Source: Klenkia terrae (GTDB lineage: Bacteria; Actinomycetota; Actinomycetes; Mycobacteriales; Geodermatophilaceae). From it: a stretch of 54,975 nt of DNA. Location of the stretch: positions 72,271 to 127,245 of the forward strand of contig NZ_UEXK01000004.1 in assembly GCF_900491935.1 (NCBI RefSeq), in the 5' to 3' direction. The notes beneath the pieces were generated by a model, which searched no databases, was not told the DNA's origin, and saw only the letters and a list, made by a program, of their open reading frames with translations. Both the position numbers and the translations under genes were made by a program. Below are positions 1 through 54,975 of the stretch, one piece after another (position 1 is the stretch's first letter; each line of letters starts with the position of its first letter).

Positions 1-169
1 TGTGTCATAGCTGTGTAGATAAGCTTCCGACAAAACATCTCGGAAGGAGTAGGCGTGACTGGCGGAGTTGCATACTGTAGTGTGCGTATCTTGTTCATAC
101 AGGTCGGCGCGGGCGCGGAAATTTACACAAGGGTTGTCGTCGGCGGCGTCAGATGTTTATAAGGGACAG
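1..169. other. Non-genomic sequence: Illumina Nextera adapter remnant at contig edge
   Basis: Positions 137-169 match the 33-nt Nextera read-1 transposase adapter at 30 of 33 bases (differences at 145, 157 and 164), ending with AAGGGACAG where the mosaic end has AAGAGACAG. The bases before it fit the rest of that oligonucleotide: 129-136 sits where an 8-base i5 index would be, and 121-128 (ATTTACAC) resembles the end of P5. Further upstream, GTGACTGG at 55-62 and GTGTGC at 81-86 resemble a TruSeq-type index primer, but this is weaker. Base composition is far more AT-rich than the rest of the window, and GC-rich coding sequence begins abruptly at 170. I read the whole segment as error-laden synthetic sequence left in the assembly; small reading frames here should not be annotated. 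Confidence 0.88.
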
Positions 170-1329
170 GTGCCGGCCCCGCCGGCATGGCCGCGGCCCT
201 CGGCGCGCTGCGCGCCGGCCACCAGGTCGTCGTGCTCGAGCGCTACCGGGAGGCCCGCCCGGCCGGCAACATCCTCAACCTGTGGCCGCCGCCGCTGAAG
301 GCGCTGCGCGCCCTGGGCGTGGACACCGTCGACCTGGGCGCCCCGACCGACTCGGAGTTCCGCAACCTCGAGGGCAAGGTCCGCGTCCGGGTGAAGCTCG
401 ACCAGGCCGTCAAGGACGAGTTCGGCGGCGGCTTCATCGGGCTGCTGCGGCCCGAGCTGTACCGCCGCATGCTCGCCGCCATCCCCGAGGGCACCATCCG
501 GTACGGCCAGCAGGTGGACCGGATCTCCCAGGACGACCGCGAGGTCACCCTGCACCTGTCCGACGGCAGCAGCGAGACCCACGACGTCCTCGTCGGCGCG
601 GACGGCATCGACTCCCTGGTCCGCCGCACGCTCTGGGGCGACGCGCCCAAACGGGAGCACCGGCTGCACATCTTCGGCGGCTTCACCTTCGCCGACGTCC
701 CGGGCACCACCCCGAACAGCTGCGTGCTGACCCACGGCCCCACCGTGCAGGGCAGCTGGACGTCGATCCGGCACGAGGGCCGCGACGGCCACCAGTGGTG
801 GGTGCTCACCGGCACCGACCCGGACGCCCCGGCGCCGGCGGACCTCAAGGCCGCCGCCACCGCGCTGGCCGCGCAGTTCCCCGCCCCGCTGCCCGGCCTG
901 GTCGCGGCCACCGCGGACGCCGACGTGCAGCGCTGGGTGCTGCGCGACCGCCCGGCCCTGCCGCAGTGGTCCCGGGGCCGGGCGACCCTGGTCGGGGACG
1001 CCGCGCACCCCACCTCCCCCTACGCCGCCTACGGGGCCGGCATGTCCATCGAGGACGGCTACTTCCTCGGGGTCGCGCTGCGCGGGGTGGACCTGACCGA
1101 CCCGGTCGCCGTCGCGGCCGCGCTGCAGGCCTACGAGGCCCCGCGCCGGCCGCACACCGCCCGGCAGGTGCAGCAGGCCTACCTGCTCGGCAAGGTCTTC
1201 CACCACACCCCGGCGGCGCTGCGGCCGGTCCGGGACTTCGTGTTCGACCACACCCCGTTCCTGCAGAAGGTGGCCGGCGACAGCAACCCGAAGCTGATCA
1301 ACGAGCAGCTAGCGCTGATCGAGGGCTGA
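170..1329 (+). CDS. FAD-dependent monooxygenase (group A aromatic hydroxylase type), 5'-truncated
   Basis: This is a flavoprotein hydroxylase of the PHBH/UbiH-like family, predicted to use FAD and NAD(P)H to hydroxylate an organic substrate in the cytosol. Codons just before the ATG at 187 read GAGPAG, so the FAD-binding GxGxxG motif starts upstream of any start codon. The frame is therefore cut by the adapter at 169, and the ATG at 187 is not the real start. Counting from that Met, a DG motif (GADG) lies at 137-140 and a GD motif (GDAAHP, flavin ribityl binding) near 275. The 3' end overlaps the convergent SDR gene by 21 bp. Substrate is unknown; the neighbouring SDR, LysR and MFS genes suggest a small catabolic or resistance module. 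Confidence 0.85.
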
Positions 1330-2112
1330 CCCGGCCGGCGGCGGCGCCGCGGCGCGGACGGCGTCGCTGATCGACTTCCCCCCGCCGTGGGCGGTGAGGC
1401 CGCCGTCTACCGGGATCTCCGCGCCGGTGATGAAGGCGGCACCGTCGCCGAGGAGGAAGGCGACCAGCGGCGCCACCTCGTCGACGGTGCCGGTGCGGCC
1501 CAGCGGGGTCTCGGCGACGTTGGCGTTCCGGAAGGCCGGCGACGCCGAGGCGGTCATCGGCGTCTCGATGTAGCCCGGGTGGACGGTGTTGACCCGGATG
1601 CCGCGCGGGCCCAGCTCCAGGCAGGCGGCCTTGGCCAGCCCGCGCAGCGCCCACTTGCTGGCCGTGTAGGCCGCCGGGTAGTGCCCGGTGAGGGCGGCCA
1701 CCGACCCCACGACGACCACCGAGCCGCCGGCCGGCATCAGCGGGGTGAGCGCCTGCAGGCCGAGCAGCGTGCCGGTCACGTTCACCGCCAGCACCCGCTC
1801 CAGGTCCGCGGTGGCCAGCTCGGTCACCCGGGCCCGCCAGGTGGTCCCGGCGTTGCAGACCAGCCCGTCGACCCGGCCGTGCCGGTCGGCCAACTCCGCG
1901 GCCAGCGCGGTCCACCCGGCCGCGTCGGTGACGTCCAGCCGCCGGTAGTCGGACCCGTCGAGGTCCTCGGCCGGCTCGTCGTCCAGGTCGCAGCCGGTCA
2001 CGAGGGCACCCTGGGCGGTCAGCAGCCGGGCCTCGGCCGCCCCCTGGCCGCGACCGGCCCCGGTGACGACGACGACGCGACCGGCGAGCGGGCCTGGACG
2101 GGGTGCGGGCAC
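1309..2112 (-). CDS. SDR-family NAD(P)-dependent oxidoreductase
   Basis: Classical short-chain dehydrogenase/reductase of about 267 residues. The N-terminal Rossmann motif TGAGRGQG, the NAG motif (VCNAG), a catalytic Ser in VGSVAA, and the YxxxK pair in AYTASK are all present; the C-terminal VDGGL is typical. I chose the GTG at 2112 because AGGAGG lies 5-6 nt upstream (2115-2122) and the protein then begins shortly before the Rossmann strand; an ATG at 2202 in frame would run into the LysR operator. After VDGGL the protein carries about 30 extra residues that read into the end of the convergent monooxygenase gene, an unusual tail for this family. It probably oxidises or reduces an alcohol/ketone related to the monooxygenase substrate, which is inference from context. 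Confidence 0.85.
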   Translation of the reverse strand: MPAPRPGPLAGRVVVVTGAGRGQGAAEARLLTAQGALVTGCDLDDEPAEDLDGSDYRRLDVTDAAGWTALAAELADRHGRVDGLVCNAGTTWRARVTELATADLERVLAVNVTGTLLGLQALTPLMPAGGSVVVVGSVAALTGHYPAAYTASKWALRGLAKAACLELGPRGIRVNTVHPGYIETPMTASASPAFRNANVAETPLGRTGTVDEVAPLVAFLLGDGAAFITGAEIPVDGGLTAHGGGKSISDAVRAAAPPPAGSALDQR

Positions 2113-2193
2113 GGGGACCTCCTGCGTCGACGGTGACCGTCCCACCCAACGCCACCGGCGCCCATCAGGGAAACCCGGATGGATGATGCCGGA

Positions 2194-2210
2194 CATCACC
2201 ACCGGTGATG
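2194..2210 (+). promoter_or_regulatory. LysR-type operator (T-N11-A dyad) between SDR and LysR genes
   Basis: CATCACC-ACC-GGTGATG is a perfect 7-bp inverted repeat with a 3-bp spacer and contains the T-N11-A core typical of LysR-type regulator sites. It lies in the 119-bp divergent gap between the SDR gene (start 2112) and the LysR gene (start 2232), 9 bp upstream of a candidate -10 (TAGCCT, 2220-2225) for the regulator. This position suits both activation of the SDR gene and autorepression. Confidence 0.65.
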
Positions 2211-2219
2211 CTCTCGGGC

Positions 2220-2225
2220 TAGCCT
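2220..2225 (+). promoter_or_regulatory. Candidate -10 element, leaderless lysR transcript
   Basis: TAGCCT ends 6 nt before the GTG start at 2232, the spacing expected when transcription begins at or next to the start codon. No Shine-Dalgarno sequence is visible between them. No clear -35 hexamer was found. Confidence 0.5.
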
Positions 2226-2231
2226 GCGGGG

Positions 2232-3152
2232 GTGAACGTGGCCAACCTGGACCTCAACCTGCTGGTCTCGCTGGACGCGCTCCTGCACCAGCGCAGCGTG
2301 ACCCGCGCCGCCGGTCAGCTGGGGCTGTCCCAGCCGGCGCTGTCGGCGTCCCTGGCCAAGCTGCGCCGGCACTTCGGCGACGAGCTGCTCACCCGGGTCG
2401 GCAACGAGTACCGGCTGACCCCGCTGGCCGAGCAGCTGCAGCTGCAGTCCCGGCTGGCGCTGCAGTCGGTGCACCGAGTCTTCAGCGCCCAGCCGGCCTT
2501 CGACCCGGCCAGCTCCACCCGCGAGTTCCACGTGCTGCTCAGCGACTACGGCATCACCGTGCTCGGCGACACGCTGGCCACGCTGCTGGCCGAGACCGCG
2601 CCGGGGGCCCGTCTGCGGCTGACCCCGCACACCCCGGAGCTGGTGGGCCGGGCCGACCAGGCGCTGCTGGCCGCGGACCTCATGCTGCTGCCCCGCGGGT
2701 TCATCGACGACCTGCCGTCCGTGGACCTCTACACCGACGAGTGGGTCGTGGTGGTGTCCACCGACAACCGCGCGGTCGGCGAGGCGATCACCGTCGAGCA
2801 GCTGCAGACCCTGCCCTGGGTGTCGGTCTACCACGGCCAGACCGCCTCGACCCCGGCTGCGCGGTTCCTGCGGATGCGCGGCATCGAGCCCCGCGTCCAG
2901 GTGGTGACCGAGAGCTTCCTGACCGTGCCGGGCCTGGTCGCCGGGTCCGGCCGGATCTCGATGCTGCAGCGCCGGCTGGTCGACCTCCTGCCGCTGGCCA
3001 GCGGCGTACGGGTGCTGCCCTCGCCGGTCGACGTCGGCGGGCTGGTCGAGGCCATGTACTGGCACCCGGTCTACGAGCGCGACCCCGAGCACGCCTACCT
3101 GCGGGACCTGGTGCGCCAGGCCGCCGAGCTGGCCACCGCCCGCGTCGGGTAG
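2232..3152 (+). CDS. LysR-family transcriptional regulator
   Basis: 306 residues, the usual LysR length. Residues about 5-64 form the winged helix-turn-helix (SVTRAAGQLGLSQPALSASL within it), followed by the linker helix and a periplasmic-binding-protein-like effector domain to the C-terminus; the sequence resembles the NodD/LinR-type branch. It starts at GTG 2232, preceded by a -10-like TAGCCT and no ribosome-binding site. It is divergent from the SDR gene and 125 bp upstream of the MFS gene, so it probably controls one or both. The effector is unknown. Confidence 0.9.
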   Translation: MNVANLDLNLLVSLDALLHQRSVTRAAGQLGLSQPALSASLAKLRRHFGDELLTRVGNEYRLTPLAEQLQLQSRLALQSVHRVFSAQPAFDPASSTREFHVLLSDYGITVLGDTLATLLAETAPGARLRLTPHTPELVGRADQALLAADLMLLPRGFIDDLPSVDLYTDEWVVVVSTDNRAVGEAITVEQLQTLPWVSVYHGQTASTPAARFLRMRGIEPRVQVVTESFLTVPGLVAGSGRISMLQRRLVDLLPLASGVRVLPSPVDVGGLVEAMYWHPVYERDPEHAYLRDLVRQAAELATARVG

Positions 3153-3277
3153 GGCATCAGCGCGGTGGATGCCGCGCCTCACCGGATCTATTGGCCTTCG
3201 GTGCCCCGGAGTCCCCACACTGCGCCTCGCAGTGATGCCGGTCACCGAGGTCCGGCCTGATCCTCCAGGAGTGCGCG

Positions 3278-4489
3278 TTGTCCGAGACCATCCCCGCGGC
3301 CGCCGCCGTCGCGGCCCCCGACACGGGGGCCCTGCACCCGTCCACCGGCCGCCCGGCCGGCAAGCCCGCCATCGCGGTGCTCATGGCGGCCAGCTGCATG
3401 CCGATCCTCGGCGCGGTGCTGCTGTCCCCCGTGCTGCCCACGCTGCAGCGCGCCTTCGCCGACACCCCCGGCGTCGACGCCCTGGCCCCGCTGGTGCTCA
3501 CCGCCCCGGCCCTGGTCATCGCGCTGCTGGCCCCGGTCGCCGGCCGCATCGTCGACGCCGTCGGGCGCAAGCGCCTGCTGGTCGGCTCGCTGGTCCTCTA
3601 CGCGATCCTGGGCACCGCCCCGGTGCTGCTGGACTCGCTGCCCGCGGTGCTGGCCACCCGGGTCGGCGTCGGCGTCGCCGAGGCCGCGATCATGACCTGC
3701 TGCACCACGCTGATCGCCGACTACTCCGCCGGCGCCCGCCGGGCCAAGCTGTTCGGCCTGCAGACCATCGTCACCACGCTGGCCGCCACGGTGTTCTTCG
3801 GCCTCGGCGGCGCCCTGGGCAGCAACGACTGGCGCACGCCGTTCTGGCTGTACCTGGTGGCGCTCCCGCTGGCCGGCCTGGCCGCCGTCCTGCTCTGGAC
3901 GCCGACCGTGCCGCCGGGCACCGACGGTGCCCTGCCCCCGCTGCCCTGGCGCCGGATGCTGGTCCCGCTGGGCATCAGCCTGGTCGGCGGCATCGTGTTC
4001 TACACCCCGATCGTCGAGCTGTCCTACGTGCTGGACGACCTGGGCGTCACCGAGACCGCGGCCATCGGCGGCATGGCGGCGCTGGCCTCCCTGGCCACCG
4101 CGGCCGGTGCGGCGTCCTTCCCCCGGCTGGTCGCCCGCGGCCCCCGGTTCCTGCTGCCCACCGCCTTCGGGCTGGCCGGCATCGGCCTGGTCGTCATGGG
4201 CCTGGCCCCGGTCGTCCCGGTGGCCGTGCTCGGCGCGGTCATCGCCAGCGCCGGCACCGGCCTCATGCTGCCCAGCCTGCTGACCTGGGTGGTCTCCGGG
4301 CTGTCGCTGGCCGAGCGCGGCCGGGGCACCGGCCGGTGGACCGCCGCGCTGTTCCTCGGTGAGTTCCTCTGCCCGCTGCTGGTGATCGCGGTGTCCGGGG
4401 CCCTGTCCGGCATCGCCGCCGCGGTGGCCGTGGTCGGCGTGCTGTCGGTCGTCGTCGCGGTCGTCGTCCGCCAGCTCCGGCTGGCCTGA
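3278..4489 (+). CDS. MFS transporter
   Basis: 403 residues with about 12 hydrophobic membrane segments. The loop after segment 2 carries the MFS signature region (GRIVDAVGRKRLL, around residue 90). Its N-terminus has a short hydrophilic cytoplasmic segment. The start is TTG at 3278, with AGGAG at 3267-3271 placed 6 nt upstream; an out-of-frame GTG at 3271 can be excluded. Gene order LysR-MFS with a nearby monooxygenase and SDR suggests uptake or efflux of the compound these enzymes handle, but the substrate cannot be read from sequence. It ends in a hairpin shared with hisG. Confidence 0.88.
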   Translation: MSETIPAAAAVAAPDTGALHPSTGRPAGKPAIAVLMAASCMPILGAVLLSPVLPTLQRAFADTPGVDALAPLVLTAPALVIALLAPVAGRIVDAVGRKRLLVGSLVLYAILGTAPVLLDSLPAVLATRVGVGVAEAAIMTCCTTLIADYSAGARRAKLFGLQTIVTTLAATVFFGLGGALGSNDWRTPFWLYLVALPLAGLAAVLLWTPTVPPGTDGALPPLPWRRMLVPLGISLVGGIVFYTPIVELSYVLDDLGVTETAAIGGMAALASLATAAGAASFPRLVARGPRFLLPTAFGLAGIGLVVMGLAPVVPVAVLGAVIASAGTGLMLPSLLTWVVSGLSLAERGRGTGRWTAALFLGEFLCPLLVIAVSGALSGIAAAVAVVGVLSVVVAVVVRQLRLA

Positions 4490-4520
4490 CCCGCGCGGAG
4501 CTGGGCCCCGGGCGGGTCAG
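4486..4520. terminator. Bidirectional hairpin between MFS gene and hisG
   Basis: CTGACCCGC (4486-4494) pairs perfectly with GCGGGTCAG (4512-4520) around a 17-nt GC-rich loop. It sits between two convergent genes and includes the MFS stop codon. No T-run follows, as is usual for high-GC actinobacterial terminators. Confidence 0.5.
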
Positions 4521-4530
4521 ATCGGGCAGG

Positions 4531-5394
4531 TCAGATCCGGCACGCGTGGATCGACGTCACCAGGATCGCCCGGGCGCCCAGCTCCCACAGCTCGTCCATC
4601 AGCCGGTTGGTCTCGGCCTGGCGCACCATCGCCCGCACCGCCGACCACCCCGGGGTCTGCAACCGGCTCACCGTCGGGCCCTCCAGGCCCGGGGTGATCG
4701 CGGTGGCCCGCTCGAGCAGGTCGTCGGGGCAGTCGTAGTCGAGCATCACGTACTGCCGGGCCACCAGCACGCCGCGCAGCCGGCGCTGCAGCTGGGCCAC
4801 CGCCGGGTTGTCCTCGGCGCCGGTGCGCTGCACCAGGATCGCCTCGCTGGTCAGCACCGGGTCGCCGATGACGTGCAGGCCGGCCTGGCGCAGCGTCGTC
4901 CCGGTCTCGACCACGTCGCACACGGCGTCGGCCACGCCCAGGCGGCAGGCGGTCTCCACCGCGCCGTCCAGCTTGACCACCGAGGCGTCGATGCCGGACT
5001 CGGCGAGGAACTTCTCCAGCAGCACCGGGTAGGCGGTGGCGATCCGGGTGCCGGCCAGCCCGGCGACGTCCTCGATGCCCGAGCCGGTGGGGCTGGCGAA
5101 CCGGAACGAGGACCGGCCGAAGCCCAGCGCCATGACCTCCACGGCCGGGGACGCGGTGTCGGCCGGGGTGGTCTCCTGCAGCATGTCCCGGCCGGTGATC
5201 CCGACGTCCAGGGTGCCGGCGGCCACGTAGACGGCGATGTCGCGCGGTCGCAGGTAGAAGAACTCGGTGTCGTTGTCGGGGTCGTAGACCGCGAGGTCCT
5301 TGGTGCTGCGCCGCTGGCGGTAGCCGCTCTCGGACAGCATCTCGGCCGCGGGTTCGGACAGGACGCCCTTGTTGGGGACGGCGACGCGCAGCAC
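4531..5394 (-). CDS. hisG: ATP phosphoribosyltransferase
   Basis: Catalyses the first step of histidine synthesis, ATP + PRPP to phosphoribosyl-ATP. The 287-residue length and the C-terminal region after about residue 205 fit the long HisG form with its own regulatory (histidine-feedback) domain. The PRPP-binding motif ETGTTLRQAGL is clear. I placed the start at GTG 5394 because AGGAG lies 7 nt upstream and the product then begins LRVAVPNKG, as in mycobacterial HisG; an in-frame ATG at 5412 lacks a ribosome-binding site. It follows hisE by 31 nt at the end of the rpe-rib-his block, so histidine entry and riboflavin synthesis are probably cotranscribed. Confidence 0.95.
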   Translation of the reverse strand: MLRVAVPNKGVLSEPAAEMLSESGYRQRRSTKDLAVYDPDNDTEFFYLRPRDIAVYVAAGTLDVGITGRDMLQETTPADTASPAVEVMALGFGRSSFRFASPTGSGIEDVAGLAGTRIATAYPVLLEKFLAESGIDASVVKLDGAVETACRLGVADAVCDVVETGTTLRQAGLHVIGDPVLTSEAILVQRTGAEDNPAVAQLQRRLRGVLVARQYVMLDYDCPDDLLERATAITPGLEGPTVSRLQTPGWSAVRAMVRQAETNRLMDELWELGARAILVTSIHACRI

Positions 5395-5425
5395 GGGGGA
5401 ACTCCTGGTCATGGGATCGGGCGGT

Positions 5426-7524
<2,099 letters not shown>

Positions 7525-7528
<4 letters not shown>

Positions 7529-8133
7529 GCTCGCGCTCCCATCAGTCGTTCGACGTACTTGGCGATGACGTCCACCTCCAGGTTGACCCGGTCCCCCGGG
7601 GTGCGGGCGCCGAGGGTGGTCTCGCGCAGCGTGGTGGGGATGAGGGAGACCTCGAGCCACGGCTCGGGGTCCTGGACCTCGGAGAGGGCGCTGACGGTCA
7701 GGGAGACGCCGTCGACGGTGATGGAGCCCTTCTCCACGACGTAGCGGGCGACGTCGGCGGGGAGCGCGACCCGGACGACGGTCCAGTGCTCGCTGGGGCT
7801 CACCGAGGCGATCGTGCCGACGCCGTCGACGTGGCCCTGCACGATGTGCCCGCCCAGCCGGGTGCCGGCGGTGACCGCGCGCTCCAGGTTCACCGGGTCG
7901 CCGTCGGTCAGGGCGCCGAGACTGCTGCGGCGCAGGGTCTCGGCCATCACGTCGGTGGACCAGACGCCGTCCTCGATGCCGGTGACGGTCAGGCAGACGC
8001 CGTTGACCGCGATCGAGTCACCGAGCGCCACGCCCTCGAGGGTGGTCGTGCTGCGGACCCGCAGCCGGGCGGAGTCGCCCTGGTCGTCGCGGACGACGAG
8101 GGTGCCGACCTCCTCGACGATGCCGGTGAACAC
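7525..8133 (-). CDS. ribE: Riboflavin synthase, alpha subunit
   Basis: 202 residues, two homologous lumazine-binding barrels. The N-terminus [11 protein letters not shown] is the family hallmark, and the second barrel starts with [13 protein letters not shown] near residue 95. It dismutates two ribityllumazines to riboflavin. GTG at 8133 is chosen because the family begins exactly there; a purine-rich GAAGAAGG stretch lies upstream. The gap to the ribD stop is 1 nt. Named ribC in some actinobacterial genomes. Confidence 0.95.
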
Positions 8134-8134
8134 G

Positions 8135-9181
8135 TCAGTTGCCTTCTTCCGTCGGTCGTGGGGACCCAGTGTGCCGGGTCGGCCGGTACCGGACCTGCAC
8201 GTCCCTCCCCAGGGTGGTGACGTCCAGCATCCGCCACTGCAGCGCACCGGCCATGGTGGTGATTCCCAGGTCGCCGGTCAGGGCGGGTCCGGCGCCCAGC
8301 AGCTGCGGCGCCAGGTGCAGCACCAGCTCGTCGACCAGGCCCGCCCGCAGGAAGGCCGCGGCCAGGGTCGGCCCGCCCTCCAGGAGCACCCGGCGGGCGT
8401 CGCGGTCCCACAGCTCGGCCAGCAGCTCGGCCGGCCCGGCGGCCCGGCTGACGAGGGTCGGCGCGGCGTCGTCGTGCACCCGGGCGGTGGCCGGCACCCG
8501 GCCGCGCCGGTCGAGGACGACCCGCAGCGGCTGGTGGTCGGCGCCGGGCACGTCGCGCACGGTCAGCTGGGGGTCGTCGGCCAGCGCGGTGCCCGACCCC
8601 ACCAGGACGGCGTCGCAGGTGGCCCGCAGCCGGTGCACCGCGGCGCGGGCGTCGGGGCCGGTGACCCACCGGCTGGTGCCGTCGGCGGCGGCCACCCGGC
8701 CGTCCAGGGTGGCGGCGACCTTCCAGACCACCTGCGGCCGCTGCTCGCGGACGCCGAGCAGCCAGGGCGCCAGGGCGCCGTCCTCGGCCTCGGCCTGCTC
8801 CACGCCCAGCTCGACGGCCACGCCGGCGGCCCGCAGCCGCTCGGCGCCGCCGCCCGCCTGCCCGGTCGGCTCGGGCACCGCGACGACCACCCGGGCGACC
8901 CCGGCCGCCAGCAGCGCCACCGAGCACGGCCCGGTGCGGCCGGTGTGGTCGCAGGGCTCCAGGGTGACGACGGCGGTGCCGCCGCGGGCGCGCTCGCCGG
9001 CCTGCGCCAACGCCGCGACCTCGGCGTGCGGGCCGCCCGGGGGCGCGGTGGCGCCCTCCCCCACGACCTGCCCGGCGGCGTCCAGGACGACGGCGCCGAC
9101 GGCGGGGTTCGGGCTGGTGCGGCCCAGCACGGACCAGCCCAGCTCGCGGGCCCGCCGCATCGCCTCGGCGAGAGTGGTCAC
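8135..9181 (-). CDS. ribD: Bifunctional pyrimidine deaminase/reductase
   Basis: 348 residues. The N-terminal cytidine-deaminase-like domain has the zinc ligands in GPHAEVAAL and EPCDHTGRTGPC; the C-terminal two-thirds is the NADPH-dependent reductase, with GTSRWVTG and LLEGGPTLAAAFL. It carries out the second and third steps after GTP opening. The start GTG 9181 overlaps the rpe stop (GTGA), and the long upstream open frame is a shadow of rpe. Confidence 0.95.
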   Translation of the reverse strand: MTTLAEAMRRARELGWSVLGRTSPNPAVGAVVLDAAGQVVGEGATAPPGGPHAEVAALAQAGERARGGTAVVTLEPCDHTGRTGPCSVALLAAGVARVVVAVPEPTGQAGGGAERLRAAGVAVELGVEQAEAEDGALAPWLLGVREQRPQVVWKVAATLDGRVAAADGTSRWVTGPDARAAVHRLRATCDAVLVGSGTALADDPQLTVRDVPGADHQPLRVVLDRRGRVPATARVHDDAAPTLVSRAAGPAELLAELWDRDARRVLLEGGPTLAAAFLRAGLVDELVLHLAPQLLGAGPALTGDLGITTMAGALQWRMLDVTTLGRDVQVRYRPTRHTGSPRPTEEGN

Positions 9182-9855
9182 GCGGTCGGGAAGGAGCGGG
9201 CCGCCTGCGCGCGCAGCGCGGCGATCGCGGCCGAGGGGTCGGCCGCGCCGTAGACCGCCGACCCGGCCACGAACATGTCCACCCCGGCCTCGGCGGCGAC
9301 CTCGATGGTGTCGGCGTTGATGCCGCCGTCGATCTCGACGAGCAGCTGCAGGTGGCCGGTGTCGACCAGCCGGCGGGCCTCCCGCACCTTGTCCAGCACC
9401 TCGGGCATGAAGGACTGGCCGCCGAAGCCGGGCTCGACGCTCATCACCAGCAGGGTGTCGAAGGCGGGCAGCACGTCGAGGTACTGCGCCAGCGGCGTCC
9501 CGGGCTTCAGCGCCAGCCCGGCCAGCGCGCCGGCGGCCTTCAGGTCGCGGGCCAGGTCCCGGGGGTCGCCCGTGCAGGCCTCGGCGTGCACGGTGACGTT
9601 GCGGGCGCCCAGCTCGGCGTAGGCCGGTGCCCACCGCTCGGGGTCGGTGATCATCAGGTGGCAGTCCAGCGGTACGGGGCTGACCGCCTGGATGGCCTTC
9701 ACCACCGGCTCGCCGAGGGTCAGGTTGGGCACGAAGTGGGCGTCCATCACGTCCACGTGCACCCAGTCCGCGTCGGCGATCCGCGCGGTCTCCTCGGCGA
9801 GCCGGGCGAAGTCGGCGGAGAGCAGGCTGGGCGCGATCATCGGGCGGCGGGACAC
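9178..9855 (-). CDS. rpe: Ribulose-phosphate 3-epimerase
   Basis: 225-residue TIM-barrel enzyme of the pentose phosphate pathway. Motifs: IAPSLLSADF, the metal-binding HVDVMDAHFVPN, HLMITDP, SVEPGFGGQSF and EIDGGIN, which together contain the metal His and Asp ligands. It interconverts ribulose 5-phosphate and xylulose 5-phosphate; ribulose 5-phosphate is also the RibB substrate, so its place as head of the rib block makes metabolic sense. GTG at 9855 is used; the internal ATG at 9840 (MIAPSLL) is an equally possible start and neither has a strong ribosome-binding site. Confidence 0.95.
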   Translation of the reverse strand: MSRRPMIAPSLLSADFARLAEETARIADADWVHVDVMDAHFVPNLTLGEPVVKAIQAVSPVPLDCHLMITDPERWAPAYAELGARNVTVHAEACTGDPRDLARDLKAAGALAGLALKPGTPLAQYLDVLPAFDTLLVMSVEPGFGGQSFMPEVLDKVREARRLVDTGHLQLLVEIDGGINADTIEVAAEAGVDMFVAGSAVYGAADPSAAIAALRAQAARSFPTA

Positions 9856-9877
9856 CCCGTGATCGTAGGGCGGGCCC

Positions 9878-10330
9878 TCACCGCTGCCCGGTGCACTCCT
9901 GGGCCGCCGCCCACAGCAGCTCCCCCAGCGGGTCGGCCTGCGGTGCCGTCCGGTCCGGGGCCGGGAGCTGGTACCGCCGGTGGGCCAGCGCCGCGGCCAC
10001 GCCGAGCCACGGGGTGCGCAGCTCGGCGGGGTACCAGGCGACGTCGACGTCGAAGACCCCGTGCAGCCGGCGCCGGGTCGACGTGCGGGCCAGCACCACC
10101 GTGCCCGAGCCCGGCGGTCGGCGGCCGAGGAGGCTGCGCAGCACCTGCAGGGCGGCCGGGTGCTGCACCCACAGCTCGCTGACGTCGACCACCGCCGGCC
10201 GGTCGCCCAGCTCGTCGACGGCGTCGGCGAGGTGGTCGTGCAGCAGGCCGAAGCCGGCCCGCACCACGCCCCGCACGGTCAGGACGACGGCCGGGCCGCC
10301 CTCCCGGACCACGATCTCCCAGCGGTCCAC
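9878..10330 (-). CDS. Hypothetical protein, possibly STAS-like
   Basis: 150 residues, not recognised with confidence. The first about 100 residues alternate strands and helices (VVLTVRGVV, then RPAVVDVSELWVQHPAALQVLRSLL) in a way that recalls a STAS/anti-sigma-antagonist fold, but the usual DxSG phospho-site motif is absent: DVSELW occupies its place. The C-terminal part is helical and ends near ECTGQR. It lies between acs (95 nt upstream) and rpe (22 nt downstream) on the same strand, so it may be cotranscribed with either. Start GTG 10330. Function unknown. Confidence 0.6.
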   Translation of the reverse strand: MDRWEIVVREGGPAVVLTVRGVVRAGFGLLHDHLADAVDELGDRPAVVDVSELWVQHPAALQVLRSLLGRRPPGSGTVVLARTSTRRRLHGVFDVDVAWYPAELRTPWLGVAAALAHRRYQLPAPDRTAPQADPLGELLWAAAQECTGQR

Positions 10331-10424
10331 AGCACCACCCCGCAGCCGGTGACGGCCACGGGTTCGAGCTCACCGGAGGGTGTGGGCAGGGGCTCCCGCG
10401 CGCAAACACGCGTCGCCCGAGGGC

Positions 10425-12371
10425 TCAGCCGCCCCCGGGCCGGGCCTCGACGTGGGCGGTCCAGGCCCGCTGCACCACGCCCAGGGCCGCCGGGTCGGTG
10501 AGCGAGGTGGTGTCGCCACCGGCGCGGCCGGCGGTCAGGTCGGCGACGAGCCGGCGCATGATCTTGCCCGAGCGGGTCTTGGGCAGGTCGGTGACCACGA
10601 CGACCTCCCGCGGCTTGGCCACCGCCCCCACCCGGGCGGCCACGTGCGCCCGCAGCTCCGCGGCCAGGCCGGTGTCGTCGGCCCCGGGGGCGTCGCGGGT
10701 GATCACGAACGCGACGATCCGCTGGCCGGTCACGTCGTCCGGTGCGCCGACGACCGCGGCCTCGGCGACCCGGGGGTGCGACACCAGGGCCGACTCCAGC
10801 TCGATGCTGCTCAGCCGGTGCCCGGAGATGTTCAGGACGTCGTCGATCCGGCCGCCGATCCAGATGTAGCCGTCCTCGTCGCGCGACGCCGAGTCCCCGG
10901 CCAGGTACCAGCCCTGGGCCGCGTAGGGCGCCCAGTAGGAGGACACGAACCGGTCGTGGTCGCCCCACACCGTGCGGGCCATCCCCGGCCAGGGCGCGGT
11001 GATGACCAGGTTGCCCTCCACCCCCGGCGGGGTCTCCACCCCGGCGTCGTCGACGACGGTGGCCGACATCCCCGGCAGCGGCACGGTGGCCGACCCGGGC
11101 TTGGTGGTGGTGACCCCCGGGAGGGGTGCCACGACGGCGGCCCCGGTCTCGGACTGCCACCAGGTGTCCACCACCGGGCACCGACCGCCGCCGACGTGCT
11201 CGTGCAGCCAGCGCCAGGCCTCGGGGTTGATCGCCTCGCCCACCGAGCCGAGCAGCCGCAGGGAGGACAGGTCGTGGCCGGCCGGCAGCTCGGGCCCGTG
11301 CTTCATGAACGTGCGCACCAGCGTCGGCGCCGTGTAGTAGGTCGACACCCGGTACCGCTCGATGACCTCGAAGTGCCGCCCGGGGTGCGGGGTCAGCGGG
11401 CTGCCCTCGTAGACGACCTGGGTGGCGCCGTTGGACAGCGGGCCGTAGAGGACGTAGGTGTGCGCGGTGACCCAGGCCAGGTCGGCCTGGCACCAGTAGA
11501 CGTCGTCGGGCTTGAGGTCGAACACAGCCCAGTGCGTCCAGCTGGCGTGGGTGAGGTAGCCACCGGTGGTGTGCACCAGGCCCTTGGGGCGCCCGGTCGT
11601 GCCCGAGGTGTAGACGATGAACAGCGGGTGCTCGGCGTCGAACGACGCCGCCTCGTGCTGCGTCGACTGCCCGGCCAGCAGCTCGTGCCACCAGACGTCG
11701 CGGCCCGGTGTCCACGGCACGTCGGTCTCGCCGGTGCGGCGGACGACGAGCACGTGCTCGACGTGGTCCAGCCCGGCCACCGCCTCGTCGGCGGCGGCCT
11801 TCACCCCGACCGCGCGGCCGCGGCGGAACTGACCGTCGGAGGCGATGAGCAGCTTGGCCCCGGTGTCGGCGACCCGGAACCGCAGGGCGTCGGCGGAGAA
11901 CCCGCCGAACACCAGGCTGACCACCGCACCGATCCGGGCGCAGGCCATCGTGGCGACGACCGTCTGGACCAGCACCGGCAGGTAGAGCACGACCCGGTCG
12001 CCGGCCCCGATCCCGAGCTCGGTGAGCCCGTGGGCCAGCCGGCAGACGTCGTCCTGCAGCTGGGCGTAGGTGACCGTGCGCCGGTCGCCGGGCTCGCCCT
12101 CCCAGTGCATCGCCACCCGGTCGCCGTGGCCGGCGTCGACGTGCCGGTCGACGCAGTTGACCGCGACGTTGAGCCGGCCGCCGCCGAACCACCGGGCGGT
12201 GGGCCACTGCGCGTCGCCGAAGACGGTGTCCCAGGGCCGGTCCCACCGCAGCCGCCCGGCCTGCTCCGCCCAGAAGGCGAACGGGTCCGCGGCGGCCTCG
12301 GCGTACACCTCGGGTCCGACGTTGGCCTGCGCCGCGAACCCCGGGGGCGGCGGGTGACCGGCGACGACCAC
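10425..12371 (-). CDS. acs: Acetyl-CoA synthetase (AMP-forming acyl-CoA ligase)
   Basis: 648 residues, the size of Acs. It activates acetate (or propionate/acetoacetate in close relatives) through an acyl-adenylate. Motifs in order: A3 YTSGTTGRPKGLVH near 255, A5 TWWQSETG near 400, GWYLAGDSASRDEDGY near 490 and A10 LPKTRSGKIMRR near 605, whose Lys is the acetylation-controlled catalytic residue. The Trp in TWWQ supports a small acyl substrate. It starts (GTG 12371) 4 nt after rsmB and is an insertion relative to the usual rsmB-rpe neighbourhood. Exact acyl specificity is inferred. Confidence 0.9.
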   Translation of the reverse strand: MVVAGHPPPPGFAAQANVGPEVYAEAAADPFAFWAEQAGRLRWDRPWDTVFGDAQWPTARWFGGGRLNVAVNCVDRHVDAGHGDRVAMHWEGEPGDRRTVTYAQLQDDVCRLAHGLTELGIGAGDRVVLYLPVLVQTVVATMACARIGAVVSLVFGGFSADALRFRVADTGAKLLIASDGQFRRGRAVGVKAAADEAVAGLDHVEHVLVVRRTGETDVPWTPGRDVWWHELLAGQSTQHEAASFDAEHPLFIVYTSGTTGRPKGLVHTTGGYLTHASWTHWAVFDLKPDDVYWCQADLAWVTAHTYVLYGPLSNGATQVVYEGSPLTPHPGRHFEVIERYRVSTYYTAPTLVRTFMKHGPELPAGHDLSSLRLLGSVGEAINPEAWRWLHEHVGGGRCPVVDTWWQSETGAAVVAPLPGVTTTKPGSATVPLPGMSATVVDDAGVETPPGVEGNLVITAPWPGMARTVWGDHDRFVSSYWAPYAAQGWYLAGDSASRDEDGYIWIGGRIDDVLNISGHRLSSIELESALVSHPRVAEAAVVGAPDDVTGQRIVAFVITRDAPGADDTGLAAELRAHVAARVGAVAKPREVVVVTDLPKTRSGKIMRRLVADLTAGRAGGDTTSLTDPAALGVVQRAWTAHVEARPGGG

Positions 12372-12375
12372 CGGG

Positions 12376-13809
12376 TCAGACCCGGCGCAGGAGGGCCACG
12401 AACATGGCGTCGGTGCCGTGCCGGTGCGGCCACAGCTGCCAGGCGTCGCCGCGGGCGGCGTCGGGCACCCCGGGGAACAGCGGGGCGACCGGCAGCACCT
12501 CGACGTCGTCCCGGGCCGCCGCGGCCGCGACGACGTCCACGGTCTCGGCGGTGTGCGGCGAGCAGGTCACGTAGGCGACCACGCCACCGGGCCGGACGGC
12601 GGCCAGCGCGGCGGTCAGCAGCTCGCCCTGCAGCTCGGCCAGCTGCGGGACGTCGTCGGCGGTGCGCCGCCAGCGGACCTCGGGACGGCGGCGCAGCGCG
12701 CCCAGCCCGGTGCACGGCGCGTCCAGCAGCACCCGGTCGAAGGAACCCGGCTCCCAGGGGCCGGACCGGCCGTCGGCGACGAGCACCTCGACGTCCTCGG
12801 CGTCGCGCAGCGCGGAGGCGACCAGGCCGACCCGGTGCTCGGACCGGTCGGCGGCGGTCAGCCGCACCCCGTCCGGCCGGACCGCGGCCAGCAGCGCGGA
12901 CTTCCCGCCGGGCCCGGCGCACATGTCCAGCCAGGCCGCGTCCGGGCCCTCCAGCGGGGCCCGCACCAGGGCCAGCGCGGCCAGCTGGGAGCCCTCGTCC
13001 TGCACGCCGGCCGCACCGGAGCGCACGTCGTCGAGCAGGCCGGGGTCCCCGCCCTCCAGCCGGACCGCGTAGGGCGACCAGGGGCCGGGCAGGCCGTCCG
13101 ACGCCGCGATCAGCGAGGCGCGGTCCACCGACCGGGCGACCAGGTGCACCTCGGGTGCCTCGTCGTCGGCCAGCAGCGCCGCCTCGAGCTCGGCCTCCGC
13201 CCCCGGTCCGTCGGCACCCAGCGCGTCGCGCCAGGCGGCCACGATCCACAGCGGGTGGTCGGTGAGGAGGGCGAGCCGGTCGTCGCCGGTGACGTCCAGC
13301 GCGGCGACCCACTCCTCGCGGGTGCCGCCGGCGGCCACCTTGCGCAGCACGGCGTTGACCAGGCCGGAGGCGCCGGTGCCGACGATCGCCCGGGCCAGGG
13401 CCACCGTGGTGTCCACCGCGGCGTGCGCCGGCACCCGCAGGTCGATGATCTGGTAGGCGCCCAGCCGCAGCAGGTCCAGCAGCTTGGGGTCCAGCTCGGC
13501 CAGCGGGCGGGAGACCAGGCCGGTGAGGATCGCGTCCAGCGTCCCGGTCGCGCGCAGCGTGCCGTAGGCGAGCTGGGTGGCGAACGCGGCGTCCCGGGGA
13601 CGCAGGTCGGCCGACCGCTCGCGCAGCAGCTGGGGCAGCAGCAGGTTCGCGTAGGCGGCCCGCGCCGAGACGCCCTCCAGCACGTCGTAGGCGGTCAGCC
13701 GGGCACCGTCGAGCACCGGGCGGACCCGGCGGCTCTCCGGTCGCTGCTGCGTCGTCCGCGGACCGGCGGGCCGGCCGCCCGGTCCGTGTCGTCGTCCAGC
13801 GGAGGGCAC
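12376..13809 (-). CDS. rsmB: 16S rRNA (cytosine-967-C5)-methyltransferase
   Basis: 477 residues. An N-terminal NusB-like RNA-binding domain (about 35-170) precedes a Rossmann methyltransferase domain. SAM binding is at [11 protein letters not shown] near 303-313; the two catalytic cysteines lie in DAPCTGLG and VTCSPHTAE. It methylates C967 of 16S rRNA. The basic, low-complexity first 35 residues overlap the end of fmt by 115 nt; an internal GTG at 13716 would shorten this overlap to 22 nt, so the start is uncertain. Neighbouring fmt and def also act in translation. Confidence 0.92.
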
Positions 13810-14735
13810 GCGCCCACCCCCTCGCCGTCGGTCGGCCGGGCGCCGCGCGCCCAGTCCGCCGCCGGCAGCATCTTCTTGCCGGCCGGCTGGACCAGGCCCA
13901 GCCGCACCGATCCCCGGCCGGTGCCCACCAGGACACCGCTCGGGCCCACCGACACCTCGCCGGGGGCCAGCCCCAGCGCGGTCGGCAGCGGCTCGACCGG
14001 GCCCAGCCGCAGCCGGTCACGGCGCCACGTCGTCCAGGCGCCGGGGGCCGGGGTCACCCCGCGCACCCGCCGGTCCACCACGTGCGCCGGCAGCGACCAG
14101 TCGACCGCGGCGTCGGCGGTCTCGACCTTGGGGGCCAGCGAGACGCCGTCGGCGGGCTGCGGCTGGGGCACGAGCGACCCGTCGGCGATGCCGTCCAGGG
14201 TGGCCACCAGCAGGCCCGCGCCGGAGACGGCGAGGCGGTCCAGCAGGTCACCGGCGGTGTCGCGCGGGCCGACCGGCTCGGTGACGACCCCGTAGACGGG
14301 GCCGGTGTCCAGGCCCTGCTCGAGCCGGAAGGTGGCGGCACCGGTGAGCTCGTCGCCGGCCATCACGGCGTGCTGCACCGGGGCCGCACCGCGCCAGGCG
14401 GGCAGCAGCGAGAAGTGCAGGTTGACCCAGCCGTGCACCGGGACGTCCAGCGCCGCCGGCGGGACCAGCGCGCCGTAGGCGACCACGGGCGCGCAGTCGA
14501 CGCCGAGGCCGGCGAAGGTCTCCAGGAAGGCGGGGTCGCGGGGCGAGGGCGGCTGCAGCACCGGGATGCCGGCCTCGTCGGCCCGCACGGCCACCGGGGA
14601 GCGGACCTCGCGGCGGCCCCGCCCGGCCCGGGCATCGGGCCGGGTCAGCACCGCGACCACCTCGTGGTCGCTGGCCAGCAGGGCCTCCAGCGACGGGACG
14701 GCGGGCGCCGGGGTGCCGGCGAAGAGGAGCTTCAG
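13695..14735 (-). CDS. fmt: Methionyl-tRNA formyltransferase
   Basis: Formylates initiator Met-tRNA using 10-formyl-THF. The protein begins LKLLFAGTP, as the family does, and has the [17 protein letters not shown] catalytic region (Asn-His pair) near 105-122 and GATTF-like [16 protein letters not shown] after it. No ATG, GTG or TTG exists at the expected start: the codon there is CTG at 14735-14733, overlapping the def stop in the form CTGA, so CTG initiation is likely. The nearest conventional alternative is GTG 14801, which would add 22 residues encoded inside def. About 345 residues with CTG; the C-terminus runs about 35 residues past the usual WARG motif into the rsmB start region. Confidence 0.92.
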
Positions 14736-15283
14736 TGCGGGCTCACCTTGACGACGGGGACCGGCTCGCCCTGCGGCAGCCAGGCGGCGTGGCCCTGCCA
14801 CTCGGCGGCGCCGAGCACGTCCAGGGCGGCCGCGCGGGCCTCGGCGTCCAGCCGGTCCACGAACAGGACGCCGTCCAGGTGGTCGGTCTCGTGCTGGATG
14901 GCCCGGGCCAGCTTGTGCGAGCCCTCCACGCGCAGCGGCTCGCCGTGCATGTCCCAGCCGGTGGCCGCGACGGTGAGGTGCCGGCGGCAGTCGAACCGGA
15001 AGCCCGGGATCGACAGGCAGCCCTCGGCGTCGACCTCGGTCTCCTCCCCCACCGGGACGACGTCGGGGTTGACCAGGTGGCCGACCTCGCCGTCCACGTA
15101 CCAGGTGAAGACCCGCAGGCCCACGCCGATCTGCGGGGCGGCCAGACCGGCGCCGCCGGCGGCGTGCATGGTCTCGGTCAGGTCGGTGACCAGCCGGCGC
15201 AGCTCGGCGTCGAAGTCGACGACGGGCGCGGCCGGGCTGCGCAGCACCGGGTCGCCCATGATCCGGATCGGGGTGACGCTCAC
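14732..15283 (-). CDS. def: Peptide deformylase
   Basis: 183 residues. Removes the formyl group from nascent peptides using a metal ion. All three family motifs are present: [10 protein letters not shown] near 44-53, EGCLSIPG with the metal Cys near 89, and HETDHLDG with the two metal His residues near 131-135. It overlaps fmt by 4 nt, and the product reverses the modification made by Fmt. Start GTG 15283 sits 6 nt after a -10-like TAAGCT and without a ribosome-binding site, so it is probably read from a leaderless mRNA. Confidence 0.95.
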
Positions 15284-15289
15284 CGGTCG

Positions 15290-15295
15290 AGCTTA
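15290..15295 (-). promoter_or_regulatory. Candidate -10 element of def (leaderless)
   Basis: TAAGCT on the minus strand, 6 nt upstream of the def GTG start. The region between def and the divergent gene at 15335 is only 51 bp, so both promoters must lie here; TACCGT at 15324-15329 is the matching element for the plus strand. Confidence 0.5.
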
Positions 15296-15334
15296 GAAGA
15301 AGGACCCCGGGGCTCCCCGTGGGTACCGTGGGGC

Positions 15335-15838
15335 ATGGCCACCGGTACCCGCCACCGCGCCCGCGCCCTCGTCAGCAGCGCCCTCGACGGAGTCCTCGTC
15401 GGCGCCGCCGAGGCAGCCCTGGACCACCCCAAGCGGTCGCCCGCCCGGCGCCGCACCTACCTGGTCATCGGCGGGGCCCTGCTGACCGACGCCCTGGTCG
15501 GCGAGCTGCCGACCGTGCGGGCGATCGCCGCCGGCCGGCCCCCGCGCCCGGTCGAGCCGGCCCAGCAGCAGCTGGCCATGGCCGCCGGGCTGGTCTCGGC
15601 CGGCTGGGGCGCGCTGGTCACCGTCGTGGACGGTCCGCTGGCCCGGGTGCTCGCGCGCCGCGGGGTGGCCCGCCCGCACCTCGCCCTGGGCATCGCGACC
15701 GGGGTGGTGACGGCGGTGTCCACGCTGCCCATGTGGTGGCGGCGGGGCACGCTGCGGATCCGGGACGACGCCCGCGCCGCCGCCGAGGCCGCCGACCTGG
15801 CCGCCTGGGAGGCCGAGCTGGCGGCGGTGGACCGCTAG
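15335..15838 (+). CDS. Hypothetical small membrane protein
   Basis: 167 residues, not a family I can name. Two or three hydrophobic segments are visible (around [33 protein letters not shown] and [16 protein letters not shown]), followed by a charged Ala-rich helical tail ending at the C-terminus. ATG at 15335 is preceded by a -10-like TACCGT and no Shine-Dalgarno sequence. It is divergent from def and convergent with priA, with the two stop codons overlapping by 4 bp. Codon use is typical of the neighbours, which supports it being real. Function unknown. Confidence 0.7.
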
Positions 15839-17787
15839 AGCTCGGTCGGGTCCAGCTGGACCCGGACGTGCTCGGGGGCCTTGCGGGCTGACCGCACGCC
15901 CTGGACGTCGGCCAGCGCCCGGGCCAGGGCCACGCCGTCGGCGCGGGGCACCCGCACCAGGTAGCGCTCCCCCGCCTCGTGCCCGGGCCGGGGCGGCTCG
16001 GGCACCGGCCCCAGCACGTCGGCACCCGGCGGCAGCCGCAGCAGCTCGAGGAACTCCGCCAGCCCGGCCGGTGACGCCGACAGCGCGGCCAGCCGGGTCA
16101 CCGGCGGGAAGCCGAGCTCGCGCCGGTCGGCCAGCTCGCGGGCGGCCAGCCCCGCCGGGTCCCAGCGCACCAGCGCCTGGGCGACCGGGTGCGAGGCGTC
16201 GGCGGCCAGCACGACCTGCCCCCCGGCACCGGCCGGGCGCACCAGCGCCGCGGCGTTCAGCCAGCGGCGCAGCGTCTCCTCGGCGGCCCGCAGGTCGGGC
16301 CGGCCCAGCAGCGCCCAGGAGTCCAGCAGCAGGGCCGCGCCGTACCCGCCCTCGACCACCGGCTCGGCCCCCGGCGTGGCCACGACGACCGCCGGGCCGG
16401 CCTCCCCCGTGGCCAGCACGGAGCCGCGTCCGCTGCCCCGGACCGCCGCACCCGGGAACGCCCGGCCCAGCTCCTCGGCGGTGCGGGCCGACCCGACCAC
16501 CGAGGCGCGCAGCTTGGTCCCGTGGCAGTGCGGGCAGTCGAAGGTCGCCGCCGGGCGGGCGCACCACCGGCAGGCGGCGACGCGCTGTCCCCCCGGGGAC
16601 GGCGCCGAGGCGACGCCCAGCGGTCCCGCGCAGTGCCGGCAGCGCGCGGGTGCCCGGCAGCGGTCGCAGACCAGCCCGGGGGCGTACCCGGCCCGCGGAA
16701 CCTGCACCAGCACGGGCGCACCGGCGGCCAGCGCCTCCCGGGCCACCCGGAACGCCAGGGAGGGCAGCCGGGCGGTGCGGGCGGCCGGGTCCCGGGCCAG
16801 CTCGGAGTCCGCGCCCAGGGCCTGCACCCGCGGCGCCGCGGACCGCAGGACGGCCCGGTCGGCGACCAGCTCGTGCGCCCACCCGGACTCGACCAACAGC
16901 GCGGCCTCGGCGGTCCGGGCGGTCGCGGCCACCACCGCCGAGCAGCCGGCCAGGTGCGCCCGCTGCACCAGGACGTCGCGGGTGTGCGGGTAGGGCGCCC
17001 GGGGTTCGGCGTGCAGGTCGTCGCCGTCGTCCCAGACCACCACCAGGCCCAGGTCGCGGACCGGGGCGAACATCGCTGCGCGGGTGCCCAGCACGACCTG
17101 GGCGGTGCCGCGGGAGACCGACAGGAACCGGCCGTAGCGGGTGTCGGGGGCCGAGTCGGCCCGCAGCACTGCGACGGCGTCCTTGGGCAGCTCCAGGGCG
17201 GCAGCGGCGGCCAGCCGGTCGAGGTCCTTGCCGTCGGGGACGACGACCAGTGCGCCGCGCCCGCCGGACAGCGCAGCGCGGCACAGCTCCACCAGCCGGG
17301 CCGGCCAGTCCTCGCCGGGCAGCGCGGTCCACACCGCCCGCACCGGCCGGCCCAGCGCGATGGCCTCCAGGAACTCCGGGCCGGTCGGGTACCGGGCGAA
17401 CCCGGCCGGGTCCGGCGGCCCGGGCAGCGCCGGGGACTCCCCCACCGGCCGCTTCTCCGGCGCGCCCCGCCGCGGGGGCAGCGCGAGCCGGAGGACGTCG
17501 GTCAGGCTGCCGGCGTACCGGTCGGCCACCACCCGGGCGAGCTCGGCGACCTCGGGGGTGAGCACCGGCTCGCCGGAGACCACCTTGGCCAGCGGCGCGA
17601 GCTTGCCGGTGTGCTCGGTCGTCGTCCCCACGTCGAGGACGACGCCGTCGACCAGCCGGCCGGCGAACCGGACCCGGACCCGGCAGCCCGCGACGACGTC
17701 GTCGGCCAGCTCCTCGGGCACCGTGTAGTCGAAGGGCCGGTCCAGGTGCGCCAGGGGGACGTCGACGACCACCCTGGCGACCCGCAC
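15835..17787 (-). CDS. priA: Probable primosomal protein N' (helicase-dead PriA)
   Basis: 650 residues, PriA family by its N-terminal DNA-binding domain (VDVPLAHLDRPFDYTVPE), the zinc-binding cysteine cluster between about 370 and 425 (CDRCRAPARC, CRWC, CPHC) and the C-terminal RELGFPP region. The helicase lobe is degenerate: there is no GxTGSGKT Walker A, and where DEEH should stand the sequence reads VVVWDDGDD (near 250). This loss is a known actinobacterial trait, so the protein likely serves as a primosome scaffold at restarting forks rather than as an ATPase. It follows metK by 31 nt. Confidence 0.9.
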   Translation of the reverse strand: MRVARVVVDVPLAHLDRPFDYTVPEELADDVVAGCRVRVRFAGRLVDGVVLDVGTTTEHTGKLAPLAKVVSGEPVLTPEVAELARVVADRYAGSLTDVLRLALPPRRGAPEKRPVGESPALPGPPDPAGFARYPTGPEFLEAIALGRPVRAVWTALPGEDWPARLVELCRAALSGGRGALVVVPDGKDLDRLAAAAALELPKDAVAVLRADSAPDTRYGRFLSVSRGTAQVVLGTRAAMFAPVRDLGLVVVWDDGDDLHAEPRAPYPHTRDVLVQRAHLAGCSAVVAATARTAEAALLVESGWAHELVADRAVLRSAAPRVQALGADSELARDPAARTARLPSLAFRVAREALAAGAPVLVQVPRAGYAPGLVCDRCRAPARCRHCAGPLGVASAPSPGGQRVAACRWCARPAATFDCPHCHGTKLRASVVGSARTAEELGRAFPGAAVRGSGRGSVLATGEAGPAVVVATPGAEPVVEGGYGAALLLDSWALLGRPDLRAAEETLRRWLNAAALVRPAGAGGQVVLAADASHPVAQALVRWDPAGLAARELADRRELGFPPVTRLAALSASPAGLAEFLELLRLPPGADVLGPVPEPPRPGHEAGERYLVRVPRADGVALARALADVQGVRSARKAPEHVRVQLDPTEL

Positions 17788-17818
17788 CGGCCCATCGTGC
17801 CCGGGGGCACCGACAGGA

Positions 17819-19024
17819 TCAGACGGCAGCGCGCAGCGCCTCGACGCGGTCGGTCCGCTCCCAGGGGAGGTCGAGGTCCGTGCGGCCGAAGTGGCCGTAG
17901 GCCGCGGTCGGGCCGTAGATCGGCCGGAGCAGGTCCAGGTCGCGCACGATGGCGCCCGGGCGCAGGTCGAACACCGTGGTGATCGCCTTCTCCAGCACGT
18001 CGTCGGCGACCGTGCCGGTGCCGAAGGTCTCCACGAACAGGCCGACCGGGCTGGCCGCGCCGATCGCGTAGGCCACCTGCACCTCGCAGCGGCGGGCCAG
18101 GCCCGCGGCGACGACGTTCTTGGCCACCCAGCGCATCGCGTAGGCGGCCGAGCGGTCCACCTTCGACGGGTCCTTGCCGGAGAAGGCGCCGCCGCCGTGC
18201 CGGGCCATGCCGCCGTACGTGTCCACGATGATCTTGCGGCCGGTGAGGCCGGCGTCGCCCATCGGGCCGCCGATGACGAACTTGCCGGTGGGGTTCACCA
18301 GCAGCCGGTGCCCGGTGGTGGGCAGGCCGAGGGCGGCGAGCTCGGGCTGGACCACGAGCTCCTCGATGTCGGGGGTCAGCAGCGTCTCGATCGAGATGTC
18401 CTCGGCGTGCTGGGAGGACACGACCACGGTGTCCACGCCGACCGGCCGGTCGTCCTCGTAGACCACGGTGACCTGGGTCTTGCCGTCGGGGCGCAGGTAG
18501 GGCACCGACCCGTCCTTGCGGACCGCGGACAGCCGCTTGGCCAGCCGGTGGGCCAGCGCGATCGGCAGCGGCATCAGCTCGGGGGTCTCGTCGCTGGCGT
18601 AGCCGAACATCAGGCCCTGGTCGCCGGCGCCCTGGCTGGCGATGAGGTCCTCGGCGGCGGCGGCGCGGTCGGCGGCACCGGTGCGGGTCTCGTAGCCGAC
18701 GTCGACGCCCTGCGCGATGTCCGGGGACTGCGCGCCGAGGGAGACGCTGACGCCGCAGGAGGCGCCGTCGAAGCCCTTGCGGGAGGAGTCGTAGCCGATC
18801 CGCAGGATGGTCTCGCGGACGACCTTGGCGATGTCGACGTAGCCGGCGGTGGTGACCTCGCCGGCGATGTGCACCTGACCGGTGGTGATCATCGTCTCGA
18901 CGGCGACCCGGCTGCGCGGGTCCTGGGTGAGCATCTCGTCGAGGATGGCGTCGCTGATCTGGTCGGCGATCTTGTCGGGGTGTCCCTCGGTGACCGACTC
19001 GGACGTGAACAGGCGACGTGCCAC
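17819..19024 (-). CDS. metK: S-adenosylmethionine synthetase
   Basis: 401 residues. Makes SAM from methionine and ATP. Motifs: [21 protein letters not shown] region at the N-terminus (metal and ATP binding), [12 protein letters not shown] near 133-144, [19 protein letters not shown] near 275, and [14 protein letters not shown]. The start is GTG 19024 with GGGAG about 7 nt upstream. SAM made here is used by RsmB next door and by many other enzymes. Leader of about 80 nt; no riboswitch fold recognised. Confidence 0.97.
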
Positions 19025-19109
19025 TCGGTGCTCCCTGGGGTGTGCTGGGTCGGGTCCCGCGTGTGCGCGGCCTCGATGGGGCGTTCGCGGTGCGGGCGCC
19101 CGACGGATG

Positions 19110-19115
19110 AGGCTA
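19110..19115 (-). promoter_or_regulatory. Candidate -10 element for metK
   Basis: TAGCCT on the minus strand at the very end of coaBC, which would give a leader of roughly 78 nt before the metK GTG. The 88-bp coaBC-metK gap contains nothing else recognisable. Confidence 0.35.
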
Positions 19116-20327
19116 CCGGCGGGTCGCGGATCGGGCAGCGACGGCGTCCCAGATGCCGGCGGCGACGACGTCCTTGCTGCCGGCCGGGACCTCGGTGAAC
19201 CCGCCGTCGGCGGCCAGCACGGTGACCGCGTTGTCCGGCCGGCCGAAGACCTGGCCGCCGGAGACGTCGTTGACCACCAGCAGGTCGCAGCCCTTGCGGG
19301 CCAGCTTGGCGCGGGCGTGGCCGAGCACGTCGTCGTCGGCGTCCCCGGTCTCGGCGGCGAAGCCGACGACCAGCTGCCCGACCGGGCGGGCGGCCACCAG
19401 CTCGGCCAGCACGTCGGGGTTGCGGGTCAGCGGGACGGCGGTCGGCTCGCTCCCGCTGCCCTTCTTCATCTTGGCCCCGGCGACCTCGGTCGGCCGGAAG
19501 TCGGCGACCGCGGCCGCCATGACCACCACGTCGGCGTCGGGGGCGTGCCCGGCCATCGCGGTCCGCAGCTCCTCGGCGGAGCCGACCGGGACCACCCGGC
19601 AGCCGAAGGGCGCGGCGTCGTCCACGTTGGCCGCCACCAGGGTGACCTCGGCGCCGCGGGCCGCGGCGACCCGGGCCAGCGCCCAGCCCTGCCGGCCCGA
19701 GGACCGGTTGCCCAGGAACCGGACCGGGTCCAGCGGCTCCCGGGTGCCCCCGGCGCTGATCAGCACCCGGCGGCCGGCGAGGTCCTGGCGCAGCGAGCCG
19801 CCGGCCAGCACCACGTCCAGCAGCGCGGCGACGTCGGCGGGCTCGGGCAGCCGGCCCGGGCCGGAGTCCGGCCCGGTGAGCCGGCCGACGGCCGGCGGCA
19901 GCACCAGCGCGCCGCGGCGGCGCAGGGTGGCCACGTTGTCCTGGGTGGCGGGGTGCAGCCACATCTCGGTGTGCATGGCCGGCACGAAGACCACCGGGGC
20001 CGCGGTGGCCAGCAGGGTGGCGGTCAGCAGGTCATCGGCCCGGCCGGCCGCGGCGCGGGCCAGCAGGTCGGCGGTGGCCGGGGTGACCACGACCAGGTCG
20101 GCGGTCTGGCCGATGCGCACGTGGGCGACCTCGGGGACGTCGTCCCAGACCTCGGTGCTCACCGGGTTGCCGCTCAGCGCCTCGAAGGTGGCCGCGCCGA
20201 CGAACCGAAGCGCCGAGGCGGTGGGCACCACCCGGACGTCGTGGCCCCGCTCGGTCAGCGCACGCAGCAGCAACGCCGACTTGTAGGCGGCGACCCCGCC
20301 GCCGACCCCCAGCACGATGCGGCTCAT
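19113..20327 (-). CDS. coaBC: Bifunctional phosphopantothenoylcysteine decarboxylase / phosphopantothenate-cysteine ligase
   Basis: 404 residues. The first about 180 form the FMN-dependent CoaC flavoprotein: [18 protein letters not shown], a catalytic His in VAHVRI, and PAMHTEMW, the actinobacterial form of the PAMNxxMW motif. The rest is the CoaB ligase with [18 protein letters not shown] and KMKKG. Together they convert 4'-phosphopantothenate to 4'-phosphopantetheine for CoA. It lies between rpoZ, from which it is separated by a strong hairpin, and metK. Confidence 0.96.
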
Positions 20328-20351
20328 GCGCCCATCTTCCCCAGGGACGAC

Positions 20352-20381
20352 GAAACCCCCGGCCGCGGGGCCGGGGGTTTC
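20352..20381. terminator. Perfect 13-bp hairpin terminator after rpoZ
   Basis: GAAACCCCCGGCC (20352-20364) pairs with GGCCGGGGGTTTC (20369-20381) around a 4-nt loop. It lies 22 nt after the rpoZ stop and 24 nt before the coaBC start, so it would end or attenuate the gmk-rpoZ transcript. Confidence 0.85.
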
Positions 20382-20403
20382 CTCACAACGGGGGTGTCGG
20401 CGT

Positions 20404-20667
20404 TCAGTTCTCGCCGGCGGTGTGGGTCAGCAGGCCCTCGTTGATCTCGCGCAGCGCGATCGAGAGGGGCTTCTCCTGGGGGGCGGTGTCGACCAGCGGG
20501 CCGACGTACTCCAGCAGGCCCTCGGAGAGCTGGCTGTAGTAGGCGTTGATCTGGCGGGCCCGCTTGGCCGCGTAGATGACCAGGCCGTACTTGCTGCTGG
20601 TGCGCTCGAGCAGCTCGTCGATCGGCGGGTTGGTGATGCCCTCGGGGGCAGGTGCGACTCCGGACAC
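20404..20667 (-). CDS. rpoZ: RNA polymerase omega subunit
   Basis: 87 residues. Binds the RNA polymerase beta' subunit and helps assembly. Family features: [29 protein letters not shown]-type core (residues about 13-41) and [16 protein letters not shown] near the C-terminus. GTG start at 20667 with GAGGAG about 11 nt upstream. It follows gmk in the conserved mihF-gmk-rpoZ order and is closed by a strong hairpin. Confidence 0.96.
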
Positions 20668-20713
20668 GGGCGGGTGAGCTCCTCGGTAGGACGGGTTGCG
20701 CGGGGGGCGATCG

Positions 20714-21283
20714 TCAGCCCGCGGGTGGCGCAGTCAGCAAGAGTACCAACTCGTCCGCGGCGCGGGCCAGGTCGTCGTTGACGACCACCACGTCGTAGTC
20801 GTCGACGGCGGACATCTCCGACCGCGCGATGGCCAGCCGGCGCTCGATGACCTCCGGCGGCTCGGAGCCGCGACCGGTCAGCCGGACGGCCAGCTCCTCG
20901 AACGTGGGCGGGGCCAGGAAGACCAGCTGGGCGTCAGGGGCGGTGGCCCGGACCTGGCGCGCGCCCTGCATCTCGATCTCCAGCAGGGCCGGCAGACCGA
21001 GGGCCAGCTGCTCCTCGACCGGCCCGCGGGGGGTGCCGTAGCGGTTGCCCGCGTACTCGGCCCACTCCAGCAGCCCGTCGTGGGCGACCAACCAGTCGAA
21101 GTGCTCGGCGTCGACGAACAGGTAGTGCTCGCCGTCCACCTCGCCGGGCCGGGGGGCCCGGGTGGTCACCGACACCGACACCCACACCTCGGGGTGGCGG
21201 CGGCGGACCTCGGCGACCACGGTCCCCTTCCCCACCCCCGAGGGTCCCGACAGCACCGTCAACCGGGCGCGCGGGGCGGCCAC
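20714..21283 (-). CDS. gmk: Guanylate kinase
   Basis: 189 residues. Phosphorylates GMP/dGMP with ATP. The P-loop GPSGVGKGT stands at residues 13-21, and the GMP-binding region [16 protein letters not shown] follows near 40-55, with ATYGNRYGTP-like [12 protein letters not shown] further on. Start GTG 21283. It is 35 nt downstream of mihF and 46 nt upstream of rpoZ. Confidence 0.97.
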
Positions 21284-21318
21284 GTCGGGCGTTCCTCGGA
21301 GGGGGGTGGGGACGGGGC

Positions 21319-21645
21319 TCAGGCGGACTGCTCGCCGGCGAACTCGGCCTCCAGCGCCTTGCGCTGGTTGGCACCGAGCCCGCGGACCCGGCGGGTCGGC
21401 GAGATCTCCAGGCGCTCCATGATCTTGGCGGCGCGGGCCTTGCCGACGCCGGGCAGCGACTCCAGGACGGCGGAGACGCGCATCTTGCCGATGATCTCGT
21501 CGGTCTCGCCCTGCTTGAGGACGTCACCGACGGTGGTGCCCTTGCCCTTGAGCTTCTCGCGGAGCTCGGCACGGACCTTGCGGGCGGCAGCGGCCTTCTC
21601 GAGGGCTGCGGCGCGCTGTTCGGGGGTCAGCTGAGGAAGGGGCAC
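21319..21645 (-). CDS. mihF: Actinobacterial integration host factor (mIHF)
   Basis: 108 residues. A basic nucleoid-associated protein peculiar to actinobacteria, with an N-terminal long helix ([20 protein letters not shown]) and a C-terminal helix-two-turn-helix ([18 protein letters not shown]) that bends DNA. I start it at GTG 21645, giving PLPQLTPEQ as in mycobacterial mIHF, instead of the ATG four codons upstream at 21657. An intergenic promoter with reasonable -35 and -10 spacing lies upstream, so this gene can be expressed apart from pyr. Confidence 0.94.
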
Positions 21646-21756
21646 GGGGCAACCCAATCGTTTCTCTGCCGGCGGTGGTGACCGTCGGTGGCGGATCTCG
21701 GTGTGTGGGGGGTCGAGCAGGGGGCCGTGGCCCGGGCTGCTCGAGGCCTGGGCGTC

Positions 21757-21785
21757 AACCTAGTCACCCGGGGACGGCCTGGTCA
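21757..21785 (-). promoter_or_regulatory. Candidate promoter for mihF-gmk-rpoZ
   Basis: On the minus strand TGACCA (21780-21785) and TAGGTT (21757-21762) are separated by 17 nt, a good fit to the TTGACA-N17-TATAAT pattern. Transcription would start near 21750, leaving a leader of about 105 nt to the GTG at 21645. The gap between pyrF and mihF is 216 bp. Confidence 0.5.
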
Positions 21786-21861
21786 CCGGCACCCGGTGCG
21801 CCGGCGCCGCCCGCGGTGTGCTGGGCCGCGTCCCCCGGTCCCGGGTCGATGTGACGCTGCG

Positions 21862-22743
21862 TCATACCGCCAGCTCAGCGGCCCACCGCTGTGCAGCGCC
21901 GCGGAGGGCGGCGACGTCCGGACCGGTTCCGAGGACATCCCGGGAGACCGTGGGGACGACGGCCCGGCCGGCGCCGAACAGCCGCCGCAGGTCGGCCGGG
22001 GTGCCGCCCTGGGCGCCCAGCCCGGGGGCCAGCACCGGCCCGCGCAGGCCGTCGAGGTCGACGTCCAGCTCGGCCAGGGTGGCGCCCACGACCACGCCGA
22101 AGGAGCCGGTGTGCGCCCCCCACCGGCCCTGCAGGTCCGCGTGCGCCCCGGGGTCCGGTGCCGGGTCACCGACCAGCCAGCCCGGGTCGTTCCAGCCGGC
22201 GACGGTGTCCACCACCGCCTGGGCGACGGTGCGGCCGTCGGCCAGGCGGGCGTGCTGGAAGGTGGCCGCGTCCGGGTTCGACGTGCGGGCCAGCACGAAC
22301 AGCCCGCCACCGTGCGCGCGGGCGGTGCGCACGGCCGGCTCCAGCGACCCCGGGCCGAGGTAGGGGCTCACGGTGAGCGCGTCGACCTGCATCGGGTGCC
22401 CCGGTGCCAGCACGTCGGCGTAGCCGGCCATGGTGGAGCCGATGTCGCCGCGCTTGGCGTCCAGCAGCACCAGGGCGCCCGCCGCCCGGCAGGTCGCCAC
22501 GGCGTCCTCCAGGACCAGCAGGCCGCGGGCGCCGTGCCGCTCGTAGAACGCCGACTGCGGCTTCAGCACCGCCACCGTGCCGGCCAGCGCCTCGACCACC
22601 GCGTCGGTGAACCGGCGCAGGCCCTCGACGTCGTCGGTCAGCCCCCAGGCGGCCAGCAGCTCGGCGTGCGGGTCGATGCCCACGCACAGCGGCCCGCGGC
22701 GGGCCACGGCGTCGGCCAGCCGCGCCCCGAACGGCGCGGTCAC
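21862..22743 (-). CDS. pyrF: Orotidine 5'-phosphate decarboxylase (type 2)
   Basis: 293 residues, the longer type 2 OMP decarboxylase typical of actinobacteria and myxobacteria. The catalytic Lys-Asp motif appears as LDAKRGDIGST near residue 95, with VSPYLGPGSLEP after it and PGLGAQGG in the phosphate-binding region. It makes UMP, the last step of the operon's pathway. GTG 22743 overlaps the pyrD stop as GTGA; it is the last gene of the pyr operon. Confidence 0.95.
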   Translation of the reverse strand: MTAPFGARLADAVARRGPLCVGIDPHAELLAAWGLTDDVEGLRRFTDAVVEALAGTVAVLKPQSAFYERHGARGLLVLEDAVATCRAAGALVLLDAKRGDIGSTMAGYADVLAPGHPMQVDALTVSPYLGPGSLEPAVRTARAHGGGLFVLARTSNPDAATFQHARLADGRTVAQAVVDTVAGWNDPGWLVGDPAPDPGAHADLQGRWGAHTGSFGVVVGATLAELDVDLDGLRGPVLAPGLGAQGGTPADLRRLFGAGRAVVPTVSRDVLGTGPDVAALRGAAQRWAAELAV

Positions 22744-23738
22744 CGGCCGTGCCGTCCGGCCGGCACCTCGTCGGGGGCCCGGTGGGCGTAGCCGACCGCG
22801 TCGGCCAGCCGGCCGAACCCGCGCTCGCCCAGCGCCTCGGCGAGCTCGGCGTGGATCCGGGCCGGGGCCGACGGGTCGTTGAAGACCGCGGTGCCCACCG
22901 AGACCGCACCGGCACCGGCGAGGATGAACTGCAGGGCGTCCAGGCCGGTCCGGATGCCGCCCATGCCCAGGATCGGCACGTTGGGCAGCGCGGCGTGCAC
23001 CTGCCATACGCAGCGCAGCGCGACCGGCCGGATCGCCGGACCGGACAGCCCGCCGGTGACCCCGCCGAGCACCGGCCGCATCGTGTCCGGGTCGATGACC
23101 AGGCCGAGCAGCGTGTTGATCATCGACAGGCCGTTGGCGCCGGCGTCGGCGCACGCCCGGGCCACCGCGACGATGTCGGTGACGTCGGGGGTGAGCTTGG
23201 CGTAGACCGGGTGCGCCGGGTCGGCGGCCTCCCGCACGGCGGCGACCACCGCGGCCGAGGCGTCGGGGTTGCAGGCGAACACCTCGCCGCGGCTCTCCAC
23301 GTTCGGGCAGGAGATGTTGACCTCGATGCCCAGCACGCCGGGGGCCCCGCGCAGCCGGGCGGCCAGCTCGGCGAAGTCCTCGGTGCGGGCACCGGCGATC
23401 GACACGAAGGACCGGACGCCGCGCTCGGCCAGCCAGGGCAACTCGTCCTCCAGCAACCCGTCGATGCCCGGGCCCTGCAGGCCGATCGAGTTGATCATCC
23501 CGCTGGGGGTCTCGGCCATCCGCGGGGTGGCCCGCCCCGACCGCGGCCGCAGCTGCACCGACTTGGTGACCACCGCACCGATCGAGGTGAGGTCGAAGAA
23601 CGGGTCGAGCTCCCGGCCGAACGCCGAGCAGCCCGAGGCGGTCAGCACCGGGCTGACCAGCGGGACGCCGCCGACGGAGGCCTGCATGTCGACGCTGGGC
23701 ACCTCGACCTCGGCCAGCTCGAGCTCGGGCAGGGTCAC
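22740..23738 (-). CDS. pyrD: Dihydroorotate dehydrogenase, class 1B catalytic subunit
   Basis: 332 residues, FMN barrel. The active-site base is a Cys in VNISCPN, which marks class 1; the membrane-bound class 2 enzyme has Ser and an N-terminal membrane helix, and neither is seen. GMGGIRTG and SVGTAVF near the end bind the FMN phosphate. With the adjacent pyrK it should form an NAD-dependent heterotetramer. GTG 23738 overlaps the pyrK stop; an ATG about 16 codons later is an alternative start. Confidence 0.94.
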   Translation of the reverse strand: MTLPELELAEVEVPSVDMQASVGGVPLVSPVLTASGCSAFGRELDPFFDLTSIGAVVTKSVQLRPRSGRATPRMAETPSGMINSIGLQGPGIDGLLEDELPWLAERGVRSFVSIAGARTEDFAELAARLRGAPGVLGIEVNISCPNVESRGEVFACNPDASAAVVAAVREAADPAHPVYAKLTPDVTDIVAVARACADAGANGLSMINTLLGLVIDPDTMRPVLGGVTGGLSGPAIRPVALRCVWQVHAALPNVPILGMGGIRTGLDALQFILAGAGAVSVGTAVFNDPSAPARIHAELAEALGERGFGRLADAVGYAHRAPDEVPAGRHGR

Positions 23739-24789
23739 GGCGTCTCCCCCGTCGGGGCGGTCGGGTGGGCCGCGGTGTCGGCACCGGGCTCGGCGGACGG
23801 CTCGGGCTCGGGGGCCTCGTCGAGAGCAGGGGCGTCGGGCGGGTGCGGCAGCGCCATCGCGTCGGCGCCGACCAGGTCCGGGGGCAGCGTGCCGACGTCG
23901 GCGAACCGCACCCGGTCGCCGGCGAAGACCGGTCCCTCCACGCAGGACCGGGCGAAGCGGGACCGGCCGTCGGCGCCGACCACCGGCAGCACGCAGGTCA
24001 TGCAGACCCCGACCCCGCAGGCCATGGACTCCTCCACGGCCACCCAGGAGGGCACCCCGCGGTCGGTGGCCAGCCGGGCCACCGCGGCCAGCATCGGCAT
24101 CGGCCCGCAGGCGTAGACGGCGCCGGCGCCGCTGACCAGGTCGGCGACCGGACCAGTCACCCGGCCCGGCCGGCCGGCGCTGCCGTCGTCGGTGGTGACC
24201 ACGAAGGGGGCGGCGACCGCGGCGAGGTCCTCCACCGAGCACAGCCGGGCCGCGTCGCCGGCACCGACGACCGCGGCCACCTCGTGCCCGCGGGAGCGCA
24301 GCAGGCCACCGAGGCCCACCAGGGCGGCCGCGCCGTAGCCGCCGCCGACCAGCAGCGTCGGCGTGCCCGGCGGGGGCAGCGGGAACGGTCGGCCCAGCGG
24401 GCCCACCACGTCCACCTCGTCGCCCGGGCGCAGCCCGGCCAGCCAGGTCGACCCGGCCGCGCGGGCGCTGACGACCACGGAGAACCGGCCGTCGCCGACC
24501 CCGGCGATGGCGATCGACCGGCGCAGCAGCATGGCCGAGGTCGGCCCCCCGACGGCGAACGCCACGAACTGGCCCGGCTGGGCCACCTCGGCGATGTCGG
24601 GGGCCTCCAGGGTCAGCTCGGTGTAGGCGCTGACCGGCCGGGAGCCGACCACCACGGCCAGGCCCTGCACCGGGGCGTGCTCGGCCGGCGGGGCCGGCTC
24701 GCCCAGCGGCTCGGTGCGGGACCCCGGGACCGGCGGCAGCACCCGGTCGCCCGAGGGCAGCTGCACCAGGCGGGTGCCCGACCCCTCGG

Positions 24790-24793
<4 letters not shown>
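23735..24793 (-). CDS. pyrK: Dihydroorotate dehydrogenase electron-transfer subunit
   Basis: 352 residues. A ferredoxin-reductase-like FAD/NAD module followed by a [2Fe-2S] cluster site with CGVGVCMTC and a further Cys in RSCVEGPVF (about 255-290). [10 protein letters not shown] marks the FAD site and [11 protein letters not shown] the NAD site. It passes electrons from PyrD's FMN to NAD+. It is longer than the usual 250-290 residues, having an N-terminal extension of about 40 residues and an acidic, Pro-rich C-terminal tail of about 40. GTGA overlap with carB. Confidence 0.93.
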
Positions 24794-28111
<3,318 letters not shown>

Positions 28112-28125
<14 letters not shown>

Positions 28126-29227
28126 GGTTGTCCTCCATCAGGTCCACGAAGCGCTGGAAGAGCGGGGCCGCGTCGTGCGGACCGGCCGCGGCCTCGGGGT
28201 GGAACTGCACGCTGAACGCCGGCACGTCGAGGCAGCGCAGGCCCTCGACCACCTGGTCGTTGAGCCCGACGTGGCTGACCTCGACCCGCCCGTAGGGGGT
28301 GTCCGACGCCCGGTCCAGCGGGGCGTCGACGGCGAAGCCGTGGTTCTGGCTGGTGACCCGCACCGAGTCGGTGACCCGGTCCAGCACGGGCTGGTTGAGC
28401 CCGCGGTGGCCGAAGGGCAGCTTGTAGGTGCCCAGCCCCAGCGCGCGGCCGAGGATCTGGTTGCCGAAGCAGATGCCGAACAGCGGCCGGCGGGCGTCCA
28501 GCACGCCCTTGACGGCGTCCACGGCGTAGTCGCTGGCCGCCGGGTCGCCGGGGCCGTTGGACAGAAAGACGCCGTCCGGGCCGGCGGCCAGCAGCTCGGC
28601 CGCGGTGGCCGTGGCCGGCAGCACGTGCGTCTCGACGCCCAGCTCGGCCAGGTGCCGGGGCGTGGCCGCCTTGATGCCCAGGTCCAGCGCCGCGATCGTG
28701 TACTTCTTCTCCCCCACCGCCGGGACGACGTAGGCCGCCTCGGTGGTGACCTCCGGGGCCAGGTCCGCACCGCTCATCGACGGCGCCGCGAGCACCTGGG
28801 CCAGCAGCGCGTCGGCGTCCAGCACCTCGGTGGAGATGCCGACCCGCATCGCGCCGCGGTCACGCAGGTGCCGGGTCAGCGCCCGGGTGTCCACCCCGCT
28901 GATGCCCACCACGCCGTTGGCGACCAGCTCGTCGTCCAGGGTGCCGGTGGAGCGCCAGTTGGCCGGCCGGCGGGCCGGGTCGCGCACCACGAACCCGGCG
29001 ACCCAGATCCGGCGGGACTCGTCGTCCTCGCCGTTGACCCCGGTGTTGCCGATGTGCGGGGCGGTCATCACGACCACCTGGCGGTGGTAGCTGGGGTCGG
29101 TCAGCGTCTCCTGGTAGCCGGTCATCCCGGTGGAGAACACCGCCTCGCCGACCGTCGTCCCGGTCGCCCCGTAGGACTCGCCGCGGAACGCGCGGCCGTC
29201 CTCGAGCACGAGCAGCGCTTCACTCAC
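28112..29227 (-). CDS. carA: Carbamoyl-phosphate synthase small subunit (glutaminase)
   Basis: 371 residues. The N-terminal CPSase_S domain ([18 protein letters not shown]) is followed by a class I glutamine amidotransferase domain with the nucleophilic Cys in LFGICFGNQ and catalytic His in FHPEA. It supplies ammonia to CarB. I use GTG 29227, which overlaps the pyrC stop (GTGA) and gives the family-standard N-terminus; the longer open frame upstream belongs to a shadow of pyrC. Confidence 0.96.
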
Positions 29228-30507
29228 TTCTGGACCTTCCCGTCGAGGACCGACAGTTCTCCGCGCAGCAGCGTGTGCACCACGCGGGCGGGCAGCTCGC
29301 GCCCGGCGTAGGGGCTGTTGCGGCTCTTGCTGGCCAGCGCGGCCGGGTCGACCACCGCGCGGGCGGAGGGGTCCAGCAGCACCAGGTTGGCCGGCTCGCC
29401 GACCGCGATCGGCCGGCCCTGCCCGGCCAGCCGGCCGATCTGCGCGGGCCGCACCGACATCCGGTCGGCCACCTCGCGCCAGGTCAGCAGCCCGGTGTCG
29501 ACCATCGTGTCGACGACGACGCTCAGCGCCTGCTCCAGCCCGAGCATCCCGGGCCGGGCCGCGGACCACTCGCACTCCTTGTCCTCGCCGGCGTGCGGGG
29601 CGTGGTCGGTGGCGACGGCGTCGATCGTGCCGTCGGCCAGCCCGGCCCGCAGCGCCGCGACGTCCTCGGCGGTGCGCAGCGGCGGGTTCACCTTGAACGT
29701 GGCGTCGTAGCCCTCGGCCTGGGCGTCGGTGAGCAGCAGGTGGTGCGGGGTGACCTCGGCGGTGACCTGCACCCCGCGGGACTTGGCCCACCGGATCAGC
29801 TCCACCGAGCCCGCCGTCGAGACGTGGCAGACGTGCAGCCGGGCGCCGACGTGCTCGGCCAGCAGCACGTCGCGGGCGATGATCGCCTCCTCGGCGACCG
29901 CGGGCCAGCCGGTCAGCCCGAGGCGGGCGGAGCGGGCGCCCCCGGGCATCTGGGCGCCGACGGGCAGCCGGGGCTCCTCGGCGTGCTGGGCGACGACGCC
30001 GTCCAGCGCCTTGACGTACTCCAGCGCCCGGCGCATGAGCGCGGGGTCCGAGACGCACTTGCCGTCGTCGGAGAACACCCGCACCCGGGCGGCGCTGTCG
30101 GCCATCGCGCCGAGCTCGGCCAGCTGCTCGCCGCCCAGCCCGACGGTCACCGCGCCGACCGGGACGACGTCGACCAGCCCGGCGTCGTTGCCCAGCCGCC
30201 AGACCTGCTCGACGACGCCGGCGGTGTCGGCCACCGGGTCGGTGTTGGCCATCGCGTGGACGGCGGTGAAGCCGCCCAGCGCCGCGGCCCGGGAGCCGGT
30301 GAGCACCGTCTCGGTGTCCTCCCGGCCGGGCTCGCGCAGGTGGGTGTGCAGGTCGACCAGCCCGGGGAGGACGACGAGGCCGGTCGCGTCGATCGTGTCG
30401 GCCGTCGTGGACAGCGACTCCCCGATCGCGGCGATCACGCCGTCCTTGACCAGGATGTCGACGGCGTCCTCGCCGTAGGGCCGGGCGCCCTTCAGGAGCA
30501 GGGTCAT
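29224..30507 (-). CDS. pyrC: Dihydroorotase
   Basis: 427 residues, the long class I (PyrC/AllB type) amidohydrolase. Zinc ligands appear in [10 protein letters not shown] near 52-61, HVCHVS, VTPHH near 240 and TDHAPH near 305. It cyclises carbamoyl aspartate to dihydroorotate. In many bacteria this class can associate with aspartate carbamoyltransferase, whose gene overlaps it by 4 nt upstream. Confidence 0.96.
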
Positions 30508-31421
30508 GCGGGGCCTCCGAGCAGCAGGTAGAGGACGGCCATGCGCACGCTGACGCCGTTGCCGACCTGCTCGACGATCGTCGAGCGGGGTGAGTCCGCG
30601 ACGTCCGCGGCGATCTCCATGCCGCGGTTCATCGGGCCGGGGTGCATGACGATCGCGTCGTCGCCGAGCTTGGCCATGCGGGTGGCGTCCAGGCCGTAGC
30701 GGCGGCTGTACTCCCGGGCCGACGGGAAGAACGACGCGTTCATCCGCTCGGCCTGCACGCGCAGCATCATCACCACGTCGGCCTGCGGGAGGACGGCGTC
30801 CAGGTCGTAGCTGACCCTCACCGGCCAGGACCCGACGCCGACGGGCAGCAGGGTCGGCGGGGCGACCAGGGTGACCTCGGCGCCCAGCGTGTGCAGCAGC
30901 CAGACGTTGGACCGGGCCACCCGGCTGTGCAGCACGTCGCCGGTGATGACCACCTTGACGCCCTCCAGCCGGCCCAGCCGCTGCCGGATCGTGTAGGCGT
31001 CCAGCAGGGCTTGGGTGGGGTGCTCGTGGGTGCCGTCGCCGGCGTTGACCACGCTGCCGGCCACCCAGGTGGCCAGCCGGTGCGGGGCGCCGGAGGACCC
31101 GTGCCGCACGACGATGCCGTCGGCACCCATCGCCTCCAGGGTCAGCGCGGTGTCCTTGAGGCTCTCGCCCTTGGAGACGCTGGAGCCCTTGGCGGAGAAG
31201 TTGATGACGTCGGCGCTCAACCGCTTGGCGGCCAGCTCGAAGCTGATCCGGGTGCGGGTGGAGTCCTCGAAGAACAGGTTGACCACGGTGCGCCCGCGCA
31301 GGGTGGGCAGCTTCTTGACCTCGCGGCCGGCCAGCGCGGACTCGATCTGGGCGGCGGTGTCGAGCACCAGGGTGGCGTCGGAGCGGTCCAGGTCGGCGGA
31401 CTCGAGCAGGTGCCTACGCAT
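30504..31421 (-). CDS. pyrB: Aspartate carbamoyltransferase, catalytic subunit
   Basis: 305 residues. The carbamoyl-phosphate motif [12 protein letters not shown] stands near residue 50, with the aspartate-loop region [12 protein letters not shown] near 80 and HPTQALLD near 133. It makes carbamoyl aspartate. No pyrI regulatory subunit is present, as is usual outside Enterobacteria. It begins 8 nt inside pyrR and overlaps pyrC by 4 nt. Confidence 0.97.
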
Positions 31422-32022
31422 CGGTGACGGTCACCCCGTCCTCGCCGTCGACCTCGGCCAGCCGCACCCGGACCTGCTGGGTGCGCGACGTCGGCACGTT
31501 CTTGCCCACGAAGTCGGCCTTGATCGGCAGCTCCCGGTGCCCCCGGTCGACCAGTACGGCCAGCTGGACGGCGCGCGGGCGGCCGACGTCGCGCAGGCCG
31601 TCCAGGGCGGCCCGCACCGAACGGCCGGAGAAGAGCACGTCGTCGACCAGGACGACGAGCCGGCCGTCGATGCCGGCGTCGGGCAGCCGGGTGTCCTCCA
31701 GCGCACGGACGCCGCGGGTGCGCAGGTCGTCGCGGTACAGGGTGATGTCCACCGTGCCCACGTCGACGGCGGTCCCGGTGAACGCCTCGATCCGGGCGGC
31801 CAGCCGGCGGGCCAGCGGGGCGCCGCGGGTGGGGATGCCGACCAGGACGAGGTCGGCCAGGCCGTCACCGGTCGTGGTGGAGCCGGCCGCGCGCTCGATG
31901 AGCTGGTGGGCCATCCGGTCCACCACCCGCGTCACGTCGTCGGCGGTGAGCAGTGGTTGGCCTGAGGTGGATCCGGGCACGGCGTCGGTCAAGGTCGATG
32001 GCTGTGGTTCGTGCAGCACCAT
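31414..32022 (-). CDS. pyrR: PyrR: RNA-binding pyr operon regulator / uracil phosphoribosyltransferase
   Basis: 202 residues. PRPP-binding motif [18 protein letters not shown] near 125-142 and flexible-loop region YRDDLRTRG identify PyrR. The first about 20 residues are an extension over the Bacillus protein, as in mycobacteria. PyrR binds UMP or UTP and a specific hairpin in pyr mRNA, and has weak uracil phosphoribosyltransferase activity. ATG 32022 has AAGGAGG 4 nt upstream, and a PyrR-type RNA loop is directly ahead of that site, which supports control of this operon's translation by its own first product. Confidence 0.95.
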
Positions 32023-32026
32023 CAGG

Positions 32027-32049
32027 CCTCCTTCCCCGCCTCACGGGAC
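32027..32049 (-). promoter_or_regulatory. PyrR-binding RNA hairpin adjoining the pyrR Shine-Dalgarno
   Basis: On the minus strand, 32049-32036 reads GUCCCGUGAGGCGG and contains UCCNGNGAGGY, the conserved PyrR-binding loop. The loop is closed by CCCG/CGGG pairing. Only 3 nt separate the motif from AAGGAGG (32033-32027), which is 4 nt from the pyrR ATG. No terminator hairpin or T-run follows in the leader, so I infer translational repression, as described for Mycobacterium smegmatis, rather than attenuation as in Bacillus. Confidence 0.8.
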
Positions 32050-32082
32050 GGGTCGTTAAAGGAGTGGTTTGGTCCACCGAGG

Positions 32083-32088
32083 ACGCTA
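32083..32088 (-). promoter_or_regulatory. Candidate -10 element of the pyr operon
   Basis: TAGCGT on the minus strand, predicting a transcript start near 32076 and a leader of about 54 nt that contains the PyrR hairpin. No convincing -35 hexamer. Confidence 0.4.
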
Positions 32089-32169
32089 GCGCACGGCCCG
32101 ATGTGACCTGCATCGGTCGGTCCTCACCCGTCCGAGGTGCTCGACGTGCTGTGCACCACCGATATCGAG

Positions 32170-32175
32170 TACTCT
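32170..32175 (+). promoter_or_regulatory. Candidate -10 element of bldD
   Basis: TACTCT, giving a predicted start near 32182 and a leader of about 43 nt. The -35 region is unclear. The BldD-box-like site at 32201-32215 would lie within this leader. Confidence 0.35.
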
Positions 32176-32200
32176 CCGTCACCAGCAGGCGCCACATCCG

Positions 32201-32215
32201 ACGACACTGAGTGAG
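32201..32215 (+). promoter_or_regulatory. BldD-box-like operator upstream of bldD
   Basis: ACGACACTGAGTGAG fits the published BldD consensus tnACnC(A/T)GnGTna at 8 of the 9 specified positions; the first T is C. It is a pseudo-palindrome centred 17 bp before the bldD start codon. BldD represses its own gene in Streptomyces, so autoregulation here is a reasonable inference. Confidence 0.55.
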
Positions 32216-32224
32216 CAGGACACG

Positions 32225-32764
32225 ATGAGCACCGACTACTCCCGAGCGCTGGGCGCTCGCCTCCGGGCGATCCGGAACCAGCAGGGTCTCTCGCTGCAGG
32301 GTGTCGAGGACAAGTCGCACGGCCGCTGGAAGGCCGTCGTCGTCGGGTCCTACGAGCGGGGGGACCGCGCGGTGACCGTGCAGCGGCTCTCCGAGCTCGC
32401 GGTGTTCTACGGCGTCCCGGTCGCCGAGCTGCTGCCCGACCCGCGGCCCAGCTCCGCGATCACCAAGTCCACCAAGATCGTGCTGAACCTGGAGTCGCTG
32501 GGCTCGCTGCCCGCCGACGAGGCCGGCCCGCTGGCCCGCTACGCCTCGACCATCCAGGCCCAGCGGCACGACTACAACGGCAAGGTGCTGTCCATCCGCA
32601 CCGAGGACCTCAAGTCGCTGGCGATCATCTACGACATGAGCCCGGACGAGCTGACCACCCGGCTGATCGAGTGGGGCGTGCTCTCCCCCGGCGCCGACGG
32701 CAGCATCTACACCGACGAGGACGAGACCGAGGACTGGGGCGACCGCCGCCGCAACCCCCGCTGA
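32225..32764 (+). CDS. bldD: BldD-type developmental transcriptional regulator
   Basis: 179 residues. An XRE-type helix-turn-helix at about 8-70 is followed by the C-terminal domain that in Streptomyces binds tetrameric cyclic di-GMP. The signature RxD-X8-RxxD is intact: Arg114, Asp116, Arg125 and Asp128 (RHD...RTED), at the same numbering as in Streptomyces BldD. The C-terminus is acidic and then basic (DEDETEDWGDRRRNPR). ATG 32225 has AGGA 4 nt upstream. The position next to nusB-efp-aro and pyrR is the conserved actinobacterial location. It should dimerise on c-di-GMP to repress development- or growth-related genes; targets in this organism are unknown. Confidence 0.95.
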   Translation: MSTDYSRALGARLRAIRNQQGLSLQGVEDKSHGRWKAVVVGSYERGDRAVTVQRLSELAVFYGVPVAELLPDPRPSSAITKSTKIVLNLESLGSLPADEAGPLARYASTIQAQRHDYNGKVLSIRTEDLKSLAIIYDMSPDELTTRLIEWGVLSPGADGSIYTDEDETEDWGDRRRNPR

Positions 32765-32776
32765 GCACACCCACGC

Positions 32777-32819
32777 ACGACGAAGGGCCCCTCCCGGTGC
32801 GGGAGGGGCCCTTCGTCGT
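32777..32819. terminator. Bidirectional terminator between bldD and nusB
   Basis: A perfect 19-bp stem (32777-32795 with 32801-32819) closes a 5-nt loop between two convergent genes; its core is GGGCCCCTCCC / GGGAGGGGCCC. It lies 13 nt after the bldD stop and 16 nt before the nusB stop. Confidence 0.9.
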
Positions 32820-32834
32820 CTGTCAGCCCGTGGC

Positions 32835-33242
32835 TCAGCTGGTGGGGATCTGCGCCTGCAGGACGCCGCTGAGCACGCCGTTGACGTAGCCGGACGAGTC
32901 GTCGGTGGACAGGCTCTTGGCCAGCTCCACCGCCTCGTCGATGACCACCGCGTCGGGGACGTCCTCGACCCAGAGCAGCTCGAAGACCGCCATCCGCAGG
33001 ATCGCGCGGTCCACGTCGGGCAGCCGGTCCAGCGACCAGCCCTGCGCGTGCTCCTCGATCAGCCGGTCGATGTCGGCCGAGTGCTCGACCACGCCCTCGA
33101 CCAGCCGGACGGTGTGCTCGCCGATCGGCGGCTGGCCGTCGGCGATCCGCTCGCGCAGCAGCGGGAGGATGTCGCCGCCGCGCAGGTCGGCCTCGTAGAG
33201 GACGTCGACCGCGCGCTTGCGCGCCTTGGAACGGGCAGCCAT
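32835..33242 (-). CDS. nusB: Transcription antitermination factor NusB
   Basis: 135 residues, all-helical. ARKRAVDVLYEAD at the N-terminus binds boxA RNA; LPDVDRAILRMAVFELL and VVIDEAVELAKSLSTDDSSGYVNGVL are the family motifs. Acts with NusE in rRNA antitermination. Start ATG 33242, 3 nt after the efp stop, so efp and nusB are coupled. The gene is closed by the shared terminator with bldD. Confidence 0.97.
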   Translation of the reverse strand: MAARSKARKRAVDVLYEADLRGGDILPLLRERIADGQPPIGEHTVRLVEGVVEHSADIDRLIEEHAQGWSLDRLPDVDRAILRMAVFELLWVEDVPDAVVIDEAVELAKSLSTDDSSGYVNGVLSGVLQAQIPTS

Positions 33243-33245
33243 GTG

Positions 33246-33806
33246 CTAGCTGACCCGGCCGAGGTACCGGCCGTCGCGGGTGTCGACCTTCAGCTTCTCG
33301 CCGGTGGTGATGAACAGCGGTACCTGGATCTCGGCGCCGGTCTCCAGCGTGGCCGGCTTGGTGCCGCCGGTGGAGCGGTCGCCCTGCAGGCCCGGGTCGG
33401 TGTGGGAGACGACGAGCTCCATGGTGACGGGCAGCTCGATGAACAGCGGCACGCTGTCGTGCACGGCCACCATGGCCTCGGTGTTCTCCAGCAGGTAGTT
33501 CGCCGCGTCGCCGACGGTGGCCGCCGACACCGGGATCTGGTCGAAGGTGTCGCCGTCCATGAAGACGAAGTCGGCGCCGTCCTTGTACAGGAAGGTCATC
33601 GTCCGCTTGTCCACGGTCGCGGTCTCGACCTTCAGCCCGGCGTTGAAGGTCTTGTCCACGACCTTGCCGCTGAGCACGTTCTTCAGGGTGGTCCGCACGA
33701 ACGCGCCACCCTTGCCCGGCTTCACGTGCTGGAAGTCGGTCACGGTCCACAGCTGTCCGTCCAGCTTGAGGACGATGCCGTTCTTGAGGTCGTTGGTGGT
33801 AGCCAT
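33246..33806 (-). CDS. efp: Translation elongation factor P
   Basis: 186 residues, three beta-barrel domains. It relieves ribosomes stalled at polyproline. The tip loop carries Lys in PGKGGAF near residue 32, the usual modification site; no EpmA-type modifying genes are in the window, in line with Gram-positives that use unmodified or differently modified EF-P. C-terminal [17 protein letters not shown] is diagnostic. Directly abuts pepQ. Confidence 0.97.
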
Positions 33807-34874
33807 CTAGAGAACCAGCAGTTCCTTGCTCGTGAGGGTCAACAACTCGGGCTCGTCGGCCGTGACGACGAGGGTGTCCTCGATCCGGACACCGCCGTGC
33901 CCGGGGAGGTAGACCCCGGGTTCCACGGTGACGGCCATGCCGGCGGCCAGGGTACCCGCGCCCAGCGCCGAGATGCCCGGAGCCTCGTGGATCTCCAGGC
34001 CCACCCCGTGGCCGAGGCCGTGGGTGAAGTGCTCGCCGTGGCCGGCCGCGGCGATGACGTCGCGGGAGGCGGCGTCGACCGCGGTGACCTCGACACCGAC
34101 CCCCAGCGCCGCCCGGCCGGCGGCCTGGGAGGCCTGCACCAGGGCGTAGACCTCGGTCTGCCAGTCCGCGGCGTGCCCGAGCACCAGGGTGCGGGTCATG
34201 TCGGAGTGGTAGCCGTCGAAGGTGGCCCCGAAGTCGAGCTTGAGGAAGTCCCCGCTGCGCAGCTCGGTGCCGTCGGGGCGGTGGTGCGGGATCGCGGAGT
34301 TGGCGCCGGTGGCCACGATGGTCTCGAAGGACACCGCCTCGGCACCCAGGGCGAGCATCCGGGCGTCGAGCTCGCGGCCGACCTCGCGCTCGGTGCGGCC
34401 GGGCCGCAGCGCGCCCTCGACGGCCAGCTCGGCCAGCGCCCGGTCGGCCACGGCGCAGGCCCGGCGCAGCGCGTCGACCTCGTCGTCGTCCTTGACCGCG
34501 CGCAGGTCCTCCACCGCGCGCTGCACGCTGACCAGCTCGGCGCCGTCGGCCGCCGCGGTGAGCGCCCGCAGCCCGTCGACGGTGACCACGTGGGACTCGT
34601 AGCCCAGCCGGCCGGTCGCCGTCCGGGCCAGCGCGGTGGCCGTGGCCCGGTCGACCAGCAGCTCCACGTCGGGGACCTGGGTGCCGGCCTGGGTGGTGTA
34701 CCGGCCGTCGGTGCCGAACAGGTCGGCCCCGTCGGCCCGGACCAGCAGCGCGCCGTTGGAGCCGGTGAAACCGGTCAGGTACCGCACGTTGAGCAGCTCG
34801 GTGACCAGGACGGCGTCCAGCCCGCGCTCGGCCAGCACGGCGCGCAGCCGCTCCCGGCGTCCGGCGTGGTCCAT
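33807..34874 (-). CDS. pepQ: Xaa-Pro aminopeptidase/dipeptidase (M24)
   Basis: 355 residues. An N-terminal creatinase-like domain precedes the pita-bread M24 domain. The dinuclear metal ligands are all present: LDFGA (Asp), SDMTR (Asp), HGLGHGVG (His), VEPGVY (Glu) and IEDT (Glu). It releases the residue N-terminal to proline. ATG 34874 shares one base with the aroQ stop (TGATG). Placement beside efp, the polyproline elongation factor, is conserved in actinobacteria. Symbol could equally be pepP. Confidence 0.9.
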   Translation of the reverse strand: MDHAGRRERLRAVLAERGLDAVLVTELLNVRYLTGFTGSNGALLVRADGADLFGTDGRYTTQAGTQVPDVELLVDRATATALARTATGRLGYESHVVTVDGLRALTAAADGAELVSVQRAVEDLRAVKDDDEVDALRRACAVADRALAELAVEGALRPGRTEREVGRELDARMLALGAEAVSFETIVATGANSAIPHHRPDGTELRSGDFLKLDFGATFDGYHSDMTRTLVLGHAADWQTEVYALVQASQAAGRAALGVGVEVTAVDAASRDVIAAAGHGEHFTHGLGHGVGLEIHEAPGISALGAGTLAAGMAVTVEPGVYLPGHGGVRIEDTLVVTADEPELLTLTSKELLVL

Positions 34875-35308
34875 CAGCGGACGCCCCGGTCGGCCAGGTA
34901 GCGCAGCGCCGCCTCGTAGCCGAAGACGCCGAGCCCGGCGACCACGCCGTCGGCGACGGCGGACACGTAGGAGTGGTGCCGGAAGGGCTCGCGGGCGTGC
35001 ACGTTGGTGATGTGCACCTCGACGACCGGGGCGTCCACCTGGGCCAGCGCGTCGCGCAGCACGACCGAGGTGTGCGTCCACCCGGCGGCGTTGACCACCA
35101 CGGCGGTGCCGGTGTCGGCGGCCTCGTGCACCCAGCCGAGCAGCTCGGCCTCGCTGTCGGTCTGCCGGACAGCGACGTCCTGACCCAGCTCGGCGGCCAC
35201 CGCCTCGATCCGGGCGACCAGGTCGGCGTAGGTCGTGGTGCCGTACTTCTCGGGCTCGCGGCTGCCCAGCCGGCCGAGGTTCGCGCCGTTCAGCACGACG
35301 ATGCTCAC
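34874..35308 (-). CDS. aroQ: 3-dehydroquinate dehydratase, type II
   Basis: 144 residues, flavodoxin-like dodecameric enzyme of the shikimate pathway. Catalytic and binding motifs: [17 protein letters not shown] with the active Tyr near residue 22, NAAGWTHTS with Asn and His, and [17 protein letters not shown] with the catalytic His near 100. The first motif has Ala where the family usually has Pro (NGPNL). The start GTG lies at 35308 and the stop of aroB overlaps it by 4 nt. Confidence 0.95.
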
Positions 35309-36408
35309 GGTGTCGCCTCCACTGCGGCCCAGGCTGTCCGCAGCCAGGCCTCGTCGGGATCGGTCAGGATGCCGGGGGCGCCGAGCCCGTCGAGGACGAC
35401 GAACCGCAGCGCGGCCCCCCGGGACTTCTTGTCCACCGCCATCGCGGCGCGCAGCCGGTCGAAGTCGCCGGCGTAGCTCACCGGCAGGCCCATGGCACCG
35501 ACCAGCTCACGGTGCCGGTCGGCGTCGGCCCGGGGAAGCCGGCCGGCGGCGACACCGAGCTCGGCGGCGAACACCAGGCCCACCGCGACCGCCTCGCCGT
35601 GCCGCCAGCCGAAGTCCTCGGCCTTCTCGATCGCGTGGCCGAGGGTGTGGCCGTAGTTGAGGAACTCCCGGCGCCCGGTGTCGTAGAGGTCCTCGCCCAC
35701 CGCGTCGGCCTTGACCTGGATCGCCCGGGTGATCAGCTCGGTGGTGGCGCGGCGCCCGGTGGGGTCGGCGGCCAGCAGGTCGAGGATCGCGTCGTCGGCG
35801 ATGAAGCCGCACTTGACCACCTCGGCCAGGCCCGACCGGAACTCCGGGTCGGGCAGCCCGTCGAGGGTGTCGGTGTCCACCAGGACGGCGACCGGTGGAT
35901 GGAACGCGCCCACCAGGTTCTTGCCGGCCTCGGTGTTGATCCCGGTCTTGCCGCCGACCGCGGCGTCCACCATGCCCAGCAGGCTGGTGGGCACCTGCAC
36001 GACCCGCACGCCGCGCAGCCAGGTGGCCGCGACGAACCCGGCGAGGTCGGTGACCGCTCCCCCGCCGACGCCGACGACGGCGTCGGTGCGGGTGTGGCCC
36101 AGCCGGCCCAGCTCGGTCCACAGCCCGGCGGCGACCTCGGCGGTCTTGGCCGCCTCGCCGTCGGGCACCACGACCGCCTCGGCGGCCAGCCCGGAACTCT
36201 GCAGCAGGGCCACCGCCTCGCCGGCCAGCGCGGCGGTCGACGCGGTGTGCACCACCGCGGCCCGGGTCGCCCCGGCCAGCACGGTCTGCGGGAGCAGGGC
36301 CAGCTCCTGGCGGACGCCGGGGCCGACCACCACGTCGTAGGGCCGGTCGCCGGCCACGGTGATGGTCGACCGGTCGCCGGGACGCAGGTCAGGCGGCGGG
36401 GCGGTCAC
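35305..36408 (-). CDS. aroB: 3-dehydroquinate synthase
   Basis: 367 residues. Uses NAD+ and a metal to convert DAHP to 3-dehydroquinate. Motifs: [26 protein letters not shown] near 113-130, [36 protein letters not shown], and metal-binding [11 protein letters not shown] near 250 plus RHGEAVAVG. It overlaps aroK and aroQ by 4 nt each, so the three are coupled. Confidence 0.97.
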
Positions 36409-36947
36409 GGGGCGGTGCCCACGGTCGGCAGGGCCGCGACGACCTCGGCGACCACGGCACCGACCGGCCGGCCGCCGGTCTGCAGGTGCAGGGTGGCCAC
36501 CTCGCCGTACAGCGGCGCCCGCGTCTCGAGCATCTGGCGCAGCATCTGCCGCGGGTTGACCCCGAGGATCGGCCGGTCGCGGGACAGCCCGACCCGCTTG
36601 GCCGCGGTGGGCAGGTCGACGTCCAGCCAGACCACGGTGCCGCCGGCCCGGCCGTGCTCCACGAGCAGCGCGCGGGTGTGGGTGCTGGTCACGGCGCCGC
36701 CGCCGAGGGCCAGGACGCCCTCGTGCTCGGCCAGGGCCCGGGCGACGGCGCGCTCCTCCAGCGCCCGGAAGTGCGCCTCGCCGTGGGTCACGAAGACGTC
36801 GGCGACCGAGGTGCCGGCCTGCGCCTCGACGTCGTGGTCGGTGTCGCGGAACGCGGTGCCCAGCTCCTTGGCCAGCCGGGTGCCCACGGTGGTCTTGCCC
36901 GAGGCCGGCGGACCGACCAGCACCACCCGCGGGGCGGTCACCGCCAC
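36405..36947 (-). CDS. aroK: Shikimate kinase
   Basis: 180 residues. P-loop GPPASGKTT at 12-20; shikimate-binding DTDHDVE near 35 and [10 protein letters not shown] near 80; the lid carries RDRPILG. Phosphorylates shikimate. It overlaps the end of aroC by 10 nt. Family length is standard. Confidence 0.96.
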
Positions 36948-38119
36948 GTGAGCCCGTCCAGGTAGGCGGTCACGTTGCGGCGGGTCTCGGGCACCGAGTC
37001 ACCGCCGAACTTCTCCAGGACGGCGTCGGCCAGCACCAGGGCCACCATCGCCTCCATCACCACCGAGCCGCGGGGCACCGCGCAGGCGTCGCTGCGCTGG
37101 TGGATCGCCTCGGCGGCCTCGCCGGTGGTGGTGTCCAGCGTGGCCAGGGCGCGGGGCACGGTGCTGATCGGCTTCATGGCCGCCCGCACGCGCAGCACCT
37201 CGCCGTTGGTCATGCCGCCCTCGATGCCGCCGGCGCGGTCGGTGCGCCGGGCGACGGTGCCCGGCCCGGTCACGTCGATCTCGTCGTGGGCCACCGACCC
37301 GCGGCGGCGGGCGGTCTCCAGGCCGTCGCCGACCTCGACCGCCTTGACCGACTGCACGCCCATGAGCGCACCGGCCAGCCGGCTGTCCAGCCGCCGGTCC
37401 CAGTGCACGTGGCTGCCCAGGCCCGGCGGCAGGCCGTGCACCACCACCTCGACGACGCCGCCCAGGGTGTCGCCGCTGTCGTGCGCGTCGTCGATCTCGG
37501 CCTGCATGCGGGCGCTGGTGGCCGGGTCGACGCAGCGCACCGGGTCGGCGTCCAGCGCGTCGGAGTCGTCGGGGCCGGGCAGCACGCCGTCGGGGGCGGT
37601 GACCGCGCCGATGCCGACCACGTGGCTGACCACGCGGACACCCAGGACCTGGTGCAGGAACGCCTCGGCGATCGCGCCCAGCGCGACCCGGGCGGCGGTC
37701 TCCCGGGCGCTGGCGCGCTCGAGCACGGGCCGGGCGTCGTCGAAGCCGTACTTCTGCATGCCGGCGAGGTCGGCGTGCCCCGGCCGCGGCCGGGTGAGCG
37801 GTGCGTTGCGGGCCCGGTTGGCGATCAGCTCCGGGTCGACCGGGTCGGCCGCCATGACCGTCGTCCACTTGGGCCACTCGGTGTTGCCCACCTGGACGGC
37901 GATCGGGCCGCCCTGGGTGCGGCCGTGCCGCACCCCGCCGGTGAGGGTGACGACGTCCTGCTCGAACGCCATGCGGGCGCCCCGACCATGGCCCAGCCGG
38001 CGCCGGGCGAGCTGGGCGTCGAGGTCGGAGGTCTGCACCTCCACGCCGGCGGGGAGTCCTTCGAGGATGGCGGTGAGCTGTGGGCCGTGCGACTCACCGG
38101 CGGTCAGCCAGCGCAACAT
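36938..38119 (-). CDS. aroC: Chorismate synthase
   Basis: 393 residues. FMN-dependent elimination giving chorismate, the last shared aromatic step. Signature regions: GESHGPQL at the N-terminus, [11 protein letters not shown] near 40, [18 protein letters not shown] near 297 and the C-terminal [13 protein letters not shown]. First gene of the aroC-K-B-Q-pepQ-efp-nusB run, which appears to be one long operon. Confidence 0.97.
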
Positions 38120-38155
38120 GGGGTGGAGTGTGCCAGCCGGGTCCGACAGCCCTGC

Positions 38156-38812
38156 TCAGACCGGCCCGGCCAGCGCGAGGGCGAGCCCGGCGCCGACCAG
38201 CAGGGGCGGCCCGAAGGGCACCGCGGACCGCCAGCCGGCCCGCCGCAGGGCCAGCAGCACGAGGCTGCCCACCGCGCCGAGCAGCAGGCCGAGGAACACC
38301 CCGGTGACCACCAGCGACCCGCCGTCCCGCCAGCCCAGCAGCAGCCCGAGCGGCGCCATCAGCTTGACGTCGCCGAACCCCAGCCCGGCGGGGGCGAGCA
38401 GCCGGGCCACGGCGGCGACCGCGAACGCGGCCGCGCCCAGCACCACGCCGTCCAGCGCGCGCTGCACCGTGCCCTCGACGGCGGCGTCGACCACGACCGA
38501 GGCCAGCAGCACGACCAACGCGGGGAGGGTGACCACGTCGGGCAGGCGGTGGCTGGCCAGGTCGACCCCGGCCAGGACGACGGCCGCCGCGGTCAGCCAG
38601 AGCACGCCGACCAGCAGCGGCCGTGGTCCGGTCAGCGCGGCGGCACCGGCCAGCAGCCCGGCGGTGAGGACGGCGGTGACCCCGACCCGGAGCCGCCCGG
38701 GCGCGGCGTCGGGCGTGCGGGTGGCGAACCGGACGGTGGCCCGGGCCAGCCACGGACCCAGTGCGGCACCCAGCAGGCCGGCGGCGAGGGGCAGCACGGT
38801 CGCGGGCAGCAC
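38156..38812 (-). CDS. Prepilin peptidase (A24 family), single-domain
   Basis: 218 residues, at least six hydrophobic segments. The two aspartates of the A24 active site are present: Asp84 in GVDLASHRLPD and Asp148 in the GxGD-type motif GFGD(VK). The N-terminal cysteine-rich methylase domain of PilD is missing, as in TadV/CpaA or short PilD-like forms. It would cleave class III signal peptides of type IV or Tad pilins. GTG 38812 begins 2 nt after the aroE stop. No pilin, ATPase or secretion gene lies in this window, so its substrate is elsewhere. The aroE-peptidase-aroC order is common in actinobacteria. Confidence 0.85.
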   Translation of the reverse strand: MLPATVLPLAAGLLGAALGPWLARATVRFATRTPDAAPGRLRVGVTAVLTAGLLAGAAALTGPRPLLVGVLWLTAAAVVLAGVDLASHRLPDVVTLPALVVLLASVVVDAAVEGTVQRALDGVVLGAAAFAVAAVARLLAPAGLGFGDVKLMAPLGLLLGWRDGGSLVVTGVFLGLLLGAVGSLVLLALRRAGWRSAVPFGPPLLVGAGLALALAGPV

Positions 38813-38814
38813 GG

Positions 38815-39624
38815 TCAGCGGGGGACGGCGGCGTCCAGCGCGGCGCGCATGGCCTCGATCGGCGCCGGCCGGCCGGTGATCAGCTCGACCTGGACGGTCG
38901 CCTGCCAGAACAGCACGTCCAGGCCGTGCACCGTGGTGCCGCCGGCCTCGGTGACCGCGGCCGCCAGCGGGGTCGGCCAGCCGGCGTAGAGCACGTCGAG
39001 GACGGTCTGGCCGGGCTGCCAGTGCAGGCCGGCGACCGTGGTCTGGCCGTCGGCGGGCACGGTGCTCACCACGACCGGGGCGGCGACCTCGGGCGTCTGG
39101 GCGAAGGTGGCCACCCGGGCGGTGACGTCCAGGGCGTCCAGCACGGCGACGACCCCGGCCGCCCGGGCGGGGTCGCGGACCACGACGTCCACCGTCTGCG
39201 CACCCAGGCTGGCCAGGGCGACCGCGGCGGCGCTCGCCGTCCCGCCGGCGCCGAGGATCGCGGCGTGCTCGACCCGCTCCACCCCGCCCAGCTGGAGTGC
39301 CATGCCGACCCCGGTGACGTCGGTGTTCTCCGCGCGCCACCCACCGGGCACCCGGACCAGGGTGTTGGCCGCGCCGAGCAGCAGCGGCAGCGCGTCGTGC
39401 TCGGTCGCGGCCAGCAGCGCCGCCTGCTTGCAGGGCATGGTCACCGAGAAGCCGCGCCACTCCTCGTCGAGGCCGGCCAGCAGGACGGGGAGCTCCTCGG
39501 CGCCGATGTCCAGCGCCTCGTAGGTCCAGTCCTCGAGCCCGAGGGCGGCGTAGGCGGCCCGGTGCAGCACCGGGCTCAGCGAGTGCGCGATCGGGCGACC
39601 GAGGACGGCGGCCCGCTCAGTCAC
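38815..39624 (-). CDS. aroE: Shikimate dehydrogenase
   Basis: 269 residues. NADPH-dependent reduction of 3-dehydroshikimate. N-terminal shikimate site GRPIAHSLSPVLH near 9-21, catalytic Lys in FSVTMPCKQAA near 63, Asp in ENTDVTG near 100 and the NADP Rossmann ILGAGGTASA near 122. MPCK replaces the commoner MPLK. GTG 39624 overlaps the mltG stop by 8 nt. Confidence 0.94.
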   Translation of the reverse strand: MTERAAVLGRPIAHSLSPVLHRAAYAALGLEDWTYEALDIGAEELPVLLAGLDEEWRGFSVTMPCKQAALLAATEHDALPLLLGAANTLVRVPGGWRAENTDVTGVGMALQLGGVERVEHAAILGAGGTASAAAVALASLGAQTVDVVVRDPARAAGVVAVLDALDVTARVATFAQTPEVAAPVVVSTVPADGQTTVAGLHWQPGQTVLDVLYAGWPTPLAAAVTEAGGTTVHGLDVLFWQATVQVELITGRPAPIEAMRAALDAAVPR

Positions 39625-41383
39625 CCGGGTTCTCGCGCAGCCACTGCTGGAACAGCGCCACGTTGGCGGCGTGCTCCTCCGCGGTGACGGCGAACCGGGT
39701 CTCGCCGGTGTCCGGGTTGACCACCACGAAGTAGATCCAGTCACCCGGCGTGGGGTTGAGCACCGCCTGCAGGGCCTCCTCGCCGGGGCTGTCGATCGCC
39801 CCCGGCGGCAGGCCGGCGTACCGGTAGGTGTTGTACGGCGAGTCCGTCGCCCGGTCGTCCGAGGTCGTGGTGATGCCGGACTTGCCGGTCGCGTAGTTCA
39901 CCGTGGTGTCGAACTGCAGCGGCATGCCGTCGGCGATCCGGTTGTCGATGACGGTGGCGACCATGGCCATGTCCTCGGTGGTGGCGGCCTCGGCCTGCAC
40001 CAGGCTGGCCTCGGTCAGCACGCGGAGCCGGTCGGCCTCGGGGATCTGCAGCGAGTCGAACGTCTGCTCCGCCCGGGACACCATGCCGCTGAGCACCTGC
40101 ACGGCGGTCTGGTCGGGCTCGATGTCGTAGGTGGCCGGGAACAGGTGGCCCTCGAGCATGCCGTTGGCCCACGCCGGCAGGCCCAGCGCGGCGGGGTCCG
40201 CGGCGGCGGCCTGCAGGTCGGCGAGCGGGATCTCGGAGTTGTCGGCGATCCGCTGCAGCACCGCGTCCACCCGCAGGCCCTCGGGCACGGTCACCCGGGC
40301 GAACAGGCGGGACGCGGGGTCCAGCAGCCGGTCCAGCGCCGCCTGCCCGCTCATCTGCAGCGCCATGCTGTATACCCCGGGCTGGATGCCGGCGGCGGCC
40401 GGGTTGGCCGAGGCGGCGTCCACGAACGGGCCGGAGGACGCGACGACGTCGGCGGACACCAGGGTGTTGCCGATCGCGGTGAGCGAGTCGCCGCTCTCCA
40501 CCCGGATCTGCACCTCGCCGCTGCCGGAGCCGGTGTAGTCCGCGGCGGTCGGGTTGACCTTGTCGATCAGCCACTGGCCGCCGACCACGATGCCCACGAC
40601 CAGGCCGGCCAGGACCAGCAGGGACAGCAGGATCGTCACCGGACGGCGCTTGCGGCGCGGTCCGCGGGACGCCGACCCGCCGCGGCCGCGCCGGCCCCGG
40701 CGACCCCGCTCGTCCTCGTCGTCGCCGCCGATGACCTCCAGGCCGCCGGTCTGGTCCCACGCCGGGTGCTCCCCGGTGGCCGGGTGCCGCTCGGCGACCG
40801 GGTGCTCGTCGGCGTAGGGGTGCTCGTCGGTGTAGGCGTGCTGGTCCGCGACCGGGTGCTCGTCGGTGTACGGGTGTCCGTCGGCGACCGGGTGCTCGTC
40901 GGTGTAGGCGTGCTCATCGGTGTACGGGTGCTCGTCGGTGACCGGGTGGTCGTCCCGGGCGGTGCCGGTGGCCACGGGGGCGTGCCGGTCGGTGGCGTCC
41001 TCGTCGTCCCAGCGGGCCAGCGGCTCGGGGGCGCGCACCGCGGGGCGCTCGCCGGTGGACCCGAGGACCAGGCCGGACAGGGCCGACACCGGGGGTCGCG
41101 GCAGCGGACCGCGGGCGGACGGGCGGGCGCCGGGCGCCAGCGGGGTGCGCCGGGTGGCGTCGTCGTCGGGCTCGGCGGGGGCGGCGGGCCGCACCTCGCG
41201 GGCGGCCTCCTCGGCCGCCCGGCGCCGGGCCCGGCGACCGCTGGTCAGCGGACCGGTCGGGTCGTCGGTGACCACCGGGATCTCCCCGGTCTGCCACTCG
41301 CGCAGGATGTCCGCGGCGGGTCGGCCCTCGCCCTCGCCCTCGCCGCCGTGCCTGCGCCGTCGTCCGGTGCCCTCGTCGCTCAC
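39617..41383 (-). CDS. mltG: Endolytic murein transglycosylase MltG with repeat-bearing cytoplasmic tail
   Basis: 588 residues, type II membrane protein. Residues 1-248 are cytoplasmic, charged and low-complexity; 249-270 (TILLSLLVLAGLVVGIVVGG region) is the membrane anchor; a LysM-like part (VESGDSLTAIGNTLV) follows, then the YceG catalytic domain with Glu near 463 (LVQAEAAT) and the family's GMPLQFDTTVNYATG. It cuts nascent glycan strands and is thought to set their length. Most unusual is a run of 10-11 hexapeptide repeats (DEHPYT, DEHPVA and variants) at about 144-207. Length is well above the 340-400 residues of enterobacterial MltG because of the tail. Overlaps aroE by 8 nt and follows ruvX by 4 nt. 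Confidence 0.93.
   Translation of the reverse strand: MSDEGTGRRRRHGGEGEGEGRPAADILREWQTGEIPVVTDDPTGPLTSGRRARRRAAEEAAREVRPAAPAEPDDDATRRTPLAPGARPSARGPLPRPPVSALSGLVLGSTGERPAVRAPEPLARWDDEDATDRHAPVATGTARDDHPVTDEHPYTDEHAYTDEHPVADGHPYTDEHPVADQHAYTDEHPYADEHPVAERHPATGEHPAWDQTGGLEVIGGDDEDERGRRGRRGRGGSASRGPRRKRRPVTILLSLLVLAGLVVGIVVGGQWLIDKVNPTAADYTGSGSGEVQIRVESGDSLTAIGNTLVSADVVASSGPFVDAASANPAAAGIQPGVYSMALQMSGQAALDRLLDPASRLFARVTVPEGLRVDAVLQRIADNSEIPLADLQAAAADPAALGLPAWANGMLEGHLFPATYDIEPDQTAVQVLSGMVSRAEQTFDSLQIPEADRLRVLTEASLVQAEAATTEDMAMVATVIDNRIADGMPLQFDTTVNYATGKSGITTTSDDRATDSPYNTYRYAGLPPGAIDSPGEEALQAVLNPTPGDWIYFVVVNPDTGETRFAVTAEEHAANVALFQQWLRENPGD
40763..40954 (-). repeat. 18-bp tandem repeats encoding His/Asp hexapeptides in mltG
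   Basis: About ten to eleven in-frame 18-bp units, with GTGCTCGTCGGTGTA and close variants recurring on the plus strand. They encode (D/A)-E/Q/G-H-P/A-Y/V-T/A units in the cytoplasmic tail of MltG. Copies are imperfect, and the indel size is always a multiple of 18, so the frame is kept. Copy number is likely to vary between strains. Confidence 0.85.
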
Positions 41384-41387
41384 GCGG

Positions 41388-41849
41388 TCACCGACCGCCC
41401 GCTGTGCGGCTGCGATCCAGGTGGCTCTGCAGGATCACCACGGCGGCCTCCTGGTCGATCACGGAGCGCTGCCGACGGGCGTCGATGCCGCGCGCACGCA
41501 GGTGACTGGCTGCGGTCACGGTGGAGAGCCTTTCGTCGACGAGACGCACCGGGACGTCCCCGATCCGAGTGGCCAGTGAACCAGCGTAGGCGCCCGCATC
41601 GGCGGCAGAGGCCCCGGACGCACCCGAGAGGTGCCTCGGGTCCCCCACCACCACCTCCACCACCTCGTGTTCCACCACGAGCGCGGCCAACCGGTCGAGA
41701 TCGGTGCCCTTGCCCGAGCGCCGCAGGGTCACCAGCGGCGAGGCCAGAAATCCGGTGGCGTCGGACATCGCCACGCCGACCCGGACGGTGCCGACGTCCA
41801 CCCCGAGCCGCCGGCCGGGTACCCACACCGGCGGCTCCGGGGAGGTCAC
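41388..41849 (-). CDS. ruvX: Putative Holliday junction resolvase / pre-16S rRNA nuclease (YqgF)
   Basis: 153 residues, RNase H fold. Catalytic acids in LGVDVGTVRVGVAMSD near 15-30, VVVGDPRHLSG near 67 and SVIDQEAAVVIL near 128. YqgF proteins process the 5' end of 16S rRNA in E. coli and cleave Holliday junctions in mycobacteria. It overlaps the alaS stop by 4 nt. The alaS-ruvX-mltG-aroE order is conserved in actinobacteria. Confidence 0.94.
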   Translation of the reverse strand: MTSPEPPVWVPGRRLGVDVGTVRVGVAMSDATGFLASPLVTLRRSGKGTDLDRLAALVVEHEVVEVVVGDPRHLSGASGASAADAGAYAGSLATRIGDVPVRLVDERLSTVTAASHLRARGIDARRQRSVIDQEAAVVILQSHLDRSRTAGGR

Positions 41850-44494
41850 GCCTGCAGCGCCTGCTCGACGGCAGCCAGCGCGGCCGGGATGCCGGCCGGG
41901 TCGGTGCCACCGCCCTGGGCGACGTCGGCCTTGCCGCCGCCACGCCCACCCACCGGGCCGGCCGCGGCCTTGAGCAGGTCGTTGGCCGACAGCCCGCGCT
42001 CCTGGGCGACCGGGTTGACCGCGGCGACCAGCGCGACCTTGCCCTCGGACTCCGACGCCAGGACGACGGCGGCCGGCCGCTCGGTGCCCAGCCGGCCGCG
42101 GACGTCGAGCACGAGCCCGCGCAGGTCGCCGCCGGACAGGCCGGCCGGCGACCCGGTGACCAGCTGGACGCCGCCCACCTCGCGGGCCGCCGCGGCCAGG
42201 TCACCGGCGGCGGCGAGCGTCTGCGCGCCGCGCAGCTCGGCCAGCTCCCGCTCGGCCTCGCGCTGGCGGGCCAGCATGCCCGACACCCGCTCGACCAGGC
42301 CGTCCTGCGGGGTCTTGAGCAGGTCGGCGAGCTGGCGCACCAGGTCGCGCTCGCGGGCCAGGTAGCGGAAGCCCTCCAGGCTGACGACGGCCTCCACGCG
42401 GCGGGAGCCCGAGCCGACCGAGCTCTCGCCGGTCAGCGCCAGCGGGCCGATCTGCGCGCTGCCGCGGACGTGGGTGCCACCGCACAGCTCGCGGGACCAC
42501 TCGCCGCCGATCTCGACGACGCGGACCTGCTCGCCGTAGGTCTCGCCGAACAGCGCCAGCGCGCCGAACTCGCGGGCCTCGGGCAGCGACATCCACAGCG
42601 CGCGGACCGCCTGGTCCTCCCGCACGGCGGCGTTGGCGACGTCCTCGATGTCGCTGCGCTGCTGCGCGGTCAGCGCCCCCTGCCAGGCGAAGTCCAGCCG
42701 GAGGTAGCCGGGGCGGTTGTAGGACCCGGCCTGCAGCGCCTGGGGGCCGAGCACCCGGCGCAGCGCCGCGTGCACCACGTGGGTGCCCGAGTGCGCCTGG
42801 CAGGCCGACCGGCGCCACTCCAGGTCGACCTCGGCGGCCAGCTCCACGCCACCGCGCAGCTCGCCCTCCAGCACCCGCACCTGGTGGGCCACCAGGCCCT
42901 TGACCGGGCGCTGCACGTCGACGACCTCGGCCCGGCCGCCGTCCCAGACCAGGTGCCCGGCGTCGGCCACCTGCCCGCCGGACTCGGCGTAGAAGGGCGT
43001 GGCGTCCAGGACGACGCGGGTCAGCTCGCCCGGGCCGGCGACGTCGGCGTCGCCGACCACGCCGAGCACCCGGCTCTCGGTGCGCAGCGTCTCGTAGGCC
43101 AGCCAGTCGGTCGGACCGTGCTGGGCCAGCAGCTCGGAGAACCGGGAGACGTCGACCCCGCCGGTGCGCTTGGACCGGGCGTCGGCCCGGGCGCGGTCCC
43201 GCTGCTCGGCCATGAGGGCGCGGAACCCCGCCTCGTCGACGGTGACGCCCTGCTCGGCGGCCATCTCCAGGGTCAGGTCGATCGGGAAGCCGTAGGTGTC
43301 GTGCAGCTGGAAGGCCTGCGCCCCGGGCAGCTGCGGGGTGCCGGCGTCCTTGAGCTGGGTGACCGCGGTGTCCAGCAGCGCGGTGCCGGCGACGAGGGTG
43401 CGCGCGAACGCCTCCTCCTCGGCGTAGGCGACCGAGCTGATCCGTTCGAAGTCGGTGGCCAGGTCGGGGTAGCTCGGGCTCATGGCGTCCCGGCTGACCG
43501 GCAGCAGGGTGGGCAGCACCGCGCCCTCCACCCCGAGCAGCCGCATCGAGCGGACCGCGCGGCGCAGCAGGCGGCGCAGGATGTAGCCGCGGCCCTCGTT
43601 GCCGGGCGTGACGCCATCGCCGATGATCATCAGCCCGGAGCGGACGTGGTCGGCGACCACCCGCAGCCGGACGTCGGTGTCGTGGTCGGCGCCGTAGGTG
43701 ACCCCGGCGAGCTCGGCGGCCCTGCGCAGGACCGGGGCGACCTCGTCGATCTCGTACATGTTGTCCACGCCCTGCAGCAGGAACGCGACCCGCTCCAGGC
43801 CCATGCCGGTGTCGATGTTCTTGCGGGGCAGCTCGCCGAGGATCGGGAAGTCCTTGCCCTCCCCGTCGCCCCGCTCGAACTGCATGAAGACGAGGTTCCA
43901 GATCTCCAGGAACCGGTCACCGGTCGGGTCGTTCTCCGGCCCGCCGTCGGGGCCGTAGGCCGGCCCGCGGTCGTAGTGGATCTCCGAGCAGGGTCCGGCC
44001 GGGCCCGAGGCACCGGTGGACCAGTAGTTGTCGTCCATGCCCCGGCGCTGGATGCGCTCGGCCGGGACGTAGGCCTGCCACGCCTCGAACGCCTCGTCGT
44101 CGTCCAGGTAGACCGTCGGCCAGATGCGGTCGGCCGCCAGACCCAGCCCGCCGTCGTCCACGCTGCCGGTGACCAGCTCCCAGGCGAACCGGATGGCCTC
44201 GGCCTTGAAGTAGTCGCCGAAGGAGAAGTTGCCGTTCATCTGGAAGAACGTGCCGTGCCGCGTGGTCTTGCCGACCTCCTCGATGTCGAGGGTGCGCACG
44301 CACTTCTGCACGCTGGTGGCCCGCGGGTACGGGGCCGGCTCGCGACCGGTCAGGTACGGGATGAACGGCACCATGCCGGCGACGGTGAACAGCAGTGACG
44401 GGTCCGGGGACACCAGCGAGGCGCTGGCGACGACGGTGTGCCCGCGCGCCTCGAAGTGCTCCAGGAAACGACGGCGGATCTCGGCGGTCTGCAT
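41846..44494 (-). CDS. alaS: Alanyl-tRNA synthetase
   Basis: 882 residues, full length. The class II catalytic core begins at RRRFLEHFEARGH and includes DDNYWSTGASGPAGPCSEIHYD near 155-175. The editing domain zinc ligands are HSGTHVVHAAL near 575 and CGGTHVRGS near 672, so mischarged Ser/Gly-tRNA clearance should be intact. The C-terminal DHHA1 domain is present (GGRGGGKADVAQGGG). First of a coupled run into ruvX. Confidence 0.98.
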   Translation of the reverse strand: MQTAEIRRRFLEHFEARGHTVVASASLVSPDPSLLFTVAGMVPFIPYLTGREPAPYPRATSVQKCVRTLDIEEVGKTTRHGTFFQMNGNFSFGDYFKAEAIRFAWELVTGSVDDGGLGLAADRIWPTVYLDDDEAFEAWQAYVPAERIQRRGMDDNYWSTGASGPAGPCSEIHYDRGPAYGPDGGPENDPTGDRFLEIWNLVFMQFERGDGEGKDFPILGELPRKNIDTGMGLERVAFLLQGVDNMYEIDEVAPVLRRAAELAGVTYGADHDTDVRLRVVADHVRSGLMIIGDGVTPGNEGRGYILRRLLRRAVRSMRLLGVEGAVLPTLLPVSRDAMSPSYPDLATDFERISSVAYAEEEAFARTLVAGTALLDTAVTQLKDAGTPQLPGAQAFQLHDTYGFPIDLTLEMAAEQGVTVDEAGFRALMAEQRDRARADARSKRTGGVDVSRFSELLAQHGPTDWLAYETLRTESRVLGVVGDADVAGPGELTRVVLDATPFYAESGGQVADAGHLVWDGGRAEVVDVQRPVKGLVAHQVRVLEGELRGGVELAAEVDLEWRRSACQAHSGTHVVHAALRRVLGPQALQAGSYNRPGYLRLDFAWQGALTAQQRSDIEDVANAAVREDQAVRALWMSLPEAREFGALALFGETYGEQVRVVEIGGEWSRELCGGTHVRGSAQIGPLALTGESSVGSGSRRVEAVVSLEGFRYLARERDLVRQLADLLKTPQDGLVERVSGMLARQREAERELAELRGAQTLAAAGDLAAAAREVGGVQLVTGSPAGLSGGDLRGLVLDVRGRLGTERPAAVVLASESEGKVALVAAVNPVAQERGLSANDLLKAAAGPVGGRGGGKADVAQGGGTDPAGIPAALAAVEQALQA

Positions 44495-44548
44495 CTCAGC
44501 TCGTTCTCGGTCGGGCCCGGCGGGGCGCCCGGGGTGCGGTGGGGTGGG

Positions 44549-44854
44549 TCAGGAGTCGGCGGCGTGCGCGCCGCGGCGGGCGTTGATCGCGGCCTGGCCG
44601 CCGGCGGTGGCCTCGTCGCGGGTGGGGAGCGGGGCGTCCAGGCCGGTGCCCTCGCGCAGCTCGTCCTCGCGCGAGGCGGCCGCGGCCCGGACGTCGGCGC
44701 CGAAGTCGGCGATGGCGTCGCCCAGGTCGCGCAGGCCGTCGGCGAGCTGACCGGCGATCGACTGCGGGGTCAGCCGCTCGGCGGCGGCGGACATCTTGCG
44801 GACGACGAGCACGCCGATCGTGGCGCCCATGGCCAGCCAGAAGATGCGGCGCAT
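44549..44854 (-). CDS. Small membrane-associated protein of unknown function
   Basis: 101 residues. A single N-terminal hydrophobic segment (IFWLAMGATIGVLVV) without a cleavage site is followed by an amphipathic, Ala-rich helical cytoplasmic part. It starts (ATG 44854) on the stop of the DUF948 gene and is 54 nt upstream of alaS. A similar pair sits between alaS and rpsD or rarA in Streptomyces. No catalytic motif is seen; function unknown. Confidence 0.75.
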   Translation of the reverse strand: MRRIFWLAMGATIGVLVVRKMSAAAERLTPQSIAGQLADGLRDLGDAIADFGADVRAAAASREDELREGTGLDAPLPTRDEATAGGQAAINARRGAHAADS

Positions 44855-45279
44855 CAGGCGGCCCGCCGTGCTGCCCGGCGAGCTCGGCGCTCGGCCTTCT
44901 GGTCACGCTGGCTGGAGGCGAGGGCCTGCCCCTCGCGCTTCTTGCTGACCGCGCTGCGCACGCCGTAGCTGAAGGCGGCGGCCTTGATCAGCGGGCTGCC
45001 CAGGGTGGCGGCGAACACGCTGGTCAGGGCTGCGACGTTGCTGGAGACGTTGGCGGCGTTGCCGGTGATGTCGTCGACCCGCTCCAGGTTGGCGTTCACG
45101 TGGGTGACCGTCGTGGAGGCCTGGCTGAGGATGGGCTGGCTCTGCTCGCGGACCTGGCGGATGGTCAGCGTGGTCTCGTCGAGCGTGCGGCCCAGCTTGA
45201 GCAGCGGCACGGCGAGCAGCACCACCAGCAGCACCAACGCGCCGGCGGCGACCAGCCCGGCGATCTCTCCTGCGGACAC
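44854..45279 (-). CDS. DUF948 domain membrane protein
   Basis: 141 residues. N-terminal membrane segment (AGLVAAGALVLLVVLLAVPLL, about 7-28) followed by a predicted coiled coil (TLDETTLTIRQVREQ to VNANLERVDDIT) and a very basic C-terminal tail (RRARRAARRAA). This matches DUF948 proteins, which look like chemoreceptor-type coiled coils anchored in the membrane; role unknown. Coupled to the next gene by a shared base. Confidence 0.82.
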   Translation of the reverse strand: MSAGEIAGLVAAGALVLLVVLLAVPLLKLGRTLDETTLTIRQVREQSQPILSQASTTVTHVNANLERVDDITGNAANVSSNVAALTSVFAATLGSPLIKAAAFSYGVRSAVSKKREGQALASSQRDQKAERRARRAARRAA

Positions 45280-45376
45280 GTGGTGTCTCCCTGTACTCGT
45301 CGATGGGTGTTCGTCGATCGGTCTGCGGGCCCGGGTGTCTCCAGGCTCGGGTCACCCTAGCCGCGGGCCCCGACGG

Positions 45377-46711
45377 TCAGCGTCGGCGCCGGACGATCGC
45401 GCGCAGCTTGGCCAGCCGGGCGCCGATCGCGGCCTCGGCGCCGCGGCCGGTCGGGCGGTAGTAGTCCCGGCCCACCAGGGCGTCGGGTGGGTACTGCTGG
45501 GCCAGCACGCCGTCGGGGTGGTCGTGCGGGTAGCTGTAGGTCGACCCGTGGCCCAGCTTCTTCGCCCCGGCGTAGTGCGCGTCGCGCAGGCCCGGCGGCA
45601 CCGGCCCGGCCAGCCCCGCCCGGACGTCGCCCACGGACTCCCCGATCGCCACGGTCAGCGCGTTGGACTTCGGCGCGGTCGCCAGGTGGACGGTGGCCTG
45701 GGCGAGGGCGAAGTGGCCCTCGGGCATGCCGATGAACGCCACCGCGTCGGCCGCGGCGACGGCCACCTGCAGGGCGGTCGGGTCGGCCATGCCGATGTCC
45801 TCGCTGGCGCTGATCACCAGCCGGCGGGCGATGAAGCGGGGGTCCTCCCCCGCCTCCACCATCCGGGCCAGGTAGTGCATCGCGGCGTCGACGTCGGACC
45901 CGCGGATGCTCTTGATCAGCGCGCTGGCGACGTCGTAGTGCTGGTCGCCCTGGCGGTCGTAGCGCACGGCGGCCTGGGCGACCGCGGTCTCCAGGGTGGC
46001 CAGGTCCAGCACGTCGACCCCGGCCGCCGTCGCCGCCCCGGCACCGGACTCCAGCGCGGTGAGCGCCTTGCGGGCATCGCCCCCGGCCACCCGCAGCAGG
46101 TGGTCCTCGGCGTCCTGCGCCAGCGTGATCGCGCCGGCCAGGCCGCGCTCGGAGGCGATCGCCCGGTGCAGCACCTCCCGGACGTCGTCGTCGGACAGCG
46201 ACTGCAGGGCGAGCACCAGCGACCGGGACAGCAGCGGGCTGACCACCGAGAAGAACGGGTTCTCCGTGGTGGCGGCGATCAGGCTGACGATCCGGTCCTC
46301 CACCGCGGACAGCAGGGAGTCCTGCTGGGTCTTGGAGAACCGGTGCACCTCGTCGATGAAGAGCACCGTGCGCCGGTTGCCGTGCACCAGCTCGCTCTTG
46401 GCGGCCGCGATGACCGCGCGGACCTCCTTGACCCCGGCGTCCAGGGCCGACAGCTGCACGAACTTGCGCTTGGTGGCCAGCGAGATGACGTGCGCGAGGG
46501 TGGTCTTGCCGGTGCCCGGCGGGCCGTAGAGGACCAGCGACATGGGCTCGTCGGCCTCGACCAGGCGGCGCAGCGGGGCGCGCGGGCCGAGCAGGTGCTT
46601 CTGGCCGACCACCTCGTCCAGCGCGCGCGGGCGCATCCGGACGGCGAGCGGGGACCCGGGGTCCACGACGGTCGACCGTTCCTCCGGGTCGGGGTCGAAC
46701 AGCGTGCTCAC
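45377..46711 (-). CDS. rarA: Replication-associated recombination protein A (MgsA/RarA AAA ATPase)
   Basis: 444 residues. AAA+ module with Walker [10 protein letters not shown] near 64-72, Walker [10 protein letters not shown] near 118, sensor 1 in AATTEN and arginine finger region LLSRS; the C-terminal tetramerisation domain contains [22 protein letters not shown]. Acts at stalled replication forks with SSB. GTG 46711 lies 6 nt after TAGCGT, with no ribosome-binding site, so the mRNA is probably leaderless. Confidence 0.94.
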
Positions 46712-46717
46712 GGTTCG

Positions 46718-46723
46718 ACGCTA
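46718..46723 (-). promoter_or_regulatory. Candidate -10 element of rarA (leaderless)
   Basis: TAGCGT on the minus strand, 6 nt before the GTG start codon of rarA. The divergent gap to the aldo/keto reductase gene is 63 bp. Confidence 0.5.
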
Positions 46724-46774
46724 CCTGCGTGGGCAGTCACACCCGACGGATCTCCAGACCGAGAGGACCCCCTC

Positions 46775-47650
46775 GTGCAGCACCGCACCATCGGCAACGA
46801 CGTCGTCGGCCGGGTCACCGTGTCGGCCATCGGCCTGGGCGCCATGCCCCTGTCCATCACCCCCCAGCGCCCGTCGGCGGAGGCGGCCGAGGCCGTCGTC
46901 CACGCGGCGCTGGACGCCGGGGTCACCCTCATCGACACCGCGGACGCCTACTGCCTCGACGACACCGAGGTGGGCCACAACGAGCGCACGGTGGCGGCCG
47001 CCGTCCGGTCGTGGGGCGGGACGGACGACGTCCTCATCGCGACCAAGGGCGGGCACACCCGGCCCGGCGGCACCGAGTGGGGCCTGGACGGCTCACCTGA
47101 GTACCTGGAGCGGGCGTGCGACGCCTCGCTGCAGGCCCTCGGCGTGGACGCCATCGGGCTCTACCAGTTCCACCGGCCCGACCCGCAGACCCCGTGGGCG
47201 GACTCGATGGGCGCGCTCAAGGACCTCTACGACGCCGGCAAGGTGCGGATGGTCGGGGTGTCCAACGCCGACATCGGCCAGATCGACGAGGCCCGGGCCA
47301 TCTGCGGCGACGCCTTCGTCAGCGTGCAGAACCAGTTCTCCCCCGGCTACCGCTCGTCGGCCGGCGAGCTGGCGCACTGCGCGGCCAACGGCATCGCCTG
47401 GTTCCCCTGGAGCCCGTTCGGCGGGATGGGCGACGCCGGCTCGCTGGCGACCACCGCCGCCGAGTTCGGCGCGGTCGCCGAGGAGCTGGGTGTCTCGGTG
47501 TACCAGGTGACGCTGGCCTGGCACCTCGCCCAGGCCGACGTGGTCATCCCCATCCCCGGCGCGAGCAAGCCGCGGAGCATCCAGGACTCGGCCGCCGCCA
47601 CCCACGTGCAGCTGACCGCCGAGCACCTGGCCAGGCTGAACAACGCCTGA
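46775..47650 (+). CDS. Aldo/keto reductase
   Basis: 291 residues, TIM barrel using NADPH. The catalytic tetrad is readable: Asp and Tyr in DTADAY near 47-52, Lys in ATKGG near 89 and His in QFHRPDP near 130; SVQNQFSPG and PIPGASKP are the family's later strands. GTG 46775 is chosen because GAGAGGA lies 7 nt upstream and the protein then starts with the expected HRTIG. The long open frame before it is the antisense of rarA. Substrate unknown; close to the yeast-type YajO/IolS branch by its DTADAY and GxSN motifs. Confidence 0.88.
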   Translation: MQHRTIGNDVVGRVTVSAIGLGAMPLSITPQRPSAEAAEAVVHAALDAGVTLIDTADAYCLDDTEVGHNERTVAAAVRSWGGTDDVLIATKGGHTRPGGTEWGLDGSPEYLERACDASLQALGVDAIGLYQFHRPDPQTPWADSMGALKDLYDAGKVRMVGVSNADIGQIDEARAICGDAFVSVQNQFSPGYRSSAGELAHCAANGIAWFPWSPFGGMGDAGSLATTAAEFGAVAEELGVSVYQVTLAWHLAQADVVIPIPGASKPRSIQDSAAATHVQLTAEHLARLNNA

Positions 47651-47670
47651 CCCCGCCCCCGCCCGGCGGA

Positions 47671-47743
47671 GTTGATCATCGTCAGCTGCAGGTCGGACAC
47701 GCCGTCCCCCGGCGCGCCCTGGCTGCACCTGACGATGATCAAC
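47671..47743. repeat. 73-bp palindromic repeat, copy A
   Basis: Starts GTTGATCATCGTCAG (47671-47685) and ends with its exact reverse complement (47729-47743); a second 5-bp block TGCAG/CTGCA pairs inside after one mismatch. Copy B at 48733-48805 is the same length and, when reversed, matches copy A at 61 of 73 positions with no gaps, including the first 23 bases. It begins 20 nt after the aldo/keto reductase stop, so it could also end that transcript. Confidence 0.9.
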
Positions 47744-47867
47744 TCCCTGGGGGTTGGCCTAGCAGGCTGCACGGCCGGGCGTTCGTGGGCGTGCACATCA
47801 GGGGGTGTTGTCCACCGGTCGCCCGACCGGCCTCCACGGATGTCTGCGGCGGTCCACGGTCGCCGGC

Positions 47868-48737
47868 ATGGACGTCCCCCGGGTGCTGACCTCCGCCGCA
47901 GCGACCGCCGCCGGTGCCGGCCGGGGTCGGCGGCAGGGCGCCGACTGGCTGCACCTGGCGCACGACCGCTGGGTCCAGCTCGACGACGCGCTCGACGGCA
48001 GGGAGCAGCTCGCGCTGCTCGCCCAGGGACTGCCGGACGACGCCGCCTTCAGCCACCTCACCGCCGCGCACCTGCTGGGCGCCCACGTCGACCTGCCGGC
48101 GCGGCCCACCGTCGCGCTCACCCCGCGCCGCGTGCTCCCCCAGCGGGCCGAGGTGGTCACCCGGATCCGCACGCTGGCCCACGAGGACGTCGTCGAGCGC
48201 GACGGGATGCGGGTGACCAGCGGAGCGCAGACCTTCCTGGACTGCGCTGCCGTGATGTCCGCCGACGAGCTGTGCGCCGTCGGCGACGCGCTGCTGCGCT
48301 CGGGAGCCGTGACCGCCGAGGAGCTGGCCGACCGCCTGGCCCGGGCCGGGCGGGCCCGCGGCGTGGTCCGGGCCCGGGCGGTGGCGCCGCACCTGGACGC
48401 CCGGGCGATGTCCCGGCCGGAGAGCCAGATCCGCTGGTGGCTGGTCGACAGCGACCTGCCGCCGGTCCAGCCGCAGGTGCCCGTCCGCGACCGGTGGGGC
48501 ACGGTCGTCGCCCACGGCGACCTCGGGTGGGAGGAGTGGCGCGTGCTGGAGGAGTACGAGGGACGCCAGCACGCCGAGCGCGACCAGTTCGAGCGGGACG
48601 TCGACCGGTACTCGCTGATGGCCGCCGACGGCTACCTGCTGCTGCGCTTCGCCGCCCGGCACCGCAACGCCCGCACGGTCGTGGACCGCAGCCGCCGTGC
48701 GCTGCTCACCCGCGGCTGGCGCCCACCCCGTCGTTGA
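47868..48737 (+). CDS. DUF559-type (Vsr-like fold) nuclease domain protein, AbiEi-like N-terminus
   Basis: 289 residues. The N-terminal half resembles the winged-helix 'type IV toxin-antitoxin AbiEi-like' domain common in actinobacterial orphan genes (FSHLTAAHLLGAHV, MRVTSGAQTFLDCAAVM). The C-terminal about 90 residues have the DUF559/Vsr layout: Asp near 218 (HGDLGWEEWRV), Glu in LEEYEGRQH near 228-235 and a helical end (DRYSLMAADGYLLLRFA), with Glu185 in RPESQIRWW. ATG 47868 is used; an in-frame GTG at 47805 is possible. The TGA stop (48735-48737) lies inside repeat copy B. No partner toxin gene is adjacent. Function unknown; nuclease activity is inferred from fold. Confidence 0.78.
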   Translation: MDVPRVLTSAAATAAGAGRGRRQGADWLHLAHDRWVQLDDALDGREQLALLAQGLPDDAAFSHLTAAHLLGAHVDLPARPTVALTPRRVLPQRAEVVTRIRTLAHEDVVERDGMRVTSGAQTFLDCAAVMSADELCAVGDALLRSGAVTAEELADRLARAGRARGVVRARAVAPHLDARAMSRPESQIRWWLVDSDLPPVQPQVPVRDRWGTVVAHGDLGWEEWRVLEEYEGRQHAERDQFERDVDRYSLMAADGYLLLRFAARHRNARTVVDRSRRALLTRGWRPPRR

Positions 48738-48805
48738 TCATCGCCTCGTGCAGGTGGGACACGCCGTCGGAGGGCGTGTCCCACCTGCAGCTGACGATGA
48801 TCAAC
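48733..48805. repeat. 73-bp palindromic repeat, copy B
   Basis: Outer arms GTTGATCATCG (48733-48743) and CGATGATCAAC (48795-48805) pair perfectly; a 17-bp inner stem (48749-48765 with 48773-48789) follows after a symmetric 5-nt mismatch and is closed by a 7-nt loop. It is copy A in inverted orientation (84% identical over 73 bp). It contains the stop codon of the DUF559 gene and ends 7 nt before the stop of the convergent aminotransferase, so it could also act as a two-way terminator. Confidence 0.92.
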
Positions 48806-48812
48806 AGGCCCC

Positions 48813-49898
48813 TCAGGCGAGGACGGCGTCCAGGGCGGCCAGGACGAGGGCGACCGAGTCCGGGCGGGCGTTGTGGCCCATCAGGCCGATCCGCCAGACG
48901 GTGGCGGCGAACTCGCCGACGCCGCCGCCGATCTCGATGCCGTACTCGTCCAGCAGGCGCTTGCGCACGGCGGCGGAGTCGACGCCGTCGGGCACCCACA
49001 CGGTGGTCAGCTCCGGCAGCCGGTGGCCGGCCGCGGCGAACAGCCGCATGCCGCGGGCCTCGAGGCCGGACTGCAGCGCAGCACCGGCGGCGGCGTGCCG
49101 GGCGTGGACGGCGTCCAGGCCCTCCTCGAGCACCCGGCCCAGGCCGGCGTGCAGCGAGACGACCATGCCGGTCGGCGCGGTGTGGTGGTAGGTCCGCCCA
49201 CCCGAGCCGCCGGCCTCGCCGGCGTACCCGCCGAGCAGACCGAGGTCGAGGTACCAGGACTGCGGCCGGGTGATCCGCCGCTCCCACGCCCGGTCGCTGA
49301 TGGTGAACGGCGCCAGGCCGGGCGCGACGCCCAGGCACTTCTGCGAGCCCGAGTAGGCGATGTCCACGCCCCACTCGTCCAGGGCGACCGGGATGCCGCC
49401 CAGCGACGTCACGCAGTCGGCGACCAGCAGCGCATCGCCCTTGCCGGCGCCCAGCGCGGCCATGTCGGACTCCACGCCGGTGGAGGTCTCGGCGTGCACC
49501 GCGGCGATGACCTTGGGCGAGGGGTGCGCGGCCAGCACCCGGTCGGCGTCGACCGGCTGCCCCCACTCGTGGTCGACGGTGACCACCTCGGCGCCGGTGC
49601 GGGAGGCGACCTCGGCCATCCGTTGGCCGAAGAGCCCGTTGACCGCGACGACGGCGACGTCGCCGGGGCCCAGCGTGTTGACGAACGCCGCCTCCATGCC
49701 CGCGGACCCGGTGGCCGACAGCGGCAGCGTGCGCCGGTTCTGCGTGCCGAAGACGGTGCGCAGACGGTCGGACGTCTCGTCCAGCACCTGGAGGAAGAGC
49801 GGGTCGAGGTGACCCAGCAGCGGCTGCCCGAGGGCGACCGTCGCCTCCGGGTAGGGGTTGCAGGGTCCGGGTCCGAGCAGGGTGCGGGCGCGCAGCAT
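48813..49898 (-). CDS. Class V aminotransferase (alanine/serine-glyoxylate type)
   Basis: 361 residues, PLP-dependent fold I. Begins LLGPGPCNPYPE as alanine- and serine-glyoxylate aminotransferases do; PLP-binding Asp in LLVADCVTSLGG near 158 and Schiff-base Lys in YSGSQKCLG near 190; later THHTAPT-like YHHTAPTGM. Probable reaction is transfer between an amino acid and glyoxylate or pyruvate. ATG 49898 is preferred over GTG 49919 because TAGCGT lies 7 nt before it, so the transcript would start at or beside the ATG. Stands alone. Confidence 0.9.
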   Translation of the reverse strand: MLRARTLLGPGPCNPYPEATVALGQPLLGHLDPLFLQVLDETSDRLRTVFGTQNRRTLPLSATGSAGMEAAFVNTLGPGDVAVVAVNGLFGQRMAEVASRTGAEVVTVDHEWGQPVDADRVLAAHPSPKVIAAVHAETSTGVESDMAALGAGKGDALLVADCVTSLGGIPVALDEWGVDIAYSGSQKCLGVAPGLAPFTISDRAWERRITRPQSWYLDLGLLGGYAGEAGGSGGRTYHHTAPTGMVVSLHAGLGRVLEEGLDAVHARHAAAGAALQSGLEARGMRLFAAAGHRLPELTTVWVPDGVDSAAVRKRLLDEYGIEIGGGVGEFAATVWRIGLMGHNARPDSVALVLAALDAVLA

Positions 49899-49905
49899 GT
49901 GAGCC

Positions 49906-49911
49906 ACGCTA
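49906..49911 (-). promoter_or_regulatory. Candidate -10 element of the aminotransferase (leaderless)
   Basis: TAGCGT on the minus strand, 7 nt upstream of ATG 49898; identical to the element in front of rarA. It sits in the 36-bp gap after aspS. Confidence 0.55.
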
Positions 49912-49934
49912 CCCAGCACCCCTGGACGTCCGGG

Positions 49935-51683
49935 TCAGGCCTCCGCGGCGGCCGGCTTCGCGGGGGGCTCGACCCAGTCGATGCCGGCCTCCTTGCGCTG
50001 CGCGTCGCTGATCGGCGTCGGGGCACCGGTCAGCGGGTCGTAGCCGGCCCCGGTCTTCGGGAAGGCGATGACCTCGCGGATGGAGTCCACGCCGGCCAGC
50101 AGCGCGGTCAGCCGGTCCCAGCCCAGCGCGGCGCCGGCGTGCGGCGGCGGGCCGTAGGCGAAGGCCTCCAGGAAGAACCCGAACCGGTCGCGGGCCTCCT
50201 CGCGGGACATGCCGAGGGTCTCGAACACCCGCTCCTGCAGCGCGGCGTCGTGGATGCGGACCGAGCCGGACATGCACTCGTTGCCGTTGATCACCAGGTC
50301 GTAGGCGTCGGACAGCGCCGCACCCTTGTCGTCGGCGAACCGCTCCCGCCACTCCGGGGTGGGCGAGGTGAAGGGGTGGTGCATGAAGGTCCACCCCCCC
50401 TCCTCGGTCTCCTCGAACATCGGGAAGTCCACGACGAACAGGAACGACCAGGACCCGGGCTCGATGAGCTCCAGCCGCTTGGCGATCTCGTTGCGGGCGG
50501 CGCCCAGCAGCTCCTGGGAGGTCCGGCGCTGGCCGGCGGCGAAGAAGATGCAGTCGCCGGGCTTCGCGCCCACGGCCTCGACCAGGCCGGCCCGCTCGGT
50601 GTCGGAGATGTTCTTGGTGACCGGGCCGCCCAGCGTGCCGTCCTCGGCGACGGTGACGTAGGCCAGGCCCTTGGCCCCGCGCGAGCGGGCCCAGTCCTGC
50701 CAGGCGTCGAACGTGCGGCGGGGCTGCGAGCCACCGCCGGGCATGACGACGGCGCCGACGTAGGGCGACTGGAACACCCGGAACGGGGTGTCGGCGAAGA
50801 ACTCGGTCAGCTCGGTGAGCTCGAGGCCGAACCGCAGGTCGGGCTTGTCGGACCCGAAGCGGTCCATCGCCTCGCGGTAGGTCATCCGCGGGATCTCGCC
50901 GACGTCGTGGGCGGCGAGCTCCTTCCACAGCGCGGTGACCACGGAGGAGGCCACGTCCAGGACGTCGTCCCGGTCGACGAAGCTCATCTCGAAGTCCAGC
51001 TGGGTGAACTCCGGCTGCCGGTCGGCGCGGAAGTCCTCGTCCCGGAAGCACCGGGCGATCTGGTAGTACCGCTCGAGCCCGCCGATCATCAGCAGCTGCT
51101 TGAACAGCTGCGGCGACTGCGGCAGCGCGTACCAGGAGCCGGGCTGCAGGCGCACCGGGACGACGAAGTCGCGGGCGCCCTCGGGGGTGGAGCGGGTCAG
51201 CGACGGCGTCTCGACCTCGGTGAACCCCTTGCCGGCCATGACGCCGCGGGCCACCCGGTTGATCTCGCTGCGCAGCTTCATGACCGATGCCGGGCCCTGC
51301 CGCCGCAGGTCGAGGTAGCGGTAGGTGTAGCGGACGTCGTCCCCGGCGGCCTGCGCGGTCTCGATCGGGAACGGCAGCGGCGCCGACGTCGACAGCACCT
51401 GCAGGGTCGAGGCGACGACCTCGATCTCGCCCGAGGGCAGCTCCGGGTTCTCGTTGCCGTCCGGGCGGGCCTGCACCTGCCCGGTCACCAGCACGCAGAA
51501 CTCGTTGCGCAGCGCGTGCGCGTCGGACTCCCGGACGACGACCTGGGCGTAGCCGGAGCCGTCGCGCAGGTCCAGGAAGACCACCCCGCCGTGGTCGCGG
51601 CGGCGGGCGATCCAGCCGGCGAGGGTGACGGTGGTGCCGGCGTCGGCAGCGCGGAGGGTGCCGGCGTCGTGGGTGCGGAGCAC
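49935..51683 (-). CDS. aspS: Aspartyl-tRNA synthetase
   Basis: 582 residues, bacterial-type with the GAD insertion domain ([24 protein letters not shown] region). The N-terminal OB-fold anticodon-binding domain carries [19 protein letters not shown]; motif 2 is [18 protein letters not shown] near 218 and motif 3 GAALGWDRL near 530. Many actinobacterial AspRS enzymes are non-discriminating and also charge tRNA-Asn; sequence alone does not settle that here. GTG 51683. Confidence 0.97.
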
Positions 51684-51734
51684 GGGAGTGCCTTTCGGGG
51701 CGGCGGGGTGGGACAGGACGCAGAGAGGTGGGAC

Positions 51735-52724
51735 CTACCAGCGGGCGTGCACGTGGGCGCGGATGCGCTCGTCGTACACCCGCTCGAGGTCGGCGAGCTG
51801 GCCGTCGGTCAGCGGGGCGAGCGAGGCGGCGGCGACGTTGCCGAGCACCTGCTCGACGTTGCGCGCCCCGGGGATGACGCTGGTGACGCCGGGCTGGTCG
51901 ATCACCCAGCGCAGCGCGAACGCCGCGGTGGTGGCCCCCTCGGGGGCGATCGCGGCGACCTCGCGGGCGGCGGCCAGGCCGACGTCGTAGGGCACGCCGG
52001 AGAACGTCTCGCCGACGTCGAAGGCCTCGCCGTTGCGGTTGAAGTTGCGGTGGTCGTCGGCGGCGAACGTCGTCGACTCGTCGTACTTGCCGGTCAGCAG
52101 ACCGCTGGCCAGCGGCACCCGGGCCAGGATGCCGACGCCGGCGCGGGCCGCGGCGGGCAGCAGCTGCTCCAGCGGCTTGCGCCGGAAGACGTTGAGGATC
52201 ACCTGGATGGACTGCACGCCCTCGTGCTGGAGCGCGGTCAGGCCCTCCTCGACCGTCTCGACCGAGACGCCGTAGGCAGCGATCGAGCCGTCGGCGACGA
52301 ACCCGTCGAGGGTGTCGTAGACCCGCTGGTCGGAGTAGACGGCCGGGGGCGGGCAGTGCAGCTGGACCAGGTCGAGGGTGTCCACGCCCAGGTTGCGGCG
52401 GGACCGGTCGACCCAGGCCCGCAGGTTCTCCGGCGTGTAGGTGGCGGCCTCGAACGGGTCCGCGCGGCGGCCGGCCTTGGTGGCCACGAACGGGCGGTCC
52501 GACCGGGGTGCCAGGGCCTGCCGGATCCGCTCCTCGGAGCGGCCGTCGCCGTACACGTCGGCGGTGTCCAGCAGGGTGACGCCGGCGTCGAGGGCGGCGT
52601 CCAGGACCTCGGCGGCGCCCTCGGAGCTGACGTCGCCCCAGTCCCCGCCGAGCTGCCAGGTCCCAAGACCCACGACGGACACATCGGCACCGGTACGACC
52701 CAGGGGGCGCTGCTCCATGCTCAT
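51735..52724 (-). CDS. Aldo/keto reductase (YajO/voltage-channel-beta-like)
   Basis: 329 residues. The tetrad is present: DTADVYGDG (Asp, Tyr) near 48-56, FVATKAGRR (Lys) near 80 and VQLHCPP (His) near 120; SVIPGARN binds NADP. It starts at ATG 52724, overlapping the hisS stop (ATGA), so it is coupled to hisS. The frame extending further upstream is a shadow of hisS. Only modest resemblance to the reductase at 46775, so not a recent duplicate. Confidence 0.9.
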
Positions 52725-53983
52725 GCCCCCACCGTCGCACGCACCCGGTCGACCAGCTCGCCCAGGGGCACGGCCACCTGCTCGCCGGTGGCCATCGTCT
52801 TCAGCTGCGCGACGCCGTCGGCCAGGTCCCGGTCCCCGACCACGACGACCTGGGCCGCACCCGATCGGTCGGCGGCCTTCATGGCGCCCTTGAGCCCGCG
52901 GTCGCCGTACACGGTGTCGGCGGACACCCCGGCGGCGCGCAGCTGGCCCACCCACCGGACGGCGAGCTTCTTCGCCTCGGCGCCCAGCGGCACCACGAAG
53001 GCCTGCACGCCGGACTCGACGGCGATGTCCAGGCCCTCGGCCTGCACCGCGAGGATGGTGCGGTCGACCCCGACGGCGTAGCCGATGCCCGACACGTCGG
53101 GCCCGCCCAGCGCGGCGGACAGCCCGTCGTACCGGCCGCCGCCGCCGATCCCGGACTGGGAGCCCAGGCCGCCGTGCACGAACTCGAAGGTGGTCTTCGT
53201 GTAGTAGTCCAGCCCGCGGACCAGCCGGGGCGCCTCGACCCAGGCCACGCCGAGGTCGGCCAGGTGCTGCCGGACGGCGTCGTAGTGCGCCTTCGTGGCG
53301 TCGGAGAGGTGGTCGACCATCAGTGGGGCGTCGACCAGCTGGGCCTGCACCTCGGGGCGCTTGTCGTCCAGCACCCGCAGCGGGTTGATCCCCGCCCGGC
53401 GCCGGGTGTCCTCGTCGAGGTCCAGCTTGGCCAGGAACGCCGTCAGCAGCTCGCGGTACTGCGGCCGGCAGGTGCTGTCGCCCAGCGACGTCAGCTGGAG
53501 CTCGTACCCGGTGAGGCCCAGGTCGCGGTAGCCCTGGTCGGCCAGGGCGACCACCTCGGCGTCCAGCGCCGGGTCGTCGATGCCCAGGGCCTCGACGTCG
53601 ACCTGGGTGAAGTGCCGGTAGCGGCCGGCCTGCGGGCGCTCGTAGCGGAACGCCGAGCCCACGCTCCACAGCTTCACCGGCAGCGGGCCGGAGTAGAGGC
53701 GGTGCTCGATGAAGGACCGCATCAGCCCGGCGGTCAGCTCGGGCCGCAGGGTCAGCGAGCGGCCGCCCTTGTCGGTGAAGGTGTACATCTCCTTGCTGAC
53801 GACGTCGGTGGACTCCCCCACGCCGCGGGCGAACACCGCGGTGTCCTCGAAGACCGGGGTCTCCACGTAGCCGTAGCCGGCCCGGCGCAGCGGCGCGGTC
53901 AGCGTCTCGCGGACGGCGAGGAACCGCGCGGAGTCCGGGGGCAGGACGTCGAAGGTGCCCTTCGGGGCGACGAGGTCGCTCAC
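52721..53983 (-). CDS. hisS: Histidyl-tRNA synthetase
   Basis: 420 residues. Class II core: [10 protein letters not shown] at the start, [14 protein letters not shown] near 82, motif 2 [16 protein letters not shown] near 113, His[16 protein letters not shown] near 262 and motif 3 GGGGRYDGL; a C-terminal anticodon-binding domain follows. GTG 53983 overlaps the stop of the glyoxalase-like gene. The order cyclophilin / MBL hydrolase / hisS matches mycobacteria. Confidence 0.97.
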
Positions 53984-54663
53984 AGCCCGCGGCCCTTCGG
54001 CGCGGCCGAGGCCTCGGCCAGGTAGGGGTTCGTGGCCCGCTCGCGCCCGATCGTGGTGGCCGGGCCGTGCCCGGGGAGGACGACGGTGGCGTCGTCCAGC
54101 GGCAGGACGACGTCGCGCAGCGAGCCCAGCATCGACTCCCACGACCCGCCGGGCAGGTCGACCCGGCCGACCGACCCGGCGAACAGCACGTCGCCGGCCA
54201 GCAGACCCGGGGAGTCGTCGAGGTCCAGGGAGAACATCACCGAGCCCTGGGTGTGGCCCGGGGCGTGCCGGACGGTGAGGTCGACGCCGGCCAGCGACAG
54301 GGTGGCGCCGTCGTCCAGGGCGAGCACGTCGGCCGGGTCGGGCAGCCGCACCCCGGAGATCAACGGGGCCAGGGCCGGGCCGTGCCAGCGCGCGGGGTCC
54401 GAGAGCATCCCGGAGTCGGCGGGGTGCAGGTAGGCCGGGATGCCGTACCCGTCGCAGACCGGCAGGACCGAGAACGTGTGGTCGAGGTGGCCGTGGGTCA
54501 GCACGACGGCGACCGGCTTCAGGCCGTCGGCGGCGAGCATCTCCGCGAGGGGCTCGACGGCCTCCATGCCGGGGTCGACGACGACGCACTCCGACCGCGG
54601 GCCGGACGCCACGGCGTAGCAGTTGGTGCCGAACGCGCCGGCGGGGAAGGAGCGGATGAGCAC
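53980..54663 (-). CDS. Glyoxalase II-like metallo-beta-lactamase-fold hydrolase
   Basis: 227 residues. HxHxDH metal motif THGHLDH near 58-64, with APGHTQGS (His) near 135, [11 protein letters not shown] (Asp) near 162 and LPGHGPAT (His) near 205, the complete binuclear set. Such proteins hydrolyse thioesters such as acyl-mycothiol or S-lactoyl conjugates. GTG 54663 is the start: the fold begins there, and TACCCT sits 6 nt upstream, so it is probably leaderless. It couples to hisS by GTGA. True substrate unknown. Confidence 0.88.
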
Positions 54664-54669
54664 CTGCGC

Positions 54670-54675
54670 AGGGTA
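54670..54675 (-). promoter_or_regulatory. Candidate -10 element of the hydrolase-hisS operon (leaderless)
   Basis: TACCCT on the minus strand, 6 nt before GTG 54663. It shares the 79-bp divergent gap with the cyclophilin gene. Confidence 0.45.
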
Positions 54676-54728
54676 CGTGCCACCCCCGACACGACCGGCG
54701 TCACAGCAGACCGCCAGGAAGGGTTGCC

Positions 54729-54734
54729 TAGACT
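54729..54734 (+). promoter_or_regulatory. Candidate -10 element of the cyclophilin gene (near-leaderless)
   Basis: TAGACT, 8 nt before GTG 54743; no ribosome-binding site in between. Confidence 0.45.
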
Positions 54735-54742
54735 CGGCACCC

Positions 54743-54975
54743 GTGGTCAGCAACAAGCAGCGCCGTCAGAACGCCCAACGTCACCTGCAGCGGCAGCTGG
54801 AGCGGCGGGCGGCCCAGCAGCGTCGCCGTCGGCGCAACGTCCTGATCGGGGTCACCGTCGCCGCCGTCGTGGTGGTCGTCGGTGCCGCCCTGCTGGTCAC
54901 CGGCCTGGGCGGGGACGACGACAGCTCCACCGCCTCGGCCAGCTCGAGCGCGGCCACCTCCGCCCCGGCCGCCCC
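54743..54975 (+). CDS. ppiB: Membrane-anchored peptidyl-prolyl isomerase (cyclophilin), N-terminal part
   Basis: Open at the window end; 77 codons are visible. A very basic Arg/Gln-rich cytoplasmic head (KQRRQNAQRHLQRQLERR) precedes a membrane segment (VLIGVTVAAVVVVVGAALLV) and then a Ser/Ala/Asp-rich linker. This head-TM-linker layout and the position divergent from the MBL hydrolase and hisS match the mycobacterial PpiB cyclophilin, but the catalytic domain lies beyond the window, so the identification rests on synteny. GTG 54743. Confidence 0.7.
   Translation, partial: MVSNKQRRQNAQRHLQRQLERRAAQQRRRRRNVLIGVTVAAVVVVVGAALLVTGLGGDDDSSTASASSSAATSAPAA

Follow-up and report, generated by a model that had tools for sequence, protein, structure and literature searches.

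How REP-like palindromes spread is a question that has so far been tied to one nuclease family, the RAYTs. The RAYT nuclease gene is usually present in a single copy with no evidence of mobility of its own, its palindromes lie genome-wide, and the stems of the E. coli REPs contain a conserved bulge which is needed for cutting (PMC8266576). In GTAG REPs the ends of the palindrome give the stop codons of neighbouring genes (PMC3733652), and in REPINs 71 bp lie between two invariant ends (PMC3116915). Judged by analogy with such REPtron-like systems, the arrangement of a palindrome together with a dedicated nuclease is already known. Among the matches listed in open PMC (titles and the beginnings of abstracts, with subscription journals and preprints outside its scope), none connects dispersed palindromes with nucleases of the DUF559 or AbiEi type, and none of those listed for the DUF559 literature concerns palindromic repeats; in the main text of a 2025 survey of REP sequences, a term search shows nuclease, DUF and RAYT to be absent (PMC12306157).

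The soil-actinobacterial nuclease cassettes described here look like an undescribed counterpart of the REP/RAYT systems. They are considered from one locus of Klenkia terrae, situated in a stretch of 54,975 nucleotides that was analysed as a whole (the window). As in REPtrons, in the form described above, a nuclease gene that is usually resident in the chromosome stands beside its palindromes, scattered copies exist whose abundance correlates with the gene, the ends of the palindromes provide stop codons for neighbouring genes, the stems are imperfect and the size of the unit is near the 71-bp spacing of REPINs; the cassette also mostly stays put (74 of 99 homologues), as RAYT genes do. Unlike in REPtrons, the cassette protein has no HUH/Y1 match and consists of a DUF559/PD-(D/E)XK-like and an AbiEi-like part, the palindromes carry no GTAG/CGTC tag at their foot, a genome holds at most 19 strict copies, and palindromes of the cassette's own class stand on either side of it.

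We assign a probability of about 0.6 to the reading that the DUF559-type protein has its own palindrome as substrate and brings about its spread, in the manner of a REPtron with an unrelated enzyme. The product of the cassette gene is predicted to be a nuclease of PD-(D/E)XK-like (DUF559/Vsr-like) type that also has an AbiEi-like part. Palindrome binding, cutting and mobilisation, as well as the recognising domain, are steps that we infer: the nuclease would bind its own palindrome class and would cut or nick the cognate palindrome as a hairpin, a cruciform or a duplex, such cutting could lead to the spread and loss of palindromes, mostly at the 3' ends of genes, and an occasional passenger gene caught between two copies might spread along with them. 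Selection would keep the cassette in its fixed place, with the palindromes as a small population of no more than 19 strict copies per genome. Should this mechanism hold, the enzyme class is new to a palindrome-mobilising role; the combination of palindrome and resident nuclease would then have arisen more than once, with a non-homologous enzyme, and actinobacterial genes known just as DUF559 or AbiEi-like would gain a likely role.

The cassette locus and its protein

An earlier note on this DNA had described two 73-nt palindromes framing one DUF559-type gene, and its measured details are confirmed (Table 1): each palindrome is 84–86% self-complementary, and A is 84% complementary to B, the two being 79% identical when compared in direct orientation. 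The identity of the first 23 bases, also given there, is found in inverted orientation, whereas in direct orientation only the first 11 bases agree. No other short-range inverted repeat listed over the 55 kb of the window is as long as A or B, and as single-stranded DNA the two palindromes fold far better than shuffled sequences (z of -7.0 and -10.3). The outer ends on both sides of a palindrome are formed by GTTGATCATCG, a motif which, with at most one mismatch, occurs eight times in the window vs 0.25 expected, four of the eight matches being the ends of palindromes A and B. The cassette comprises one gene with homologues between the two palindromes. The stop codon of the aldo/keto reductase gene lies 20 nt before palindrome A, and the terminal GTTGA of palindrome B is the source of the TGA stop of the cassette gene itself (48735-48737), a stop inside the palindrome which is absent from the earlier note.

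Two further features of the window were observed. Lone half-sites, one being GTTGATCATCG and one having a mismatch, lie at 23115-23125 and 23490-23500 with no second arm nearby, and at 32777-32819 there is an inverted repeat with perfect 20-bp arms and a loop of 3 nt, which falls outside the palindrome families described here.

Table 1. Positions of the features discussed (window coordinates unless a locus or contig is named)
Feature	Position	Strand	Remarks
Aldo/keto reductase gene (tested stretch)	46796..47650	+	Left neighbour; conserved marker of the cassette locus
Palindrome A	47671..47743	.	73-nt class; arms 47671-47706 and 47708-47743
Cassette gene	47868..48737	+	289 aa; AbiEi-like region, then DUF559/PD-(D/E)XK-like nuclease region
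AbiEi-like region	about residues 34-186 of the cassette protein		
Predicted nuclease core, residues 182-260	48411..48647	+	Conserved residues in alignment
Palindrome B	48733..48805	.	73-nt class
Class-V aminotransferase gene	48813..49919	-	Right neighbour, convergent
Class II tRNA synthetase gene, taken as aspartyl-tRNA synthetase (AspS)	49935..51683	-	Second conserved locus marker
VOC passenger unit	L070:5806-6500 = C4:4161805-4162499		Glyoxalase-like VOC gene between two 73-nt palindromes

The nearest named relative is K. soli (88% protein identity). The match of the window protein to the DUF559 profile is weak, at 18.0 bits for a curated cut-off of 20.6, and one relative (L087) clears this cut-off with 21.0 bits. 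Among the window protein and 25 relatives, Pfam searches (E <= 0.01) returned DUF559 in 20 of the 26, REase_MTES_1575 in six and AbiEi_1 in five, and nothing else. In the alignment of 26 members, from which L143 was left out on account of an internal stop, the residues E185, D218, E229, G232, H235, D244, R247 and R260 do not vary; when the set is widened to 33 members, E229 is found in at least 90% and the remaining core residues are invariant. We take E185, D218, E229 and H235 to be of catalytic type. In these conserved nuclease-type residues and in its profile matches the cassette protein resembles the DUF559/REase_MTES_1575/Vsr-like nucleases, and the family profile has a remote match to an endonuclease-like protein of known structure (PDB 3hrl, E 0.0021).

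The enclosed protein differs from RAYTs, as had been proposed earlier: in Pfam, no family member scanned has an HUH/Y1 (RAYT) nuclease match, and it is for this reason that the cassette protein was not filed as a RAYT. The values of dN/dS are 0.15–0.29 between the window gene and three Klenkia relatives and 0.13–0.29 across seven pairs; the cassette gene is under purifying selection and its protein is therefore retained for a function. A defence cassette was one option offered by the earlier note; a function in phage defence gained no support. The protein has no match in 50,697 phage records and none confirmed among the viral contigs of IMG/VR, its AbiEi similarity is to a regulator or antitoxin, and no AbiEii-type toxin gene adjoins the window gene, whose neighbours are Aldo_ket_red and Aminotran_5. 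An origin as phage or plasmid cargo was likewise rejected, there being only two distant matches among 72,556 plasmid records in addition to the viral searches just given.

Copies of the palindrome and where they lie

Dispersed copies had been expected, and at least 10 places in the source genome match the 73-nt unit over 70–73 bases, the best E at each being <= 7.4e-9; this number is a lower bound, since 40 of the 75 first-look candidates were scored, and the weaker matches in the genome are short inner stretches of the unit. A coincidental repeat of just two copies is thereby ruled out. A strict pattern (TTGATCATC, 35–65 bases, GATGATCAA) finds seven copies in the source genome, copies in six of the nine Klenkia genomes and altogether 250 copies over 51 of the 112 genomes of the family Geodermatophilaceae, with a maximum of 19 per genome, and the reversed control pattern finds none in all 112.

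The lengths of 83 distinct copies in the loci examined are 63 nt (n=34), 73 (n=25), 72 (n=15), 62 (n=4), 82 (n=3), 61 (n=1) and 64 (n=1), falling into discrete classes of about 63, 72/73 and 82 nt with a step of approximately one DNA turn, within a pattern that allowed 55–85 nt, so that length classes beyond this range would go undetected. The outer 11 bases and a TGCAG motif are near-invariant. In 22 copies examined for broken pairs, positions 15 and 16 are unpaired in 15 copies and positions 17, 22 and 24 in 8, 11 and 12 respectively, and the stems therefore contain mismatched stretches and no single fixed bulge. Covariation of the arms as proof of selection for the hairpin is a test that failed: within a copy there is none, 73-nt and 63-nt copies pairing no better than arms shuffled between copies, and for this reason we do not claim selection on pairing itself. 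Two inverted half-sites for protein binding would give the same picture as hairpin pairing. The palindromes are presumably not integron attC sites, the end boxes of which face the opposite way.

When neighbours are assigned by a crude gene caller, the flanking genes are convergent for 27 copies, tandem for 23 and divergent for six, with four unjudged and the cassette-flanking copies partly included, and none of the 56 copies with called neighbours lies inside a called gene. In 41 of the 83 distinct copies a terminal TGA doubles as the stop codon of an adjacent gene. Counted per end, such overlap is seen in 43 of 166 vs 66 of 429 TGAs close by, a group that includes many real gene stops, and the excess is only moderate.

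This placement bears on two alternatives. Palindromes that fold strongly, favour the 3' ends of genes and often lie between convergent ones could be ordinary bidirectional terminators, repeated by chance. We consider this very improbable, as terminators need no invariant 11-base ends or fixed lengths, and need neither to match a nuclease gene in class nor to frame DUF559-type genes at different places. Terminator-like hairpins followed by a T-run are absent from positions 47500-49000, so that there is none at palindrome A or B, and Rfam returned no RNA family over the same interval. Ordinary terminators of convergent genes had been named earlier as an outcome that would speak against a mobile element; 3' ends are indeed favoured, yet the palindrome class goes with the cassette.

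The palindromes may instead be operators, by means of which an AbiEi-like protein would repress its own gene from the upstream copy, the scattered copies constituting a regulon. AbiEi defence models match all 26 aligned members of the family, as they would the regulators of type IV toxin-antitoxin systems, and one palindrome is located about 125 bp upstream of the cassette gene; AbiEi binds inverted repeats of up to 23 bp and thereby represses its own promoter (PMC3985639). Against this, the second palindrome is at the stop codon, just six of the 56 judged copies are divergent by the crude caller (some cassette copies included), and simple regulation leaves the nuclease residues, the length classes and the presence or absence of palindromes at sister sites unexplained. 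The cassette gene further differs from AbiEi regulators in having no AbiEii neighbour, a fused nuclease-like domain, and palindromes that stand on both sides and are dispersed besides. We regard the operator reading as unlikely.

Framing of DUF559-type genes and cognate palindrome classes

Relatives of the cassette protein at E <= 1e-25 are present in 87 of the 112 family genomes. The set of loci examined consisted of the 100 best-scoring ones, with two split genes merged and lower-scoring rows left out. With strict detection, palindromes with matched ends were found on both sides of 50 of the 99 testable loci vs 0 of 375 shifted intervals, and any palindrome on either side at 90 of the 99 vs 43 of 375. 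For intact genes, 25 of the 100 loci were excluded as broken or of odd length and one of the remaining 75 as lying at a contig end; matching palindromes stand on both sides of 63 of the resulting 74 homologues vs 0 of 296 shifted intervals when one of the sides may be recognised by similarity, and 52 of the 74 remain when detection is required on both sides. Cassette-type genes are framed by matching palindromes, and the excess beside DUF559-type genes predicted by the earlier note is a strong one. Framing was also observed in 14 of the 15 homologues situated away from the common neighbours.

More distant genes are framed by other palindromes. Matched ends were obtained at 14 of 20 PF04480 paralogue loci (20 of 33 rows, with gene ends estimated), the palindrome sequences differing from those of the window. 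Six extra low-scoring loci meant as controls proved to be framed too, four of the six with matched ends, and for paralogues and low-scoring loci together the comparison is again 0 of 375 shifted intervals. One paralogue's palindrome was followed genome-wide and occurs as two flanking copies, two further ones and one partial. Among 25 distant DUF559/AbiEi-type loci, taken out of 80 so as to lie outside the window's own clade and including Arthrobacter, Paenarthrobacter and one Acidobacteria bin, 23 have a flank-to-flank score of at least 44, with palindromes of other sequences, where 95% of 178 shifted intervals score at most 36 (maximum 74). In a phylum-wide DUF559 sample, a stricter detector found palindromes on both sides of 2 of 30 loci. 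This detector missed one side of a framed locus (L253, the same gene as L220), and the sample is weak because the loci are short and the top matches are small stand-alone proteins.

The source genome itself contains six other DUF559 genes on contig C4, L220 to L225, at 3093855, 3145411, 2316947, 1028425, 2944357 and 3871787 respectively. L220, L221, L223 and L224 are framed on both sides by four other palindrome sequences, L222 has a palindrome on one side and the short L225 has none.

Palindrome classes are cognate to cassettes. Strict copies, counted with the cassette-flanking ones included, occur in 31 of 39 genomes that have a GATCATCG-type cassette vs 20 of 73 that do not (p 1.3e-7), the mismatched genomes being 20 with copies but no detected cassette of this type and eight with the cassette but no strict copies. 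The five Klenkia genomes with an intact GATCATCG-type cassette hold 7, 2, 3, 8 and 6 copies, and the four without hold 1, 0, 0 and 0, one of these four being 73% complete. When flanking copies are removed, 47 or 49 of 54 dispersed copies belong to the length class of their own cassette, depending on which of two ways is used to count K. soli with its two cassettes; length-class shuffles gave means of 25.7 or 28.5 and reached the observed value in 37 or 18 of 20000. This test covered the 12 genomes with fully listed copies and readable cassette ends, and lengths were taken by hand. The similarity of palindromes also follows that of proteins: for 63 of the 75 intact genes (12 without a scored palindrome were excluded), the rank correlation is 0.40–0.54 depending on the block of the protein, with kinship among genomes incompletely removed in this as in the other tests of cognacy. 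Should the mechanism hold, so many natural pairs of protein and palindrome would make specificity readable from sequence and testable.

The N-terminal domain was considered as a clear specificity domain and rejected, residues 54-110 tracking the palindrome better (0.54 vs 0.40 for the N-terminal 54 residues, with 0.42 and 0.45 for the other blocks). Given the rest of the protein, the N-terminal block contributes a further 0.19 (permutation p 0.001), and the rest, given the N-terminal block, contributes 0.53.

In K. soli (G003), one cassette of the 73-nt class and one of the 63-nt class were observed (L120 and L125), together with strict copies of both classes.

A class that goes with its cassette also bears on the possibility that the palindromes are non-autonomous elements of another enzyme, a RAYT or an IS transposase encoded elsewhere, with a preference for the flanks of DUF559 genes. 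DUF559-type paralogues are framed by many different palindrome sequences, and together with the match of class and cassette this would require many transposases, all favouring both ends of one gene family; of the readings considered we find this the hardest to believe.

Stable locus and polymorphic palindrome sites

The same neighbours (aldo/keto reductase, class-V aminotransferase and AspS) stand beside the cassette in 74 of the 99 homologues, and the scattered copies that were read consist of a palindrome alone, with no cassette gene. Movement of gene and palindromes together as one unit, as proposed in the earlier note, gains no support from these positions. In one Klenkia relative (G004) a diverged protein and a different palindrome class are found between conserved flanks at the same locus, as though the cassette had been exchanged there.

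Presence and absence of palindromes are polymorphic at three sites, taken from the eight non-cassette copies of the source genome, and empty sites, which the earlier note had named as support, do exist in sister species, since at each of the three some Klenkia have a palindrome and others have none. At site 1 (C4:3578323) the palindrome is present in the source genome and G006 and absent in the six other Klenkia that have the upstream gene, two of which align closely on both sides. For K. soli a loss is possible at this site, because its palindrome-free sequence keeps TGATGGTCAAC, which is like the end of a palindrome. At site 2 (C4:1839267) three genomes have a palindrome of the 73-nt class and K. 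soli has one of the 63-nt class; G001 has none, and the remaining genomes are degenerate or non-comparable. At site 3 (C4:4161805 and 4162427) there is no palindrome in G001, G002, G004 and G008, a single one in K. soli and G006, and in the source genome a palindrome, a VOC gene and a second palindrome. The VOC gene is found in one of the nine Klenkia genomes, the eight others giving no match at E <= 1e-15. From these alignments, site 3 may be interpreted as a case of two palindromes carrying a foreign gene between them, though recombination into an existing palindrome fits equally well. If the former is true, a possible route would exist for single genes to move between palindromes.

Exchange at a fixed place is also what homing would produce. 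A homing-type nuclease would cut alleles that have no palindromes or other ones, the cassette would spread by gene conversion at its locus, and the scattered palindromes would be by-products. At the conserved locus the flanks are well conserved among relatives while the cassettes between them have different classes of palindrome and diverged proteins, as if alleles had been replaced, and the 63-nt-class palindrome of K. soli at site 2, where three genomes have the 73-nt class, could be understood in the same way. Homing alone leaves gene-free palindromes across the genome unexplained, however, nor is any cut site known that lies outside the palindrome. It is an improbable reading, a little more so than that of operators.

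MITEs of DDE insertion sequences are short, palindromic, non-coding, scattered and polymorphic, and the cassette palindromes share all of these properties. They differ from MITEs in that the whole unit is palindromic and no Pfam transposase profile matches the product of the linked gene. At the three sites in alignable Klenkia no target-site duplication was seen by eye, with flanks too diverged to exclude one of 2–3 bp.

Beyond the reading that a cassette nuclease spreads its own palindrome, a wider claim can be formulated, to which we give even odds: AbiEi/DUF559-type proteins would be a second, independently evolved kind of palindrome-mobilising nuclease, whose cognate families of palindromes, well over a dozen when counted by eye, occur across Actinomycetota and in at least one Acidobacteria bin. 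They would bring palindromes to the 3' ends of genes and switch class by replacement of the cassette at a fixed locus, and foreign genes could be carried between two palindromes.

There is a third palindrome at the cassette locus of the homologues L082 and L087, about 1.2 kb on and past the aminotransferase gene, which is therefore likewise framed.
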